Assembly (NCBI GenBank): GCA_025765615.1
Contig: JAIVFJ010000157.1
Coordinates: 62,001 to 126,000, forward strand
Length of the DNA: 64,000 nucleotides
Reading direction: 5' to 3'
Origin: Zopfochytrium polystomum
Lineage: Eukaryota > Chytridiomycota > Chytridiomycetes > Chytridiales > Chytridiaceae
The translations under genes and the position numbers were made by a program. The notes under the pieces were generated by a model. The model was not told the DNA's origin. It saw nothing but the letters and a program-made list of their open reading frames with translations, and made no database searches. Shown here piece by piece: positions 1 to 64,000 of this stretch. Position 1 is the stretch's first letter; every line of letters starts with the position of its first letter.

Positions 1-3000
1 GCGACAGGGAGCTACGGAGAGCGGTGGTGATCGCGACCGAAATGGCAACCGCAGCGGCTCAGGCGGCGGTAGTGCCGGCGGCGGGGGCTCATCTGCGGCT
101 GGCGGTGCACTCAACGGCAGCAACGGCTCTGATGGTCGTGATGACAAGGGTCGACGAAACGGGTCGCGAGACGGCCGGTCTGGTAGAGACGAGACTCGAC
201 GGTCCGATGCCACGACTGGAAAAGGAGGTGACAAGAAACGTAGCAAGAATGCTGACTCAGACACTAAGGGAGAAGTAGGCGTTAAAAACAAGGCTGGATC
301 AAAGCTTCGGCGGTCGTCGTCGTCATCCTCTGAGGGTTCTTCGTCTGCCCGCTCTTCTTCCTCGCTTTCTACCATCGGCGACTTGGACGACGAAAATGAG
401 GGCGAAGAGGAGAATGGTGGCGACAGCAATCCTTCAGATTCCGATGGGGACGATGGAGGCAGCAAGTCGAAAAAGCATCACCACCATTCACATCCGCAGC
501 CCTCCTCATCCTCAGCAAAGGTAAAGCGGCCAGGAGACGCAGCTGACGAGTGGAAGCGGCGACAAATAGAGGAACTCGAGCGGATTGCGAAGGGTCGGAA
601 GGAATTATCGGCTCTGTCTCATTCATCCTCTGACAAGCTGCGCAAACCGAAACCTTCGCCTTCAATGGCATCATCATCTTCGTCATCATCTCTCTCGCAC
701 CAAAACGGTCCGCACGACGACAATGGTGGAAAGTCAGGAACAAAGACGAAGAGGGATTCCAACGATCGAGTTGACGGCAGTTCTAGTTCAAAGCGGAAGC
801 ATGGGGACGATGAATCCGACGATGGGTCTGATGCGCACGCTGACAAGCGAGCAAAACCAAACGACAAGTCGAAGGGGAAGAAGAGTGGGAAAGTTGGTGT
901 GGAGACGCCGACATCTACGAAGCAAGGTAGTAGCGTTGTCGCCACAGGCAACGGCGGTACCAGCAGTAGCAATTCACGGAAATCCAAATCGGCAGCTCCA
1001 TCCGACCCTGAAATTCTACTCTGTGATCCCAACAGCACCACTGGCCGAAAACGGGGCATCCGACAGTCTGCCATCAACAAGCCGAACCGCAGCGGCCGCA
1101 CTCCAATATTCAAGTACGCCGGTGCTGGCGACGTCATTGCTGTTTCCGCCCTCATCAAGGCTGGCGCTGACGTGAACTTGAGAGATAATGCCGGTTGGAC
1201 GCCACTGCACGAAGCCTGCCTTGAGGGAAAGAGGGAGGTATGCGAACTCCTCATTTCGTACGGGGCAGATGTGAACGCTCCCGGATTTGGAGGAGACACT
1301 CCTTTGCACGATGCGGTGACGAACGGTCACTTTGAGGTGGTTGACATTCTCTTGTCTCATGGTGCCGCCCTGAACAGTGCCAACGACAAGGGTGAAACAC
1401 CGATGGACCTGGCCGCAGACGACGAAGACGACGGGGAGTTTGTTGTGGACGGAGGCGACGGAGACGAACGTGATGGCGACGGCGAGAGAGGGAGTGCGAG
1501 ACCGACCCGAGGTAGGACAGCAATGGAAAGGCTGCTTCTTCGGTGGCAGGACATGATGGCGCGCGTTCTCGAGGTTGACAGCGAGGGGCAGACAATGCTC
1601 CATCGTGCCGCCGGACGCGGCGACCTCAAGGCCGTTCGGCGAGCGCTCCGCTACGGCGCTCCCATCGATTTCGCAGACAATGCTGGCTGGACCGCGTTGC
1701 ACGAGGCTTGCGCGAAAGGCCACACGGACGTGATCGCAGAGCTGTGCCGATATGGAGCAGGACGTGAATGCAGTTGCGGGATCGGGTGGGAAGAGCTCTC
1801 GCAAGAACAGCACCGCGGACGTCTTCGGTGGTTCGGCCAAGGACGCGGTCGCCCCGGACGGTTCGAACCCGGGCAGTCCCCTCCTTGCTGTTGGCGTTAC
1901 CCCGCTGATGGACGCTGCGGGCGGCCGTTACGTCGACGCTGTCCGATGCCTTTTGGAGTATGGTGCGGACGCCACACTCGCCGACGCGGACGGAAGGACG
2001 GCCGCTGATTACGCTGTCGGAGCGGGAATCTCAGGTTTGTCCAAGGCTGCGGCTGCTGCTGCCGCCGCCGCCGGCGGAAAGGAGGGCGCTAGCTCGCGGT
2101 TGGCGGATATTCGCGAAATGCTGGCCAAACCAAAGTCGGCATGGGAGCCGCTGAGGAAACCAGAGTTCATGCGGGCTACTCCCGGTGCGATTGGAATGAT
2201 GGCCAGCATACGTGATCAAGCTGCCGCTGGACGGTTCAGGTTTGGGACTCATTCTTTATTTTTCAACTGCGTTGTTGAATCATATCTGACTCTCGTTCGC
2301 CATTCCTTTTTTTATTTTATTTTATTTTTTCGTTTTGCAGAAAACATGCGAGGAAAGGCTCAATTGGATCGGAAACCTCGCTGTCAACGAACCCTACGGG
2401 TATGTCACCTCATGATTGGTGATTCCTTTTTTTTTTTAACGATCGTGTTCAAAAATCAAGGATCTGCCGGGTTTTCAGTCGCACGGAAGCACCCTTGCGG
2501 TGAACGCTGCCACTGCCGCGACTGTGGGGCTTGGCGGACCGAACCCGTTCTCGTGGGGCGGACTGGAACCCAGAGACATTGACGGCCCGTTCGCAAGCAA
2601 GCGCGATGAGCGGAAGTTCAATGCCATCCTGAAGACAATTAAAGCCATCGATCAGCCTGCGTCGTCAGCAGCCGGAAGCAGCGGCACCGGACCTGTTGTG
2701 TCGGGCAAGGATAAGAAGCTTGCGGAGAAGAGCCGGGATCGGCGAAGCGAGAGCGGCGGTGAGAGGCAGAAAAAGACTCCAGAAGCGGACCAGGACGATG
2801 CTGAAGACGACAGCCGTAAACGCGGGCGTGATCCGCCGAGCGGCGGCGAATCGAGCGATGAGCAGTCGGGGAAGGAGCAGTCTGCATCCACAGCTGGAGG
2901 CAAGAGCGGCGGCAAGAACAGCAGCGGCGGCGGCGGGAGCAGCAGATCCAAGCGGGCCAAGTCGGAGCCACCAGTAACAGCCTCCTCGTCGATGGATGAA

Positions 3001-5342
3001 GATAGCGGCGACGACGGCCTGAAGTCAGCCTTGAAGAAGAAGGGCGATCGGAGGCAGGAGTCTGGCAAAGGGTCTGCGGCTTATTCCTCGTCTTCTGGAG
3101 GCGGAAAGAAGTCCGACAGCACGCTTACCAGCGCAAAACAATCGAAAACATCGTCGTCCACCTCTTCGAGAGCGCAGGCCTCGGCCGACGGGCGATCGAG
3201 CGGAACAGACAGGAAGTCTCCCCTTGCGGCACCTTCCCGCGTCAAGGAGGAGTCGCTCGCCGGCAACGCGTCGTCAGACCCCGTGCTGGCGTCCTTGATA
3301 TTTGGGGACGACGCAACTTCGCCTCGCGGGGCGGCTCAGGCGCCGACAGTAGGAGGGAGACGAGATTCGATGGCGTTGCTGCCGTCCCCGCAGGCAGATT
3401 CTCCGGCTTCAGCGCATCCCTTGTCGTCCTCAATATCATCATCAGATCCCTCTGCCTTGTCGTTGCCTTCATCATGCCCCACCAACGATAGCGCTGGCGG
3501 TGATCGAAGCGGAAAATCCAAACTCAAGACTGAAAAGGATAAAGTGCCAAGTGCAGAGTCTGCGAAAAAGTCGAAAGAGGTGGGCTTTCCTTTTTCTCTT
3601 TTTCTTTTTATTCCCTCGTGGTAAGCCTTCACCTGTTTTTTAACTCCAGTTTCTAGATTTCGTCAACTATGCGCATGCCCTCGGCCGCAAAGCCTTCAGC
3701 CATGGGAAAACAGCGTGGACAAAGTGCTGCCGGACCAGCTTCGGCAGCCTCGTCTTCAGCTTCGGCTTCTTCCGCCCCTAACAAGAAGAAACCAAAGAAG
3801 AAGAATTGGCTTGGCATCTCGGGGTACCAACGAGCTGGCGAAGAGGCGCCAGTGTCCAGCTCAGCGGTGGTTGAACCAATGGAAGTCTCGTCTCCGCCTC
3901 CGTCCACTCAAGCCGCCTCTGGCGCGCAACGCTGTGAAGACACGCCAGCGACGCGCGAGTCGAGCGTCTTGTCGTCAAGACAGGCGAGCCCAGAGCGCCG
4001 CCCTATCGCCGAAGGGCCCGACGTGGCCATGACTGAAGCCAAGCTTGAACCAGCAGCGGCGGAACCGGGTGGCCATGTGGATGTGAAAATGGAGGACGTG
4101 GTCCTCCAAACCCCAGCCAACGTCGAAGATCCAATGCTCGTCAAGCATTGGAGGCGGCGGTGCCTCCCACTCTACACCATTCAACTACCCGTTACGCAAG
4201 AAAGCTCGCCAAGCGCGCTGGCATTTGCGCATAAAAAGTCGTTCATGGTGGACCTGCAGGTTGCCCTCTTCATGGGCCTCAAGTCCGGACGGGAAGTCCT
4301 CGATCGCTTCCCTCGACTCACGACGCGCGTCGCTTCTCTAACGGAGAAGTTGCAGCTGCAAGCGTCGCCTCTCGGGGAGGCCGTTCTGGAATCCATCCTC
4401 GATGCCCGTGGCGCGGGACCGGGAACGCTTCCGCCACGGTACATCCGCTGGTACGAGCGACGAGGGAAGCGCGCACTGCGGCTCGATGCGCTGGATATTC
4501 AGTTTCTGGATGCGGACGAGGTCGTCGCGGTGTTTCGGGAGGTCGTGTGCAGCGGCGCCGGCGACAGCGGCGGAGGCGGAGGCGCCAGCGGCTCTGATGA
4601 CGGGAGGCTGTGGGCGCTTGAGCTGAGAGAGGACGAAGTTGCGAGCTTGGATTTGCAGGCGTTTGCGGAGGACGGTGGTGACGCCGCTGGAAGTGGAACT
4701 GGCGGGGCGAGCGCGGCCGCCTCGGGCTCGGGCACGGTCGCGAATGATGGGAAGATCGCAGTGACACCGGCGTTGACGCCCCCGCTGCTCCCCGCGGGGT
4801 TATCGGCGGGCCCTGCCCTGCCCTCGGCCTCGGCAGTCGGCGGCTTTGCCGGTCCAGCAGCGCCTTCTGCGGCAACGCCTTGTCCAGCGTCCGCGTCCTC
4901 GACTCAAGCACCATCCGTCTTCTCCACAGCCTCCTCTGCAGCTGTCGTCGCCGCCGCCACCACTGGCGTTTCGCTCACATCCTCCGCTCCGGCACCAGCC
5001 TCCGTCCCCGCCACGTCGTTCCTCGACCCGAGGAAAAAGGCGTGGCGTGCAATGACGGCGGCAGCGGCCGCGTCGTCTTCGTCGTCGTCATCGTCGGCGG
5101 CATCCATGCCGCTCGCTGCCAACGCGACTTCTGCCACACCGGGGACCGCGCCGAAAACGTCGCCGCCCTCGTCGTCTTCCTCCTCGTCGTTATTGGGCGC
5201 AATGACCGCCGTGCCGCCGGCGTCTCCTGCTGACCCGCCCGCCGCCAACGCTGGCGGCGAGTCTGCCGTGGCGGGTCCCAAGGCTGCGGCGGCGGTCGAC
5301 TACAAGTACGTGCACAAGTTGAAGCGGATTCCGAATGGCTGA
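1..5342 (+). CDS. HOS4-like ankyrin-repeat nuclear protein, 5' truncated
   Basis: Likely subunit of a Set3/Hos2-type histone deacetylase complex, by resemblance to fungal HOS4-type proteins. The reading frame is open from base 2, so the start lies left of the window. The N-terminal third is Gly/Ser/Asp/Lys-rich low complexity. Ankyrin repeats follow at about 1100-1420 (GWTPLHEAC, GDTPLHDAV) and 1590-2010 (GWTALHEAC, then GVTPLMDA). Introns: 2240-2340, 2400-2460 and 3580-3656 (the last phase-compatible). The last exon, 3657-5342, has a conserved block near 4160-4530 (LPLYTIQL, ALFMGLKSGREVLDRFP) and then a Ser/Ala/Pro-rich tail. The frame is broken three times by one base: an extra G at 1760/1761 inside an ankyrin repeat, and single-base mismatches at the 2341 and 2400 splice junctions. 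Repeat structure is certain; the HOS4 name is moderately sure. Confidence 0.72.
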
Positions 5343-5676
5343 ATGCTTGGACGAGGAATTGGGCTGGTGGGGGGAGGGGGGTTGTTTGTGTTGTGAGTTG
5401 GTTTCACATATTCAATGGGAAGTTAAGGTCTTTACTCCCTTTTCCACCTTTCGCTTTCCTTCTTTTGACTTGCTATTCCCTTGTTTTCTCAAAAAAGAAA
5501 GAGAAAAAAAAAAAAAAAAAAAGCGAAGTGAGCCTTTCTGTACAACGTTGTCAACAAGCAGCTTCACCCCTCTGTTTTGCGAGTGTCGTCGGGTGTTTAG
5601 ACTTGTTCTTACGCCCCCCGTTATCTTTCTGATTATTTTTTTTTTTTTTTCCCTACTTGCTCAACGTTCCATACTC

Positions 5677-5707
<31 letters not shown>

Positions 5708-7193
5708 CTTTGCGCTGCTTTCATATTGCCGTTTCATTTTGGCGTCCTCCTTTCTTCTTCTTCTTCTTCTTCTTCTTCTTAATTTTTTTCTTCATTTCGT
5801 TTCCTTCCCCTTTATTTCTGTTCGTTTCCTTCCTCGTCCTTTTTTTTCGTCTCTTGTTTTTTTTTGTTTTTTTTTTTACTTTACTTTACCTTCGATCCTT
5901 CTTCGTTCAACACGCGCGAATCTACCAACCTTTTCTCAGGCATCCATCCGCCAGCCCCTTCTTGCCTTGCCTGGCCTTCCATGCGTGCATGCGGAAACAA
6001 GGGCAAGAGTTTTGAACCCGGCCCACCTTGGAACCGAAAAATCAAAAGAAACAGCAACAACACAAATTGGTGAATGGCACCGCCCGACACCACCACCCCG
6101 TGCAGCCCGCGGGCTCGGTGAGCAGTGGTTGATTGCAAACGGGCCCTTGGCCAGACGCGAGGCAAGCACAACCCGCGATTCCGATCCATACACCGCACGC
6201 AACCCCAGATCGCCAACTCTCGTCGCCAACCGGGGGTGGTTCCGACCATCCCATCCCATGGTTATGGCGAACATGACAAGGGCGATCGATCGCTTCGAGG
6301 GGGATGTGGTCGCGAAAACGATCTAGCGCTCTCGGCTCAGCTCACGAGGGACGAGATGGGGGGGCTCGTGGATTGGATCTCTCGTGCACGTGGGAGAGAG
6401 AGTCGAAAAAAAATGGGAAACCCGTAATAAAAACCGACAAACACGAAAAAAAAAAAAAAAAAAAATGAAGGCAGCCACAATTGTCACGAAGCCACCCACA
6501 CGAATCCACTCATCGCGTCGTTTATCGACAATAAAAATGAAAACCGATGGCTGTGTGAAACAGTCGGAAAATAGACGGAAACAAGCTGACGGAGCGACGG
6601 CCCGTCGCGATTTTCGCCGACAACGTGCGGCTGGACTGGTCTACTCCATCGACGACGACACGACGCACCCCAAAGTGACCTTTTAAAATGCCTCGTCGGT
6701 AACATTTCTCATCGAAGCTCGTCATTTTCAACGTTGGTGACTGGCATGCGCCTTCCACCGCGACGAAGGAAGCCTCACCAAGAGATGACATACTCGCCTG
6801 GGTGTGAACCACCTTCCACTACCCTCTACGGACGTCGACCAGATGGATTTGAAGGGGTTCCGTATTGGTGCCAAAGTGACAAAACCCAGATTGAAGACAA
6901 TAAGGAAAAAACGGAAAAAAATGGCCCATATGAGCGAACCAGGAAGGGCGGGGGTTTGAGTGAATCACAGAAAATGGGAACAGTCTCTCGAGAGGTAGAT
7001 TGTATATGCAGAGAAAAAGCTTGAAAGTGAGCGGGGGGTCGGAAAGAACAAAAAAAAAAAAAAAAACCAAAAAAACCAAGGGCAAGTCTAGACTTTTTCT
7101 GATAAGGAAAGAAGCGTTCCGAGAAAACGTATCCTCCGGTCTAAAACTTCACCACCTCAGTGAAATATTCGTATCGCAGTGGTGGGGGCGCTC
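5343..7193. other. Intergenic, low complexity
   Basis: No gene seen. It contains T-runs (about 5633-5650 and 5681-5707), a CTT/TTC microsatellite (about 5752-5780) and A-runs near 6446 and 7052. Open frames across 5335-6015 are artefacts of the poly-T tracts. The second half carries one copy of a dispersed repeat, listed separately. Confidence 0.7.
6140..6745 (+). repeat. Dispersed repeat, copy A (inverted relative to 14440-15255)
   Basis: Reverse-complementing 14440-15255 gives a recognisable, diverged match to this stretch in the same order. Shared blocks include GGCCAGACGCG...GCAAGCACAACC, CCCAGATCGCCAACTC, CGCTCTCGGCTCA, GATTGGATCTC, GTCACGAAGCCACCCACACG and ATTTTCGCCGACAACGTGC. No open frame, terminal repeat or target-site duplication was recognised, so the element class is unknown. 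Confidence 0.75.
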
Positions 7194-9540
7194 TCATTGC
7201 CTATTCTTCGCCCAACAATGATTCCTCAAATTGAGTGGCACGGCGTTTGTCGGCAAAGAGGTTGGCCAAGTACTCGGGTAGGCGCGGGTGTGGGTGGACG
7301 AAGTTGATGTTGCCTTCGGGTGGCCGCTTGTCGACGTCGCGTTGACGGGAGCAGTGATGGTCAAGAGGGTGCCGTTGACGCTTGTGACGACGCTCGTTGA
7401 GGAAGAGACGACGGTTGTGATGGAGCTGGCGTCGGTCGATGAGGGCGCCGTGGAGGGCGCTTGGTTGGTGGTTGCCGGAGGTGGAGGGGTTGAGTCTGGA
7501 GTCGTAGGAGGCAGAAGAGGAGAAGCAGGAGGACCGACCGAGGCAGTGGAGGGCAGATTGAGCTATTAGTAATGTGGCAGTGTTGGGAGGTGCCCGCTGG
7601 CTGCAGTGACATGGTCATGGAGAGGGGGGGAAAGAGAGGAGACAGAGAGGCCATCATCGGCCACAACAACACACCCCGAAAGCAGAGGTAAACTGAACAA
7701 CAAAGGAAGAAGACAGCCAAGAGAGATTTGGCCAAATCGAAGCTCACCGTAGCCAAGATCGAGGGGAAGGCCATAACTCTTAAGGTCTTGTGCAAACTGC
7801 GAGGCTATGTTGCCGTCGTACAGAAGTCTAAAGTCCTTGTTATAGTTATCCTCATACTTCAAATATTCGAACCACTGCAAAAAACCAAAAAAATTAACAA
7901 TTTTGCGAACGAGCGGAGCCATGAATCCCCTATTAACGCGATCACTCTCACCATAATGCCTTTGAGCATGGGAAGTGCTTTCTTGGCGTCTGCTGAATAC
8001 AGTCTTCTGTACCACTGTGTCTTAACTGTGAAGTCATCTCCGCCAAGGCCCTGCAGAAAACCGTAGGCGGTCTCTGCGTAGAAGAAGGGGATGCCGTAGC
8101 CAGCCGAGAAATGGTCGTGCAAGACCTGGACAGCGTTGACTGAGGTGACGCGGTGCAAAAAGTGACATTGAGTGGTTCAACGCTCAAGCTTAACAGGGTT
8201 CACAACAACAACTCACTTGGATCTCGTTGGGGTTGGTATGGTGCGTTTATGCCGTTCTGCTCGTCCTTCCAGTAGATGGAGGTGGCAACAATGTCGGGAA
8301 GGTGGTTGTTGTCAGGCCCTGAAATGGTTGCGGTGTCGCGATTGCCATTAATTTAAAGTGGTTATACGAAGAGGGTGGTGAACGTACAGTAATTGGAGTA
8401 AAAATCTGGGCCATCGCCCACGTTGCCGGCATTTGGTGCCCAGGCAAAGGCAACGTTCGGTGGCCTGCCGGACGCGTCAAGAACCTGGTTCCAGGCGGAC
8501 TTGAAGGCGCTGCAAAAGAGAGTGAGTGACCTTGCTCTCAAAGCTAACCGCTAATCCTCCATCACTTACTCGGGTTGACAACCATAGTAATACCAGCAAC
8601 CGTTCATCTCATGCCATCTTATTTTTCGTCACAGCAGGACATATCAGCCGGATCCCCTTCAAAGACGAACGGAGGAAGGCTTACAATCTGAAAATCAACT
8701 TTCGGTCCGAGTACTTTTGAGCGATTTGGCCGATCTTCTGGCCCATGTAGGAGGCCTGGGAGTAGTCGCACTCGATAGACCAGAAGGCGATACCGCCCGT
8801 TGGGCTGGCGTTGACTGAAGAAATTCAACAGGTCACGCGTGGTCAGAGTTCGCCCAGACCGTTTTGCATCAATTGAGGCAAGGAACACCAGTGGGACTCA
8901 CAAAAGTCGTCTCCGCTCCAGAGGTTGTCCAGACCCGAACCACAGTCGATGTAGTCACCAAAGACTTGTCCCCAAATTCCGTCACCCGCCAATCTCTTCA
9001 GTTCTGTTGATTGTTTGTCAAAGGCGTCAGACACCCCATCTCCCTTTCACATTTGCACAGAAGGACTCAACTGGCATTCCAGTTTTGTGCGGTGCATGCA
9101 CCCCCATCGCAGGTGGTGCAACCGCCGCAGTTCTGCACTCCGATGAGAACTCCGTTTGCTGGGTTGAGCCTGCCCGTCCATGGATTCATGCGAGTGAGGG
9201 ACGACAATGGGGGTCGTGAATGCGAGCCTTCACCACATCGATAATGACAACGCCATCGAAATCGACAGGGAGGAGACGGTCGATGGGGAGCCACACATTG
9301 GAGAGACGCACCACAAGGAATGCGGGCGGATGGGTGGAGGAGGTGGGTTGGAGCCCGAGTGGGAACTCACCAGGACGGCACCGCCATGACGAGGGAGGAC
9401 GATGGTATGGATGCCAGCAGGACGGATGCGATCGCCAGCGCCGCCCCCGCCGCTGCTGCTGCAGACGCTGTTGCTGTCCTCCCCCGAGTCGCCTTCGCCG
9501 TCATCCTCGTCCGAGCGTTCGACGCCGTCGAGGAGGTCAT
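7194..9540 (-). CDS. Secreted GH26-like glycoside hydrolase (beta-mannanase-like)
   Basis: Probable secreted polysaccharide hydrolase of clan GH-A. Exons on the minus strand: 9371-9540, 9072-9169, 8902-9003, 8685-8814, 8570-8617, 8388-8509, 8217-8318, 7952-8139, 7748-7874, plus a 3' exon ending near 7194 or 7201. All internal junctions are GT-AG and phase-compatible. Exon 1 encodes a signal peptide (Ala-rich hydrophobic run ending SSSLVMA). The 48-base exon 8570-8617 carries WHEMNGCWYYYG, matching the GH26 acid/base Glu motif. Exon 8 carries FFYAETAYG, the likely nucleophile Glu. FAWAPNAG and DIVATSIYWK are also family-like. The last exon is uncertain: its best-looking frame is Ser/Thr/Pro-rich, but the phase from 7748 does not lead into it cleanly. 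Family assignment is by motif only. Confidence 0.65.
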
Positions 9541-9799
9541 CTGTGATCCGTGTCGTCGTCCTTGCTTGCCGTCTTCGCTGCAGCCACCAAGAACAAGAAC
9601 CAACCAAAAATTTCAAAGTTACCCCGCGCGAAAAACAAGGAGAGGAGATCTGCCCTGCCCCCACGACAGGCGGGTATCCTCGCCGGCCGTCCACCCCCCA
9701 AAGCGCCGGGGCTCGAACCGTGCGTAAATAAGGAGTGGGGGCAATCAGAGGTCTGCGAGGACAGACGGGAAAGAGAGAAGGGAGCAACACCCCGCGGCC

Positions 9800-10225
9800 C
9801 GTCACGGGCGCACGGAGGGTGCCGGGGAGACGGCGGGGCGGCTTGCCGTGCACGCGGCGGTCGAGCGCGGGTCGCGGCGCGTTGTGGAGCTGCTGAGGGT
9901 CGGGGCGGGGCACGGGGAGGTGATGGGGAGTGTATGCGCTCATGGAGAAGCTGATCGACCACATCGATGTGGAGGAGACGCAGGACTTGGTTGAGTGAAT
10001 GTCGGCGATGGTTAATGTAAACTCTGAATTCGGGGGGAGGAGGGGAGGTGGTGTGTTCTGGCGACGTGGGTGGTTGAATGTGGTCTGAACAATCCCGCTC
10101 CGCTATTTTTCGCCCCCCGCATCACCCGCCCAGTCCTCCAGCGACCAAGAAGAGCTCAGGAGCTCTTGCACCTCTCAAAAAGATGCAGCCGCAGCACGGC
10201 GGGCGTGTCAAGCTGCGGCACCTGC
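9800..10225 (+). pseudogene. Relic copy of the hemerythrin-domain gene at 63282-64000
   Basis: Read on the plus strand this is a diverged copy of the minus-strand hemerythrin gene at the right end. The exon segment that encodes a His-rich helix pair there matches about 9810-10000. The intron matches next (ACTCTGAATTCGG is shared). Then the acceptor CCGCCCAG and the second exon start TCCTCCAGCGACCAAGAAG match at about 10128-10150. Keeping intron sequence shows a DNA-level duplication, not a retrocopy. Indels and an early stop (GAGTGA near 9990) break the frame. Confidence 0.8.
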
Positions 10226-10245
10226 CTCCCCCGCGCGGGCGAGAC

Positions 10246-10440
10246 ATCAAGGAGATATCGCATCCTGGCAACGCGACCTTCTTGATTTGAAGACGACGCA
10301 ACCTCGCCTGGTGGGGTTGGTCCGCCAACAATGGGTGCGAGACATGATTCGATGGCGTTGCTGCCGTCTCCCCGCCACGCAGGTTCTCCGAGCTCCAGCG
10401 CACCCCTTAAAAATGAGGGTGGGTGCAAAGCGGGTGTCGC
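10246..10440 (+). pseudogene. Relic fragment of the HOS4-like gene (source about 3240-3440)
   Basis: Diverged copy of part of the third exon of the HOS4-like gene, in the same orientation. Shared blocks include GACGACGCAAC, TTCGATGGCGTTGCTGCCGT and the TTCTCCG run. About 20 bases of the source (near 3273-3293) are missing. It starts directly after the hemerythrin relic, so two unrelated gene pieces are fused here. No intact frame. Confidence 0.8.
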
Positions 10441-11090
10441 GACAATATGCCGCATTGGGCCATGCACGCAGGTCATGTACATACGTACATTACTCAATGC
10501 GAGGCCTGCGCGTGGCCCATCCACCACTGAAGGGACCGCGGCGTGCAATTCAGGCGGCGAGTCTTCAACGCGAGACGGAACGTCATGGGGGTTGGACGGC
10601 AGTGAAGCCGGTCCCAATGACAAGTTCGATTTTCGGTTCTTTTTTTTTTTTTTTTTCAGCTCACTGTGTGAAATGTATAAAATTGGGGGAAGGTTTCAAA
10701 AATTCCCTCCCGACCGTAGTCGTGAGGAGCCAGTTTGGAGTTAGTTTTCAACTAGCAATAAGCTGAACTCGGTATGGACCTCATCGTTGCAGCTGCACTC
10801 GCTGTGCAAGATGGTTTTGTTCTCACGGTCGGCTGGTGGTATTTATACACCCACCGCAGCACCCCCCGCAGTCCGCAGTCGAAATGTTTCGAAATGCTGG
10901 AAATTCTCCATTGGTTCGGTTTCCGTTTGGTTCAACCAGACATGTCGGCAAGTCATTTACCTGTCAAATTCTGGATCATGGGAGTTCAGTTCGCAAGTGA
11001 AAACAAAAAACGTGCTTCTTATAATCTCGCTTCCAAAAAAATATAAATGAAGCAACCAACAGCTCCTGAATACTCCGAACCGAAGCAAGC
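10441..11090. other. Intergenic
   Basis: No gene seen. It has a T-run near 10641-10657. It includes the 3' flank of the phosphodiesterase gene. Confidence 0.6.
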
Positions 11091-13413
11091 TTACTTTCCC
11101 CCCGCCGCGACGGCCGCCTCCTTGTCCTGCATGGCCTTGTAGTACGCCAGCGACTCGCGGATCGGCCGAATGATGGCCTCCTCCATACCAGGGATCACCT
11201 TGGCCGCGAGGTCGTACAGCGGCACCATCACGTACTGGATGAACCCGATCTGCGCGCCGGCCTTTGTCACCTTTTCGCGGTCCATGAACGGCGCGTACGG
11301 CAGGCCCTCGGACTTTTCCGTGTCGGACTGGTGGAAGAATTCGGCGAGGAGGAGCTCCACCCAGGGCTCGGAGACGTCGGTGGGGCGGACTGGGGTGGTG
11401 GGGAAAAATTGGCGTTGAGACTTGGCTTGGGGGGAAAAAAAGAAAAAGGGTTTCTTTTTCTTTTTTCACTCACTCTCGTTCGAAATGTCCGCGCACTTGA
11501 CCACGACCTGCAGTAGCAGTAACCGGTGCTCGGCGTCGTCGTAGCTGAACGCCTCGGACGCCTTCTTGAACGCGTTCATGATCTCGCCGTGCCGCGCCAT
11601 GTCCGTCGCCAAGATGCACCGGATCACGGAGCGGCGCACTTCGCGGTATGTTGCGTCCGGGAGGGACGAGAGGATGTTGAAGGCTGGCTTGAAAAGGATC
11701 GTAAAGAGGACGGCTGTTGAGGGGAAGCGGGAAAGAGGTCGGTTGAGAAAAGGTATGGAACTGGGAGAAGGAGAAAGGTACCGGCATGATGGTTCTCGAG
11801 CGGCGATGCGTCGTTGTAGATGATGGCAAGGTCTGTCATTGCTGTTTTTTTTTTTTGTTTTTTTTGATATCTTCTTTCAGTAGGGACTAGAGGAGAACCA
11901 AAAAGTTTGTACCATTGATCTGGTACGCGTTGTTAAATCCTGGTCGAGTGTGTGTTGGAAGCGGGGAGAGGGTAACTCAATCAGTCTGATTGTCAATACC
12001 GGCAACGCGTGAGCGGCTCACGTACCAGGGTGGTCCAGGTCTATGTTTCATAAGCAGGCGGAAGGAACGGGTGAGACGACACAAGGTCAAGAAAGAATCG
12101 TTCCCCGGCGCTCTCGCGCAACTCTTACCATGCCCAATGCACGACAGAATCAGGATCAGCTTGTCAATGTCGCGCAGCTTCTCGACGATGCCGGTTGTGT
12201 GCAGGATGCCGTACATCTGGGGACGTTCAGTTTGAGCGGAGCGAAAATGACTCGAGCGGCGTGATGGAAATGGACTAAGAAAAAAAAAAAGAAAATGCGA
12301 AGAAAGAGGGGGAAACTCGCCATTTGCGTCACGCAGAAGCAGTGCCGAAAGTTGTGGAACGGCTTTTGGATGGTAAAATTGATTGGTTAGACACTTTTTT
12401 TCTTTTTTTTTTTTTTTTTTTCTCTTCGTCCCTCTCGCATCTCGGGATGGTTCACTCCCACTCCCAACACCCCCACTCACGTTCTCATTATAGCAATCCT
12501 TGATGGCGCCCAAGAACCGCCGCAGCGTCGGAATCTCAATGCCGAACGCCTTCACGAGGCCCATGTCGTGGAACATGTGCTCCAGCAGGCACAGGATCTC
12601 GCCACCGTCAAACTGCCAGTTGTCAAAGCTCGGCTCGCGCAGGTACGCCGCCGTCTCGGGCGTCAGCACGTACTTGGGCGACGTGAGGTACCGCGCGTTG
12701 GCCCGCGCCGCTTTGAGCGTGCGACGGCGCGCGGGCGCGTTGCCGCTGTGCGTTCCGGAGCGCTGTGGAGAATTAACGTACGATCGGTAAGAACACCGAC
12801 CACCCCGACGTGACACTCACCCCAAGCTTCGTCTTCAGCTGTTCCACCGCGCGCCGTAACTCCTCGATCTCGCGCGTCTCGACGCCCGCCGTCGTCGCCA
12901 GCAGCCGCTCCGCCGCGCCGCCCAGCGCCTCGTACGCGACCAGCTTGTCTGTCCACAACAACAACCACCAAAGTAAGTCGGCGGGCAACCCGGCCCTTCA
13001 ACCCCTACCAGCACTGAACACAAAAAAAAAGAAAAAAGAAAAGGTGCAAAAAGCGGAATCCCACTAAACGCACTCTGCAAAACCTCCAGCTTGTACGCGC
13101 CGGCCTCCGTGTTGCCGGGCAGGCCGGGGCCGACCGTCAGCACCACGGTGCTGCCCTCGTCGCCGGCGGTGAGGCGGAGGACGACGCCCTCAGCGTCGCT
13201 GTCGGAGATTTCGGCGGCGGCCAGGAGCGCGCCCCGGAGCTCGGCGGGCGTGCAGTCGTTGGTGAAGGTGATCTTTTCGAGGCGCGGCGGCGGGAGCGGG
13301 GCGCTGGCGTCCGGGGACGTTGCCGCTGCGGTGGGGCCTGTGGTGGAGGAGGGAGGGGGTAGGGGAGGAGAGATGGCCACGTAGATGGTGGTGGTGGTCG
13401 TAGTGGTGGACAT
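11091..13413 (-). CDS. PDE9-like 3',5'-cyclic-nucleotide phosphodiesterase
   Basis: Hydrolyses cAMP and/or cGMP to the 5'-monophosphate; PDE9-type enzymes prefer cGMP. Exons: 13074-13413, 12821-12948, 12481-12762, 12321-12362, 12129-12216, 12026-12040, 11913-11939, 11782-11841, 11474-11713, 11091-11389. This gives 506 aa with every junction in phase. The N-terminal ~130 residues are Ser/Thr/Pro-rich and unassigned. The catalytic domain runs from about residue 175. Metal ligands: HNFRH (His253, His257), HDLDHPG (His293-Asp294) and CADISNE. Close PDE9 matches include SPLENHH, LATDMARHGEIM, SEGLPYAPFMDR and KVTKAGAQIGFI. Intron 4 (12217-12320) starts with GC, not GT. Exon 6 is only 15 bases and encodes part of the metal-binding motif. 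A nucleotide cyclase lies at 52.7-54.4 kb. Confidence 0.92.
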
Positions 13414-13446
13414 CTTCCGAGTCGAAGAGGAGGAGGAGGGATCGGA

Positions 13447-13489
<43 letters not shown>

Positions 13490-16400
13490 AGGTTTCGCGA
13501 AGGTCTAGAACGTCGCCAACGAGAATCAATGACCTTGTGCTTTTTGACCTGAAGCTTTTTAAGGGTTTAGCTCTCAATTTATGCCCGCTGCTCCGATCTC
13601 TCTTTGGATCGGGGCAGCAAGTTCCACACAGCTTACATACCTACCTTTTTCTTTCAAGTTTTCATCTCGTCGTTATACGCCCGCAACGGTTGTAGTTGCG
13701 CTCGACGACCGGGTCGGTGAGAACTCAAAGCAAGATACGATACTAGAAGATTCGTTTCAAAAACAACACGCACCGATGTGTCGTCACCATTCCGTTGGCG
13801 AGTGCGAAGAGCCCACTCGCCAGAGCAAGCTTACCACGGAGGCCGACAGCTCTCCGATGCTACCCCCGTCTTCCTCCGTCTCGAAAACTGATTTTCAGCG
13901 AAAAAAAGGGCTTGCGGATACGCGTGCAAAGCCTAAAATTCAACGCCCTGAGGGGTACAGAAATCAAGGAACTTCCAGCGGAAACCCAGCTTCTTTTCAC
14001 TGGGGAACCAAGAAAGGGAGGGACCGAAAGAAGAGCACACGAAAGCGGGGACGGAAAAGGAAGGGAACCAAACTAGTGAACGTGAGGCAGATGCACGAAC
14101 GGACACACGTGCCAGCTGCACCCTCGGGCAAGTTGGAGGAACGATCTACAAGCTGCTTTGCATTACGCCTGGTCTCCCCTTTCTTCTGATCCCATCCACT
14201 TCTAGTCTCACGAGGCTCTGCAAGGCCAACAACTTGTGTGCCGTAGCGGTAAGATGGACGGGGATGCCAACTGCGGTCATCATCACAAAGTGTGCTCCTC
14301 ACTAGCACTGTGTGGTCACCTCTCCAGGCGATCGGTGAGGCGAACGCAGTAGTTGACCAAGAGAAAATCGCGCCACTTGATTTCTGTCCTGTGAAAGTCT
14401 AAGCGCAGAACTCGACTCCGAGAAATGGCTGCTGATGTGAGTTGAAGCGGTCACCAACGTGGAAAATGACGAGCTTGGATGATCGGATGGCACCGACGAG
14501 GCATTTGAAGGTCACTGCGTCGTGTGGTTGCTGGGGTAGACCTGCGGGGTCCAGCAAGGTAGTCCAGCTGGCACGTTGTCGGCGAAAATCACGACGGGCT
14601 GTTCAAAGTGTGTCGTCGCTCTGTCAGCCTTTTTTCCTCTATTTTCCGACTATTTCACGCAGCCAGCGATGTCATTTCATCGTCAAAACTAAAGGCGCCG
14701 AACGAGAGGATTCGTGTGGGTGGCTTCGTGACAAATGTGGCTGAGCCTTTCTGTTTTCCTTTTCGTGTTTTTCGATTTTTATTATTGGTTTTCCCTTATT
14801 TTTCGACTCCCTCTCTCCTTCGTCCACGAGATCCAATCCATGAATCCCATCCCGTCATTCGTGAGCCGAGAGCGCGAGATCGTCGCGGACAAAGGCCGTT
14901 CGTCAATTTGCGGGCGGCGGTTTCGCCGCCACCATAGCCGGATCCCATCGCCACCACCAAGTTACGGCCGCGATCTCACCATTGGGCTATTGGCATTTTT
15001 GCCGCTGCCCATCACCATGTTGCGACCACCTCCCCGAAGCGATCGCCCTTCTCACATTCACCATCACCATCAATCGCGCCCGTCGCTGCCTGCTTCGGCG
15101 GCGTCGGAGTGAGAACTGGGCGTGATTGCGACTGCGTTCTGAATCGCGTGTGGGTGGTGGGTCTTGCACCTACCGGTTGGCGACGAGTTGGCGATCTGGG
15201 GTTACGTGCGGTGAGTGGATCGGAATCGCGGGTTGTGCTTGCCGCGCGTCTGGCCCTCTTCGAGAGGCTGACGCTCGCAGCTCTGCATCCACGACTCTGT
15301 CCGGTCTCGCGAAGTAATCGTTGTGGCGCAAAGGGGGAATTTTCAGCACAGCATTATTTAGAGAGAAACCCCTGCCTGCAAGCCGGCGGTAGTGTGAGGC
15401 CAGCGAGACAGAGGAGACCCGGTTCTCGGCCCATCAACAGCAGCCAAAAGGCCGCCGGATTAGCCTACCACCGTGCCCCCAAGGGGTGGTTCCAAAGAAT
15501 ACAACGTGATAACACTGCAGGTGGCAGGTAGGTTATCAGCGATTTCAAGAGCAGATCAGGAAGAACATTGAAGTTATCGTCATTTCGAGAGATCAGATAA
15601 AACTTCTATTTGATCTGCGAGCCAACAGGCCCGGAAACAATTGCTGAGGAGCTGAGGGTTGGGAAGGCGGCGGTATTTATACGGTGGGTCGGAGGATTTC
15701 GCGACTGCGGACTGCGGATTGCGGACGTTTGCGCTTGCTAAGCTGCCGCGTTCTGTGCCCTGGTTTCTGCTGAATGGGAGGGAAGCGCACGGCAAGGGGT
15801 GTCGTTTTTTGATTTTTTCCGTTGGAGGTGACATTATATACTGTTTATTGAACCACTAAACCACAGACAGACAGACAGACACCCTCCCCACTTCCAGTAA
15901 ATTTGTTGAAAAAAAAGTCAAGGACAAGTTCAAATAAAAGGAAAGCGTTTGTGCAAGGCAAGGGACGTACGCTGAAAGAAGAAGCGGGGAAGGTAAAGTA
16001 AAGTAACCAGAAAAGAAACTGGAAGAGAAAGAAGGGACGGTGGGAAAGAAGGAGGGAACGACGGCAAAAAAGAAGTCAATGAGAAACGAGAGTTGAATGT
16101 TTCTTTTTGGAGGTAAGTTGAATGCATCTGATTTGGTAGGGGCAAATTTCCTAATACGTTACTGCCCCATCATACCCCCCTTCGCCAGTGTGACAGCGGC
16201 TGGCAATGTAGACAGCGTAAACGGTTGGACAGGATATTCTGACGCCGGTATGCTCTCCGTTACAGGCGACCACCAGAACGCGTTCAGCGCAGCGCATTGC
16301 CTGAGGCGATCGAATTGGAGCGGCCACCCAACGCGCAATACTGGGGGGCTGACTGATTTGTCTGATAGCCACGGCGGGCAAATTTACCACGGTGGGGCAA

Positions 16401-16976
16401 GCCACTAGTCAGTTGGCCTGAAAGCCGGCCCCGAAAGTCGATGAGGCGGACAACCCAAAGCGATGCGACAGGGTTGAGCAATTCTGTGTACAGACTTTGC
16501 ACAGAAGAAAACACACACCGATCGAGTTTTGAGGGGCAACAACAAGAAGAGGCTCTCTCTGTTAAGATACGAAAGCATTTGCGTGTGGGAAATTGTAGTG
16601 TTGGGCTGAATGGAATAGGGCACTGCAAAAATTTGCAGGCAAACCTAACCCCCACCAGCAGCTTGAACGGGAAGAAGAAACAAAAAGAGTGAATGACCCT
16701 CGCGCGACGAAGCGCGACTAAACGAGAAACACTTTCCCACCGACTGGCAAATCAGACGAAAAGAGGAAAAGATTTCTAGGTCGCCCGTCCAAGGCGGCAG
16801 GGACAGCCGGGGGTGTGAGAGAGTGACTACTACAGTGGGAAAAATAACAGGGCACATTTTTTCGGGGCACGAAGGAAACGACGTATGGGATCCGGCACCG
16901 CACGAGGCAAATCAGACGATAAACGAGGAAAAGGAACAACGAAAAGGAAGTGAGACAAAAGGCAGACAGTTTCAAC
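13414..16976. other. Long intergenic region with one dispersed repeat
   Basis: A 39-base T-run (about 13450-13488) lies just upstream of the phosphodiesterase start. A CAGA microsatellite is at about 15866-15886. Repeat copy B is listed separately. Open frames here (for example 13581-14189) are compositionally unremarkable, with no recognisable motif. No gene is supported. Confidence 0.6.
14440..15255 (-). repeat. Dispersed repeat, copy B (inverted relative to 6140-6745)
   Basis: Diverged inverted partner of 6140-6745, matching over almost the whole length. It is longer because it holds roughly 150-200 bases absent from copy A (around 14930-15140). No coding capacity recognised. Confidence 0.75.
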
Positions 16977-19624
16977 TTAAGCAGATCCAAAGTTGATGCT
17001 GCTACAGTAATCGTCCGTCGTAATGTCGTACTTCTTTCCAAAGTTGTTTCCGTAGTTATCGTTGGCGTGGCACGTCAGGTAGTAGTCTGGCGCGCAGCCC
17101 TCGCCGTCGGCGAACTGCACCTTGCTGTACGGCAGCGTGATCTGGTACGCGGCGTTCCAAGTGAAAGCAAAGAAGGTGACGGTGAGCGCGATGGCAGTGC
17201 CGGAGTCCGCGGCGGCGGAGAGCACATAGGCGTACTTCTTCCACCATGCGTGGTTGAACTTTTTCACGTAGTAGTTGATGATGACACCGATGACGAGGGG
17301 CATGATGACGTCGGCGCGCGACGAGTTGACCTGGACGGGGAAGACGGCGATGATGGGGATGTTGACCAGGTGCCAGTATCCGTTCGGCTGGAACTTGTGC
17401 ATCACGTAGGGGAAGATGGGGGCGACGAGGCCGACGAGGAAGCCCCAGAGGGTGGCGACGTACGGGGAGCCCGGGCCGAAGAAGCGCGCGGGGCCAATGG
17501 CGCCCCAGATCGCGCCGGCGTTCAGGAACACGTTGAAGTTGCCGGCGGTCCAGCCCAGAGGCGGCTCGTCGGACTGCAGCTTCCAGATCTTGCCCGAGGT
17601 CGGATCGCTGGGGACGATGAACTCCTCCTTCTCGGAGCGGCCGAAGGACTCGTAGATGCCGAACGAGATGAAGACGTTGACGATCGAGGCGACAAGGGTG
17701 CCGACCAGCTGGACGGTGAACATGGCGCGAGGAGGGACCTTCAGGTAGTGACCGAGCTTGAGGTCGGCGACGAGAAGCAGGCCTTGGTACATGGACATGT
17801 ACGACAGCGTCTTGAACGACATGACGGCGGCGATGCGACCAGGCAGGATAAGACCGATCAAAAACTCGGACATGACGTTGAGGCCGATTTGCTGACCAGA
17901 GATGGCCTGGATAGTGCCGATGGGGATCATGGAGACAACGGCGAGTAGGAGGCCGAGGATGACGCCCCACCAGGGAAGGTCGAAACCGCCCCATTGGCAA
18001 ACAGCAATGCCGATGACAAGGTTCACGGCCAGGAGGATAATGTACCAAAGGTCGGGGACATCCGGGTACACGTCCATCATCTTGGCGTGAACGTCAGAGG
18101 TGTCGAGGTCGCGCATGGCGGTGCGGAAGCGGCGCCAGATGTCCGAGCCGTACCAAAGACCGACGTGGACAAGGGCAGACACGAAGACAATGAACGAAGC
18201 CAAGTACTCGATGGCGAAGTAGGCGGTAATGCGCATCGGCTGGAGCTTGTTGTACAGGTCCTCCTTCAGGCGCAGGCTCGACTTGTCGACCAAGGTTCGG
18301 GAAGCGACGTACGAGCCGTTGTTGTCGAACAAGTCGGGCGTGTTCAAGGTGAAGCCGAGGAAGTAGCGGCCGGTACCGTTGGGGCCTTGGTGTGGGTTGG
18401 TGCCCATGTCAAAGTCCTTGCCGAAGCCGTTGTTGACCCAAACAAGAGGGACGACGAGGTAGAGCATAAACCACATGCCCAAGAACTGGTTAAGCAGAGC
18501 CCAGAGAGGAGTGGTGATCGGCGCCTGGATGCTGATAATGGACCAGTCGAACGTGAACGACAGCAGACCGATGCCGCCCCTTGGCTGGGAAGATCCGAGA
18601 CCGCGCATGACCTTGGCCGCGTACGACGACGGGACGGCCGAGTTGTCCGACAGCTTGGGAGCAAAGTAGCAGAGCAGCGAGATGGAGGCCAGAACGGGCA
18701 TCAGGAATAGAGGGAACCATTCCCACACAAAGATGAGGGTGGCGGCGATCCAGAAAAAGGAGAATCGGGACAGCCTCAGCTTTCCGTCGGCACTCGGCGT
18801 GTTGGGCTCGTGGAGCGAGTTGAGCAGGGCGATGGTCGACAGGTTGCCTGGCCAGAGCATGGCGGCGGGGCGAACGAGGTAGCGGCGGCAGAGGCCAGCG
18901 AGACCGTAACCAAAGCACTGGGTCACGATGGCAAAGAAGACGCAAGCGACGGTGGTGAGGTCGGTCTGGTAGAGCTGGTACTTTTGGCCAACGATGTTGT
19001 ACAGAGCGTAGGCCGGGTTCGCACCGCAGGACGACGCAACGTAGATCAACGCGTGCTCTTTGTAGTTGAACTTGCCGGGGTTCAGAGTGAGGCCCATGAA
19101 CTTGCCCGTCGGAAGGACCCACGCCATGAAGAGACCAATCGGGTACGCGAGGAGGACACCGACGAAGGGGTTCAACTGGAAGTAGTTGGACCTGAACAGG
19201 AAGAGCGTGTTTACCGCCGCAAGCAGGACATTGAAAATGGCGCCCAGAACCACGACGCGGAAGGTCAGCGCCGGGAGGGTTGGGTCGTCCGTGCGGGGAA
19301 CAACCGCATCGACAATGTCGTAGATTTCGTCGAGGTACTCGCCGCTGAGATATGGACGAACAAGGAAATTAATACGGCGTTTCCAGCAAATTTCACCAGT
19401 TGAAGTCTCAGCGTTCCGTACCTCTCAGGGTCGGCTTCGCCAGACTTTTCGTGCTCGATTTTGCGCTCTACTTGAAGCTCGAGTTCGGCTTCAGAGATGA
19501 CGGCTTGGTCGTAGCCTGGTTTGGTTGGAATCAGGAAAGGAGCCGCGAGTTGTGATGAGATACAAAAAGCGGTCTCACTGCTGGGCTCACCGTCAGACTT
19601 TTGCACCATTTCCAGCTGCGTCAT
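16977..19624 (-). CDS. OPT-family oligopeptide/metal-chelate transporter
   Basis: Proton-coupled importer of small peptides or metal-peptide conjugates, expected in the plasma membrane. Exons: 19591-19624, 19422-19515, 16977-19344; 831 aa, phases consistent. Start chosen at ATG 19624 (MTQLEMVQ). The N-terminal ~60 residues are acidic and cytosolic. The rest is a polytopic membrane protein with 12 or more hydrophobic segments. Family-like stretches are NPFVGVLLAYPIGL, NPGKFNYKEHALIYV, SGQQIGLNVMSEFLIG and WGFLVGLVAPIFPY. Length fits fungal OPT proteins (about 750-900 aa). The 3' exon is an uninterrupted 2.4 kb frame, unusual beside the intron-rich neighbours. Substrate cannot be told from sequence. 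Confidence 0.93.
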
Positions 19625-20158
19625 GGTGGGGGGGAGGTGTGAGGTATCCACTCAGTCCTTGTGAAGAGAGCGAGTGCGAGAAGTGGGAGTGGCGAGGTCG
19701 AGTGACTGATGGGTGTGTGGCATCGGGGGAGGGCGTGCCCGACCCTTTTATACGAGGGCCGCGGTCTGTCTGTCTTTTTGTCCGCCTGTCTTTGACCCAC
19801 CGTCTGTCTGCTGCTCCTCTGTCTCCTCTCCCTCTCTCTCTCTCTCACACTCTCCTGTCATGAAGCGCTGTCTTTCCCCCCCTCCCAAAAGGAATTGTGG
19901 CTTGTAACCGCCCCGTGGAGTTGGAAAATCTTGCCAAAAACGGCCGTGGAACACAGCTTGTTTTCATCCCATCCAAAAAAAGCAAGCAGCAGCAGCACCA
20001 GCTTGTCTGGCTTGGAACGCAACTGATCACGACAGACAGTCAGACAGACAGAGAGACTAAATGGACATCTTTTTCGTCTTGCACAAATCCATCCCATCTG
20101 CCATCTATCGATTCCTTCTTTTTTTTTTCTGCCAACTTTCCACAATACCACCACCACT
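19625..20158. other. Intergenic (OPT upstream region / WSC 3' flank)
   Basis: It contains a CT-rich tract at about 19820-19853 that probably belongs to the OPT promoter or 5' UTR. No gene or recognised regulatory site. Confidence 0.55.
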
Positions 20159-22477
20159 CTAGTAACTCGCGACAAACACCGTCGCCGCCCACGTTCCACC
20201 GCAGACCTCCTCCTGCGCCGCCGCGCACGGCGCGCCGCACTCGGACTCCGCAATCTTTTGCGCGCTCGAGACAAACGCGTCCTGGTCCCCGCACCAGCAC
20301 TCGGACCCGTACTCAGTGCCCGACACCTCGTAGCCGCGGCCGAGGCAGTGCGCGGCGCACCCATGCTGGTTCAGCGGGCCCTCCGTAGCCGCGACGGGCA
20401 GGATGCGCGCCTCGGTGTCGCGGAAGCAGCCGGCATAGTAAAAATGGTAGTCCGTGGTGTTGACGCCGGCCGGCGGGTCGGCCGCCGCAGCCGACGCGGG
20501 CAGGGCGGGCGGGACGATCGTGACGTTGGCGACCGCGTCGGTCGCCGCCAGGTCGACGTACACCGACATGCGGAGGACGCCGCCAAACTTTTGGAACGGC
20601 ATCATCACGCCGCGCGCGTCGCACTCGTCCTCAGCCGCGCGCGTCAGCGCCGCGAACTCCGCCGCGCCGCCGCAGTAGCACTGGCCGGCGAGCTCGGCGG
20701 CGGCGAACGCAAAGCCTTGCTCGCGGCACGTGTACGTGCACCCTTCGAGCGCGTAGCCCCAGCCGACTTTTGTGCGGAAGGCGCGGGCCGCGGCAGAGTC
20801 CTTGTAGCAGCCGACGTAGGCGAAGCCGGCGAGCACAGGGTTGATGGGGCCATACGCGGGGCGTAAGGTGTCGGCCTGCCAGGCGGACAGCGCCCACTCG
20901 CCGCCGCAGGTTTGCGAGGGGTTGGTGCCGCAGGGCATGGAGCATGCCGCGGAGGTTTGCAGCAGGTCCATGCCGGAGCCGCACCAGCACTGGCCGCCGT
21001 ACTCGGTGCCGGCGACGGGGTAGCCCCAGCGGGTGCAGGCGGCGGTGCAGGCGGCGTTGTCGTACCCGTCGCCGACGTGGAAGGGGAGGCGGCGCTTGCC
21101 GCCGCCGTCGCCGCCGCCGTTCGCGTCGCCGTCGGTGAAGCACGCCAGGTAGTGGAAGCCGGCGGGCGGCGTCGGCCGCTGGGCGACAAAGACCGTGGCG
21201 GCCCACGTACCGCCGCACGACTGGTTGGTGGCGGCGTCGCACACGGTGCTGCACTCGGTCGAGGGGATGATCGCCTGCCGCGCGACGAGCGCAAAGGCGT
21301 CGGAGCCGCCGCACCAGCACTCGTTGCCGGCCTCGGTGCCGGACACGTCGTAGCCGAGGGAAAAGCAACCGGCCGCGCAAGAGTGCTGGGTCGCGGGGGC
21401 GGCCGTGTAGGAGACGGGCAGGAGTCGGGAGGGTGCGTCACGGAAGCAGCCTGCGTAGTAGTAGTCGAGGTCGTTGGTGAACACGCCGGCGGGAGGGCCG
21501 TCGATGGGGACGGGGGTGTTTGTGGGTTGGGCCGGCGGCACAACGGTGACGTTGAGGGTGGGGACGGTCGTGTCGGCGTAGACGGACAGGCGCAGCAGGC
21601 CGCCAAACTTTTGGAAGCTCATCATCACGCCGCGGGCGTCGCACTCGTCCTCGGGCGCGGGTGTCAGGGCGTCAAAGTCGCCTTCGGCGCCGCAAAAGCA
21701 GCGGCCGCCCAGCTCGCCAGCGGCGATGGGCAGGCCCCTCGCGCGGCACTCGCTCGTGCACCCTTCGAGGGCGTAGCCGAAGCCGATCTCGAGGTGGAAG
21801 GCGCGAGACGCGGCAGAGTCCTTGTAGCAGCCGAGGTAGCCAAAGCCGGCCAGCACCGGGTTGATGGGTCCGTAGAGGGGCGGGTTGATGTTCGATAGCC
21901 AGGCCGTCAACGCCGACGGGCCGCCGCAAGGCTGGGTGGGGTCGCTGGTGCAGGGGAGCGTGCACGACTCGGAGGTCGCCATGAGTGACATTCCCGAGCC
22001 GCAGAAGCACTGGCCGCCGGCCTCGGTTCCTGCGACGGGGTAGCCCCATCGGTAGCACAGGGCGGCGCACGCAGGGTTGTCGAGACCGTCGCCGGCGTGG
22101 AAGGGGAGCACGCGCGCCGGGGATTCGTCGTGGTCTTGGAAGCAGCCCATGTAGGAGAAGTCAGGGATGGTGGGCAGAGCAAGGGGAGTGCCGGCAGCGG
22201 GGGTCGGTGACGACGAGGGCGACTCTGGGGCGGGCGCAACAGTGGTGGTGGTTGCGTTGGTTGACGGGTCGTTGGTGGCAGTGGTGGTGGCGGCGGGAAG
22301 GGAGTCGGCAGATGATGACGCTGCCGACGACAAGGGGTCGCCGTCGGGAAAAGGGACGGCGGCCACGACCACGGCCGTCGTGAGCGAGACGACCACGAGG
22401 GCGACGGTGGTCGCCGGCCGCCTCGCCTTCGTCGTCGCCCTCGTCGTTGTCCTCGTCATGCTTGTCATCGTCTGCAA
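20159..22477 (-). CDS. Secreted/cell-wall protein with six WSC domains
   Basis: Single-exon 772-aa protein, probably extracellular and carbohydrate-binding; WSC domains occur in fungal wall sensors and secreted enzymes. Residues 1-40 form a signal peptide or anchor (basic start, then ALVVVSLTTAVVVAA). Residues about 45-105 are a Ser/Thr/Ala/Pro linker. Six Cys-rich WSC domains follow, the first three at about 109-195, 214-300 and 341-432. The second three repeat the first three in order. Domains 1 and 4 share HAGDG/HVGDG...WGYPVAGTE. Domains 2 and 5 share GCYKDSAA...RAF and DECDARGVMM. Domains 3 and 6 share YYAGCFRD and CGGTWAATVFVA. There is no catalytic domain and no clear C-terminal membrane segment. 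Ligand unknown. Confidence 0.9.
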   Translation of the reverse strand: MQTMTSMTRTTTRATTKARRPATTVALVVVSLTTAVVVAAVPFPDGDPLSSAASSSADSLPAATTTATNDPSTNATTTTVAPAPESPSSSPTPAAGTPLALPTIPDFSYMGCFQDHDESPARVLPFHAGDGLDNPACAALCYRWGYPVAGTEAGGQCFCGSGMSLMATSESCTLPCTSDPTQPCGGPSALTAWLSNINPPLYGPINPVLAGFGYLGCYKDSAASRAFHLEIGFGYALEGCTSECRARGLPIAAGELGGRCFCGAEGDFDALTPAPEDECDARGVMMSFQKFGGLLRLSVYADTTVPTLNVTVVPPAQPTNTPVPIDGPPAGVFTNDLDYYYAGCFRDAPSRLLPVSYTAAPATQHSCAAGCFSLGYDVSGTEAGNECWCGGSDAFALVARQAIIPSTECSTVCDAATNQSCGGTWAATVFVAQRPTPPAGFHYLACFTDGDANGGGDGGGKRRLPFHVGDGYDNAACTAACTRWGYPVAGTEYGGQCWCGSGMDLLQTSAACSMPCGTNPSQTCGGEWALSAWQADTLRPAYGPINPVLAGFAYVGCYKDSAAARAFRTKVGWGYALEGCTYTCREQGFAFAAAELAGQCYCGGAAEFAALTRAAEDECDARGVMMPFQKFGGVLRMSVYVDLAATDAVANVTIVPPALPASAAAADPPAGVNTTDYHFYYAGCFRDTEARILPVAATEGPLNQHGCAAHCLGRGYEVSGTEYGSECWCGDQDAFVSSAQKIAESECGAPCAAAQEEVCGGTWAATVFVASY

Positions 22478-24085
22478 TTATCGACTTTGCCAACTCCGAT
22501 ACCACAGCACTTTTTTTCTTCTCTTTCTATTTTTTCCTCTTTTTGTAACTCCTCGTTTTCATCTTTTTTTTTTCCTTGTTTCTTGTGGCGGCCGCAATTT
22601 TTTTCCTTTCTGCGCTCGGAGTGTCTCTCCCATTGGCCTGTCTTACACGAGAGCGAGAGGCTTTGCTGGAGCTGTCTATTGATTCATCATTGTCCGAAAA
22701 CCCAGCAGTCACAAGTAAATGTGCCTCGTGAGGAAAGCCCACTTATCATGGGAACGGAAATCTGAGTGGTTAACCTAAGTACAGGCAGCCACGAAGTCTT
22801 CAAAAAAATGCCAACTGCTGATGGTACTTGGCTCCAAAGACTAACCTAGGAGCAATTGTGTGACTGTGCTCTAACTCCTCACCTTGGGCCAAAGGTGGAA
22901 ACTAGAGCATTGACCTAAAACCAAACCTGACGAAAAGGGGCAAAACGGGGGTGTCTTGGGGCACTAGACAGGAAAGTGTATTTGGAGTCTAAAAAGCCCA
23001 AGAAAAACACAAATACTATCTCTAACACAAAAGAGAAGTTTCTCACACCAAAGCATGAAACAGACACAATCACAAAAGAAAGTATAATCCTCTGGTGCAA
23101 GACACAGAAGGGTTTCATCTGGGGCACAAGGCCAAGCCAAGCCAGACCAGAGACAGAACTGAGTGAATCAAGACCGACTAAATCGGTAAGGGGAGTGACA
23201 AGCCACTGCAACCCATCAAAGAAACAACAAAAGAAACAACAAGTCAAACCCTGAGTTGGAGGGGGTTGGAGAGACAAAGGGCAGACACAAGGAACAGTTA
23301 GTGTTCAGAGGTGCCTGTTGAACCAATTCAGAAGTGTTTTCCATTTAACAGAGCCAGATACAACTTGTCTCACTCCAAGGAGTGTTGGAGTTTGTACACA
23401 TTACCTACACCATTTAGACACCAAACAACCACAAGTATTAGCATGAAAGGAAGAGGGTCTGAACCCAGGAAACCAGGCCCAGCAAAGGCCAAAGGAACCG
23501 TCACCAGGACAGGGAGGAATACCAAGTGACCACACCACCACATAAAACCTGACCAGCCAACTCATTCATATCACCTTGAGAGACCTGGATTTGAAGCAAT
23601 GTATTGACAGGAACCAGCAAGGCACTACCACAGATTACCCTCCCAGTTTCCATCATCAAGTGGCTCCTACCCAGACCAACCAAAACAGCATGCAGGTGCA
23701 CCAGGGCTTGAACCCAGCCCACTGCCATAAATGGCCAAGAGAACCAATTCTCCTCCACACCCGTCACACACCAGGGGACTGCAGCATGTCTCGAAGGTTG
23801 GGTTGGGAATTTGTTGGCCGTGACAACTTGGCACCTTCCCAATTGAAGGAAGCACTCTAACCACTGAGCAACAGAGCCTTGTATCAGCAAGTATAATCAA
23901 GACAGAATCTTTCTGTCTGCGACATTGCCAATAATAAATAATAAATAATAAGGGCACAGGGCAGACATACAGATCCAGTCGGAGGCTGTATGGAAACCCA
24001 ATAAATAATAAGAGCAGGAATCCAAGCCTAGTCACGTTTTGCCAGCAAAACGCAGGTCGAGACAGGGTGGTAATCCTCATAATTA
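22478..24085. other. AT-richer intergenic island
   Basis: Composition shifts to lower GC than the flanking genes. It contains AATAAATAATAA repeats near 23933-24011 and the tRNA-like element listed separately. No protein gene supported. Confidence 0.5.
23700..23890 (-). repeat. Possible tRNA-derived (SINE-like) element
   Basis: On the minus strand, TTGCTCAGTGG (23861-23871) is one mismatch from the pol III box A consensus. A degenerate TTCGAGAC lies about 60 bases downstream, and a good box-B-like GGTTCAAGCCC at 23704-23714. Spacing to the latter is too long for a tRNA. No second copy was found in this window. Confidence 0.3.
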
Positions 24086-24487
24086 TCAGTTAAAAAGTAG
24101 GGGGATTGGTGTGACAGGCCTTTTCAGAATACTTGTCAGTTTTGCAAGAGTTGCTGCAGTTCCAGGCTCTGTGCCTTTTGCAATCGAAGCACATGTGTGC
24201 TTTGTCGGTCCGTTTGCAAGGAATTCCTCGCATTTCTTAAACTCGTCTGGATCATTATCTTTCACAAGATCCCAGTGGTCTTGGATAGCTTTTGGGTGTA
24301 AATCTTGATTCCAATTGTGTTTGGAGGAATATCCTAACCACTTAGTCAGATATACTGATTTCTCACCATCAAATGTTTGAGATTTAATATGCTCAGTTTG
24401 GTACTCGTTATTGGTGGGATCTGCTTCATCTTCTTCAGGCTCAAAGTATCGTCTGCCAAATTCAGAATGGATTCCAGGAGCCATCAT
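24086..24487 (-). CDS. Small chromodomain protein or transposon-derived chromodomain
   Basis: Open frame of 133 aa with one chromodomain at about residues 27-80: EYQTEHIKSQ, then YLTKWLGYSSKHNW and a C-terminal helix (KAIQDHWDLV). The aromatic positions that cage methyl-lysine (Tyr, Trp, Trp) appear present. The acidic stretch before it (EPEEDEADP) resembles HP1-type proteins. Chromodomains also end Ty3/gypsy chromovirus integrases, and the AT-richer setting fits a transposon remnant. No integrase or reverse transcriptase sequence is seen in the 500 bases upstream. Start taken as ATG 24487. Function not assignable. Confidence 0.55.
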   Translation of the reverse strand: MMAPGIHSEFGRRYFEPEEDEADPTNNEYQTEHIKSQTFDGEKSVYLTKWLGYSSKHNWNQDLHPKAIQDHWDLVKDNDPDEFKKCEEFLANGPTKHTCASIAKGTEPGTAATLAKLTSILKRPVTPIPLLFN

Positions 24488-25030
24488 AGTCTTGGAAGAG
24501 AGGAACGGACAGGCAAGAAATGCTGGCTCTGTGTTGGAGTGAGATCACAGGCACTCGCCCGCCACTGAGGTGACGATGGCAGCGTCATCGTCTCTGCAAG
24601 GGTGTTGGTGGCCGCAATCTTCACAGCCCCTGACACCTGAGAGTTTGATCTACAAGTGCCTGCCTCAGTCCTATTGCTGTGAGAGTGTGATGTGAGTATG
24701 AGTGCGATGCGATTAAGCCTGTTGGTTGAGTGATCATGCCGACACAGCCTGGTTTTTTTCATCTCAAAGGGGCTTCCTTTCAAGTTTTGGGGACATTACT
24801 AAATCAAGCTGAGCTTCCACAGGCAGACGCCCAGACAGACCGACAGACATTCACCCTGCCACCTACCCCCCAGCCAGCCGTTGCCGCCGCAGAGCACCGG
24901 TGCTCTGCTGTCCCTGTCGACGCTCGGCGCTGCTGCCCTAGTGAACCATAAATCTATCATCGTTCTTCTTTTCCTTGGCACTTTTATTAGAAACGGGGTT
25001 TGCAAGCCGTGGCACGGTCGTCGCTCGTCG
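24488..25030. other. Intergenic
   Basis: 3' flank of the acetyltransferase gene and upstream region of the chromodomain frame. It has short CAGACAGAC repeats near 24824-24850. No gene seen. Confidence 0.5.
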
Positions 25031-26077
25031 TCACTCGTTGGCAAACTCAATCTCCACCGAGTCCCCTTCCTGGTCCCTTTTGAACCCTGCACCAGTGTAC
25101 AGCGCGTTCGCGCCCGCGTCCGCATCGTCCGCAAACAGCATGACCACCGCCGCGCCGCCGTCCGCAAACGCCATCCTCGCGCAGCTCGCAACCACCGCCG
25201 CCGCGAACCCTTTCCTCCGCTCCTCGGGCGGCGTATACACGGGACCGATCCGCGAGATGCGCGCGACCCCCGCCGGCACCCTGTACACCGCCATGCCGAC
25301 GCGCCGCCCCGCGTCGTCCTCCCACACCGCAACGCGGCGCTCCGCAATGCTCCGCGCGAACCCGGCGGCAAGAATGTCGTCGCGGACCGTGGGAAGGTGC
25401 AGCTCGTCTTGGAACGCGCGGACGCTGGTGACCAGCCAGGGCAGGTCGTCGGTTGTTGAGAGGTCGGCTGGGGGGCGCAGTCGCCCGCCGCCGCGGGGAC
25501 GCGAGACGGTGGGAGGGTTGGTCATGACGTAGACGACCAGGCCTGCTGATTTGCGTGGGACGAGGGATGGCGCGGCGTGGTCGCCGCGGCTGGCCTGATC
25601 GGCTCGGTGCAGCTCGCACCAGCGGCTTGCAAACTCGGCGGCGGCGGCGGGGTGGCCGGCGGCCCCTGTAACGGGACCAAGGGTGGCTGGGGTTTGGTTG
25701 CGCAGAGCGTCAAACAGGCGATCGGCGACGGCGGCGGCTGCGCCGGGCGGCATGGGGCCCAGGTTCGGAGGGTGGCCTGTCCCGCTGTGGAAAGCCGCAC
25801 CTAGAATGTGGCTGGCGGTGGACGAAGACGATGTTGAGGGCGGCTGGTTGCCAGCGGATGCGCGGACGAGGATCCAGACGGTTGGGGGAATCCCTTCGGG
25901 GCTATTCTCTGCGGGCGACTTGCTCGCATCGCTTGTTCGGAGTGCGTAATCGAGGGCAGTATTGAAGACGTTGGTGGAGAGAGGGTGCGCGGCAAGGTAC
26001 TGCGGCGATGCGGCCAGCACGTCGCGCGCTGCGTGCGGCGACAGGATGAGCTCGACGTCGAAACTCGGGGGGGTCAT
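25031..26077 (-). CDS. GNAT-family N-acetyltransferase
   Basis: Intronless 348-aa protein. The C-terminal part (residues about 215-348) is a GNAT acetyl-CoA-dependent transferase. The core beta strands RVAVWEDDAGRRVGMAVYRV lead to RISRIGPVYTPPEERRKGFA. There PEERRKGFA corresponds to the acetyl-CoA pyrophosphate-binding R/Q-x-x-G-x-G/A loop. The C-terminal ALYTGAGF matches the usual LYxxxGF end motif. The N-terminal ~190 residues look like the extra domain of fungal GCN5-like proteins of unknown substrate. It sits between AT-rich spacer and non-coding DNA, with no functional neighbour. Substrate unknown. Confidence 0.88.
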   Translation of the reverse strand: MTPPSFDVELILSPHAARDVLAASPQYLAAHPLSTNVFNTALDYALRTSDASKSPAENSPEGIPPTVWILVRASAGNQPPSTSSSSTASHILGAAFHSGTGHPPNLGPMPPGAAAAVADRLFDALRNQTPATLGPVTGAAGHPAAAAEFASRWCELHRADQASRGDHAAPSLVPRKSAGLVVYVMTNPPTVSRPRGGGRLRPPADLSTTDDLPWLVTSVRAFQDELHLPTVRDDILAAGFARSIAERRVAVWEDDAGRRVGMAVYRVPAGVARISRIGPVYTPPEERRKGFAAAVVASCARMAFADGGAAVVMLFADDADAGANALYTGAGFKRDQEGDSVEIEFANE

Positions 26078-27228
26078 GTTGGGTTCGGCAAGAAGAAATC
26101 CAGAATGGGCAACTTCTATCTAACACATTCACATTTTATTCCCTTCCTATCAAGCGGTGCAATGATTCGCCGCTGATATTGTTAATACAAATACATTCAT
26201 TCAAAGTACATGCGACTCGGCGAGGTAACCACGAGACCGAAGGTTGGCTTGTCATTTCCCGTAAGACAACATGCGCCAGTTCATCGCCGATTCAGGTCAG
26301 ACACTCCCGAAAGCCCGTTGCCGCATATCCGCACCTAATCATCGTGTCGGCCCTCCCTGCCTCATTCCCCTTTGCAATCCCCGATCGCCCGTAATTCGAA
26401 CCAAGCACAGACTATGGAATAGACGATGCCTCGTCCATCATGACGGTCGCATCCTCCCTGGACGTCGATCTTCTCGCCCTCACCGTCGTGGACGGAAACG
26501 TGCGGTTCGCGCAGGGCATCGTCGCTGCAAAGCAAGTTACTATGACGCGGCCATCATGCCATCCCTGTCGCCGTTCGCCTCGTCGTTTGTCGCTGTTGCT
26601 GAGATCGCTGAATTACTATTTCTTCGCAAATGCAAAGGCAGGCGGCTCCTGGCCATATCGAGTCGCGTTCTGTCGGACAACCTTTCGGTGCCAGTTACGC
26701 ACAAAAAAAAGAAACAGAAAAAAAACTTGCTACAAAAAAAAAAAAGAACGGCTGGCTATTGGACCACCTTGTTGTCATTTAGGCCAAACGGTGTGCACTA
26801 GGAACAAGTGAACAAACACGGAAAGTTTCGCGTTCTTTTTTATTGGTTCAAACCCCGATTATTTCTCTTCTTCGAAGAAGCCTTGATTTTTCTATGCTTT
26901 GAAGGGCGGTGCAACGTGGGCAGTTAGATCGAATTTGGTTCGAGTTTAGGGATCGAGACGAAAAAATTAAAGGCAAGGTCTCCTTTTTGCATGCAAATCT
27001 GGAAGCTCACATCATGTTTCACCCTGCACTACACGCTTCTTCAACCTCCTCCGCTTCTTCCATTTCATTGCCAGATTCCTTGGCTCTCATCTACTTGGGT
27101 CAACCCTTTACCCGGCTTCCTCTGCGCCGCGTTCTGGCTCAACAGCTGCCAAAAGCGTTTTTGCCCCAAAGCGGCGGCAGGCGCCATCAGGAGGTATGCA
27201 CAACGTCCCAATGTCGCGAGCCGACACG

Positions 27229-27264
<36 letters not shown>

Positions 27265-27479
27265 AGAAAACAAATGAGATGGGGACGCTTAGGGCACGCC
27301 ATTCTTAGCTCTATAGATCGTTCATTCCACTTAGCAGCTCGAGGGTAAACACAGACCATAGAAACAAGGAAAACTAAACAGAGGGGAAAAAAAAAAATCA
27401 AACGCAGAGTGGAAATGTCTCAGCCAGAAAGCAAAAGGTCGCAAAACAGTATTCGCACTCCACCAATCCCTGTGGTGTT
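26078..27479. other. Intergenic
   Basis: No gene recognised on either strand. A-runs near 26702-26745 and a 34-base A-run at about 27230-27263. Confidence 0.6.
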
Positions 27480-27497
27480 CTACTGCCAACCCACCGC

Positions 27498-27528
<31 letters not shown>

Positions 27529-29878
27529 AGCACCACAGCAGCACCGCGCGGCGCCGAGCGCTCAGCGGCCGACTTGCCCGCCGCAGAGGTGGTGGTAGCG
27601 GTCACCGAACCCGCCGAAGAGTTGAACAGCGGGCCAGCGGGCCCCGACGCTGGGAGGACGTAGCTCGCAGTCATGTCGAACAGCAGGTGTCGCAGGACCT
27701 CGAGGGCTGCGGCGGGCTGGTCGAGCGGGACGAGGTGTCCAGCGTTTGCGACGCGGATGTAGGCCAGCTGCGGGCTGGCGGTGTGGAGGGCGCCTGCGGG
27801 GGTTGGGAACGCGGGGGGCCAGTTTGCGGTCGCGTCGGATAGCGGCGGGGTGAAGGTGGGTTGGGTTGTCCAGCTGTGGTGGCGGGCGGCGCCGTCCGCG
27901 AAAAGAAGAGAGAGGGAGAAAGCTGTGAGGCTGGAGACTCGCCGGATGAAACAAAAAAAAATGATGCAGGCGTGCGTGACTTACGACATGTTTCCAATGG
28001 CGCGTTCTACGCCGACGTAGTGCAGGATAAAGTCACGCGCGCCCTCGTAGAGCAGTACGGCGATGCCGGCGTCCACCAGCTTCGGGATGACCGCGCGGGT
28101 TTGCGGCACCCCTTCTTCCTGCAGGTAGTACGCAACGTCGTCGGAGCACTCCTGCCATCCGTTTTTTTGAAGCGACGTGGACAGAGGCAAGACGTGCAGC
28201 GCGGATTCCGTGGCGCTTTTCTGGAGGCGGTGTAACAGATGAAGGGTGGTGAGGGAGGGGTGAGTTAAGTCAGCGTCTAGTTTTGTTGGCGCAACAAGCA
28301 TCCCTCCCCACCAACGTTCGCTCAATTGCAATCAGCTTACACCCAGATACGAAAGAAGACCATTGTCTTTTGCGTCCGTGAAGTTGCACGGCTGGTCAAT
28401 ATTGTAAATACTGGTACACGCAACGTTGCTGTGCTTCGCCTTCCAGTCGCTGGCAAACTGGTACAAGTCGCAGGCGTAGTCGATGTTGGTGTAATTTCCA
28501 AACACCGCCCATCGGCACTGCTGCGCAATACTTCCCGCCTGCGCAAGCGCCTGGGTGTCGGTCCCGAAGAAGCCGACCTCGTTGAGGAAATCAAAGTCGT
28601 TGATGGAGGCTGGAGGGTGGCGGATCAAAGTGTTTCGGTATCAGCGAGAAAGCGAGGTGGGGGGGAAATACAAAGAAACCATTCACTAACATCGAATACT
28701 GTACTGGTTGTTGGAGTCGTACAGTCCGTTGCCGATTCCGACCCCCTTTATGTTGATCGACGTCCCGTCGGACAGGTGCTTAAACTGCAAAAGACCGTAG
28801 GCAATGTACGGAATGTACATTCCCGCGTACGACTCGCCGGTAATATAGAGGCCAAACGATTTCGTCGCGGGGAAGATTTTGTAAAAGTTGTCGAGGAACG
28901 AGTAAAAGGTGTTTGCGATCTGCCAAGGGGGGCCAGTCATTCGTTAACAAGAGTGGCAAGATTTTAGTCGAAAGAACGATTCGGGCCTATACCTCAAACT
29001 CTGTGGAGGGATACTCATCCCCATTTGCAACAGAGTACCCGACACCAACGGGTTGTTCGACGTACAGCATGTTTGCAACGGTGCTCCACGCATATGGATT
29101 CTGCTTGAGGGTCCCGTCGTCCTGCATCAAAACTGGGCCATTTTCTTCAAACATTCCGATCAGCGACGAGCAGCCGGGTCCACCGTTGAGCCATATGACC
29201 AAGTTCTGTGAGGTCGTGTTGGACGACGGGAAGTACCAGAAGAACAAGCTGCCGGTTTGGTACGTGCCGTTTGACTGGGATAGTTATTTTTTTCAATTGT
29301 TGGCGATGATTGGATCAACGATCAGGAACGAAGGTGTAGGGTTTCGGATCAAGCATGTGTCTACTCACGACTGGGACATAACCGGCGTAGCTCGTGTTCT
29401 GATTCGATCCAGTGAAGAGCGGGACCTGCGGCACCGCGTACGATGCGGGATCTTCGATTCCCAAAGAGGGTCAGACACAACAGTGTGGCTGGGGTTCTCT
29501 CGGCCGATCGCCAGCAGACAACTCACCCGTCGAGAAGGTTGCGGCCGCCTGGGCAAAGCTCTTTGCGGACAGGATCGAGTCGGTCAGCAAGGCCGCGAGA
29601 TCGTCGCCGCTGGCGTCGCTGGCAAAGCGGCTGGACGACGAGGAAGCGGCGGGGCCGGCGGTGGCCGCGCGGAGGGCGGTGCGCAGGGAGGCAGGTGGTT
29701 GGGACAGGGCGACTGCGAGCGGGGCTGCGCACGTAAGGAGGAAGAAGACGCCGCAGAAGAAGAGCAGGTTGCGGCGGCGGGTCCGGTTGGAATACTCGGG
29801 GCGGGAGCGGGAGCCGGAGCTGGAACTGGTGCCGGGGTCGTCCCCGGCAGCGGCGGCGGCGACTGCGTCGACAGTCAT
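27480..29878 (-). CDS. Serine carboxypeptidase (peptidase S10)
   Basis: Removes C-terminal residues from peptides in the secretory pathway, vacuole or outside the cell. Exons: 29527-29878, 29369-29451, 28993-29274, 28691-28919, 28341-28609, 27985-28220, 27480-27873; 614 aa, all phases consistent. After a ~25-residue cytosolic stretch there is a hydrophobic signal or signal-anchor ([20 protein letters not shown]) preceded by TRRRN. Conserved S10 blocks: [27 protein letters not shown] (nucleophile Ser near residue 269), [15 protein letters not shown] (Asp) and [11 protein letters not shown] (His). The C-terminus has a Ser/Thr/Ala stretch ending in a pure Ala run, which could be a GPI-attachment signal or just a repeat expansion. 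Vacuolar, Kex1-like or secreted location not resolved. Confidence 0.93.
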
Positions 29879-30105
29879 GCGATGATCGGCTGGTTGATCG
29901 ATCGGGTCACGTTTGTCTTCGATGCTGCTGCTTCTTTTTCTTTTCTTGGTCTCCAACCTTTGCTCCTCGCCAGTTCCGAGTCCCAATAAACTGAGTACAG
30001 TATAATGCAACCATGGCCACACTCCCCCACTCGGACCACACAGAGCCTCTGTGGGTGAGTTACCTTCTGCATGTTATTCTACCCACACTCACTCACACAC
30101 ACGCA

Positions 30106-30168
<63 letters not shown>

Positions 30169-30744
30169 CGGGTGCGCGTCAACTAATTTCCTCTCTCCCT
30201 CCTGTTTCTGCTGGCTCTCGTCGCGAGCGTCGTTTACCTTCACAAACCACCAGAGTCAAACCGTCCCGGAACTGCGAAAAAAGAGCGTTCCGTTCCGCAT
30301 CCGAGATACCTGGTCTTGGCGCCTGGAGACGAGCAATGGCCGGCCCATTGGAAAGTCGGGTTTTCAGTCGCGAGGGTGGCACCGTTCCATGATTTCGCAA
30401 TCATCGAACGAACTATCACTGCAAACATCGATACACTTGGAGTCTCCGTTTCCAACAATATCCCGTCGATCCACGAGAATTGTGTGCCCAACCTGAAGAA
30501 AAAAAAAAAAAAACCAAAAAAAAAAAACCAAAGGCTGTTGCGAACAGAGGTGAGATATGACGACGCTCAGACAGCGGGATAAGAAAATCCAAGAGCAAGA
30601 AAGGGATAGACCAGTGACTTCAAAAAGGCAACAGAAAGAGAACAAAACGTACCAAAAGCAGTTTGGAACATTGGAGTCAAGACGAAAATTTACAGGCCAT
30701 GCCACAACGACGAAAAAAGTGTTGAGGGGACTACGACGCCAAAA
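29879..30744. other. Intergenic with (CA)n microsatellite
   Basis: A CA dinucleotide tract runs from about 30090 to 30168. A-runs lie at about 30499-30530. Otherwise no gene recognised. Confidence 0.6.
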
Positions 30745-32516
30745 TCAGTCATCGTCCACCCTCACAAGCAAGCTCTGCTGCTCCTCCGGGACGGTCCGAG
30801 CCGCGCGACCGCCGCCGCCAGCGGACGTGGTCGTCGCGAGGGCCGCCGCGCCGCTCCCGCCGTTCCCACCGCCGCTGCGCCTCTCAGCGCGCCTTCGCCG
30901 CTTCCTGCGCTCGCGCATCCAGGACCCGACCGTCCAGTCGCCAAAAGCGGCGAGAACGGCGACGGCGGTGGAAATGAGCAGCAGGAGGCTGAGGAGGACG
31001 TAGACGACGACGAAAGGCGCGACGCGGAGCTCGAGTTTGAGGTTGACCTGCTCGTACGCGCTGCCGAGTGGGTCGGCCAGGAAGGTGTATCGGGAGAAAG
31101 ACGGGATGCGAGTCGATGCGATCTCGCATTCCCCGCGACGAGTGGGCGCGCCGGGCATTGGGAACGGCTGGTGGGATGCGACGCAGTCCCTTAGTGTGGC
31201 GTTTTTGGCGTAGTCTCGCATCACACCGCTGGATTTGGGTAGGGGCGGGAAGTGATGGTTGGCGAGCGGCAATGAATTCACCCAAATGTGAATTTGTCCA
31301 AAATACCTCATCGTGAGAGTCAAGTTTTTCGACGATGGCATCGACCAGCCTGATTGGATCACAATCGTCGATGATTCCGTGTTCGCTGGCGTAAATTCGA
31401 CTGATTTTTGATTGTTTTCAGCCAATTCAGTCAAGTTGAACCGAATGCTGCCTTCGCCACCGTAGTACTCGAAGATAACTGCGGTCGATGCGTCCAGCGG
31501 AACGTCGAAATTGACGGCGATCTGCAGGTGCGTCACATCCAAATTCGAACGTTAAAAAAAAAACAACGAAAAAAGGCCAACATTGCCAAGCTTAAGCTCG
31601 CGACAAGGTACGAACCGTTTTGTCCTTGACAGTAAACAGTTCATAATTGATGTAACCAAACGTTCCCATCGGTTCAGAGAACGACAAAGAGCGCTGTTCG
31701 GCAACCAAGGGCGGGACGCTGTTCACCCAGTGCGTCGTCATGGTCGCGAACCAGACGCTGACGGACTTGACCCAAAACTTTGTCGGCCCCTCGACGATGC
31801 ATCCGTGTCCCGCGGGGCAGTGATGCCAGGTCATCAGATTGCGGAGCGCGTGTTCGTGGAAGTCACGCTTGAAGAGAACAAGACCGGTGATGCTGAGCGC
31901 AATGCCGATGAGGCCAGCTGCAGGGACGGACGATGTGGTCAGTTTTTTTCCCCCCCCGAGAATGAGGAACGAATTAGCCCCGCCCCGCCCCCACCCCCAC
32001 CCCCACCCAGCAGCGTCGAAAGCAAACAGTGCGCAAACACTCACCGACGATCCAAGCCGCCTTTTCCGTCGCCCAACCCTTCTTGAGGCCTGCCCTCCGA
32101 TCCTCGGCCTCTCGCTCCCAGTCGACGGGCACGAGGTCCGAGAACGTGATGGGGATGGAAAAGTAGCGGGTGACGAAGAGGTGGGCTCTGAAGCGGGTCG
32201 GGCTGTCGAGCGGGGCGGCCGGGGTGGTGACGGTCGGGGCGGAGAGGATCCAGCGCTGCTGCCAGCCAAAGAGGCCAAGGTGGAAGGCGACGGCGGAGGG
32301 GGCGTCGTGGTACCACGAGGACGCGGACGTGCCTGTGGTCGGCGTGGGGCTGGGCGAGCGCGCCCCACCGCGGGGGTGCCTGTCCAAGAGCCGCCCGCCG
32401 TCATCGACTTCGTCGTGGCGGTCCGTGCGACGGCCGCGAGGGGGTCCGCCTTCGAAGACGACGCCGTCATCGACGGGGCCATCGTCCACGGGGAAGTTTG
32501 GCTGGTTGTGGCTCAT
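30745..32516 (-). CDS. Two-TM membrane protein, unknown function
   Basis: Not recognised. Exons: 32045-32516, 31616-31917, 30745-31521; 516 aa, phases consistent. The N-terminal ~150 residues are hydrophilic (acidic, then Arg/Pro-rich), ending AEDRRAGLKKGW. TM1 is encoded at the start of exon 2 (AGLIGIALSITGLVLF). A ~310-residue predicted lumenal/extracellular region follows, with Cys (HHCPAGHGC, RDCVASH, RRGECE), possible N-glycosylation sites (NLT, NAT) and beta-strand-like pattern. TM2 is VVVYVLLSLLLLISTAVAVL, followed by a strongly basic tail (RERRKRRRRAERR) and a Gly/Ala-rich end. The layout suggests a type-II-plus-tail sensor or channel-like protein; that is inference. A 53-base GT...AG stretch inside exon 3 (near 31230-31285) could be an extra intron but would break the frame. 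Confidence 0.75.
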
Positions 32517-32542
32517 TATTGTCTTTTCTTTATTTTAAGAAA

Positions 32543-32573
<31 letters not shown>

Positions 32574-32781
32574 CTCCCTCGCTCTTCTCCTCTGTCCTGT
32601 CCTTTTGGGTTTGACGGGTTCGGTTTGTTGGACCGAAAAAAATCGAGACAAGAAATTTTCGAGGGTTGGAAGAAATAAATATCGAAACTCGATGAAACTC
32701 AAACCGGCAGGTCCTGGTGGTCCGAGTTAAATATTCTGTTAATGCGCTTCCGGATATTCTTATCTCCTTTCGTAACAGCGC

Positions 32782-33615
32782 TTACTCCTCCGCCGCCGCC
32801 GCCGCCTCCTTCTCCTTCTCCTTCTCCTTCTCTGCCGCAGCCGCCGCAGCCGCAGCACGCTCCCTAAACCTATCCCACGTCATCGGTTTCCGATCCGCCG
32901 ACGCCAGGTACGGCCCGAGCACCGCGTCGGCCCTGACGGCGTCCAGCAGCGCCTTGAACCGCGGCAGGCTCGCCCACCCAGCAACCGCGTCGTCGCCTTC
33001 GAGCGCGGCGGCCGTGAACTCGTCCTCGAACCGCTCGATCAGCAGCGTGGCCATGATGTCGACGTACGTCATTTCCGCGCCGAGGTAGAACGGGCCTTCT
33101 TCGACCCCGCCGCCGAGGACGGCCGTCGCGGGGTCCGCCTGGCGCGCGAGGAAGCGCTCGTGGTGCGCCAGGGTTTCCCGCAGGGCCTTGAAAAAGGCGG
33201 CGCGCGGCGCGTCGTCGGTTGCCGCTGCTTTCGCGTCGAGGAACCTTCGGAACGCTTCGCGGAGGTCGACGAGGCTCTCGGCCATGCTATCCGCGAGTGC
33301 GCGCGGGCGGTCGCCGGTGCCCGCGAGCCCCAGGCGCGCGGCGAGGAAGCGCTCGACGGCGTGCGACTGGCCGAGCCGTAGCAGCTCGGCGCCCGTCGCG
33401 GCGTCGGTTTCCACGAGGACGGGGAGCTGGTGGAACGGCATGCTCGGCTGCTCCGTGGCTGGGGATGTGCCCCACCGCTCGCGGGTGATGGTGTCGTCGG
33501 TCCAGGCGACACCCGCTTTTGTCAGGATCGCGCGGGAGAGCTCGCCGCCACCGCGGATGGGGAAGTAGATGAGGCGGTAGTGGGAGGACGAGGAGGACGA
33601 AGTGGTGGTGGCCAT
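32782..33615 (-). CDS. Glutathione S-transferase (sigma-like)
   Basis: Conjugates glutathione to electrophiles in the cytosol. Single exon, 277 aa. Thioredoxin-fold N-domain: YRLIYFPIRGGGELSRAIL, where the early Tyr is the probable catalytic residue, as in sigma/alpha/mu classes. QLPVL is the cis-Pro site, and GQSHAVERFLA is the glutathione-contacting segment (usually QS-x-A-I). The all-helical C-domain follows (EEGPFYLGAEMTYVDIM). After the domain there is a repetitive tail of Ala runs and (EK)n, encoded by simple-sequence DNA. An (EK)n/Ala tail is unusual for the family and may be a repeat expansion. A (GT)n tract lies about 100 bases upstream. Confidence 0.88.
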   Translation of the reverse strand: MATTTSSSSSSHYRLIYFPIRGGGELSRAILTKAGVAWTDDTITRERWGTSPATEQPSMPFHQLPVLVETDAATGAELLRLGQSHAVERFLAARLGLAGTGDRPRALADSMAESLVDLREAFRRFLDAKAAATDDAPRAAFFKALRETLAHHERFLARQADPATAVLGGGVEEGPFYLGAEMTYVDIMATLLIERFEDEFTAAALEGDDAVAGWASLPRFKALLDAVRADAVLGPYLASADRKPMTWDRFRERAAAAAAAAEKEKEKEKEAAAAAEE

Positions 33616-33711
33616 TATTTTTCTGCCGTTTTTCTTCTTCTTTGTTGGTTGCTGCTTGGTTTGGCTGTGTCTTGAGAGAGTGTGTGAGGAGAGGGAGTTT
33701 GTTCGAGTGTG

Positions 33712-33753
<42 letters not shown>

Positions 33754-35025
33754 GTTTGAGGGTGTGTTGCATTTATAGCGGGAATGGGATGGGGATGATG
33801 ACATAGGAGGCCCCACGAAAAAGTTCAGGCGAGACACTGCGAAAGAAAGACAGGCGTGTCGACGACAAGCGGCCTGTCTTGATCTGTTTTGCGGCCAACG
33901 TTGTCTCCACCCTTCTTCAGCTATAATTCCTTTCTCGCCTCTTTTCTTTTGGTTCCGCCTTGGATATGGACAGTAAATAAGGCGCAACCCCCTTCCCCCC
34001 CCCACAGGCCCCGTTCCGGCGCTCTCCGCACCGCACAGCGTTGTTGAAAGTACACGCAAATTTGCCAGTTCTCGGTTCGATGTTGCCATGGGCGTCCACA
34101 AGAAACTCGACTTGAAATTGAACGGTTTTGTCGAACACGGGTTCCGCGTAACATCAAATTCGCAGCTAAATCGATTGGATAATGCCACCGAAGTGTGACT
34201 GGAAAGAAAAAAAAAAAGGAAAAAGGGATTGATTGACGGTGCAAGACTTTCGATATCCATAAAATGGTAAACGGGACCCGCTGTGTTGTTGATCGAACAG
34301 TTAAATATGAGGCCATTTCTTTTCAAAGAGAGAAAAAATGTTCCCCATTATTTTTTTTCCATTTTCGACAGCGCGCCGGCCGCGGTGCAAACGGTACACG
34401 GACCCAGCGGGGGGTGGAAGGGGGGTGGAGGGAGGGCTGTTTGGGACCCGTGCGCGTAGCACACAGAAAGAGTAAGTTTCGCGGAGAGTTTCGCGGAGAG
34501 TTGTGGGTGGTGTGTGTGGTGTAGGAGGGAGCTTTGCGTTTGGGAATCGGAAACGTAGTGTGTGCGAGAGGAGGGCAGGGCGGAGATGGAAAACGAGAGA
34601 GTGTGTACGCGCAAAACAGAGAAAAAAGGGGGCAGTCGCAGGACAGGAAAGCATCGTGAACTTCCTCACAAATCACCCCCTAACGCGAGAAACACTCTCT
34701 GTCGGTGGGGGGGCAATGGAGCCAGTAAGGGTCAAAAAGTTACAGAAAAAAAAAGAGTAAGAGCGAAGCTGACCCCCCTATTCCATCGATTCAGTACAAA
34801 TAAACTTGGGGAAAACCAACAAAATGAAAGGATGGTAGTGTTCGGGGGTAGATGTTGGTGTGCGCGAGGGGAAAAACCAACGAAATCATGAAAATAGACA
34901 AGAATCTGGGGGGGAAAAAAGGCATTCGGGTCCAGACCAGTCAACGAGTTGAACTCGCCAAATGGCCCCGCGCTTACGTGACGTAAGGACTAAAAAAACG
35001 GGGGGGAACAAATCGAACTCGACTC
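33616..35025. other. Intergenic, with (GT)n microsatellite
   Basis: A GT dinucleotide run at about 33714-33750 lies in the upstream region of the GST gene. A-runs near 34207 and 34745. No gene recognised. Confidence 0.6.
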
Positions 35026-38000
35026 TCAGTCGTTCTTCTTCGCCTGGATCCTGTCCGCCCAGACGTCGTCTGGGATATGGAACAGGTACACGGCGAGGAT
35101 CATGACGAGCACGCAGGCGGCGCAGCCAAAGATGGTGCCCCAGAATGCGGCGGTGGGGCCGGAGGGCGGCAGGCCGGGCGAGAAGATGTAGCCGGACAGG
35201 TCGGAGCCGAGGTTGCCCGCGGCGTTGCCGCGCGTCGGGACGCCCGCCGCGGCGCAGGTCTGGTTGTACGCGGCGTCCATCAAGTCGTCTGCCCCCGGGA
35301 TTTCGTCGGGGTTGACAATGAGGGTAGCCGCGAAGCCGTAGTCGCGCAAAAAGGTGTTTGTCGAGTGGAGAAGCCACACGCCCGCGTTCTCGTTGCGGAA
35401 TCGGATCACGGCGTACGACGCCGGTGGGATCTGGACCGTGTCGCGGGTAGGGTATCCCGAGGCCGTGTCGTCGCCGCCGGCGCCGCCGTCGTCATCATCG
35501 TCGGCCTTGCGTTGCGTGCCTTCGCGGCGTTTGCTGTCGTCGCGGTTGTCGTCGGGCAGCGCGTCAAAGTTCTTGCTCGGATCGAACGGCAAGTTGTCGA
35601 CGTCGACGATCTGGAACGAGTGGCCGTGCAGGTGGAAGGAGTGCGCGTTGGTGATGTCTTGGTTGAGGATAACGATTTCCGTCACCCCGTCGTCGATCAC
35701 GTACGGGATCGTGTCGACGCCGTACACGGTCGGGTCGCTCTTCAGGGTGTCGCCGATGGTCAATGCGGTGATCAGGGAGGGAACTTTGGGCTGGATGTAT
35801 GCGGTGTTGTTGAACGTCCCGCGGGCCGATCCGTCGGCCATCATCTGCACCGCGGCGTCCAGGACGATGCGGCGCGTCGGCTTCAGGACCTCGGTTTTCT
35901 TTGCCGGGACGAAGGTTCGCAGCATACTGTCATCGTAGAGGATGAAGGCGTCGCTGCTTTCGGTTGTGTCGATCGCATCGCCGTACGGGTTGTCGGGACC
36001 GTACGATACAGTGAGGAATGTGCCTAGCAAGTCCGAGAACGGGACGGTTAAAACATTTCCAAAACAAAACAATAAAAAAAAGCAGGCGGTCGCACTCACT
36101 CAATGCTCCAACCGGCGCCTCGGTTCCATCAGCGTCCGCGTTGCCGACCTGCTGCGTGACATGCATCATGTAGTTGATGATGGTTGTGTTCTGGTCGTGC
36201 ATGCCTTCCACCAACACACCGAACCGCTGACCGGGCGCAATCGTCAAAGCTGTCACCTCGTACTCCTCAACGGGGAAGCCGTCGACCTCGACGATGGTCA
36301 TGTTGTGCGAGTCGATGGCCACAAACATGGACAGTTGCGAGGCAAAGGAGATGAGGCGGAGCATGTACTTCTCGCCTGAGTTGAAATGCACTGAAGCGTT
36401 GGCGACTTCGTTAACGATGATTGCTTCGGGCTTGGGGAGAACACCCAGAGGGTTCAGAGTGCTTGAGAACGTGCCAAAGAGGGAGCTGTACTCCTCGTCG
36501 TACCATTCTGTAAAACAAGAGAAGAATTCAGCGGGGGTCAGTGGGAACAGTTCAAGGATCACGTACCAGAGAGAGTGACAACGTAGTCGTCCCACTTTGG
36601 ATCCGAGGTGCTGCGCACAATCAAAGGAACACGGAGACCGTCAACAGATTGTCCCTGCACAAAGCGGGAATCAGTCAAGCAATCAAACTTTATCCATACG
36701 AAGGTTATATATATTTACCGCGTAGCTTCCCTCAATGTAGAAGGTCCCAGTCTGGTTCAGCAGAACAGTGTAGGTGTAGTTCGACTTGGCGGGAATGGGG
36801 CTGGGAGTTTGTCAGTCCAGCTTGTTCAAGATGGAAGTGCAATCAACTGACCATTGGTTGACCATCGGGTAGCCATCGTATTGAGGTGCGCCGGTTTGGT
36901 GGATTCCAAAGAAATGCAGAGCGGTGGGAACATCCAACTTGTTGCTCTGGAGCCAGGAGTCAGCGAAGCGAGAGAAAAAAGAAAAAAAAAGAAAAAAGAA
37001 AGAAAAAAAGAAAACATCCCCCACAGCCCTTCCGAGGTTAAAAACTCCAAATTTTGTTGTTCAGCAGTATCTTACGTACCAAATTGATAGTCAGCGTGTC
37101 GCCAGTGTTGGCGTAAATGGCCTCAGGGGGCCAGACACCGTTGACGCCAATCATGCGGCGAGCACCGAGGTCTTTAAGGTTGACGTTCACGTAGCCGACC
37201 TCCCAGTCGAGCTCGACGACGTTGGTGGGGCAGTCTTGACCGACAAGGTCGGTCAGCTTGTTGAACGCATGGGTGACGTTTGAAGTGGACGACCCGACGA
37301 CAATGTCAAAGGTGGCTTGGTACTGCGTCCACGCGTGGGTGGAGAGCTGGGCGGAGAAGAGAACGTAGCCGTCGGCGGTTGCGTTCTGGTTCGCCATCTT
37401 CTTCATGGGGATGGTGGTCTCAAAGAGATCCGCTCCAGGGACGTACCAGTCGGGGTCACGCACTCCGTAGGTGTAGACCAGGTTGACTGGGCTGGAGGCA
37501 AGGTCTTGCTGAACCTGTGAAATGACTCGGGGGTTAAAATTTCAAATTCGCTCTCTGCCCTTGTAAGTGTCCCTACCGCGGCAACGATGGTGGCGGTCCA
37601 GTTGAGCTTGTCCTGAGGTGAGACGCAGCTCAAGCTGCGGGCGTGGAAGACACGAGGCTCGATTGGGAAGAAGGCGCCATTGTTGTCAAACGTAGCAATG
37701 GTGCCGTTTGAGAATGCGACCGAGACAGAGTACTGTGACACTGTCTTGTTTGCGGCACTATGAGAGAAAGAGAAGAACTATCAAGGAGGAGGGGGTTCGT
37801 TAGGGGGTTAGGAGTTGTCATTTGAACAAAAATTTGAGCAAAAACGCAACGGCTACGCCCACCTACCTGGAAAGTCTCCTTGGGGTAACCGCCTGTGGCA
37901 ACTGCGCCTTTCACGGCCGACGCACGAATCTTGCTACCGTCGTCCTTTGCATTGAGAACGACAGACGTTACATTGGAAAGTGTGGTGCGGACCCTGACTT

Positions 38001-38955
38001 CGCCGGTGAACGTCAGGACGTTATTGTCGCCAATGTCGTAACGGGCGCCGTGGGGCTTGACGTCGTAGGGCACCAGCACGTCGGAGAGGACGGATTTCTT
38101 GGGCACGGTCTCCATGATCTTTTGCAACGAGACGACGCAGGCGTCAAAGTACTTCTCCTGGCTGTTGAGCTTGGAGATGGTCGCGTTGCCGTCCGAGCTG
38201 AAGATGCGCAGATCGACGTTCGTTGCGGCAGGGCCGACAATGAGAGGGTCTTGGACGGTGCCGTCGAGGTACTCCTTGACAATGTTGAAGTCGTACACAA
38301 GGTTGGTCGAGTCGAACATGACCTTGTTGTCCTCCTCCGAGACGATGGCCGGATCTTCATCGTGTTCCACTCCGCCCAGCGTATGGGCGCACGCGATGAG
38401 GGTGATGAACTCGGACTGGTTGAATCCCATCAGCGAAAAGTTTCCAATGAGCTGCGGCAGGGTATCGGTGGTGTGGGACGGCCGGAAGGCGTCGGGAGGG
38501 TTTCCTTCCGTTGCGTCGATTCTACCCAGACGCAGCGGGATGGAGGGGCCATCGCACAGCGCGACGGCGGCGACAATGTGGGCGACCTCCGCGTCCGAGA
38601 TGGAGAGGCGGGAGTTGTGGTAGTTGGTTAGGTGGAAGTAGACCTCGTTGAAGGACAGGACGTTTTCGGTGTAGTTGAGCTCGTAGCGCAGAGAGGCGTC
38701 GATGCCCCTGACGCCTTCCTTGGCCAAGTGGCCCGCGACGTCGTGAAATGCCATGCGTAGGGTGACGGCGTTGAAGTCTGAGCAAGGGACAAGCGGCTCC
38801 GTGAAGCGCGAGGCGGCGTAGCCATTGTCTTGGTAGACGACCCACTCGAGCTCGTCCCAGCGCGGGGACGGCCAGGTCGGGACGGTGGCGGCCGCGCTGT
38901 TGGCGGCGGCTATCGCTATGGCGCCAGTGACCACGGCGGCTTGCAGCAGCACCAT
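35026..38955 (-). CDS. Heme peroxidase fused to Fet3-like multicopper-oxidase fold, membrane-anchored
   Basis: Exons: 37867-38955, 37577-37744, 37080-37514, 36852-36946, 36719-36800, 36567-36654, 36100-36507, 35026-36023; 1120 aa, every junction in phase. Signal peptide at residues 1-24. A peroxidase domain of hybrid-B type follows: distal Arg67/His71 in LRMAFHD, GIDASL, proximal His191 in IACAHTLGG, RIFSSDGN. Then comes its beta-rich extension, to about residue 515. From about residue 517 a Fet3-like fold begins (VELDWEVGYVN, RRMIGVNGVWPP). Copper motifs are degenerate: HFFG for HxHG, FYIEGS for WYHSH, and HSTNTFL for HCHxxWH, so the type-1 Cys is lost. Only HSFHLHGHSF is kept. SEWYDE retains the Glu aligned with the Fet3p iron ligand Glu185. 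A TM helix lies at about 1079-1103 with a short cytosolic tail (DDVWADRIQAKKND). It is divergent from FTR1. Probable role in iron uptake at the cell surface (inference). Confidence 0.85.
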
Positions 38956-39629
38956 GAGCGGGAGACTGGAGCAGAGACAGGGGCAGAGACAGAAAGAAAC
39001 GCAAACGGGAGAGTGGAGAGAGAGAGAGACAAGCTTCCAGCGCTTTTGGTTTTTTTTTTTTTGGTCTGCAAGAGAGCGCCACACTTGCCCGAAATAGCCC
39101 TTTCATACTATTACTGTATTGTCTGTCGAAATTTGTCTTCTTGTCGCTCGGTCTGGGGCTAGTCGGCCTTCGACGTCTCCGAGGCCAGCATGAAAATTCG
39201 CTGTCGACGTTCTTCGGACGAAACAAAGGAAGGAAAAAATGGACGAATGAGCCTTTTTTGCGCAATGTTGCCATCAGCCGACAAGCGAATCCATGACTGG
39301 AAGGATTTTTTCCGCCGGCCATCAGACAGTTGTGGCGCTGAAAGCTTGGGCAAAAATTCGGCCAAAGATTGGCCGCAAGCTGTTCTTTGTCTTCTCTGTT
39401 GCCGTGTCTGTCCGATAGGTGCCTGTCTGTCTCTGTCTCTGTTCCTACCTCTAAGGACAGAGAAACAAAAGAGGGAAAGAGACAGATACATAGAGAGACA
39501 GAGGGTCAGAGAGAGAGACAAGAAAACGAACAAGGCCAATACCGGAACGCGGGACGGAACGAAGTCTTCTCTTCGCTTCTTCGCAACCGCCACAGCAGCA
39601 CACACTCGGCCTGAGCAACCAGACCAGAC
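38956..39629. promoter_or_regulatory. Shared divergent promoter of the peroxidase-Fet3-like gene and FTR1
   Basis: 674 bases separate the two start codons, so both genes are probably driven from here. Candidate sites seen: CCAAT at 39536-39540, its inverse ATTGG at 39368-39372, and one HGATAR-type site CGATAG at 39413-39418. CCAAT-binding HapX and GATA factors control iron genes in other fungi. Sites this short occur by chance, so this is weak evidence. Confidence 0.4.
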
Positions 39630-41267
39630 ATGTTCGGCTTCTCAGTACCCATCTTCTTCATCACGATGCGTGAGGTACGCACGGGCGATCGCCCACAACA
39701 CCCACTCGTCCCTTAGCATTGATCTTGGTCCCTTTTGTTTCTCGTTAATCGCATGTGCCAACCAAGGCCCTAGAGGCCGCCGTGGTCGTCTCAGTGCTCG
39801 CCTCGTTTGTGCACCAGTCCTTCCCTCGAGGCACCTACCTGTACAAGCGCATGTTCGGGCTGATCCTTTCAGGCACACTCCTGGCCGTCGCAATCTCCGT
39901 TGTAATCGGCGCCGCGTTCCTCGTCGTCTGGTTCAAGTACGCGACGAACCTATGGTAGGAGGGGATCCCATTTTGCCTTCTTCGTGCGATTTCGTTTTTC
40001 TCAAACACATGCACTTCCAGGAAGAGCGCCGAGGAGCTCTGGGAAGGCATCGAGGGCCTCGTCGCCGGCGTCATGCTGACGGTCCTCGCCTTCGGCTTCC
40101 TGCAGTCCGAGGAGTTGACCGAAAAGTGGCACAAGAAGCTCCGTCGCCAACTGGTCGACCAGATCGCACCCAGCGAGCGGCCGCTCGCCGACGACGGCCC
40201 CGACATGGTCGTCGAAGAGGACGATCGCAACGACACCGACTCGATCGCGTCCAAGCAGTCCCTGGAGGACAAGATCTTCAACGCCGTGTTCAACTTCTTC
40301 AAGAAGCGGTCGGCTGCACCCCGCGGCGACGAGACTACCGCCGTTGGCAAGAAGAACGAGGCTGACGGCGCTGTGCTTTCGACGTCCAACACGGCCGGGT
40401 ACACGCTGTTTATTCTTCCGTTCATCACTGTGCTTCGGGAGGGCCTCGAGTGTGTCGTCTTCATTGGCGGGGTAAGGAACAAAAAAATGGCCATCAGGTC
40501 GGTTGAGCCGCAGCCTTTTCTGACCGCTTCGCTCCATTGAAACACACCTTTAGATTGGCATCACCAGCGACCCTGGTACCATCCCCCTGGCAGCTGTTAT
40601 CGGGTTGGGCTGCGGCGCGCTTCTCGGCTACCTGATTTACCGCCTCGGCAACTCGCTAAAAGCCCGCGCCTTTTTCCTCGTCTCCACCATCTTCATCCTC
40701 GTCCTGGCCGTCGGCCTCACGACGCGGTCCGTCGGCAAAATTGAAAACTACCGCTTCAAGCAGCGCATCGGCACCAACCTCGACCTGACCGAGTCGCCCG
40801 TGCGCGACGTCAACTCCACCATCTGGTACCTCAACTGCTGCAACCCGGAGGAGGAGGTCTCCAACAACTACGGCTGGCAGGTGTTTTCCGCCATCTTTGG
40901 TTGGAACAACCAGGGCACATACTTGACCGTGTTTTTGTACGCGGGTTACTGCATCGTCGTCGCGGGGATTCTCGTCGGGTACAAGCTATTCCGCGTCCGC
41001 CGCGTGCTCGCCAAGCGAGAGCGCCGCGCTATGCGCGCTGCCGCGGCCAAGCTGGAGATTGCGGCCGCCGCGGGAGAGACGGCGGGCGTTCCCGACGAGA
41101 AGACTGAAAAGAGCGAGCTGCCGCGCGCCGCCGGCGACGCCGAGACGGACTCTGCTGAGGCCAGCGCGAGCGGCAGCGCAACCGCCACTGCTGCCGCGGA
41201 CGCCGCCGCGGCCGCGGCTCCCGCCGTCACGACCGAGGGCGAGGAGTTCCTCAGCATCAGCAAGTAA
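39630..41267 (+). CDS. FTR1: High-affinity iron permease FTR1
   Basis: Plasma-membrane ferric-iron permease of the reductive uptake pathway, normally working with a Fet3-type ferroxidase. Exons: 39630-39674, 39767-39954, 40021-40471, 40554-41267; 465 aa, all phases consistent. Seven hydrophobic segments. The first iron-binding motif is MRE/ALEAA (R-E-x-L-E), split by intron 1 right after the Glu. The second is a perfect REGLE in ITVLREGLECVVFIGG. Charged loop insertions (acidic stretch VVEEDDRND) and an extended Ala/Glu-rich cytosolic tail make it longer than yeast Ftr1 (about 400 aa). The only Fet3-like gene in the window is its divergent neighbour, which appears copper-dead. Confidence 0.95.
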
Positions 41268-43311
41268 ACCGCGAGAGTAGCCTTTTTTTTCTTTTTTTCT
41301 CTGTTTTCTTCCGCGGAGCGAGGGAACATCGTGGGGATGAGTTTGACCTCGTAACCCTGTATATTCCTTTCCTCCTCCCCGCCCCCCTACCCTGCCTCTC
41401 TCTCGACTTCTCTCCACCACACTGCGAATGCGCGTAAGCCAAGTGGCCTATTTTTTTTCCCCCCCACTCTGCGCCCCCCTTGTTTGTCTTCGCTGCTCCC
41501 GCACGCCCACTTTGCGTTGTTTCTTTTTTACCCCCCAGCCGCCCCCCACGTTGATGGTGTTGTAGGTTTCACGCGAAGCAGAGAGGAGCATTGGGGAAAC
41601 TGTGCGAATCGATTACATTTCCTCGGGAAGGTTCATGTTTTTTTCTTTCTTTTCCCTATCTTTTCTCGTCGTCCACTCTCCGCATTCAATTTCCGCATCG
41701 TTTTTCTGCACCCTTTTTCTATGCGTGTTAACGGAGAAGAAAAATCACCGAGAAAGGGGGGTTGGAGCAATTTCCCGTAAAAGCCTCATCAGCCTTTCTG
41801 TTCCCCACTCAAGCGAGACTCATAGTTTCCCCTCTTTTTTTTTTTTCTTCACCTTTATGTCCCAACAACACCAGAACTGGCGGTCGATCCATCATTCTTT
41901 CCCCGTTTCCATTCCGTTTTTTTCCCCCAAACGCGTACTCTCCCGAACCCTCCTCTACCCACCGCCACCGTTCTTTTTCCGCCGTCGCATACGTCCTTCT
42001 GCCACCCCTCCGTCCTCGCGAAATCCATGTTTCCTTCCACTAAGATTTTGGTGGAACTAGCGGAGGGAGCAGGTTTTATCGACCCCACGATTTCCACGAA
42101 TTATGTTTTTTTTTTTTTTTTTTTTTGTTTCTTTGGAGCTGTCCTCCGAGCCGCCTTCGGGTTCACATGGTTGTTTCTCTCACACGGACGTGGAGTTGTG
42201 TATGATCGAAAGAGGAATTTCCGATCTTATCGATCCCAAAGCGGGTTTGATCTGATTGCTTTTTTCTTTTTTGCTTCTTTTTTTTCATTCTTGTTTGTTT
42301 TTGCCACCTGTAAATTGGATTGTCGCGCACCAGCGCAAAATGCAAAAAAAAAGAAACCCAATAAAAAAAATTTCCATGGAATGAGAAATTATGACCACCA
42401 CCTCACTCTCGGTTCATTCGGCTGGACTTTGCCGAGAAACAGTCCGCTCGGCCGCCCTTTTCTCCGCCAAGCCGTGTCAGAGGTGGTAGCGATAGAGGTT
42501 GGGGGTGAATCGAGTAGGTTTTCCCGTGACGTCTGGAAGGCCCGGAACTCCACTCAATGCCCCCGTATGCTTCTTGTATCTTGCCGCTCGCTTCAGGGCG
42601 AAAGATCTCGAAGTGAAAGACTACTGAGACGTGTTGTGGTCGGTGGGCACTTGTACGTCCCGCCAACTTTCAGCTTCTCTTTTCTTTCACTGAGAGAGAA
42701 CAATGAACACCGCCATAACGACCGACACCCTCCAGCTGCTACTACTGCGATAGGCCTTCCCTATTTGGCTGCATCCGTGAACAGGCACAATGGTTGGGGT
42801 TAATTATTCACTCGCACACGCCACACCTTGCCGAAGAAAAAGGAAGGTCCCCTCTTTGTCCCCAAAAAAGAAAGACCAGTGCGGAGAGAGGGAGAGAGAA
42901 AAAAAAAAAGACGAAAAAAATAAGAAAAGAAAAACCTACCCAAACAAGCTCATTTCCTTTGCTTAAATTTTCTTATTTCATCCACGTCTGTCTGCAGCTC
43001 TGTGTTAGCACCTGTCCACCTTGTTTTTCGCACAAATCCGATTCTTTTTTCTTTTTTTTTTGTCCTTTTGGCATTGTGCTGAATCCCCAAAAAAGGTGAT
43101 GTCTGTTGGAAAGCCTGTGATTCCATGTTCATTTTTCATAAAGACCTGGCTGTCTCTTCCTTTGCTGAATGACCTTTAAATAATAAAAACTGCAAAAACC
43201 AAAAGGAAAAGGAAAGTTGCCAACCAAACAAACAAGTTCAAAGGTTCTTCGCTCTCCTTGCAGTTCCCGCCACACACACACCCAGACAGTCCTCTCTCTC
43301 TCTCACTCTCG

Positions 43312-43352
<41 letters not shown>

Positions 43353-43632
43353 TCTCGCCCGCATCCCCCCCACAAACACTTTCCTTTTCGAACAACGGAC
43401 ACTTTCTTCCCACAAAGCGCGCTCAACCTTCCCTCCCACATCGAAGCCCCGACTCCTCCCTCTCCCTTCAAGGAGCGTTACTGCCAGAAAGTGCTACTCG
43501 AAAAAAGCACACGACCTCTCCGGGTCTAACCCTGGCCACTTGTGTTCTTCTACCACACTGCCAATTAAGGAAACGCTTGAGAAAGAAAGAGTATTTCAGA
43601 ATCAGGCAGCAATCATTTCCTACCAAACAGCA
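41268..43632. other. Intergenic / MADS gene 5' region with (CT)n tract
   Basis: No gene supported. Pyrimidine-rich tracts are frequent (41281-41310, 41840-41860, 42103-42127). A CT dinucleotide tract at about 43285-43362 lies 270 bases before the MADS start, probably in its promoter or 5' UTR. Confidence 0.6.
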
Positions 43633-46324
43633 ATGCCGGCAGCCGGATGGTCCGCCATCGCCGGTGGCGCCCCGTCCCAAGCCGATCTGTACTACCAGCA
43701 ACAGCAGCAGCAGCAGCAGCAGCAAGGCGCTCCACACCTCTACCAACAGCAGCAGCAAATCGTGCCTGACCCGCATCAGGTGCACCACCAGCACCAGCAA
43801 CAGCAGCAACAGTTCCTCTACACCCCGCTCCACCTCCAGCCACAACACCAACAGCCGCAGTTCGCACCGCACCAACAGCAGCAGCAGCCGCCGCCGCCGC
43901 CGCAGCTGTCCGTCGCGGGCCTGCAGGCCGTGCCATCGGCGCTGCCCGGGATGCCGGTGCCCCAGATCGCAGGTGTGGATATGGGCGCGGCTGGCGCGGC
44001 GGCGGGCGTGCCCCCGTCGAAGGCGTCCGCGCCTGCCGGATCGAGCAGCAGCGGCAATGGAGGTGAGACAGAAAAGCGGTGCCCACTCTTTCCCAAAGCG
44101 GGAAGGAAGGGACAGCCTTGCACCCCCACCACCCACTCTCTCCTTTTTCGGACGACGGGCGATCTTGTTGTTCTTGTTGTAGATTTCTACTCTTCAGAGT
44201 GCGCCGCCCCTTTGCTGAGGAGATCCATATGCTTTCGCCCGATCAAGGCTTTCAACCCAATTAACCACCAACCCCTCCTTCCTCTTTTGTTGACTCTTCA
44301 GAGATTATTGAAGAGCAGATTGACGACGGGGATGGCTCCGGCGACGACGACGACGGCCCTGCACCTGCTGTAAAGGGCAAGTCGACCGGGCGGAGAAAGA
44401 TCAAGATCGAGTACATCGAGGACAAGTCGCGGCGGCATATCACGTTCTCCAAGAGAAAGGCGGGCATTATGAAAAAGGTGACGCGGCCAGGGCCGTTATT
44501 ATTCGCTGTATGATATCAATGCTGACATTTTCCCCTCCTCCACTCTATCCATGCCCCGAAAAGGCCTTTGAACTGTCCGTTTTGACCGGCACGCAAGTGC
44601 TGCTGCTCGTCGCCTCGGAGACTGGCCACGTGTACACGTTTGCGACCACCAAGCTGCAACCTCTCATCACAAAGCCGGAAGGGAAGCAGCTGATCCAACT
44701 TTGCCTGAACGCTCCCGATGAGAGAGAGACAGCGGACCCTCGTGCGCCAGACGCGCGGGGCACGAGGACGCCAACGACGCCGCAACACTCGTACGTGCCC
44801 CACCAGAGCGCTCCAGCCCCGCATCAGCCGCAGCCACCTTTGCACACGCCCCAGCCGGACCTGCAGCAGCAGCACCTTCACGCGCTCCATCAGCAGCAGC
44901 AAGCTCAAGCTCAAGCCCACGCCCAAGCTCAGGCGGCGATGCAGCAGCACCAACAGCAACTTCAGCAGCAGCAGCAACAGCAGCATCAGCAGGCAGCACA
45001 AGCGGCTCATCACCAGCAATTCCAGAGCCACCTCGTGGCGCAACAGTCGCTATACTCACCAGCGACACCTGGAATGGGGATGGTGCTTCCTGGCCAGCTC
45101 ATGCCCGAATCGCACTTATCCCCAGTGTTTATGCACCCACAGCAAATGACGCCAGAGGAGCACCAGCATCACGCCATGATTCAACAGCAGCAACACCAGC
45201 AGCAACTGCAACAACAACACCACCAGCAGCAACAGCAGCAGCTCCACCAGCAGCAGCTGCAGCAACAGCAACAGCAGCATCAACTTCAACAACTGCAACC
45301 CCCAATGTACCTGGGCTCCTCGAATCAAGGCATAGTGCAATATCATCCCGTGTCCTCGCTATTGCCAGAGTCGATTACACAGCTGCCAACCAGTGTTCCT
45401 TCCCCTCGGTCATCGCATCAAGTGCTACCGCCAACCATTCGGTCGCCAACGACGCAACCGTCTTTCGCCCCAGCTACGCCTGTGTACGCAATGTATGGAT
45501 ACGACGCACAGCGCCAACAACAACAGCAACAGGAGCAGCAACAGCAACACGAGCTTCAACAGCACCAACTGCAGCTTCAGCAGCAGCACCAGCAACAACA
45601 ACAGCAGCAGCAGCAGCATCAGCACCAGTTTCAGCAGCACCAGCAGCACCAGCAGCACCACGAGCTGCTTGCAGCGCCAAATCCGCTGAACCCTGGATCG
45701 CCTGCGCGCTCGGGGGAAGCAGAACTCATATCCAACATCCTCGCGCCGCCCACCGACTCGACAATCACGTACCAACCGTTGCACACCCAGCTCTCTCAGA
45801 ACGCGACTTTGCCGCCCGCTGTCGCGCCACCCGGGATCGGCGTGTCGAGCGCACCAGCCGATGTTGCAGCCGCGCCGGGCGAAGACCTCTGGATGGTGCA
45901 ACAGCAGCTCGCGGCGGCCATTGGCGCCGACGGCAGCGGGAGTGGCACCGTCGCCGCGGACCCCAACTCGGCGTCCGACCCTGAAGCGGCGGCCCTCGCA
46001 GCGTCCGGTCCGTCTGCGACCGACGGGTTGACATCGGCAGAACCACAACACGCACCGCCGCCGGACGCGTCGGAGGCCGCGGAACTTCCCCCGGTTTCTG
46101 ACGCGGCAGCGGTGCAGCCGGACGGCGGCGACGACGCGTGGAGCCGCAAGCGGAAAGCCGGCGAAGAGCCGGAGGGCGCGGCACCCGACGGTCGGCGGTT
46201 CAAGGGCGACGCGGAGGTGACAGATGGCGATGGCGCGGCGACCAACGCTCCGCCGGCGCCGCCGCAACAGGATCTGCCCGAGGACGTTGGCGCCGAGAAG
46301 TTGACGGCGGCGGGAAGCGAGTGA
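43633..46324 (+). CDS. SRF/MCM1-type MADS-box transcription factor, Q-rich
   Basis: Sequence-specific nuclear DNA-binding regulator (CArG-box type). Exons: 43633-44062, 44302-44477, 44564-46324; 788 aa, phases consistent. The N-terminal 140 residues are Gln/His/Pro-rich. An acidic patch (DDGDGSGDDDD) precedes the MADS box at about residues 172-230: GRRKIKIEYIEDKSRRHITF, KRKAGIMKKAFELSVLTGTQ, LVASETGHVYTF. This matches the SRF/MCM1 type I class, not MEF2. Intron 2 cuts the MADS box after MKK. The long C-terminal region is dominated by CAG/CAA runs encoding poly-Gln interrupted by His and Pro, then an Ala/Asp-rich end with KRKAGEEP, a possible nuclear signal. Fungal Mcm1 proteins are often much shorter (about 200-300 aa), so the Q-rich extension is notable. 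Confidence 0.93.
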
Positions 46325-47317
46325 GAGGATCGTCCGTATGCTTTTTGCAAAACACAGTGCGACGTTCCCCCTGTTGGTACCCCCCTCCTTTGGTCCTTTC
46401 GTTTGCATCTTCTCCTCTTTCGGTTTTTCGTTTGTTTCTCATTTCTTCTTTCCTCGTCCTCCACTTTTCTTGCCGCCCCCCCTTACTACAGTTCTGCCCA
46501 GCTCGCACACAACACGATGTACACCAACACACACAACAACTTATTCAACTCAAAAGCACGCACACGTCATACTTCTTTGTTCACCTGCTGCCCCTTCCCA
46601 CTTCAATCCGAAAATGTCATTTCCAGTTTTACTCGGCTGTGTTTTTCACTTTCCTCGTCCAACGTTTTCACAAGCCCTGCTCCCCGGAAAAGAAATACTC
46701 CACCCTTCCCCCCTTCGTCGGGCCATCTTTACTTGATTTTTTTTGCCCCAATGACTTCTTTGGCCGTCTTCCTTTTTTTCTTTCTTTTTTCCTTCTTTTT
46801 CCGTCCCACTTTTCCTCCTTCTATCCTCCAGGTTGCGTCGCAGCTCTTTTTTTCTTCTTTGCGCCGCCCCGATTTCCACTCCCTCAACCCCCTCTTTTTT
46901 TCCCCCCCTTTTGCTCTTCCCTCTCTTTTCTTAGGTTACTTTCTTCCCCGAGCGAGCCAACTTCTTTGACTGGTTGGCGCGCCAGTTGCCCCCCGGGCGA
47001 AAGAAAAAAAAGAAAAATAAAGAGGCGAAAAAAGAAACCTAGTCGAAAAGCGATGAAATCCATCTCTCCGCGAATTTTTTTTCTTCTCTTTCATCTTTAT
47101 TTTTTCGGTTGGTGGGAGGCTAAAGCGCGAAGAAGGTTCGTTCGCTCGCCCATCCATTTAATCATTCGGTGAAATCATGTTATCTTACCGAGTTTTTCTT
47201 AACATGAGCGACGATTGTTCAACGACTCTATACTGTTTTCTTTTTTCCTTTTTTGTTTCCTCCTCTCTTCCGGCTGAATATCTACCTATAAACGCCAATA
47301 ATGAATAATCCAAAACT

Positions 47318-47349
<32 letters not shown>

Positions 47350-48623
47350 CTGGTGGTGGCTCCTAATCTGCCAGTGTGGGTGTGAGTGAGCGTTTTCTTT
47401 GAAACTGAGAGAAATAGCGGGACACCGGGGGGAACGACCGACTTGAGCGAAATGCCACACTTCAGGTCTGCAAGAGACGTGGACACGTACGAATGCGGAA
47501 GGAGCCTCGCGATGTGAAACAGGGCCGAGCGCCGAGATAGGAAAAGGGTTGATCGCCGGAAACATGAGGGCGTTAGCTTTCCGCGGGCTCGACAGCAGGG
47601 CGCTCATGCCTCCCTTTCCCCTTTTTTTGGTATCACTCACGCCTAAACCCTGAAGAAATGGTTGCATCTTTCGCTGCTGGGACGATTGAACCTTTGCGTC
47701 CGCAGCGCTGGCAGTCCTCGCTTATTAATTCGCAGTAATCGAGTTAAGCGTTTTCCGAGCACCCAATGCCCAGAGTGATCGACATTATGGCAGTGCCCTG
47801 ACACGTCTTTTGACGAATTGTCTTTTGACCCCAACCTTTGTTTTACTCCCTCCTTTCCTTCATGTAAACCGAAAAAAAATAGCGCCGGTCTACTACCGAC
47901 TTGCCGGTGGCCGTGAAGCGCGCGGCGACGGCCGACCCATGGCTGTGGTGGGGTCGTGGGTGGTGGGCGAGCTGGCCGCCCTGCGGTAGCAGCAGCATCT
48001 TCCGTGGCCGTCGTCGTCGTCGTGCGGCCGCAGTGGCCTGGCCCTGCCGGTTTCGCTGGGCAAAGAGTAAAAAAGTGATCGCAAAGAATGCTCCTGCGCT
48101 GCCTCTTCGCCGCCCCGCCGCCCCGCCGCCCTCTACCGACGCTTCGGAGGTGGGAGGAGGAAAATGCGGGCCTTCCTTTTTATCACGCATTACTGCTGTT
48201 TGGTGACCAGAAGAACAACAAAATACGAACAGGAAAAGTGGAAGCGGCCACCGCTTTTTATACCGTCTTTGCAAACAAGCCAAAGTGTATGAAACAGAGT
48301 GCGTAACCAGAGCATACAGCAAAAAAAAAAAAAAAAAAGCAAAAAAAAAAAAGAAAACAAGGAAACATGAATGAAAGCAGCGCAAGAGCACCACCGCCTG
48401 TCTGGCTGAGCCCTCGTGTGCTTTGCAAATCTGTTACTTCGCTGCTTAAAGCCAGCTGCGTTGCGAATTTTATTTTCTTTGAAGCCAAAGGCAAACAACC
48501 ATTCAGAAGACAGGTCTAATGACGCTCCCGTGTGACAGGTGGTCGGGAAAGACAGGAAAAGAAGTGAGAAGAAAGAAGCCAAACAGCCAAACATAGCAGT
48601 CCTCCAAAAAAGAACGTGTGGCC
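46325..48623. other. Intergenic
   Basis: 3' flank of the MADS gene is very pyrimidine-rich (46380-46960). A ~31-base T-run lies at about 47319-47349, and A-runs at about 48321-48351. No gene recognised. Confidence 0.6.
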
Positions 48624-49899
48624 TCAGAATAGACCGAAAGCCAGTTTCACTTTGACCAGCGGTTGCGGCAACATGTTGCGACGGGACACCGCCGCCGAGT
48701 AGTAAATCGATCCGACTGTCGTCGTCACCGCCGCGTACCCGGACGCCGACGCCGACGCCTGCACCGCGTACTTCCCTACGGGTCCGTACAGCGATTGGTC
48801 GACTGGCTCAATGAGCGTGACCTCGGCGGTGTCAAAAATCGCGTTCCCCGACGCGGTCTTGTCCCTGGGCACCTCGTCCATCACCACATCCCAATGCTCG
48901 ACGAGGCGGCCGTCGCGCACGCGAAAAATGTCCGTCGCGACGCTGGTGACGTTGGCCTCGGGGAACCGGAACCTGTCGTGCACAAACACCACGTCGCACT
49001 TTGCCGTCGCCAGGCCGAATTCGAACGGCATCGTCGCCGTCGGCCCGAACGACGCCAGCAGCTGCTTCAGCCCTGTGATGTTGCCCGGCACCCCCGGGTG
49101 GTGCTGCAGGTACGGGTCGCGCACGTAGTCCTCGACGACGACCGACTTGTTGGTAAAGAGCTGGTTCAGAGCCGTCTGCACGAACGCGATGTTGGCCGGG
49201 CCTGTCCCCGGGTCGCAGGCGGCCGCGTCCGTGAGGTAGCCGTTGCGCTCCGTGGCGGGCGAGATCAGGTTCGCTTCGGTGAAGGGCTGGATGATGTCCC
49301 AGTGCTCGGCGATGCGGCCGCCCGAGACGCGGAAGAAGTCGACGATCACGCTGCTGGTGTTGGTGGCGCCGTCGGTGACGAGGGAGTGCGTGGCCACGAT
49401 GTTTTGCTGCGAGGTGACCATGCCGACGTCGTAGGTCAAGTTGCTGTAGCTGACAAAGGTCTTGAGGGCGTCTACGCCGTTCGGGGCGGTTCTACGGGAT
49501 GGGAAATGGAAAGGGAGGGGTGGGTCGGTTTCAAATTCGAAAGACGAGGGGGTTGTAGGGGTTGCTCACGGATTATGCTGGATGTAGTTGGGCAACCAAG
49601 CTTTGTCAACGATGGTTAGGTCTCGGTCATTGAATAGGGTGATGAGCTGCAGACGAGTAAACGAAAATGCAGTCAGTGTTCACGGTTGGTGCGGATTCGA
49701 TCGCCAAACGAACAGTGGGAACTCACTGCAGTGTACACAAAAGCCTCAACGTTGTTCAGGTTCGTGTTCCCGAATAGAAATCCGGACGCGCTCACAGCAG
49801 AGGCTGTGCCGACTGCAGCAAGGGTGAGGAGATGGATTCTAGTGGTTTGGGATTCAGTGGACTTTTTCGTGTGCATAGAGGGAGCATTTCTTACTGCAT
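48624..49899 (-). CDS. Secreted protein with two SnoaL-like (NTF2-fold) domains
   Basis: Exons: 49895-49899, 49727-49838, 49570-49646, 48624-49491; 353 aa, all phases consistent. The 5-base first exon gives MQ followed by the signal peptide IHLLTLAAVGTASA. An unspliced alternative starts at ATG 49876 (MHTKKST...), with a poorer leader. Two tandem SnoaL-like domains are seen. The first carries YIQHNP, FFRVSGGRIAEHWDIIQP and LFTNKS. The second carries YLQHHPGVPG, FGLATAKCDVVFVHDRF and IFRVRDGRLVEHWDV. Domains of this fold act as polyketide cyclases, steroid-isomerase-like enzymes or non-enzymatic pockets. No substrate can be assigned. The C-terminal ~60 residues are Ala/Ser/Tyr-rich with no membrane segment. 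Confidence 0.82.
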
Positions 49900-50045
49900 T
49901 TGAGTTGTGCGGCGGAGCACGTTTGGAGTTGCTAAGCTTGTTGTTGGCTTGAGATGTTCGCTGTGGGCAGCCCGTACTTATACCCTGAGCAGAATTTTCA
50001 GCTTGCTCCTCTCTGTCCTCTCTCTGTCTCTCTCTCTCTCGTCTG

Positions 50046-50085
<40 letters not shown>

Positions 50086-50475
50086 TCTCTCTCTCTCTCT
50101 CGCAGTCTCCATCTATTTCCTTTCTTCCTCTCTGCATCTTCCTCTGCATCCTCTCTTCTCTTCTCTTCTCCAAAGATGTCTCCGACGGAGCCCGCCGTCA
50201 GCGACTCCGACAGCCCGATCCGACAACCCCGACGCTATGGACTTGTCAATCAATCAGTGGAAACAGACAGGGAGAGAGACAGAGTGAGACACAGAGATGT
50301 CGTGGCCCTCGGATCGCAGTTTGGTGCTTCCAACCACCTTACAGCTGGCAGCTGCGCGCGTTCGCAAGGAATCGCTTTGCCCACCACCTCCCCCTTCCCC
50401 CCCCGCCCCTCTCAGACCAGAGGCTTTCAACTTTGAAAGCAGCGAGCGACCATTTGATCATAGCCTTTTCACGAG
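49900..50475. other. Intergenic with (CT)n/(CA)n tract
   Basis: A mixed CT/CA simple-sequence tract at about 50017-50102 lies upstream of the SnoaL-like gene. It is probably part of the divergent promoter region shared with the LRR-like gene. No coding sequence. Confidence 0.55.
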
Positions 50476-52574
50476 ATGGGCGTGCAAAATGATGGCAACC
50501 TTCCACAAATGTAAGCCTCCATGAATACACCAAAACTAGCAAACGAAGCACCAGGGCATTGTTAAAAGTACTCTCAGGTGTGCTTTCGCGCCGGTGGTGC
50601 CGAAAAGTGTCTCCCTTCAGGTGAAAGACAGACACAAAGCAAGACTGCGCCACACAGAAAGGTCTGGCCTTCATCGACTCTGCGATCATGCGAGGCGATC
50701 GACGTCAAACGACAGCCGATGGTTTATCTCATTTATCCTTGGCCCTGCAGAAAGTGCGCTGAGATCAATGAATCTCGAACCAAACGATTTCAAAGGGAAT
50801 CGCCTGAATGCTTGGACCAGCCGTCTCCGTTCTGTTGGGACTGGTAAGGTGATACACCTTTTTGTGTGCCCATCTCTTCGGCGAACGGTTGTTTGCCCTA
50901 CTTATCTTTCCCCTTCGCACTGAAAGTCAGGCCACAACTTTTTGTTCGACGAGAAAAGCTGTTCGTCCAACGATGCAGCGATCCAAGAAGGGATAAGATG
51001 CGTTGGGTGGCTTTCGACGGTCAAAGCTACCGACCCCAAGCTGATCATATCCATCGGGTTGAGTCCCAAAGTGGCGGCGGCAAACGCGCTTCGCAAGCTC
51101 TTTGCCAAGCGCAGTCCGACCCCCGCCTCGGTCTTTTTGCAAACGTTGCTGGCGCATCCGTCGCTTCGCCAGGCTCGGCGACCGATCACCCTCGATGTGC
51201 ATTTTGAAGCCACCAACCAGCAAGGGCTTGAAGCCGCTCTGGAGACGCTACACGACAAGTTTTTTTCGCCGTCGTCGGCTTTGCGCGCAGGGTTTCTCAG
51301 CTTTGACTGCGGTCTCTCCAACAAGATTTTGTGGACTGTGGGCATCTTTCTGCGAGATCCGGGCTGCAGATTTAAGTCCTTGCGTTTGGAAAACATTGCG
51401 TGCCAGGAGTACAACTCCTTGGATCTCCATTCGAACTTGGGGGCTGCCTGATGGGCGCTCAAACTGTGACCGAACTCCACCTCGAACAAGTCATGCTCGG
51501 CGCAGAGTTTGCCGTGGCCGTGGGCGAAGCTGTTTCCATGTTGCCCAACATCAGGTCCCTGACGCTCACGATCCTTCGACCCCACTTTGCGTCGTTCGTG
51601 AAGTTTCTAAACTCAAAGGGAACCGGCTGCAGCATCTGGAAGTGACGCTGAATGCTTTGCATGACGAACGCGCGAACCGCGTATCGGTGGCCGAGAGCGT
51701 CGGCGTGCTGCTTCGGTCCAAGCGGCTCGTTTCATTCTCTTTGGAGTGGCACACCGTCCAACGTTCTTTCCAAGAGGCCGAAACTCCGGTACTCGATGCG
51801 CTCGAGAGCAACCCGTCCTCTCCGCTGCTGTCGCTCTGCCTGCCCTGGGTCCCATCTGACGCCGCAGTCCGTCGCCTCGTCCGCACTCTCACCCGCGGCT
51901 CCAACCTCCGCCGAATCCGACTGGGGTCCGACGACATCAGCGTCAGCAACTTCGCCGCGCTTCTCGACGCCTCGCCGCTGTGCAAGCTGGACGTTGTCGA
52001 AGCCTGGCTCGAGACCGGGCCGCTCCCGGAAGCGGCCGCGGCGGCCGTCCCGACACTCGTCGCCGTGTTCGAGCACGCGACGCTGACCGTCGCCGGGCTC
52101 CACAGCGACTACAGGAGCCACGTGGCGGAGGCGGTCAAGGACGCGGCGGCCGCGAACCCTTGGCTGTGCAGCGGCGTGGTGAGGGACTTTGACCTCGACG
52201 CGCGGCGGCGCGCTCAGTGGTCGAGCTCCGGCGGACTCGGCCCCGCGCCGGCCGCCCTCGCCTTGGAGAAGACTGCGATCGCAAAGACTCTCTTGCGTTG
52301 CGCTAGGATGCTCCTTTTCGCAACTTCGACGAGGGTTGTTTCGGAAGCTCACGTCCAGCACATGATTCTGTCGTGCAACCTTTGGGAAGCTGTCCTGAAG
52401 GCGCTCATGCGTGGATGGTTCCTCCCGCGTGACATCAATGACGTGCTCAGGGCGATGGGCGACCGTCGGTCGATTGGGCGGCTGCTGAGGGTAAGCGATC
52501 GGTGCGGGGCGATGGAGGAGCGGCAGTTTGTGTGGAGGTGTGTTGCATTTTTGAATGAAGCGGCCCAGTCGTAA
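50476..52574 (+). CDS. LRR-like protein, frame broken twice
   Basis: Best model: exons 50476-50510, 50578-50843 and 50931-52574, with both introns GT-AG and phase-compatible. Product about 635 residues if continuous. It has repeated Leu-patterned segments typical of ribonuclease-inhibitor/F-box-type LRRs: VTELHLEQVMLG, IRSLTLTILRP, LQHLEVTLNAL, LVSFSLEWHTV, SPLLSLCLPWV, LRRIRLGSDDI, LCKLDVVEAWL. The C-terminal ~150 residues (about 52150-52574) are helical without LRRs. The last exon changes frame at the G-run 51439-51443 and again near 51604-51620, each by one missing base. So either the gene is decaying or these are sequence errors. Function unknown; no F-box recognised. Confidence 0.55.
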
Positions 52575-52738
52575 ACAATGGCCATCGGAGACAATAAAAA
52601 AGTCTTGGGGGGAAATGTATACTTCAATGTTGACCCATTTATTCAAAAAGTGGTGTAGTTTTTGGGACCTACTGCTTTCGAAAAGTCCTTAGCAGATATA
52701 ACTCTTGCCCCGATGTATAAAAACCTCTACTTCCAATC

Positions 52739-54380
52739 TCAAAGCCCTTGCAACCTGCGACAAGCCCCATCGTCACCGCGGAGATGACACTTGCCCCAGC
52801 TCGCACTTTTCTTGTACCTTCTCGTAATGTCCACTATGGATCCAGTAAGAAGGCGGGGTGAGGTGCGAATGTAAGAATAATTACACTAGTAGGCTACATA
52901 TGTCAAAGCCCACATTTTACTTACCTGTTTCCCCAATGAGGTCGTACCGAAAATTTGTAGAATTCCCAACGCTGGCGCCGCTACATGAGCCCGAATGAAC
53001 GCCGATTCGCATTCGGCATTCTTGTTTCACTTTGCCCTTCATGAATGACGACTTGTTGAACGTGTCCGTCACATACGTCTCCATTCGCAGAGCAACCAAA
53101 CACACTGAGACAGAGCCCAGTGATGATCCGCGTCCACCGCAAGTGACGAGCACGCAACGTATGCGTCACCTTTCAGTTCATTTCGATGTCAGTATTGATA
53201 AATGGAAACGGAGGCGAACCGATCGTCGTGATTTTTTCCGTGCCAAACTCTTCGGTGAGACGATCAAAGTACGTGAACATGTTGTTTACCATTTGGAAAA
53301 TCTGCACCCCTTGAACAACGCTCGACATTGCGGTAAATCTGTTAAGCCGTTGGGCCAGTCAAAGGCCGAGATTTGAGAAATATACCCCATTATGTCCATT
53401 TGCAGAACTGTGGCCATAGAGAACTCCTCATACCCTTGTGTTCCAGGGCTCAAAAGAAGCTGCGCGGTTACTCTACCGGGTTGCACAGTGTTGAGTAGGT
53501 GCGTGGATTTCCAATCTTCTACGTTGGTCAATTTGCTTGTGATGTCAATGTCGACTTTAAACGTCTGCTTTTGTTCTGCGAGTATAGACTGTGAAGAACA
53601 AGCAGGAAGCTCATAATGATTGGAATTGTGAACGGCGCCAAGCGCATGATTAGCGAAGAATTGAGCCTTCCGCACGCAAATGACCACACAAGAGAAAACG
53701 TAGATGGCACTCATTCAGAACGAGCCAGATATTCCAGAGAGGCAACAGACTGCCACAAATCCGCAGTTTGCGAATGGGCCGGCAACGTCAGATAACTGGT
53801 TTGCAAAAGAGAAATCAGCCAAGGGGTACATGGATATTCCAACAAACTTGCCAGCAAGGGAATCGGGGTCAAAAGTAGGTGTAAGTAATTGTCAGTTGAG
53901 TTTGCGAGAACGCTCACATTCAGTATAATTATAAATGTTATGCCCACTGTCGAGCCCATAGCTAGCCAAACGACCGGAGCACCGCCTTTCCAAACGGTTG
54001 CCAATATGTAAAAAAAAGATAATAATCTCGCAGACTGCCAGCAGTCCAGACAGCGTGCTCAAACCACCTCCCGATAGGTAGAAATAGAACAAAGTAACAA
54101 CGAGGTAGAAATTGAGGCAGAATGAGCTGCGAATAATCAACCGTAGAAGAGTGTTGTTCGATAGTAAGGCTCCTCGGCCACGTGCGATTAAAATTGAAGA
54201 AGCATCCTCCGCCAGAGCGTTATCGAGTGAAGGGATCGGTAGTGTGGCAAAGATCGTTTTTAGTGATGACCTAACGCACGCACGCAGGAACTCTTTCAAG
54301 CGATCCGCGCATTTCAAAGTATTGCGCTGCTGATTTTGTGACTGGGCGGCATCGCGATCAGGAAATGCGGTGGTGGCCAT
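52739..54380 (-). CDS. Membrane class III nucleotide cyclase, frame broken
   Basis: Makes cAMP or cGMP. Catalytic-domain exons: ...-53386, 53220-53338, 52925-53169, 52739-52833, separated by very short introns (47, 50, 91 bases). First metal Asp in MDIMGFTAMS; then FTYFDRLTEEFG and TEKITTIGDAY, where GDAY is the second metal Asp, completed across the 53170-53219 intron. MRIGVHSGSCSGA and YDLIGETV follow. The transition-state Asn-x3-Arg is Asp-x3-Arg (VDITRR). The purine-specificity position is Thr, not the Lys of adenylyl or Glu of guanylyl cyclases, so the substrate is not assigned. N-terminal residues (start 54380) hold several TM segments (FCLNFYLVVTLFYFYLSGG, STVGITFIIILNVSVLA). The frame changes at the 8-base A-run 54010-54017 and again near 53100, so an intact product needs corrected sequence or unusual splicing. 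Confidence 0.65.
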
Positions 54381-55040
54381 CCTCGTGGCGCTGAAAGACC
54401 GCTTCGTCAGTGTTGGAAACTCGTTGCAGTGGTTGGCTTGAGCTGTGGATCGAATGGCGGACCCATTACTGAGATCACACTCTTGGTGACAAACAGGGGG
54501 CTCAAATATTGATTGGCCTTGTATTGCACCAACCGACTATTACTAATCTGCCAGATCTCGATCAAGCAGAACGCTCCATGGTGCGAGAGGAGAAGCCCCA
54601 AACATGTGAGACAGTGCTGGGGGCGAAGCAAAGGCGTCTACGGCCAAAGAAGGAAGTAGAATGTAAGCACATCCAAACTGCAGTGTCGATGGGCAGAGTA
54701 ACGCCGGAGAAGCTGTGCGGCGTCAGAAATCGGTGGTGGTTGATTCTAGGACGTCGAGTGCGCAGCGCGAGGTGGCGCCCTCTTCATTTGATTTTGAGCA
54801 ACCGTGGTTCGTAAGGAAACAACCGAGGGAAAGAAAAACAAGAAACAGGCCAAAATAAGGAGACAGAGAGGCCTTGGGGCTGAGCATCGTGCATCGCGCC
54901 GAAGCACAGGAAGGAGAGAGAACAACAAGGGAGGACGAAAAAGGTGCTTGGAAAGAAGCAAGGACAACACCGTGGCAGCTCCACCGCGGGGGTAACCTTT
55001 CCGTTGCCCACGCTTCCTACTTTTCCCCAAACCTTAACCC
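54381..55040. other. Intergenic
   Basis: Upstream region of the cyclase gene and 3' flank of threonine synthase. Nothing recognised. Confidence 0.55.
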
Positions 55041-56687
55041 TCAAATCGTCTGCTCAATCACCCACTTGACACCGTCGGCGCCGCTCCGCTTCCTCTCGTC
55101 CCTCTCCACGCCCTCCACCGTCACAACAGTCGCGCGCGTCGGCAAGCCCTTGAGCCGCACGAGGCCCTCCGGGGCAAACGCCTCGTACGCGACAACGGCC
55201 TCGCCGCCGACGGCGGCCCACACGGCCTCGGGGAACTTGCCCGGCGACGCGGTGCCGAGCACGACCGTGAACTGAGTGCCTGCGGCGCTCGGCACTGCCT
55301 CGGCGGCCGCGACGCCGACCGCTGTGTGCGGGTCCAGCACGTACCCCGTCGCGGCGTGGTACTTTGCGATCGTCGCGAGCGTCGCAGCGTCCGACGCGCG
55401 GTGCGAGGCGAACGTGGCGCGCGCCTTTGCGTGCAGGGACGCGGGCACCGTGAAGCCGGACGTCGTTGAGAGCTGCGTCATGTAGGACTTGATCGCGGCC
55501 GAGGCGGGCTGCGCGCTGCTGCTGGCGTCGGCGCTGCCGCTGGCGCCGGCGGCGAGGAAGTGCCACAGGACTCGCTCAAAGTTGGACGAGACGAGGATGT
55601 CCATGGCCGGGCTTAGCGTCATCTTAACGGCGTCCGAGGACGACGACGATGCGGCCGGTGCGGCCGCCGCCGCGACGGGCTTGGTGTAGCTGCCGGTCTC
55701 GAAGAAGCGGTGCAGGATGTCGTTCTCGTTGGTTGCGACAAGCAGCGACTCGATGGGCAGGCCCATCCGCTTTGCATAGTACCCGGCCAGCACGTCGCCA
55801 AAGTTGCCGGTCGGCACCGCGAACCTGACCTTGATCGCCTCGTCTTTGCCGGCGGCGTGGCGGGAGTGCAGCAGCAGGTACGCCTTGAAATAGTACACGG
55901 TCTGCGCGAGGATGCGCGCCCAGTTGATCGAGTTGATCGCGGCGAGGTTGTGTTTGGCGCGGAAGGCGGGGTCGGCAAAGAGCGCCTTGACAATGTCCTG
56001 GCAGTCGTCGAAGGTGGCGCCGGCGACGGCTACGTTATGGATGTTTGCGTCCAGAACCGAAGTCATCTGCAGTTCCTGCACGGGCGACACGCGGCCGCGC
56101 GGGTGCAGGATAAATGCCCGAACGGACTCACGGCCGCGAAGGCCGTAGATCGCGGCGCCGCCTGTGTCGCCTGAGGTCGCACCTAGGACAGTCAGGCGCA
56201 TGAGCGGCCGACCCGCGGCAGCGGCTGCGGCGTTGCGGCGCTTCAAAAAGTAGTCGAAAAGGTTGCCGACGACCTGCAGTGCCACGTCCTTGAAGGCGAA
56301 GGTGGGGCCGTGGAACAACTCGAGGATGTGCAGACCCTGGACGTCGTCCGAGGCAACTGGGACGACAGGCGTGACGTCAGGGTGGGTGAAGGTGGCGAAG
56401 GAGCGGGCCAAAATGTCCTGCAGGTCGGCGTCGGGGATGCCGCCATCGGTGGGGGAGGTGGCGATGAAGGGACGGAGGAGGCGGAAGGCGAGAGCGTGGA
56501 AGGAAAGTGGGGCCAGGGAGAGGATCTCTGCGTGCGAGAGGTATGGCAGGGTCGATGCGGTGTGCGAGGTGGGGTCGTCGACGTCGGGCACGTACAGGCC
56601 GCCGTCGGGGGCGAGGCCGGTGAGGACGGCGTCTTCGAACGAGACGGGCTCGTCGGAGGGCAAGCCGCGCGTGGAACGGTACTTCAT
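55041..56687 (-). CDS. THR4: Threonine synthase
   Basis: PLP enzyme converting O-phosphohomoserine to threonine, last step of threonine synthesis, cytosolic. Intronless, 548 aa, a little longer than yeast Thr4 (about 514). Start chosen at ATG 56687 because MKYRSTRG is the classic N-terminus; the open frame continues upstream without a better start. Fold II PLP signature HGPTFAFKDVALQ contains the Schiff-base Lys (Lys133). Others: APDGGLYVP, LGATSGDTGGAA (phosphate-binding loop), INSINWARILAQ, VPTGNFGDVLAGYYAK and TNENDILHRF. Two Ala/Ser-rich insertions (near 55640-55680 and 55490-55560) account for the extra length and are typical of GC-rich low-complexity expansion. Highly confident. Confidence 0.96.
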   Translation of the reverse strand: MKYRSTRGLPSDEPVSFEDAVLTGLAPDGGLYVPDVDDPTSHTASTLPYLSHAEILSLAPLSFHALAFRLLRPFIATSPTDGGIPDADLQDILARSFATFTHPDVTPVVPVASDDVQGLHILELFHGPTFAFKDVALQVVGNLFDYFLKRRNAAAAAAGRPLMRLTVLGATSGDTGGAAIYGLRGRESVRAFILHPRGRVSPVQELQMTSVLDANIHNVAVAGATFDDCQDIVKALFADPAFRAKHNLAAINSINWARILAQTVYYFKAYLLLHSRHAAGKDEAIKVRFAVPTGNFGDVLAGYYAKRMGLPIESLLVATNENDILHRFFETGSYTKPVAAAAAPAASSSSSDAVKMTLSPAMDILVSSNFERVLWHFLAAGASGSADASSSAQPASAAIKSYMTQLSTTSGFTVPASLHAKARATFASHRASDAATLATIAKYHAATGYVLDPHTAVGVAAAEAVPSAAGTQFTVVLGTASPGKFPEAVWAAVGGEAVVAYEAFAPEGLVRLKGLPTRATVVTVEGVERDERKRSGADGVKWVIEQTI

Positions 56688-58811
56688 ACTTTGACCGATG
56701 TAGGCGGCGGGGAGGGCTTCGAAGGGAGTAGAGAGAGGAAGAGTCGGGAACGAGAGGCTGATCTGGCAGCGGCTGCGATCAGCTCCCAACGACGAAAACA
56801 AGGTGTTATTGGTGAGGTGGCTGCAATCAGTCCTTTGTCTGTCTGACAGTCTGTCTGTCTTTCTCCCTCTTTCGTTCGATCTAATCTGTGTTCCAATGCC
56901 ATGTCACGGCGGGTCGGATCATTCATTCAGCTGTCATCGTCGTCAATCATCAGTCACAACGACCACCACAACCCAGCAAGACAGTGTCATCTCTCTTTCA
57001 ACTTGATACTGACGGTTTCGCCCTCGGCAGTAACAACTGGTTGTGGCCGGTTCTTATCAATGAATCTGTACCACCGACGAGTTATAAAATGATTGATGAC
57101 GCCAATTTGTTACTCTCACTCACTGGACTCGCGTTGTGATCATTCGTAATTGTCAATTTATTTTTACGTGCCCCACCGTCTTCGCCGCCGTCAAATGTGG
57201 GCCGCTTCCCTCACAGACGTCCTCTTTGCTCATCAGCTAACTCTGGATCGGCGCCACCCCTTCCAAAACAAGGACTGTTTGCGTCGAATTCACCAACAGC
57301 AACCCACTGCAGTGCCCTGCCGGTTCTCTTCCGGCCCGTTGCGTGATCGACTCGCTGCATAGGAGAGGCGCTCTTCAATGGCGACTGGCTTTTGTGATCC
57401 GAACCTCGAAGAAAAATAATCTGGATGTTCCTTGACGTGCCCCATAGTGATACAGAGAGGCAGGAATCAACCCCTCCGATGGCCCAATCCAGCGCACTTC
57501 GCCCGCCCTCGCAAAAACTTGATGGCTGAAGGCAACTAGCTGCATCCGGAGGTAGCGCTTTCAGAGCAGCTGCCAAACCCACCACCCTCCGCCCCGAAGA
57601 CAGCAAGAACAAAGAACCCACGTCGCTGGTCCCGCTCCGCCACTGCCGCGTGCGCAGCCGTCACAGCCGCGGAGACGCCCGTTACCGAATTTACCACCGA
57701 CAGCGGTAGCTGAATCAGCGGCAGCCACGTCATCCACGTTGAGCGCGGCCCTTCACTTCCTCACGGACAGGCAGCAGCTGCCTTTGCAGACAGATCAGCG
57801 CCTCGGCGGCGTCGGGCGGGAGTCGCGGCAAGTTTGGACAGTAGCGGTTCGGTCGCCCGCGGTCACGGTGGCGGGGACGCGACAAAAAAGCCTGCGGGTG
57901 TCCACCGCGGAGGGTGGGAAGATCCGCGCGGCGCGGGTATGGAAGGCGTGTCGTTGCTCGTGGAGGGGCTTGTGCGAGTTTGAAAAGGTGGGCGCTGGGT
58001 CGATCGGTTGAGTCAGTGAGTATGCATCCTGGTTCGCGCTTAGCGCTTTTCGGGTTTTGCATTTTCTCTCTCATTCCCTCCCCCTCTCTCTTTGCGTTTC
58101 TTTGCCTCCCGCTCGAACGTCCCCGAATTCCCTCCGTCGTTAAATTGTCCGTCGCGATGAGGATTGGGAAATTTGGTGTGTGAGCCTTTTCTTTTCCCTC
58201 ACCTCCTCCACTCTTTCCTCACCCGCCGCGAGTCATCATAAATAATTTCGAGAAGCTTGGCCGTACAAGTTTTTGTAGTATCAATAATACCCAAAGAACT
58301 GCAATAAGCGCAGTTCTTCTTTCGGTTGTTTTTTTGCCCAGACTAAAAGGCCCTCTTGCTACGCTCGGAAAGAATTTTGAATTTACGCTGCCGTTTCTGG
58401 CGTAGAGTTCGCCATGGTAGAGATGGACGTCCATTTGTACAAAACGCTGAGAGCGGCAGCGGCGTGGAAAGCAGCTCGCTCGCGGGCTGAACAAGGTCGG
58501 CATCGCGGCCCACTGTAAGGCGGACTGTTTGCCTGGGACGGTGCCGCGTGCGAGCATGTAAAGGAGGTGCTGTAGAGATTGCGTGTCGTACGGTCGCAAA
58601 TCCCCCCGAGTGGTCAATGAGCAAAAGGGGCAAGGGCGTCGCGCGGCGCGCTTTGGGTCTCACCGCCTTGCACGTCACCAAGCCGAGCCAAAACCTCTGA
58701 ACCAACAACAAGCACTAAACCTCGGCGCCTTGCGACGCCGTCGTCGTCACCTCAGTCAAGCCAGGGACGGGGCTGCCTCACCAACTCCAACTACCAACGA
58801 CCGTCGTACAC

Positions 58812-58843
<32 letters not shown>

Positions 58844-58977
58844 CGCCACCCTCCCCACTTGCCGCTGCTGCTGGCCAGACGGGTACAGCAGAAGGACTCA
58901 GCTGCCGCTGTGTTGAACAACGGCTGGGCGACGCTGCGCTTCGAACGATCGTCCCTCCTGTCTAGTTCACGCAAAGC
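56688..58977. other. Intergenic, no supportable gene
   Basis: Several short open frames occur (minus strand 57536-57733, 57730-58074, 58343-58711), but none shows a recognisable domain, continuous exon structure or start context. A CCG trinucleotide run lies at about 58808-58842, near the probable 5' UTR of the next gene. Confidence 0.5.
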
Positions 58978-61900
58978 ATGTCCCACGACCTCCAAACGCC
59001 GTCACCCGCGCCCGACACCTCAACCACGTCCACCACCCCTCTTCGCAGCAACAGCAATACCATCTCGTCGTCACAGCTGTTCTCTGACGTCCACCGCACA
59101 ACCGCATCGTCGTCGTCGCGATGGGGGGTCCTTCACTCTATTTCGGTACTGACCCACTTTGAGTTCACCCAAAACCTCGTACCTTTCGCTCATCACGAGC
59201 CCTGCCTAACTGTATGTCTCTAGTACTCGTCATCGGGCGCTCCTGCTCCAACCACCAGTACTTTTCCTCCGTCACCAACTTCGTCGGTGGACTCTCGTCC
59301 TCAGATCGTCAAATCTGACTCACCAGCGCCAAGATCCTCATTAGCCTGTACCCGTTGTGGTGAGCCCTTGTTGAATCATGCCGATAAGTCAATCCACGAC
59401 CCGAACCTCACGCCTCGCCGGGGAGAAGTGGAACACTGCCATAGCCAAACTTTGGGGTTCAAAGTTGCTTCGACTTCAATGCTTCTGTGCCGAAAGGTCC
59501 TTGCCAAACCAGACCTGGAAGATCGCTTTGCGTTGAGCGACGAGCCTGCACCCTCCGTTGTCGAAGACTGGTGGCATTGGTAAGTCGAATCACAATCCAT
59601 CATGGCCTCGCGTTGACATTTAACCAGGCAATGCGTTCCGTCCTTCGTACTCAAAGAGATTGGAAGAACAGACGTGCTGAAAGGGTTTGGCGCTTTGAAA
59701 CCGTCTGACCAATTTCGTGTGAGACGGGCGCTGCTTCGTGGAGAGGTTGAGGTGAGATTAGAGCGACCAGCCCGTGCCTGTGCCTTTTCCGCTCACAATT
59801 CTGAAGGAGCATGGCAGCAGTCAACCTGACGACCAACCAAGAAAAGCGGCGGCGCCAGTGGGTGGAAGCAATTTGATTCTACCTCCGCCGGTTCCAGGAT
59901 CCATATCCGATTACGAAGCTACGAATGACATTGGAGGTATAGGTGCTCAGTCAGATGACGAATCCGAGACGGAAGCAGGATGCCCGGTCGCGTTGGCAGC
60001 CAAAGCCGCCGCGGCAGCCCACAATTCGACTCATCCTCGAGCTAAAGCCACTCTTGCGAAGGAATCATCCGGTGAAAAGGAACACGACGAAACCCGAGAC
60101 TCCAGTGTAACGTCAACGCCTCTACGGCGCTCGAGCCGAAGAACGGGGAGCAAATCATACCGTGAAAGCGAAGAGGATGATCTAGACGTCGTTCAAGGAG
60201 ACGACGAAGGACTTGGAGGGAAGCGACCGCGAACTTCCGCGGAGACCCACGTCCCCGCGCCCGTTGTCGCGCCCGTCGCTTCGGCCAATCCGGAGGAGCC
60301 CGTTCGGCGCCGACGCGGAAGACCACCGAAATCGGCAACAACATGCGACTCGTCGGTGAAAGGAACAACACAGCAAAAGGCAAGGATCGCCAGACACCAC
60401 CAGCATGCAGTCGGAGTCGCAGCCGGAGCCACTGCAGGCAATAGCGGCAGTCCATGCACAGGCGCACCGACGGTCGCTCCGGCTTTCTTCAGAGCGGCTG
60501 CCGGATGGGTGATTGACAGACTCGGTGACGGCACCGGTCAGGTTCCAGCCACCACGCCAACAGACACTCCGTTGAAACGAAAGCGCGGGCGTCCGCGTAA
60601 AGTGCGCCCTGAAGAAATCGAGGCGAAAGAGAAAATGCCTGATGTGAAAGTAGAAAGCGGACTTGTTCAGGACAACGTGGAAGACTCCCCTGCGGCGTCA
60701 GCGAAGCGTCGGCGCGCTGCTGCTGCCACCTTCTCAGTTCAGAAGTTGCCATCTGATGAGAAAGCGGTTTTACAAAACGCGTTTACCGTGGATGCAAAAT
60801 CGTTCAAACACGAAGATATTAGCACACCTATCCGAGTCAAGGGCATTATTGACGTAAAGATACCGTCCAAACATACTGCATCCTTGTCAACGCCAGGTCA
60901 CGTTACAACGGCACTAACGGCAAGTATGCCGCCTCCGTCTCCGTCAAAATTGCCCGCTGTCGGTGTGGGTGGATGTAACGCTGGCGGCAAGAATACAAGC
61001 CCCACTCCGACTGCAATCCCTGGAGGAGATCGTAAGGGCAAGCGGCAGCTTTCAGATGATGCCGAAGCCGAATATGTTCCACCTAAACTCGTCCGCGCTC
61101 GAACGAGGACCTTTGTCCCTCCCCAACTGACTCGAGTTCCGTCGGTGACTGCGGATTTCGGTAAAGCTTTTGTTCCACCGCAGATTCAAAGGGTTGCTTC
61201 CGTCACTGCCGAGGCGGGCCGAGCTTGGGGTGTGCGGCGCCTGATTCCAAGTGACGATTCAAATGCTGCGCCGGCAGGACCTACCAGGGGAGGCGATGCT
61301 TCGGGATCGACTGGATCTGCCGTTAAAATGGAGCATGAGGCAACGAAGGCTGACGGTAAATTGTCCACGACCCCCTTGACTGCGGACAATGGCAAAATTG
61401 GAGGAGTACCGTCCAGCGCTGGAAAAGCCAAGTCTGCGTCGTTACCACACGTTCCTTCTGCCTCGGCCGCCCCGAGGAAAAGTGCAGCAGCGAAGGAAAG
61501 CAACGCGAACGGGCGGAAGAGCTTTCCTCTCGGGTCCCCACTTGTTCAAGGTCCACACGCGCAACCCTTACCTCTTGCGCACACGCAATCCATATCTCCA
61601 CTACAGCCTCGAAAAAACTCCTGGTTTCAACCCATCGTGATAAATGTTCCTCAAGGCCCAATACCGTCCGCCCCTACATCGCAACAGGGCTCTATTCATG
61701 TCTCACAGCGTTCTCGTGCTATCCTCTCCCAGTTAGCAAATTTATCTGGACAGCCACCACCTCCACCATCCCCATTCCCCCTGGGCCACGGTCAGCATTC
61801 GTCCTCCGCATCCGGTGGACTCGTTGGTGAGAAAGAATCGCCTTCAATCGCTCCCGTCGTCCAAAATACCCCCGCGAATGGCAGGGCGAACATCCGACGG

Positions 61901-62407
61901 CATTCCTCGTTCGAGCCCGCCTCCTCTACAATATCGAACTCTGCTTCCGGCGCTCATCGCGAAACCGCGCCGCCGCCCACTTACCGCGGCAGCCCATCCG
62001 TGACCAGCGTCGCGCCCGTGAGCGTCACGCCTGCCAGCGTCACCCACGCGAGTGTCGCGCCTGCGAGCCCAGCTGCGCCCACACCGGATCCAGCTGTCTC
62101 CGGGTTTGCCGCCAGCGGCCCCAGCGAACTGCCCAACGTGGCGCCGGTTCCGTGGAGGGTCCAGGTCGATCGGGAAGGCGGTGTGGTTGTAGTGCTGGAC
62201 GATGACCCTGCGGTCGACGACGACGGCGGCGGCGGCGACGGTGATAACCAACACTCTGTCGGCGTGAGCGAGGGGACCGCAGGGGCGGCTGTTGTGGCTG
62301 ACGGGGACGCGCAGGTTAGCGTGCCTGTCGAAAGTGCGATGCTGTCTTCGCAGTCGTCGGCGGGCCTTCCGGAGGACGACGAGTTTTCGGGGGACGAGGA
62401 GCAGTGA
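58978..62407 (+). CDS. PARP-type zinc finger / AT-hook nuclear protein
   Basis: Exons: 58978-59145, 59224-59579, 59628-59751, 59807-62407; 1082 aa, phases consistent. A further phase-compatible intron at 59360-59428 would give 1059 aa and a tighter zinc finger, so it is likely real. N-terminus Ser/Thr-rich. PARP-type zinc finger: CTRC ... LGFKV ... WWHWQC (C-x2-C...H-x2-C), then DVLKGFGALKPSDQFRVR, the characteristic helix of DNA-nick-binding PARP fingers. The rest is long and disordered. Two AT-hooks are present (RRRGRPPKS near 60310 and KRGRPRKVR near 60590). A tandem motif FVPPQLTRVPSVTA / FVPPQIQRVASVTA lies at 61110-61210, and the C-terminus is acidic (PEDDEFSGDEEQ). No PARP catalytic, ligase or phosphatase domain is visible. 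Likely DNA-break or chromatin-associated; specific role unknown. Confidence 0.8.
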
Positions 62408-63281
62408 CAGACAGTGCAGCCACATAATGTTGGGAATTAGCAGTGCGGAAAGCCTGTTTTTTTTTTTGTTTTTTTTTTTTTTTTTGTGATGATCTGAAGG
62501 GACAGTGGGATGTGCGAAATTGCGCGTAAGGGTTGCGTTCTGTGTTTGCACAAAATGGTGGAAACTGGGCAGTGGGGCCACTTCACACGAGTTGGCGATG
62601 TTTTCGTTGTTTGTTGGTTGTTTCCATTTCTTATTTACCTACCCCACCGTTATAACGTGTATTACCCTCTCTCTGGGCATGTCTTGTTCTACTTTGCTGT
62701 GTCCCTACCGTCTTTCTCTCCTATAGTGGTCCTCTGGCAAGGGCTGGCAAGAGCTGGCAAAACTTGGCTGTGAGGTCTGCAATGAACGTGGCTTCGAGTC
62801 CTTCAGCTGATTGCCAAAGTTGAAAAGTTGCTTCGAGCTGGATCCTTCGCTCCCCGCAAACGTTCCATTGGCTCCGAAGTCAGAGTCGCCACAGGTTTGG
62901 GTGACCATGTACTCCTTCCCAGCCCGCGTCCCCACAGAGAGCGCTAGGCACCCTTTTCGCAAAGGCCATCGCCACTTGGCGAGCTTTCTTCTGTGTCGCA
63001 GGCAGTTGAGGCACCAGCAAAATCGTCGAGAAAGAAGGGAACAAGAATACCAAAAGTGACGTACACCGAGAGGAAAACTTTGCGGCGGCAACGACAGCTG
63101 CCGATGTGGAAAAGACGGATGGTGCTTGAATCGCGGACGCTGACGAAAATTGCCCCATCATTGATGATGTGTTGTATTATTACTGTGTGTCACGAGCAAA
63201 GCGCGGCAACCAGAAGGGGTCTTGATGTAGCACATCCAACAAATACACCGCGCTCAAAAATGCATCACCCGCAACCTCAAA
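62408..63281. other. Intergenic
   Basis: T-runs at about 62457-62487. No gene recognised between the two convergent genes. Confidence 0.55.
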
Positions 63282-64000
63282 CTACTCCTCCTGCATCTCC
63301 ACCTCGTCCACCTCGCCCGCATCCTTGGGCCCTAGAACAAGGTCGTCCTCCTCTCCCGCGACGCGTCCGACAACCAGCGGCGCCTCGCCGCCGTCGCCGC
63401 GCAGGAGTTCGCGTACCTCGCGCGCGCTGGGGTACTCGGTCACCTTCTTGCGCAGCTCCGCCAGCGCGGGGCGCACTGCCGCGACGAGCCGCTGGACGGC
63501 GGGGAGCAGCGGGTGACGAAGCTCGACGCGGCCGCCGTGCTGCGGCTGCATCTTTTTGACCACGGCAAAGAGGCGACCGAGCTCTTCTTGGTCGCTGGAG
63601 GACTGGGCGGGTAGACAGTGGGGCGAAACAAAGCGGAGAGGTTACTTACACCCTCAACAACCATACACGTCGCAAACACACGCAAACCCTCCCCTCTCCG
63701 AATTCAGAGTCAACACCTACCATCGCCGACTTCCACTCAACCAAGTCCTGCGTCTCCTCCATATTAATATGGTCGATCAGCTTCTCCATGACCGCGTCGA
63801 CCTCCCGCAACACCTCCCCGCGCCGCGCCCCGGCCCTCAACAGCTCCGCAACGCGCCCCGCCCCGCGCTCGATCGCCACGTGCACCGTCCGCGCCTCCGC
63901 CGCCATGCCAGCGAGCCCCGACGACCGCTCCATCGCCGGGTACACCAACGCCTCCTCGGCCGCCGAGTGGCGCACCACGCACCACACCAGCTGGCCGGCC
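63282..64000 (-). CDS. Hemerythrin HHE-domain protein, 5' part outside the window
   Basis: Exons: 63721 to beyond 64000, and 63282-63602, joined in phase 0 across a GT-AG intron (63603-63720). The start lies to the right. The visible domain is a hemerythrin/HHE cation-binding four-helix bundle. VVRHSAAEEALVYPAME supplies His and Glu ligands. TVHVAIERG and LIDHINMEETQDLVEW supply further His/Glu ligands. The C-terminus is acidic (AGEVDEVEMQEE). Such proteins bind a di-iron centre and sense or store oxygen, NO or iron, probably in the cytosol. A broken inverted copy of this gene lies at 9800-10225. Confidence 0.85.

Follow-up and report, generated by a model that had tools for sequence, protein, structure and literature searches.

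A heme peroxidase joined to a Fet3-like protein with decayed copper sites, encoded beside an FTR1 iron permease gene in Zopfochytrium polystomum

Gene structure and genomic neighbourhood

The window analysed here is a stretch of 64,000 nucleotides (C157:62001-126000) from the 80-Mb genome of Zopfochytrium polystomum (Chytridiomycota, Chytridiales). On its reverse strand, from 38955 to 35026, lies a gene of eight exons whose GT-AG introns have consistent phases and leave a single frame of 3396 nt, encoding 1131 amino acids. The product consists, in order, of a predicted signal peptide, a hybrid-B-type heme peroxidase, a beta extension, a Fet3-like triple cupredoxin and a C-terminal membrane helix. 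Pfam places the peroxidase family PF00141 at residues 60-252 with 63.6 bits (cut-off 27), and the Cu-oxidase_3, Cu-oxidase and Cu-oxidase_2 families score 91.1, 102.1 and 78.5 bits, respectively. Hydrophobic stretches are found within residues 1-25, from which the signal peptide is predicted, and within residues 1089-1122. A sequence-only reading of this DNA had proposed eight phase-consistent exons and the same succession of parts, both of which are borne out by the open frame, the Pfam matches and the hydrophobic stretches; its product length of 1120 residues is replaced by that of the present gene model.

All exons are read from the reverse strand. Exon 1 (37867..38955) encodes the predicted signal peptide, the heme peroxidase domain and the first part of the beta extension; it contains R67, H71, H191, E197 (codon 38365..38367, six residues past the proximal His191) and D248, as well as the first HyBpox motif in the form LTFTGEVRVRTT, with S replaced by T. 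The beta extension continues in exon 2 (37577..37777), up to the region of the second HyBpox motif, NWTATIVAA. The start of exon 2 is the uncertain point of the gene model: an acceptor at 37758 breaks the frame and was ruled out, while the acceptor at 37778 preserves it and was adopted, and the resulting start, FFSFSHSAANK, is also present in a paralog on C8. In exon 3 (37080..37514), a single uninterrupted open exon of 435 nt, the beta extension ends and the first cupredoxin domain starts, exactly where the earlier reading had located the switch between the two parts. The first cupredoxin domain continues through exon 4 (36852..36946), where HFFG replaces HFHG and the T3 ligand H83 is lost, and exon 5 (36719..36800), where YIEGS replaces WYHSH with loss of the T3 ligands H126 and H128, and ends in exon 6 (36567..36654). 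Exon 7 (36100..36507) carries the second cupredoxin domain, with the iron-site residue E185 changed to L, and exon 8 (35026..36023) the third cupredoxin domain and the C-terminal hydrophobic helix; here HSFHLHGH is retained and HSTNTFL replaces HCHIEWH.

The neighbouring gene, at 39630..41267 on the forward strand (exons 39630-39674, 39767-39954, 40021-40471 and 40554-41267), encodes an FTR1 iron permease of 465 amino acids (PF03239, 174.1 bits). The two genes are arranged head-to-head, with 674 bp (38956..39629) from start to start. The permease carries REALE and REGLE motifs and, close to its C-terminal helices, a DXXE motif (DLTE at 305). At this position the FTR1 on C8 has DLSE, and no DXXE is present there in the C27 and C182 FTR1 segments. 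FTR1 lies head-to-head beside the fusion at the window locus, at a near-copy of it on C41 (98.3% identical DNA over 8.8 kb, probably the other haplotype) and at the C8 locus, where both fusion and neighbour are retained at a dS of about 1 or more. Since C8 and C157 are paralogous, this pairing represents one arrangement kept twice and not two independent arrangements, and it was seen in the Zopfochytrium polystomum genome only. A start-to-start arrangement of Fet3 and Ftr1 genes is described as common in fungi in the accessible portion of PMC11836134. The fusion occupies the usual place of Fet3 beside FTR1. A canonical Fet3-FTR1 pair also exists in this genome (C27), and the fusion is thus an addition and not a replacement; the FTR1 genes on C326 and C182 have no multicopper oxidase (MCO) within the 9.9 kb examined. 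GATA-type sites in the start-to-start regions are few and irregular (C157 one, C41 none, C8 two, C27 two), and we therefore make no regulatory claim from them.

Conservation of the fusion in chytrids

The diverged paralog on C8 has the same domain order as the window fusion. Exons 2-7 are equal in length between the two genes, and the last exon of the C8 gene is divided by two additional introns; a Zopfochytrium database protein, P0002, matches the translation of the corresponding part of the C8 gene letter for letter. Comparison of the window fusion with the C8 paralog, in segments that omit residues 801-875, gave dN/dS values of 0.062 for the peroxidase, 0.092 for the beta part, 0.135 for the junction, 0.070, 0.082 and 0.054 for the three cupredoxin domains and 0.093 for the stalk and anchor, with dS between 1.06 and 2.47 in these seven segments and partly saturated. 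No constraint is seen on the 24-codon signal peptide, whose dN/dS is 0.889. Both halves of the fusion, and the junction between them, are under purifying selection.

Database proteins of the same order are present in five other chytrid genera (E 0 to 6.3e-99), which bears on the suggestion in the sequence-only reading that proteomes of chytrids and other early-diverging fungi be searched for it. The protein of Entophlyctis luteolus is 67% identical over 98%; the others come from Physocladia obscura, Irineochytrium annulatum, Blyttiomyces and Cladochytrium tenue. All five combine PF00141 with at least two Cu-oxidase domains, and all except that of Entophlyctis are marked as partial in the database. 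The homologous-protein searches each scored only about 8000 candidates, a sample that does not measure occurrence beyond these chytrids.

The comparisons below use seven fusion rows (window, C8, Physocladia, Irineochytrium, Entophlyctis, Cladochytrium and Blyttiomyces), from which the C41 near-copy and P0007 were excluded. In a tree of 33 rows, comprising these seven, 23 of 55 non-fused relatives and three further rows from the same genome, a branch with an SH-aLRT of 100 separates the fusions from all other rows (short search, no bootstrap), a result compatible with one origin. All rows in this tree are relatives found by similarity, with other peroxidase families absent.

Residues of the two halves

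The catalytic residues of the peroxidase half, distal R67 and H71 and proximal H191 and D248, are intact in all seven fusion rows. Position 197, six residues past the proximal histidine, is Glu in all seven fusions, and neither Asp nor Glu occurs there in any of 54 non-fused relatives (His 32, Arg 14, Lys 3, Gln 3, Asn 1, other 1). These are the relatives with a residue in that column among 55 that were the top matches of one search and not a random sample. All three peroxidases of hybrid-B type in the same genome have His at this position. Eight columns passed the filter for fusion-specific residues (R90, D164, E197, D199, K211, R449, W492 and K516), so that E197 was picked out of several.

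The same position is occupied by an acid in manganese and versatile peroxidases. In IoMnP1 it is the Asp of the manganese site (His172/Asp178), as given in the available part of PMC10258189, and in a PDB profile search at 0.001 the E197 position aligned, gapless after the histidine, with an Asp of versatile peroxidase; the search at a stricter 1e-20 returned no match. On the distal side, the residue eleven before the distal histidine is Asp in four of the seven fusions and the residue seven before it is Val or Leu in all seven. By alignment, only one of the three manganese ligands of manganese peroxidase is clearly matched in the fusions. Unlike the fusion, the manganese and versatile peroxidases have two distal-side Glu ligands and belong to a different subfamily, and the fusion is encoded beside an iron permease.

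The fusion shares with fungal HyBpox the catalytic residues, the beta extension and the first HyBpox motif, and its nearest non-fused relatives include HyBpox proteins; these differ in having no pseudo-Fet3 part or membrane helix, and mostly His or Arg where the fusion has Glu at the sixth position past the proximal histidine. The first motif, [LIV]-S-F-x-G-x-[IV]-R-[VI]-R-T-T, follows the peroxidase domain (PMC8945051, in excerpt). A relaxed form of it matches six of the seven fusions (all but P0004), and the short form F.G..R[VI]R[TS] is found in 20 of the 55 non-fused relatives. To the second motif, [LMV]-T-[IV]-[TS]-A-A-V-R-A-D-R-I, the window sequence NWTATIVAAVQQD bears only a partial likeness; chytrid sequences deviate from this motif according to the same excerpt of PMC8945051. 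Pfam found no WSC or CBM domain in the fusion product, in which the beta extension is present. In an AlphaFold model of the full-length Physocladia fusion (P0003), for which alignment A1 supplied 60 of the 68 proteins found, quality is good in the peroxidase and beta regions.

In the cupredoxin half of the window fusion, six of the eleven copper ligands (ten His and one Cys) are lost and five are kept. The C8 paralog keeps five of eleven, Physocladia four and Irineochytrium three; among covered positions, Entophlyctis keeps three of eight, Cladochytrium four of seven and Blyttiomyces two of four. The T3 histidines H126 and H128 and the ferroxidase glutamate E185 are lost in all seven rows. By contrast, the four MCOs without a peroxidase part in the ligand table keep all eleven; these are the C27 protein of the same genome and P0009, P0010 and P0011, three of the six MCO-only matches from outside it (P0006 and P0009-P0013). 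E185 is kept in three of these four and is absent from P0010, so its loss alone is not special to the fusions. The D283 column is Asp in all six covered fusion rows, in a region where the alignment is loose, and D409 is kept in three of six. The three-cupredoxin fold is nearest that of Fet3p, as judged from Pfam and from a structure model of P0002 (13-row alignment), which covers the cupredoxin part of the C8 paralog and also contains the C-terminal helix. In the full-length P0003 model the cupredoxin part is poor, with 1ZPU as the top Foldseek match (TM 0.36, rmsd 15.8). The sequence-only reading had described a Fet3-like ferroxidase fold; the fold stands, while the copper chemistry of this half is predicted from the lost ligands, with decay in all seven rows, to be gone.

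A candidate peroxide-driven route for iron oxidation

In comparison with Saccharomyces cerevisiae Fet3p (PDB 1ZPU), the partner of Ftr1, the fusion has lost most copper ligands together with E185 and has gained an N-terminal heme peroxidase. This fusion of a peroxidase to a copper-decayed Fet3, with its gene head-to-head with FTR1, points to H2O2-driven iron oxidation for uptake as its likely role. Oxidation through copper is not expected, and the heme is the only other predicted redox centre, so the heme would be what oxidises iron. Peroxidases accept one-electron donors. In the mechanism that we propose, H2O2 would form Compound I at the heme, and Fe2+ would bind at the heme edge to a heme propionate and E197. 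Compounds I and II could then oxidise Fe2+ in one-electron steps (2 Fe2+ + H2O2 + 2H+ -> 2 Fe3+ + 2 H2O), and the dead Fet3 part would persist as a docking scaffold for Ftr1, which would take the Fe3+. On these residue patterns we lean towards regarding the fusion as a surface-anchored, peroxide-driven heme ferroxidase that would feed Ftr1 from a Fet3-like scaffold without most copper ligands. The copper-independent iron oxidase suggested by the earlier reading gains indirect support from the decayed copper sites of all seven rows, the intact heme-site residues, the Glu and the FTR1 neighbour; iron oxidation, and a complex of the fusion with its Ftr1, are inferred. As to how the gene came about, it seems evenly balanced whether chytrids welded a heme peroxidase onto Fet3, whereupon the peroxidase gained the E197 site and assumed H2O2-driven iron oxidation, with subsequent decay of the copper centres to leave Fet3 as a dock.

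Two known systems bear on this proposal. In yeast uptake the partner must oxidise iron, and Fe3+ is passed directly to Ftr1; the loop DXXE of Ftr1 works with Fet3 E185, which is thought to hand over the Fe3+ (accessible part of PMC11817551). With E185 lost in the fusions, this hand-over would need another route. In bacteria, oxidation of Fe2+ is reported for the DyP peroxidase EfeB, which stands beside the Ftr1-type EfeU (PMC8197335 and PMC9174327, both in excerpt). EfeUOB/FepABC, as described in these excerpts, resembles the chytrid pair in that a heme peroxidase and a cupredoxin-bearing protein accompany an Ftr1-type permease. It differs in that EfeB is of DyP type and EfeO is a cupredoxin-M75 protein; Pfam finds neither family in the fusion product, nor any M75 domain. 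Because the fusion carries PF00141 and no DyP domain, its likeness to EfeB would be convergence, and the correspondence of the fusion and Ftr1 with EfeUOB would be a functional resemblance and not descent.

An unlikely but serious alternative is that the peroxidase guards the permease, clearing H2O2 at the mouth of Ftr1 and so preventing Fenton chemistry, with iron oxidised elsewhere or never and the Fet3 part acting as a tether. An intact peroxidase site with dead copper sites fits this equally well, and RiFTR1 of Rhizophagus functions in yeast without a ferroxidase (PMC11836134, same portion), so the peroxidase might simply protect its neighbour. However, a pure scavenger needs no fusion-specific Glu at the heme edge, and a peroxidase requires a reductant, which next to Ftr1 would most simply be Fe2+. 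More doubtful still is a manganese or phenol/wall peroxidase, in which E197 would form a Mn2+ site, Mn3+ or radicals would attack the wall or another substrate, and the proximity to FTR1 would be inherited from the captured Fet3. The acid past the proximal histidine, a manganese ligand in manganese and versatile peroxidases (PMC10258189, in part, and the versatile peroxidase alignment), speaks for this reading, and known hybrid-B peroxidases bear carbohydrate-binding domains and are discussed in terms of reactive-oxygen defence in the available text of PMC5571214 and PMC8945051. Yet the other two manganese ligands are not conserved, and the product ends in a membrane helix with an iron permease partner at both paralogous loci.

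It is very improbable that heme or ferric complexes are the iron source, with the peroxidase part releasing or capturing their iron for delivery to FTR1. Such a deferrochelatase activity has been claimed for Escherichia coli EfeB, but the claim is termed controversial in the same excerpt (PMC8197335) and concerns a different peroxidase family, and nothing in the fusion data indicates heme as a substrate. Hardly credible at all is a false fusion, in which the gene model would have merged adjacent peroxidase and Fet3-like genes. The Zopfochytrium entries P0002 and P0007 could be read in this way, as they represent the cupredoxin part alone and start inside exon 3 or later; by eye, however, both lack a signal peptide at their start, even though the protein has a membrane helix at its end. 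Moreover, the junction exon is open and the junction is constrained along with both halves, the C8 paralog repeats the lengths of exons 2-7, and the five other genera share the domain order. These observations argue against a false join, which the sequence-only reading had also considered unlikely.

That reading knew of no described peroxidase-Fet3 fusion, and we likewise found none in the titles and abstract openings listed from open-access literature on HyBpox, Fet3/Ftr1, EfeB and chytrids; the words 'cupredoxin' and 'multicopper' are absent from the main text of the HyBpox papers examined. Unremarked copies of the fusion exist in databases, for example the Entophlyctis protein labelled 'ferroxidase fet3', and labels such as this or 'Cupredoxin' can mask proteins without the copper sites that they imply. 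Fungal high-affinity reductive iron uptake is the textbook case of a dependence of iron on copper, through Fet3 (PMC7676907, in excerpt). If the proposed peroxide-driven oxidation is correct, the fusion would bypass this dependence and, with Ftr1, would be a single-chain eukaryotic counterpart of bacterial EfeUOB. It raises the question, testable in yeast, of whether a peroxidase can drive Ftr1. Early-diverging fungi might in this way acquire iron where copper is scarce or peroxide plentiful.

Exon 2 acceptors and the near-identical copy

A pair of AG acceptors spaced 20 nt apart lies before and within exon 2 of the fusion gene (window 37778 and 37758), and a pair is likewise found at position 5672 of L026, the segment carrying the diverged paralog; the arrangement is common to both paralogs. 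In each, the frame of exon 2 is kept solely by the upstream acceptor. In the near-identical copy of the fusion on C41 (L025, C41:295000-304900), the peroxidase part is recovered by tblastn as two pieces in different frames, with a frame break at approximately residue 138 of the fusion; this break reflects either allele decay or an assembly error.

FTR1 loci elsewhere in the genome

A canonical Fet3-FTR1 pair is present in L027 (C27:150500-160400), with 11 of 11 copper ligands present in its Fet3 model. The start of this model has no obvious signal peptide, and it may therefore lack its first exon. No multicopper oxidase match was found around two further FTR1-like genes, those of L044 (C182:98500-108400) and L043 (C326:17500-27400), each within a 9.9 kb segment.

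Further open frames of the window and public annotation

Two other frames lie on the minus strand of the window: an OPT oligopeptide transporter (16980-19424; 445 bits), a family in which some members carry metal chelates, and a 772-aa open frame with six WSC-domain matches (20162-22477). The WSC domain also occurs in several of the non-fused peroxidase relatives.

The Entophlyctis protein with the fusion order, P0001, is named 'ferroxidase fet3', yet the majority of its covered copper ligands are gone, and both Zopfochytrium entries, P0002 and P0007, lack the peroxidase half. The public names of all three proteins are misleading.
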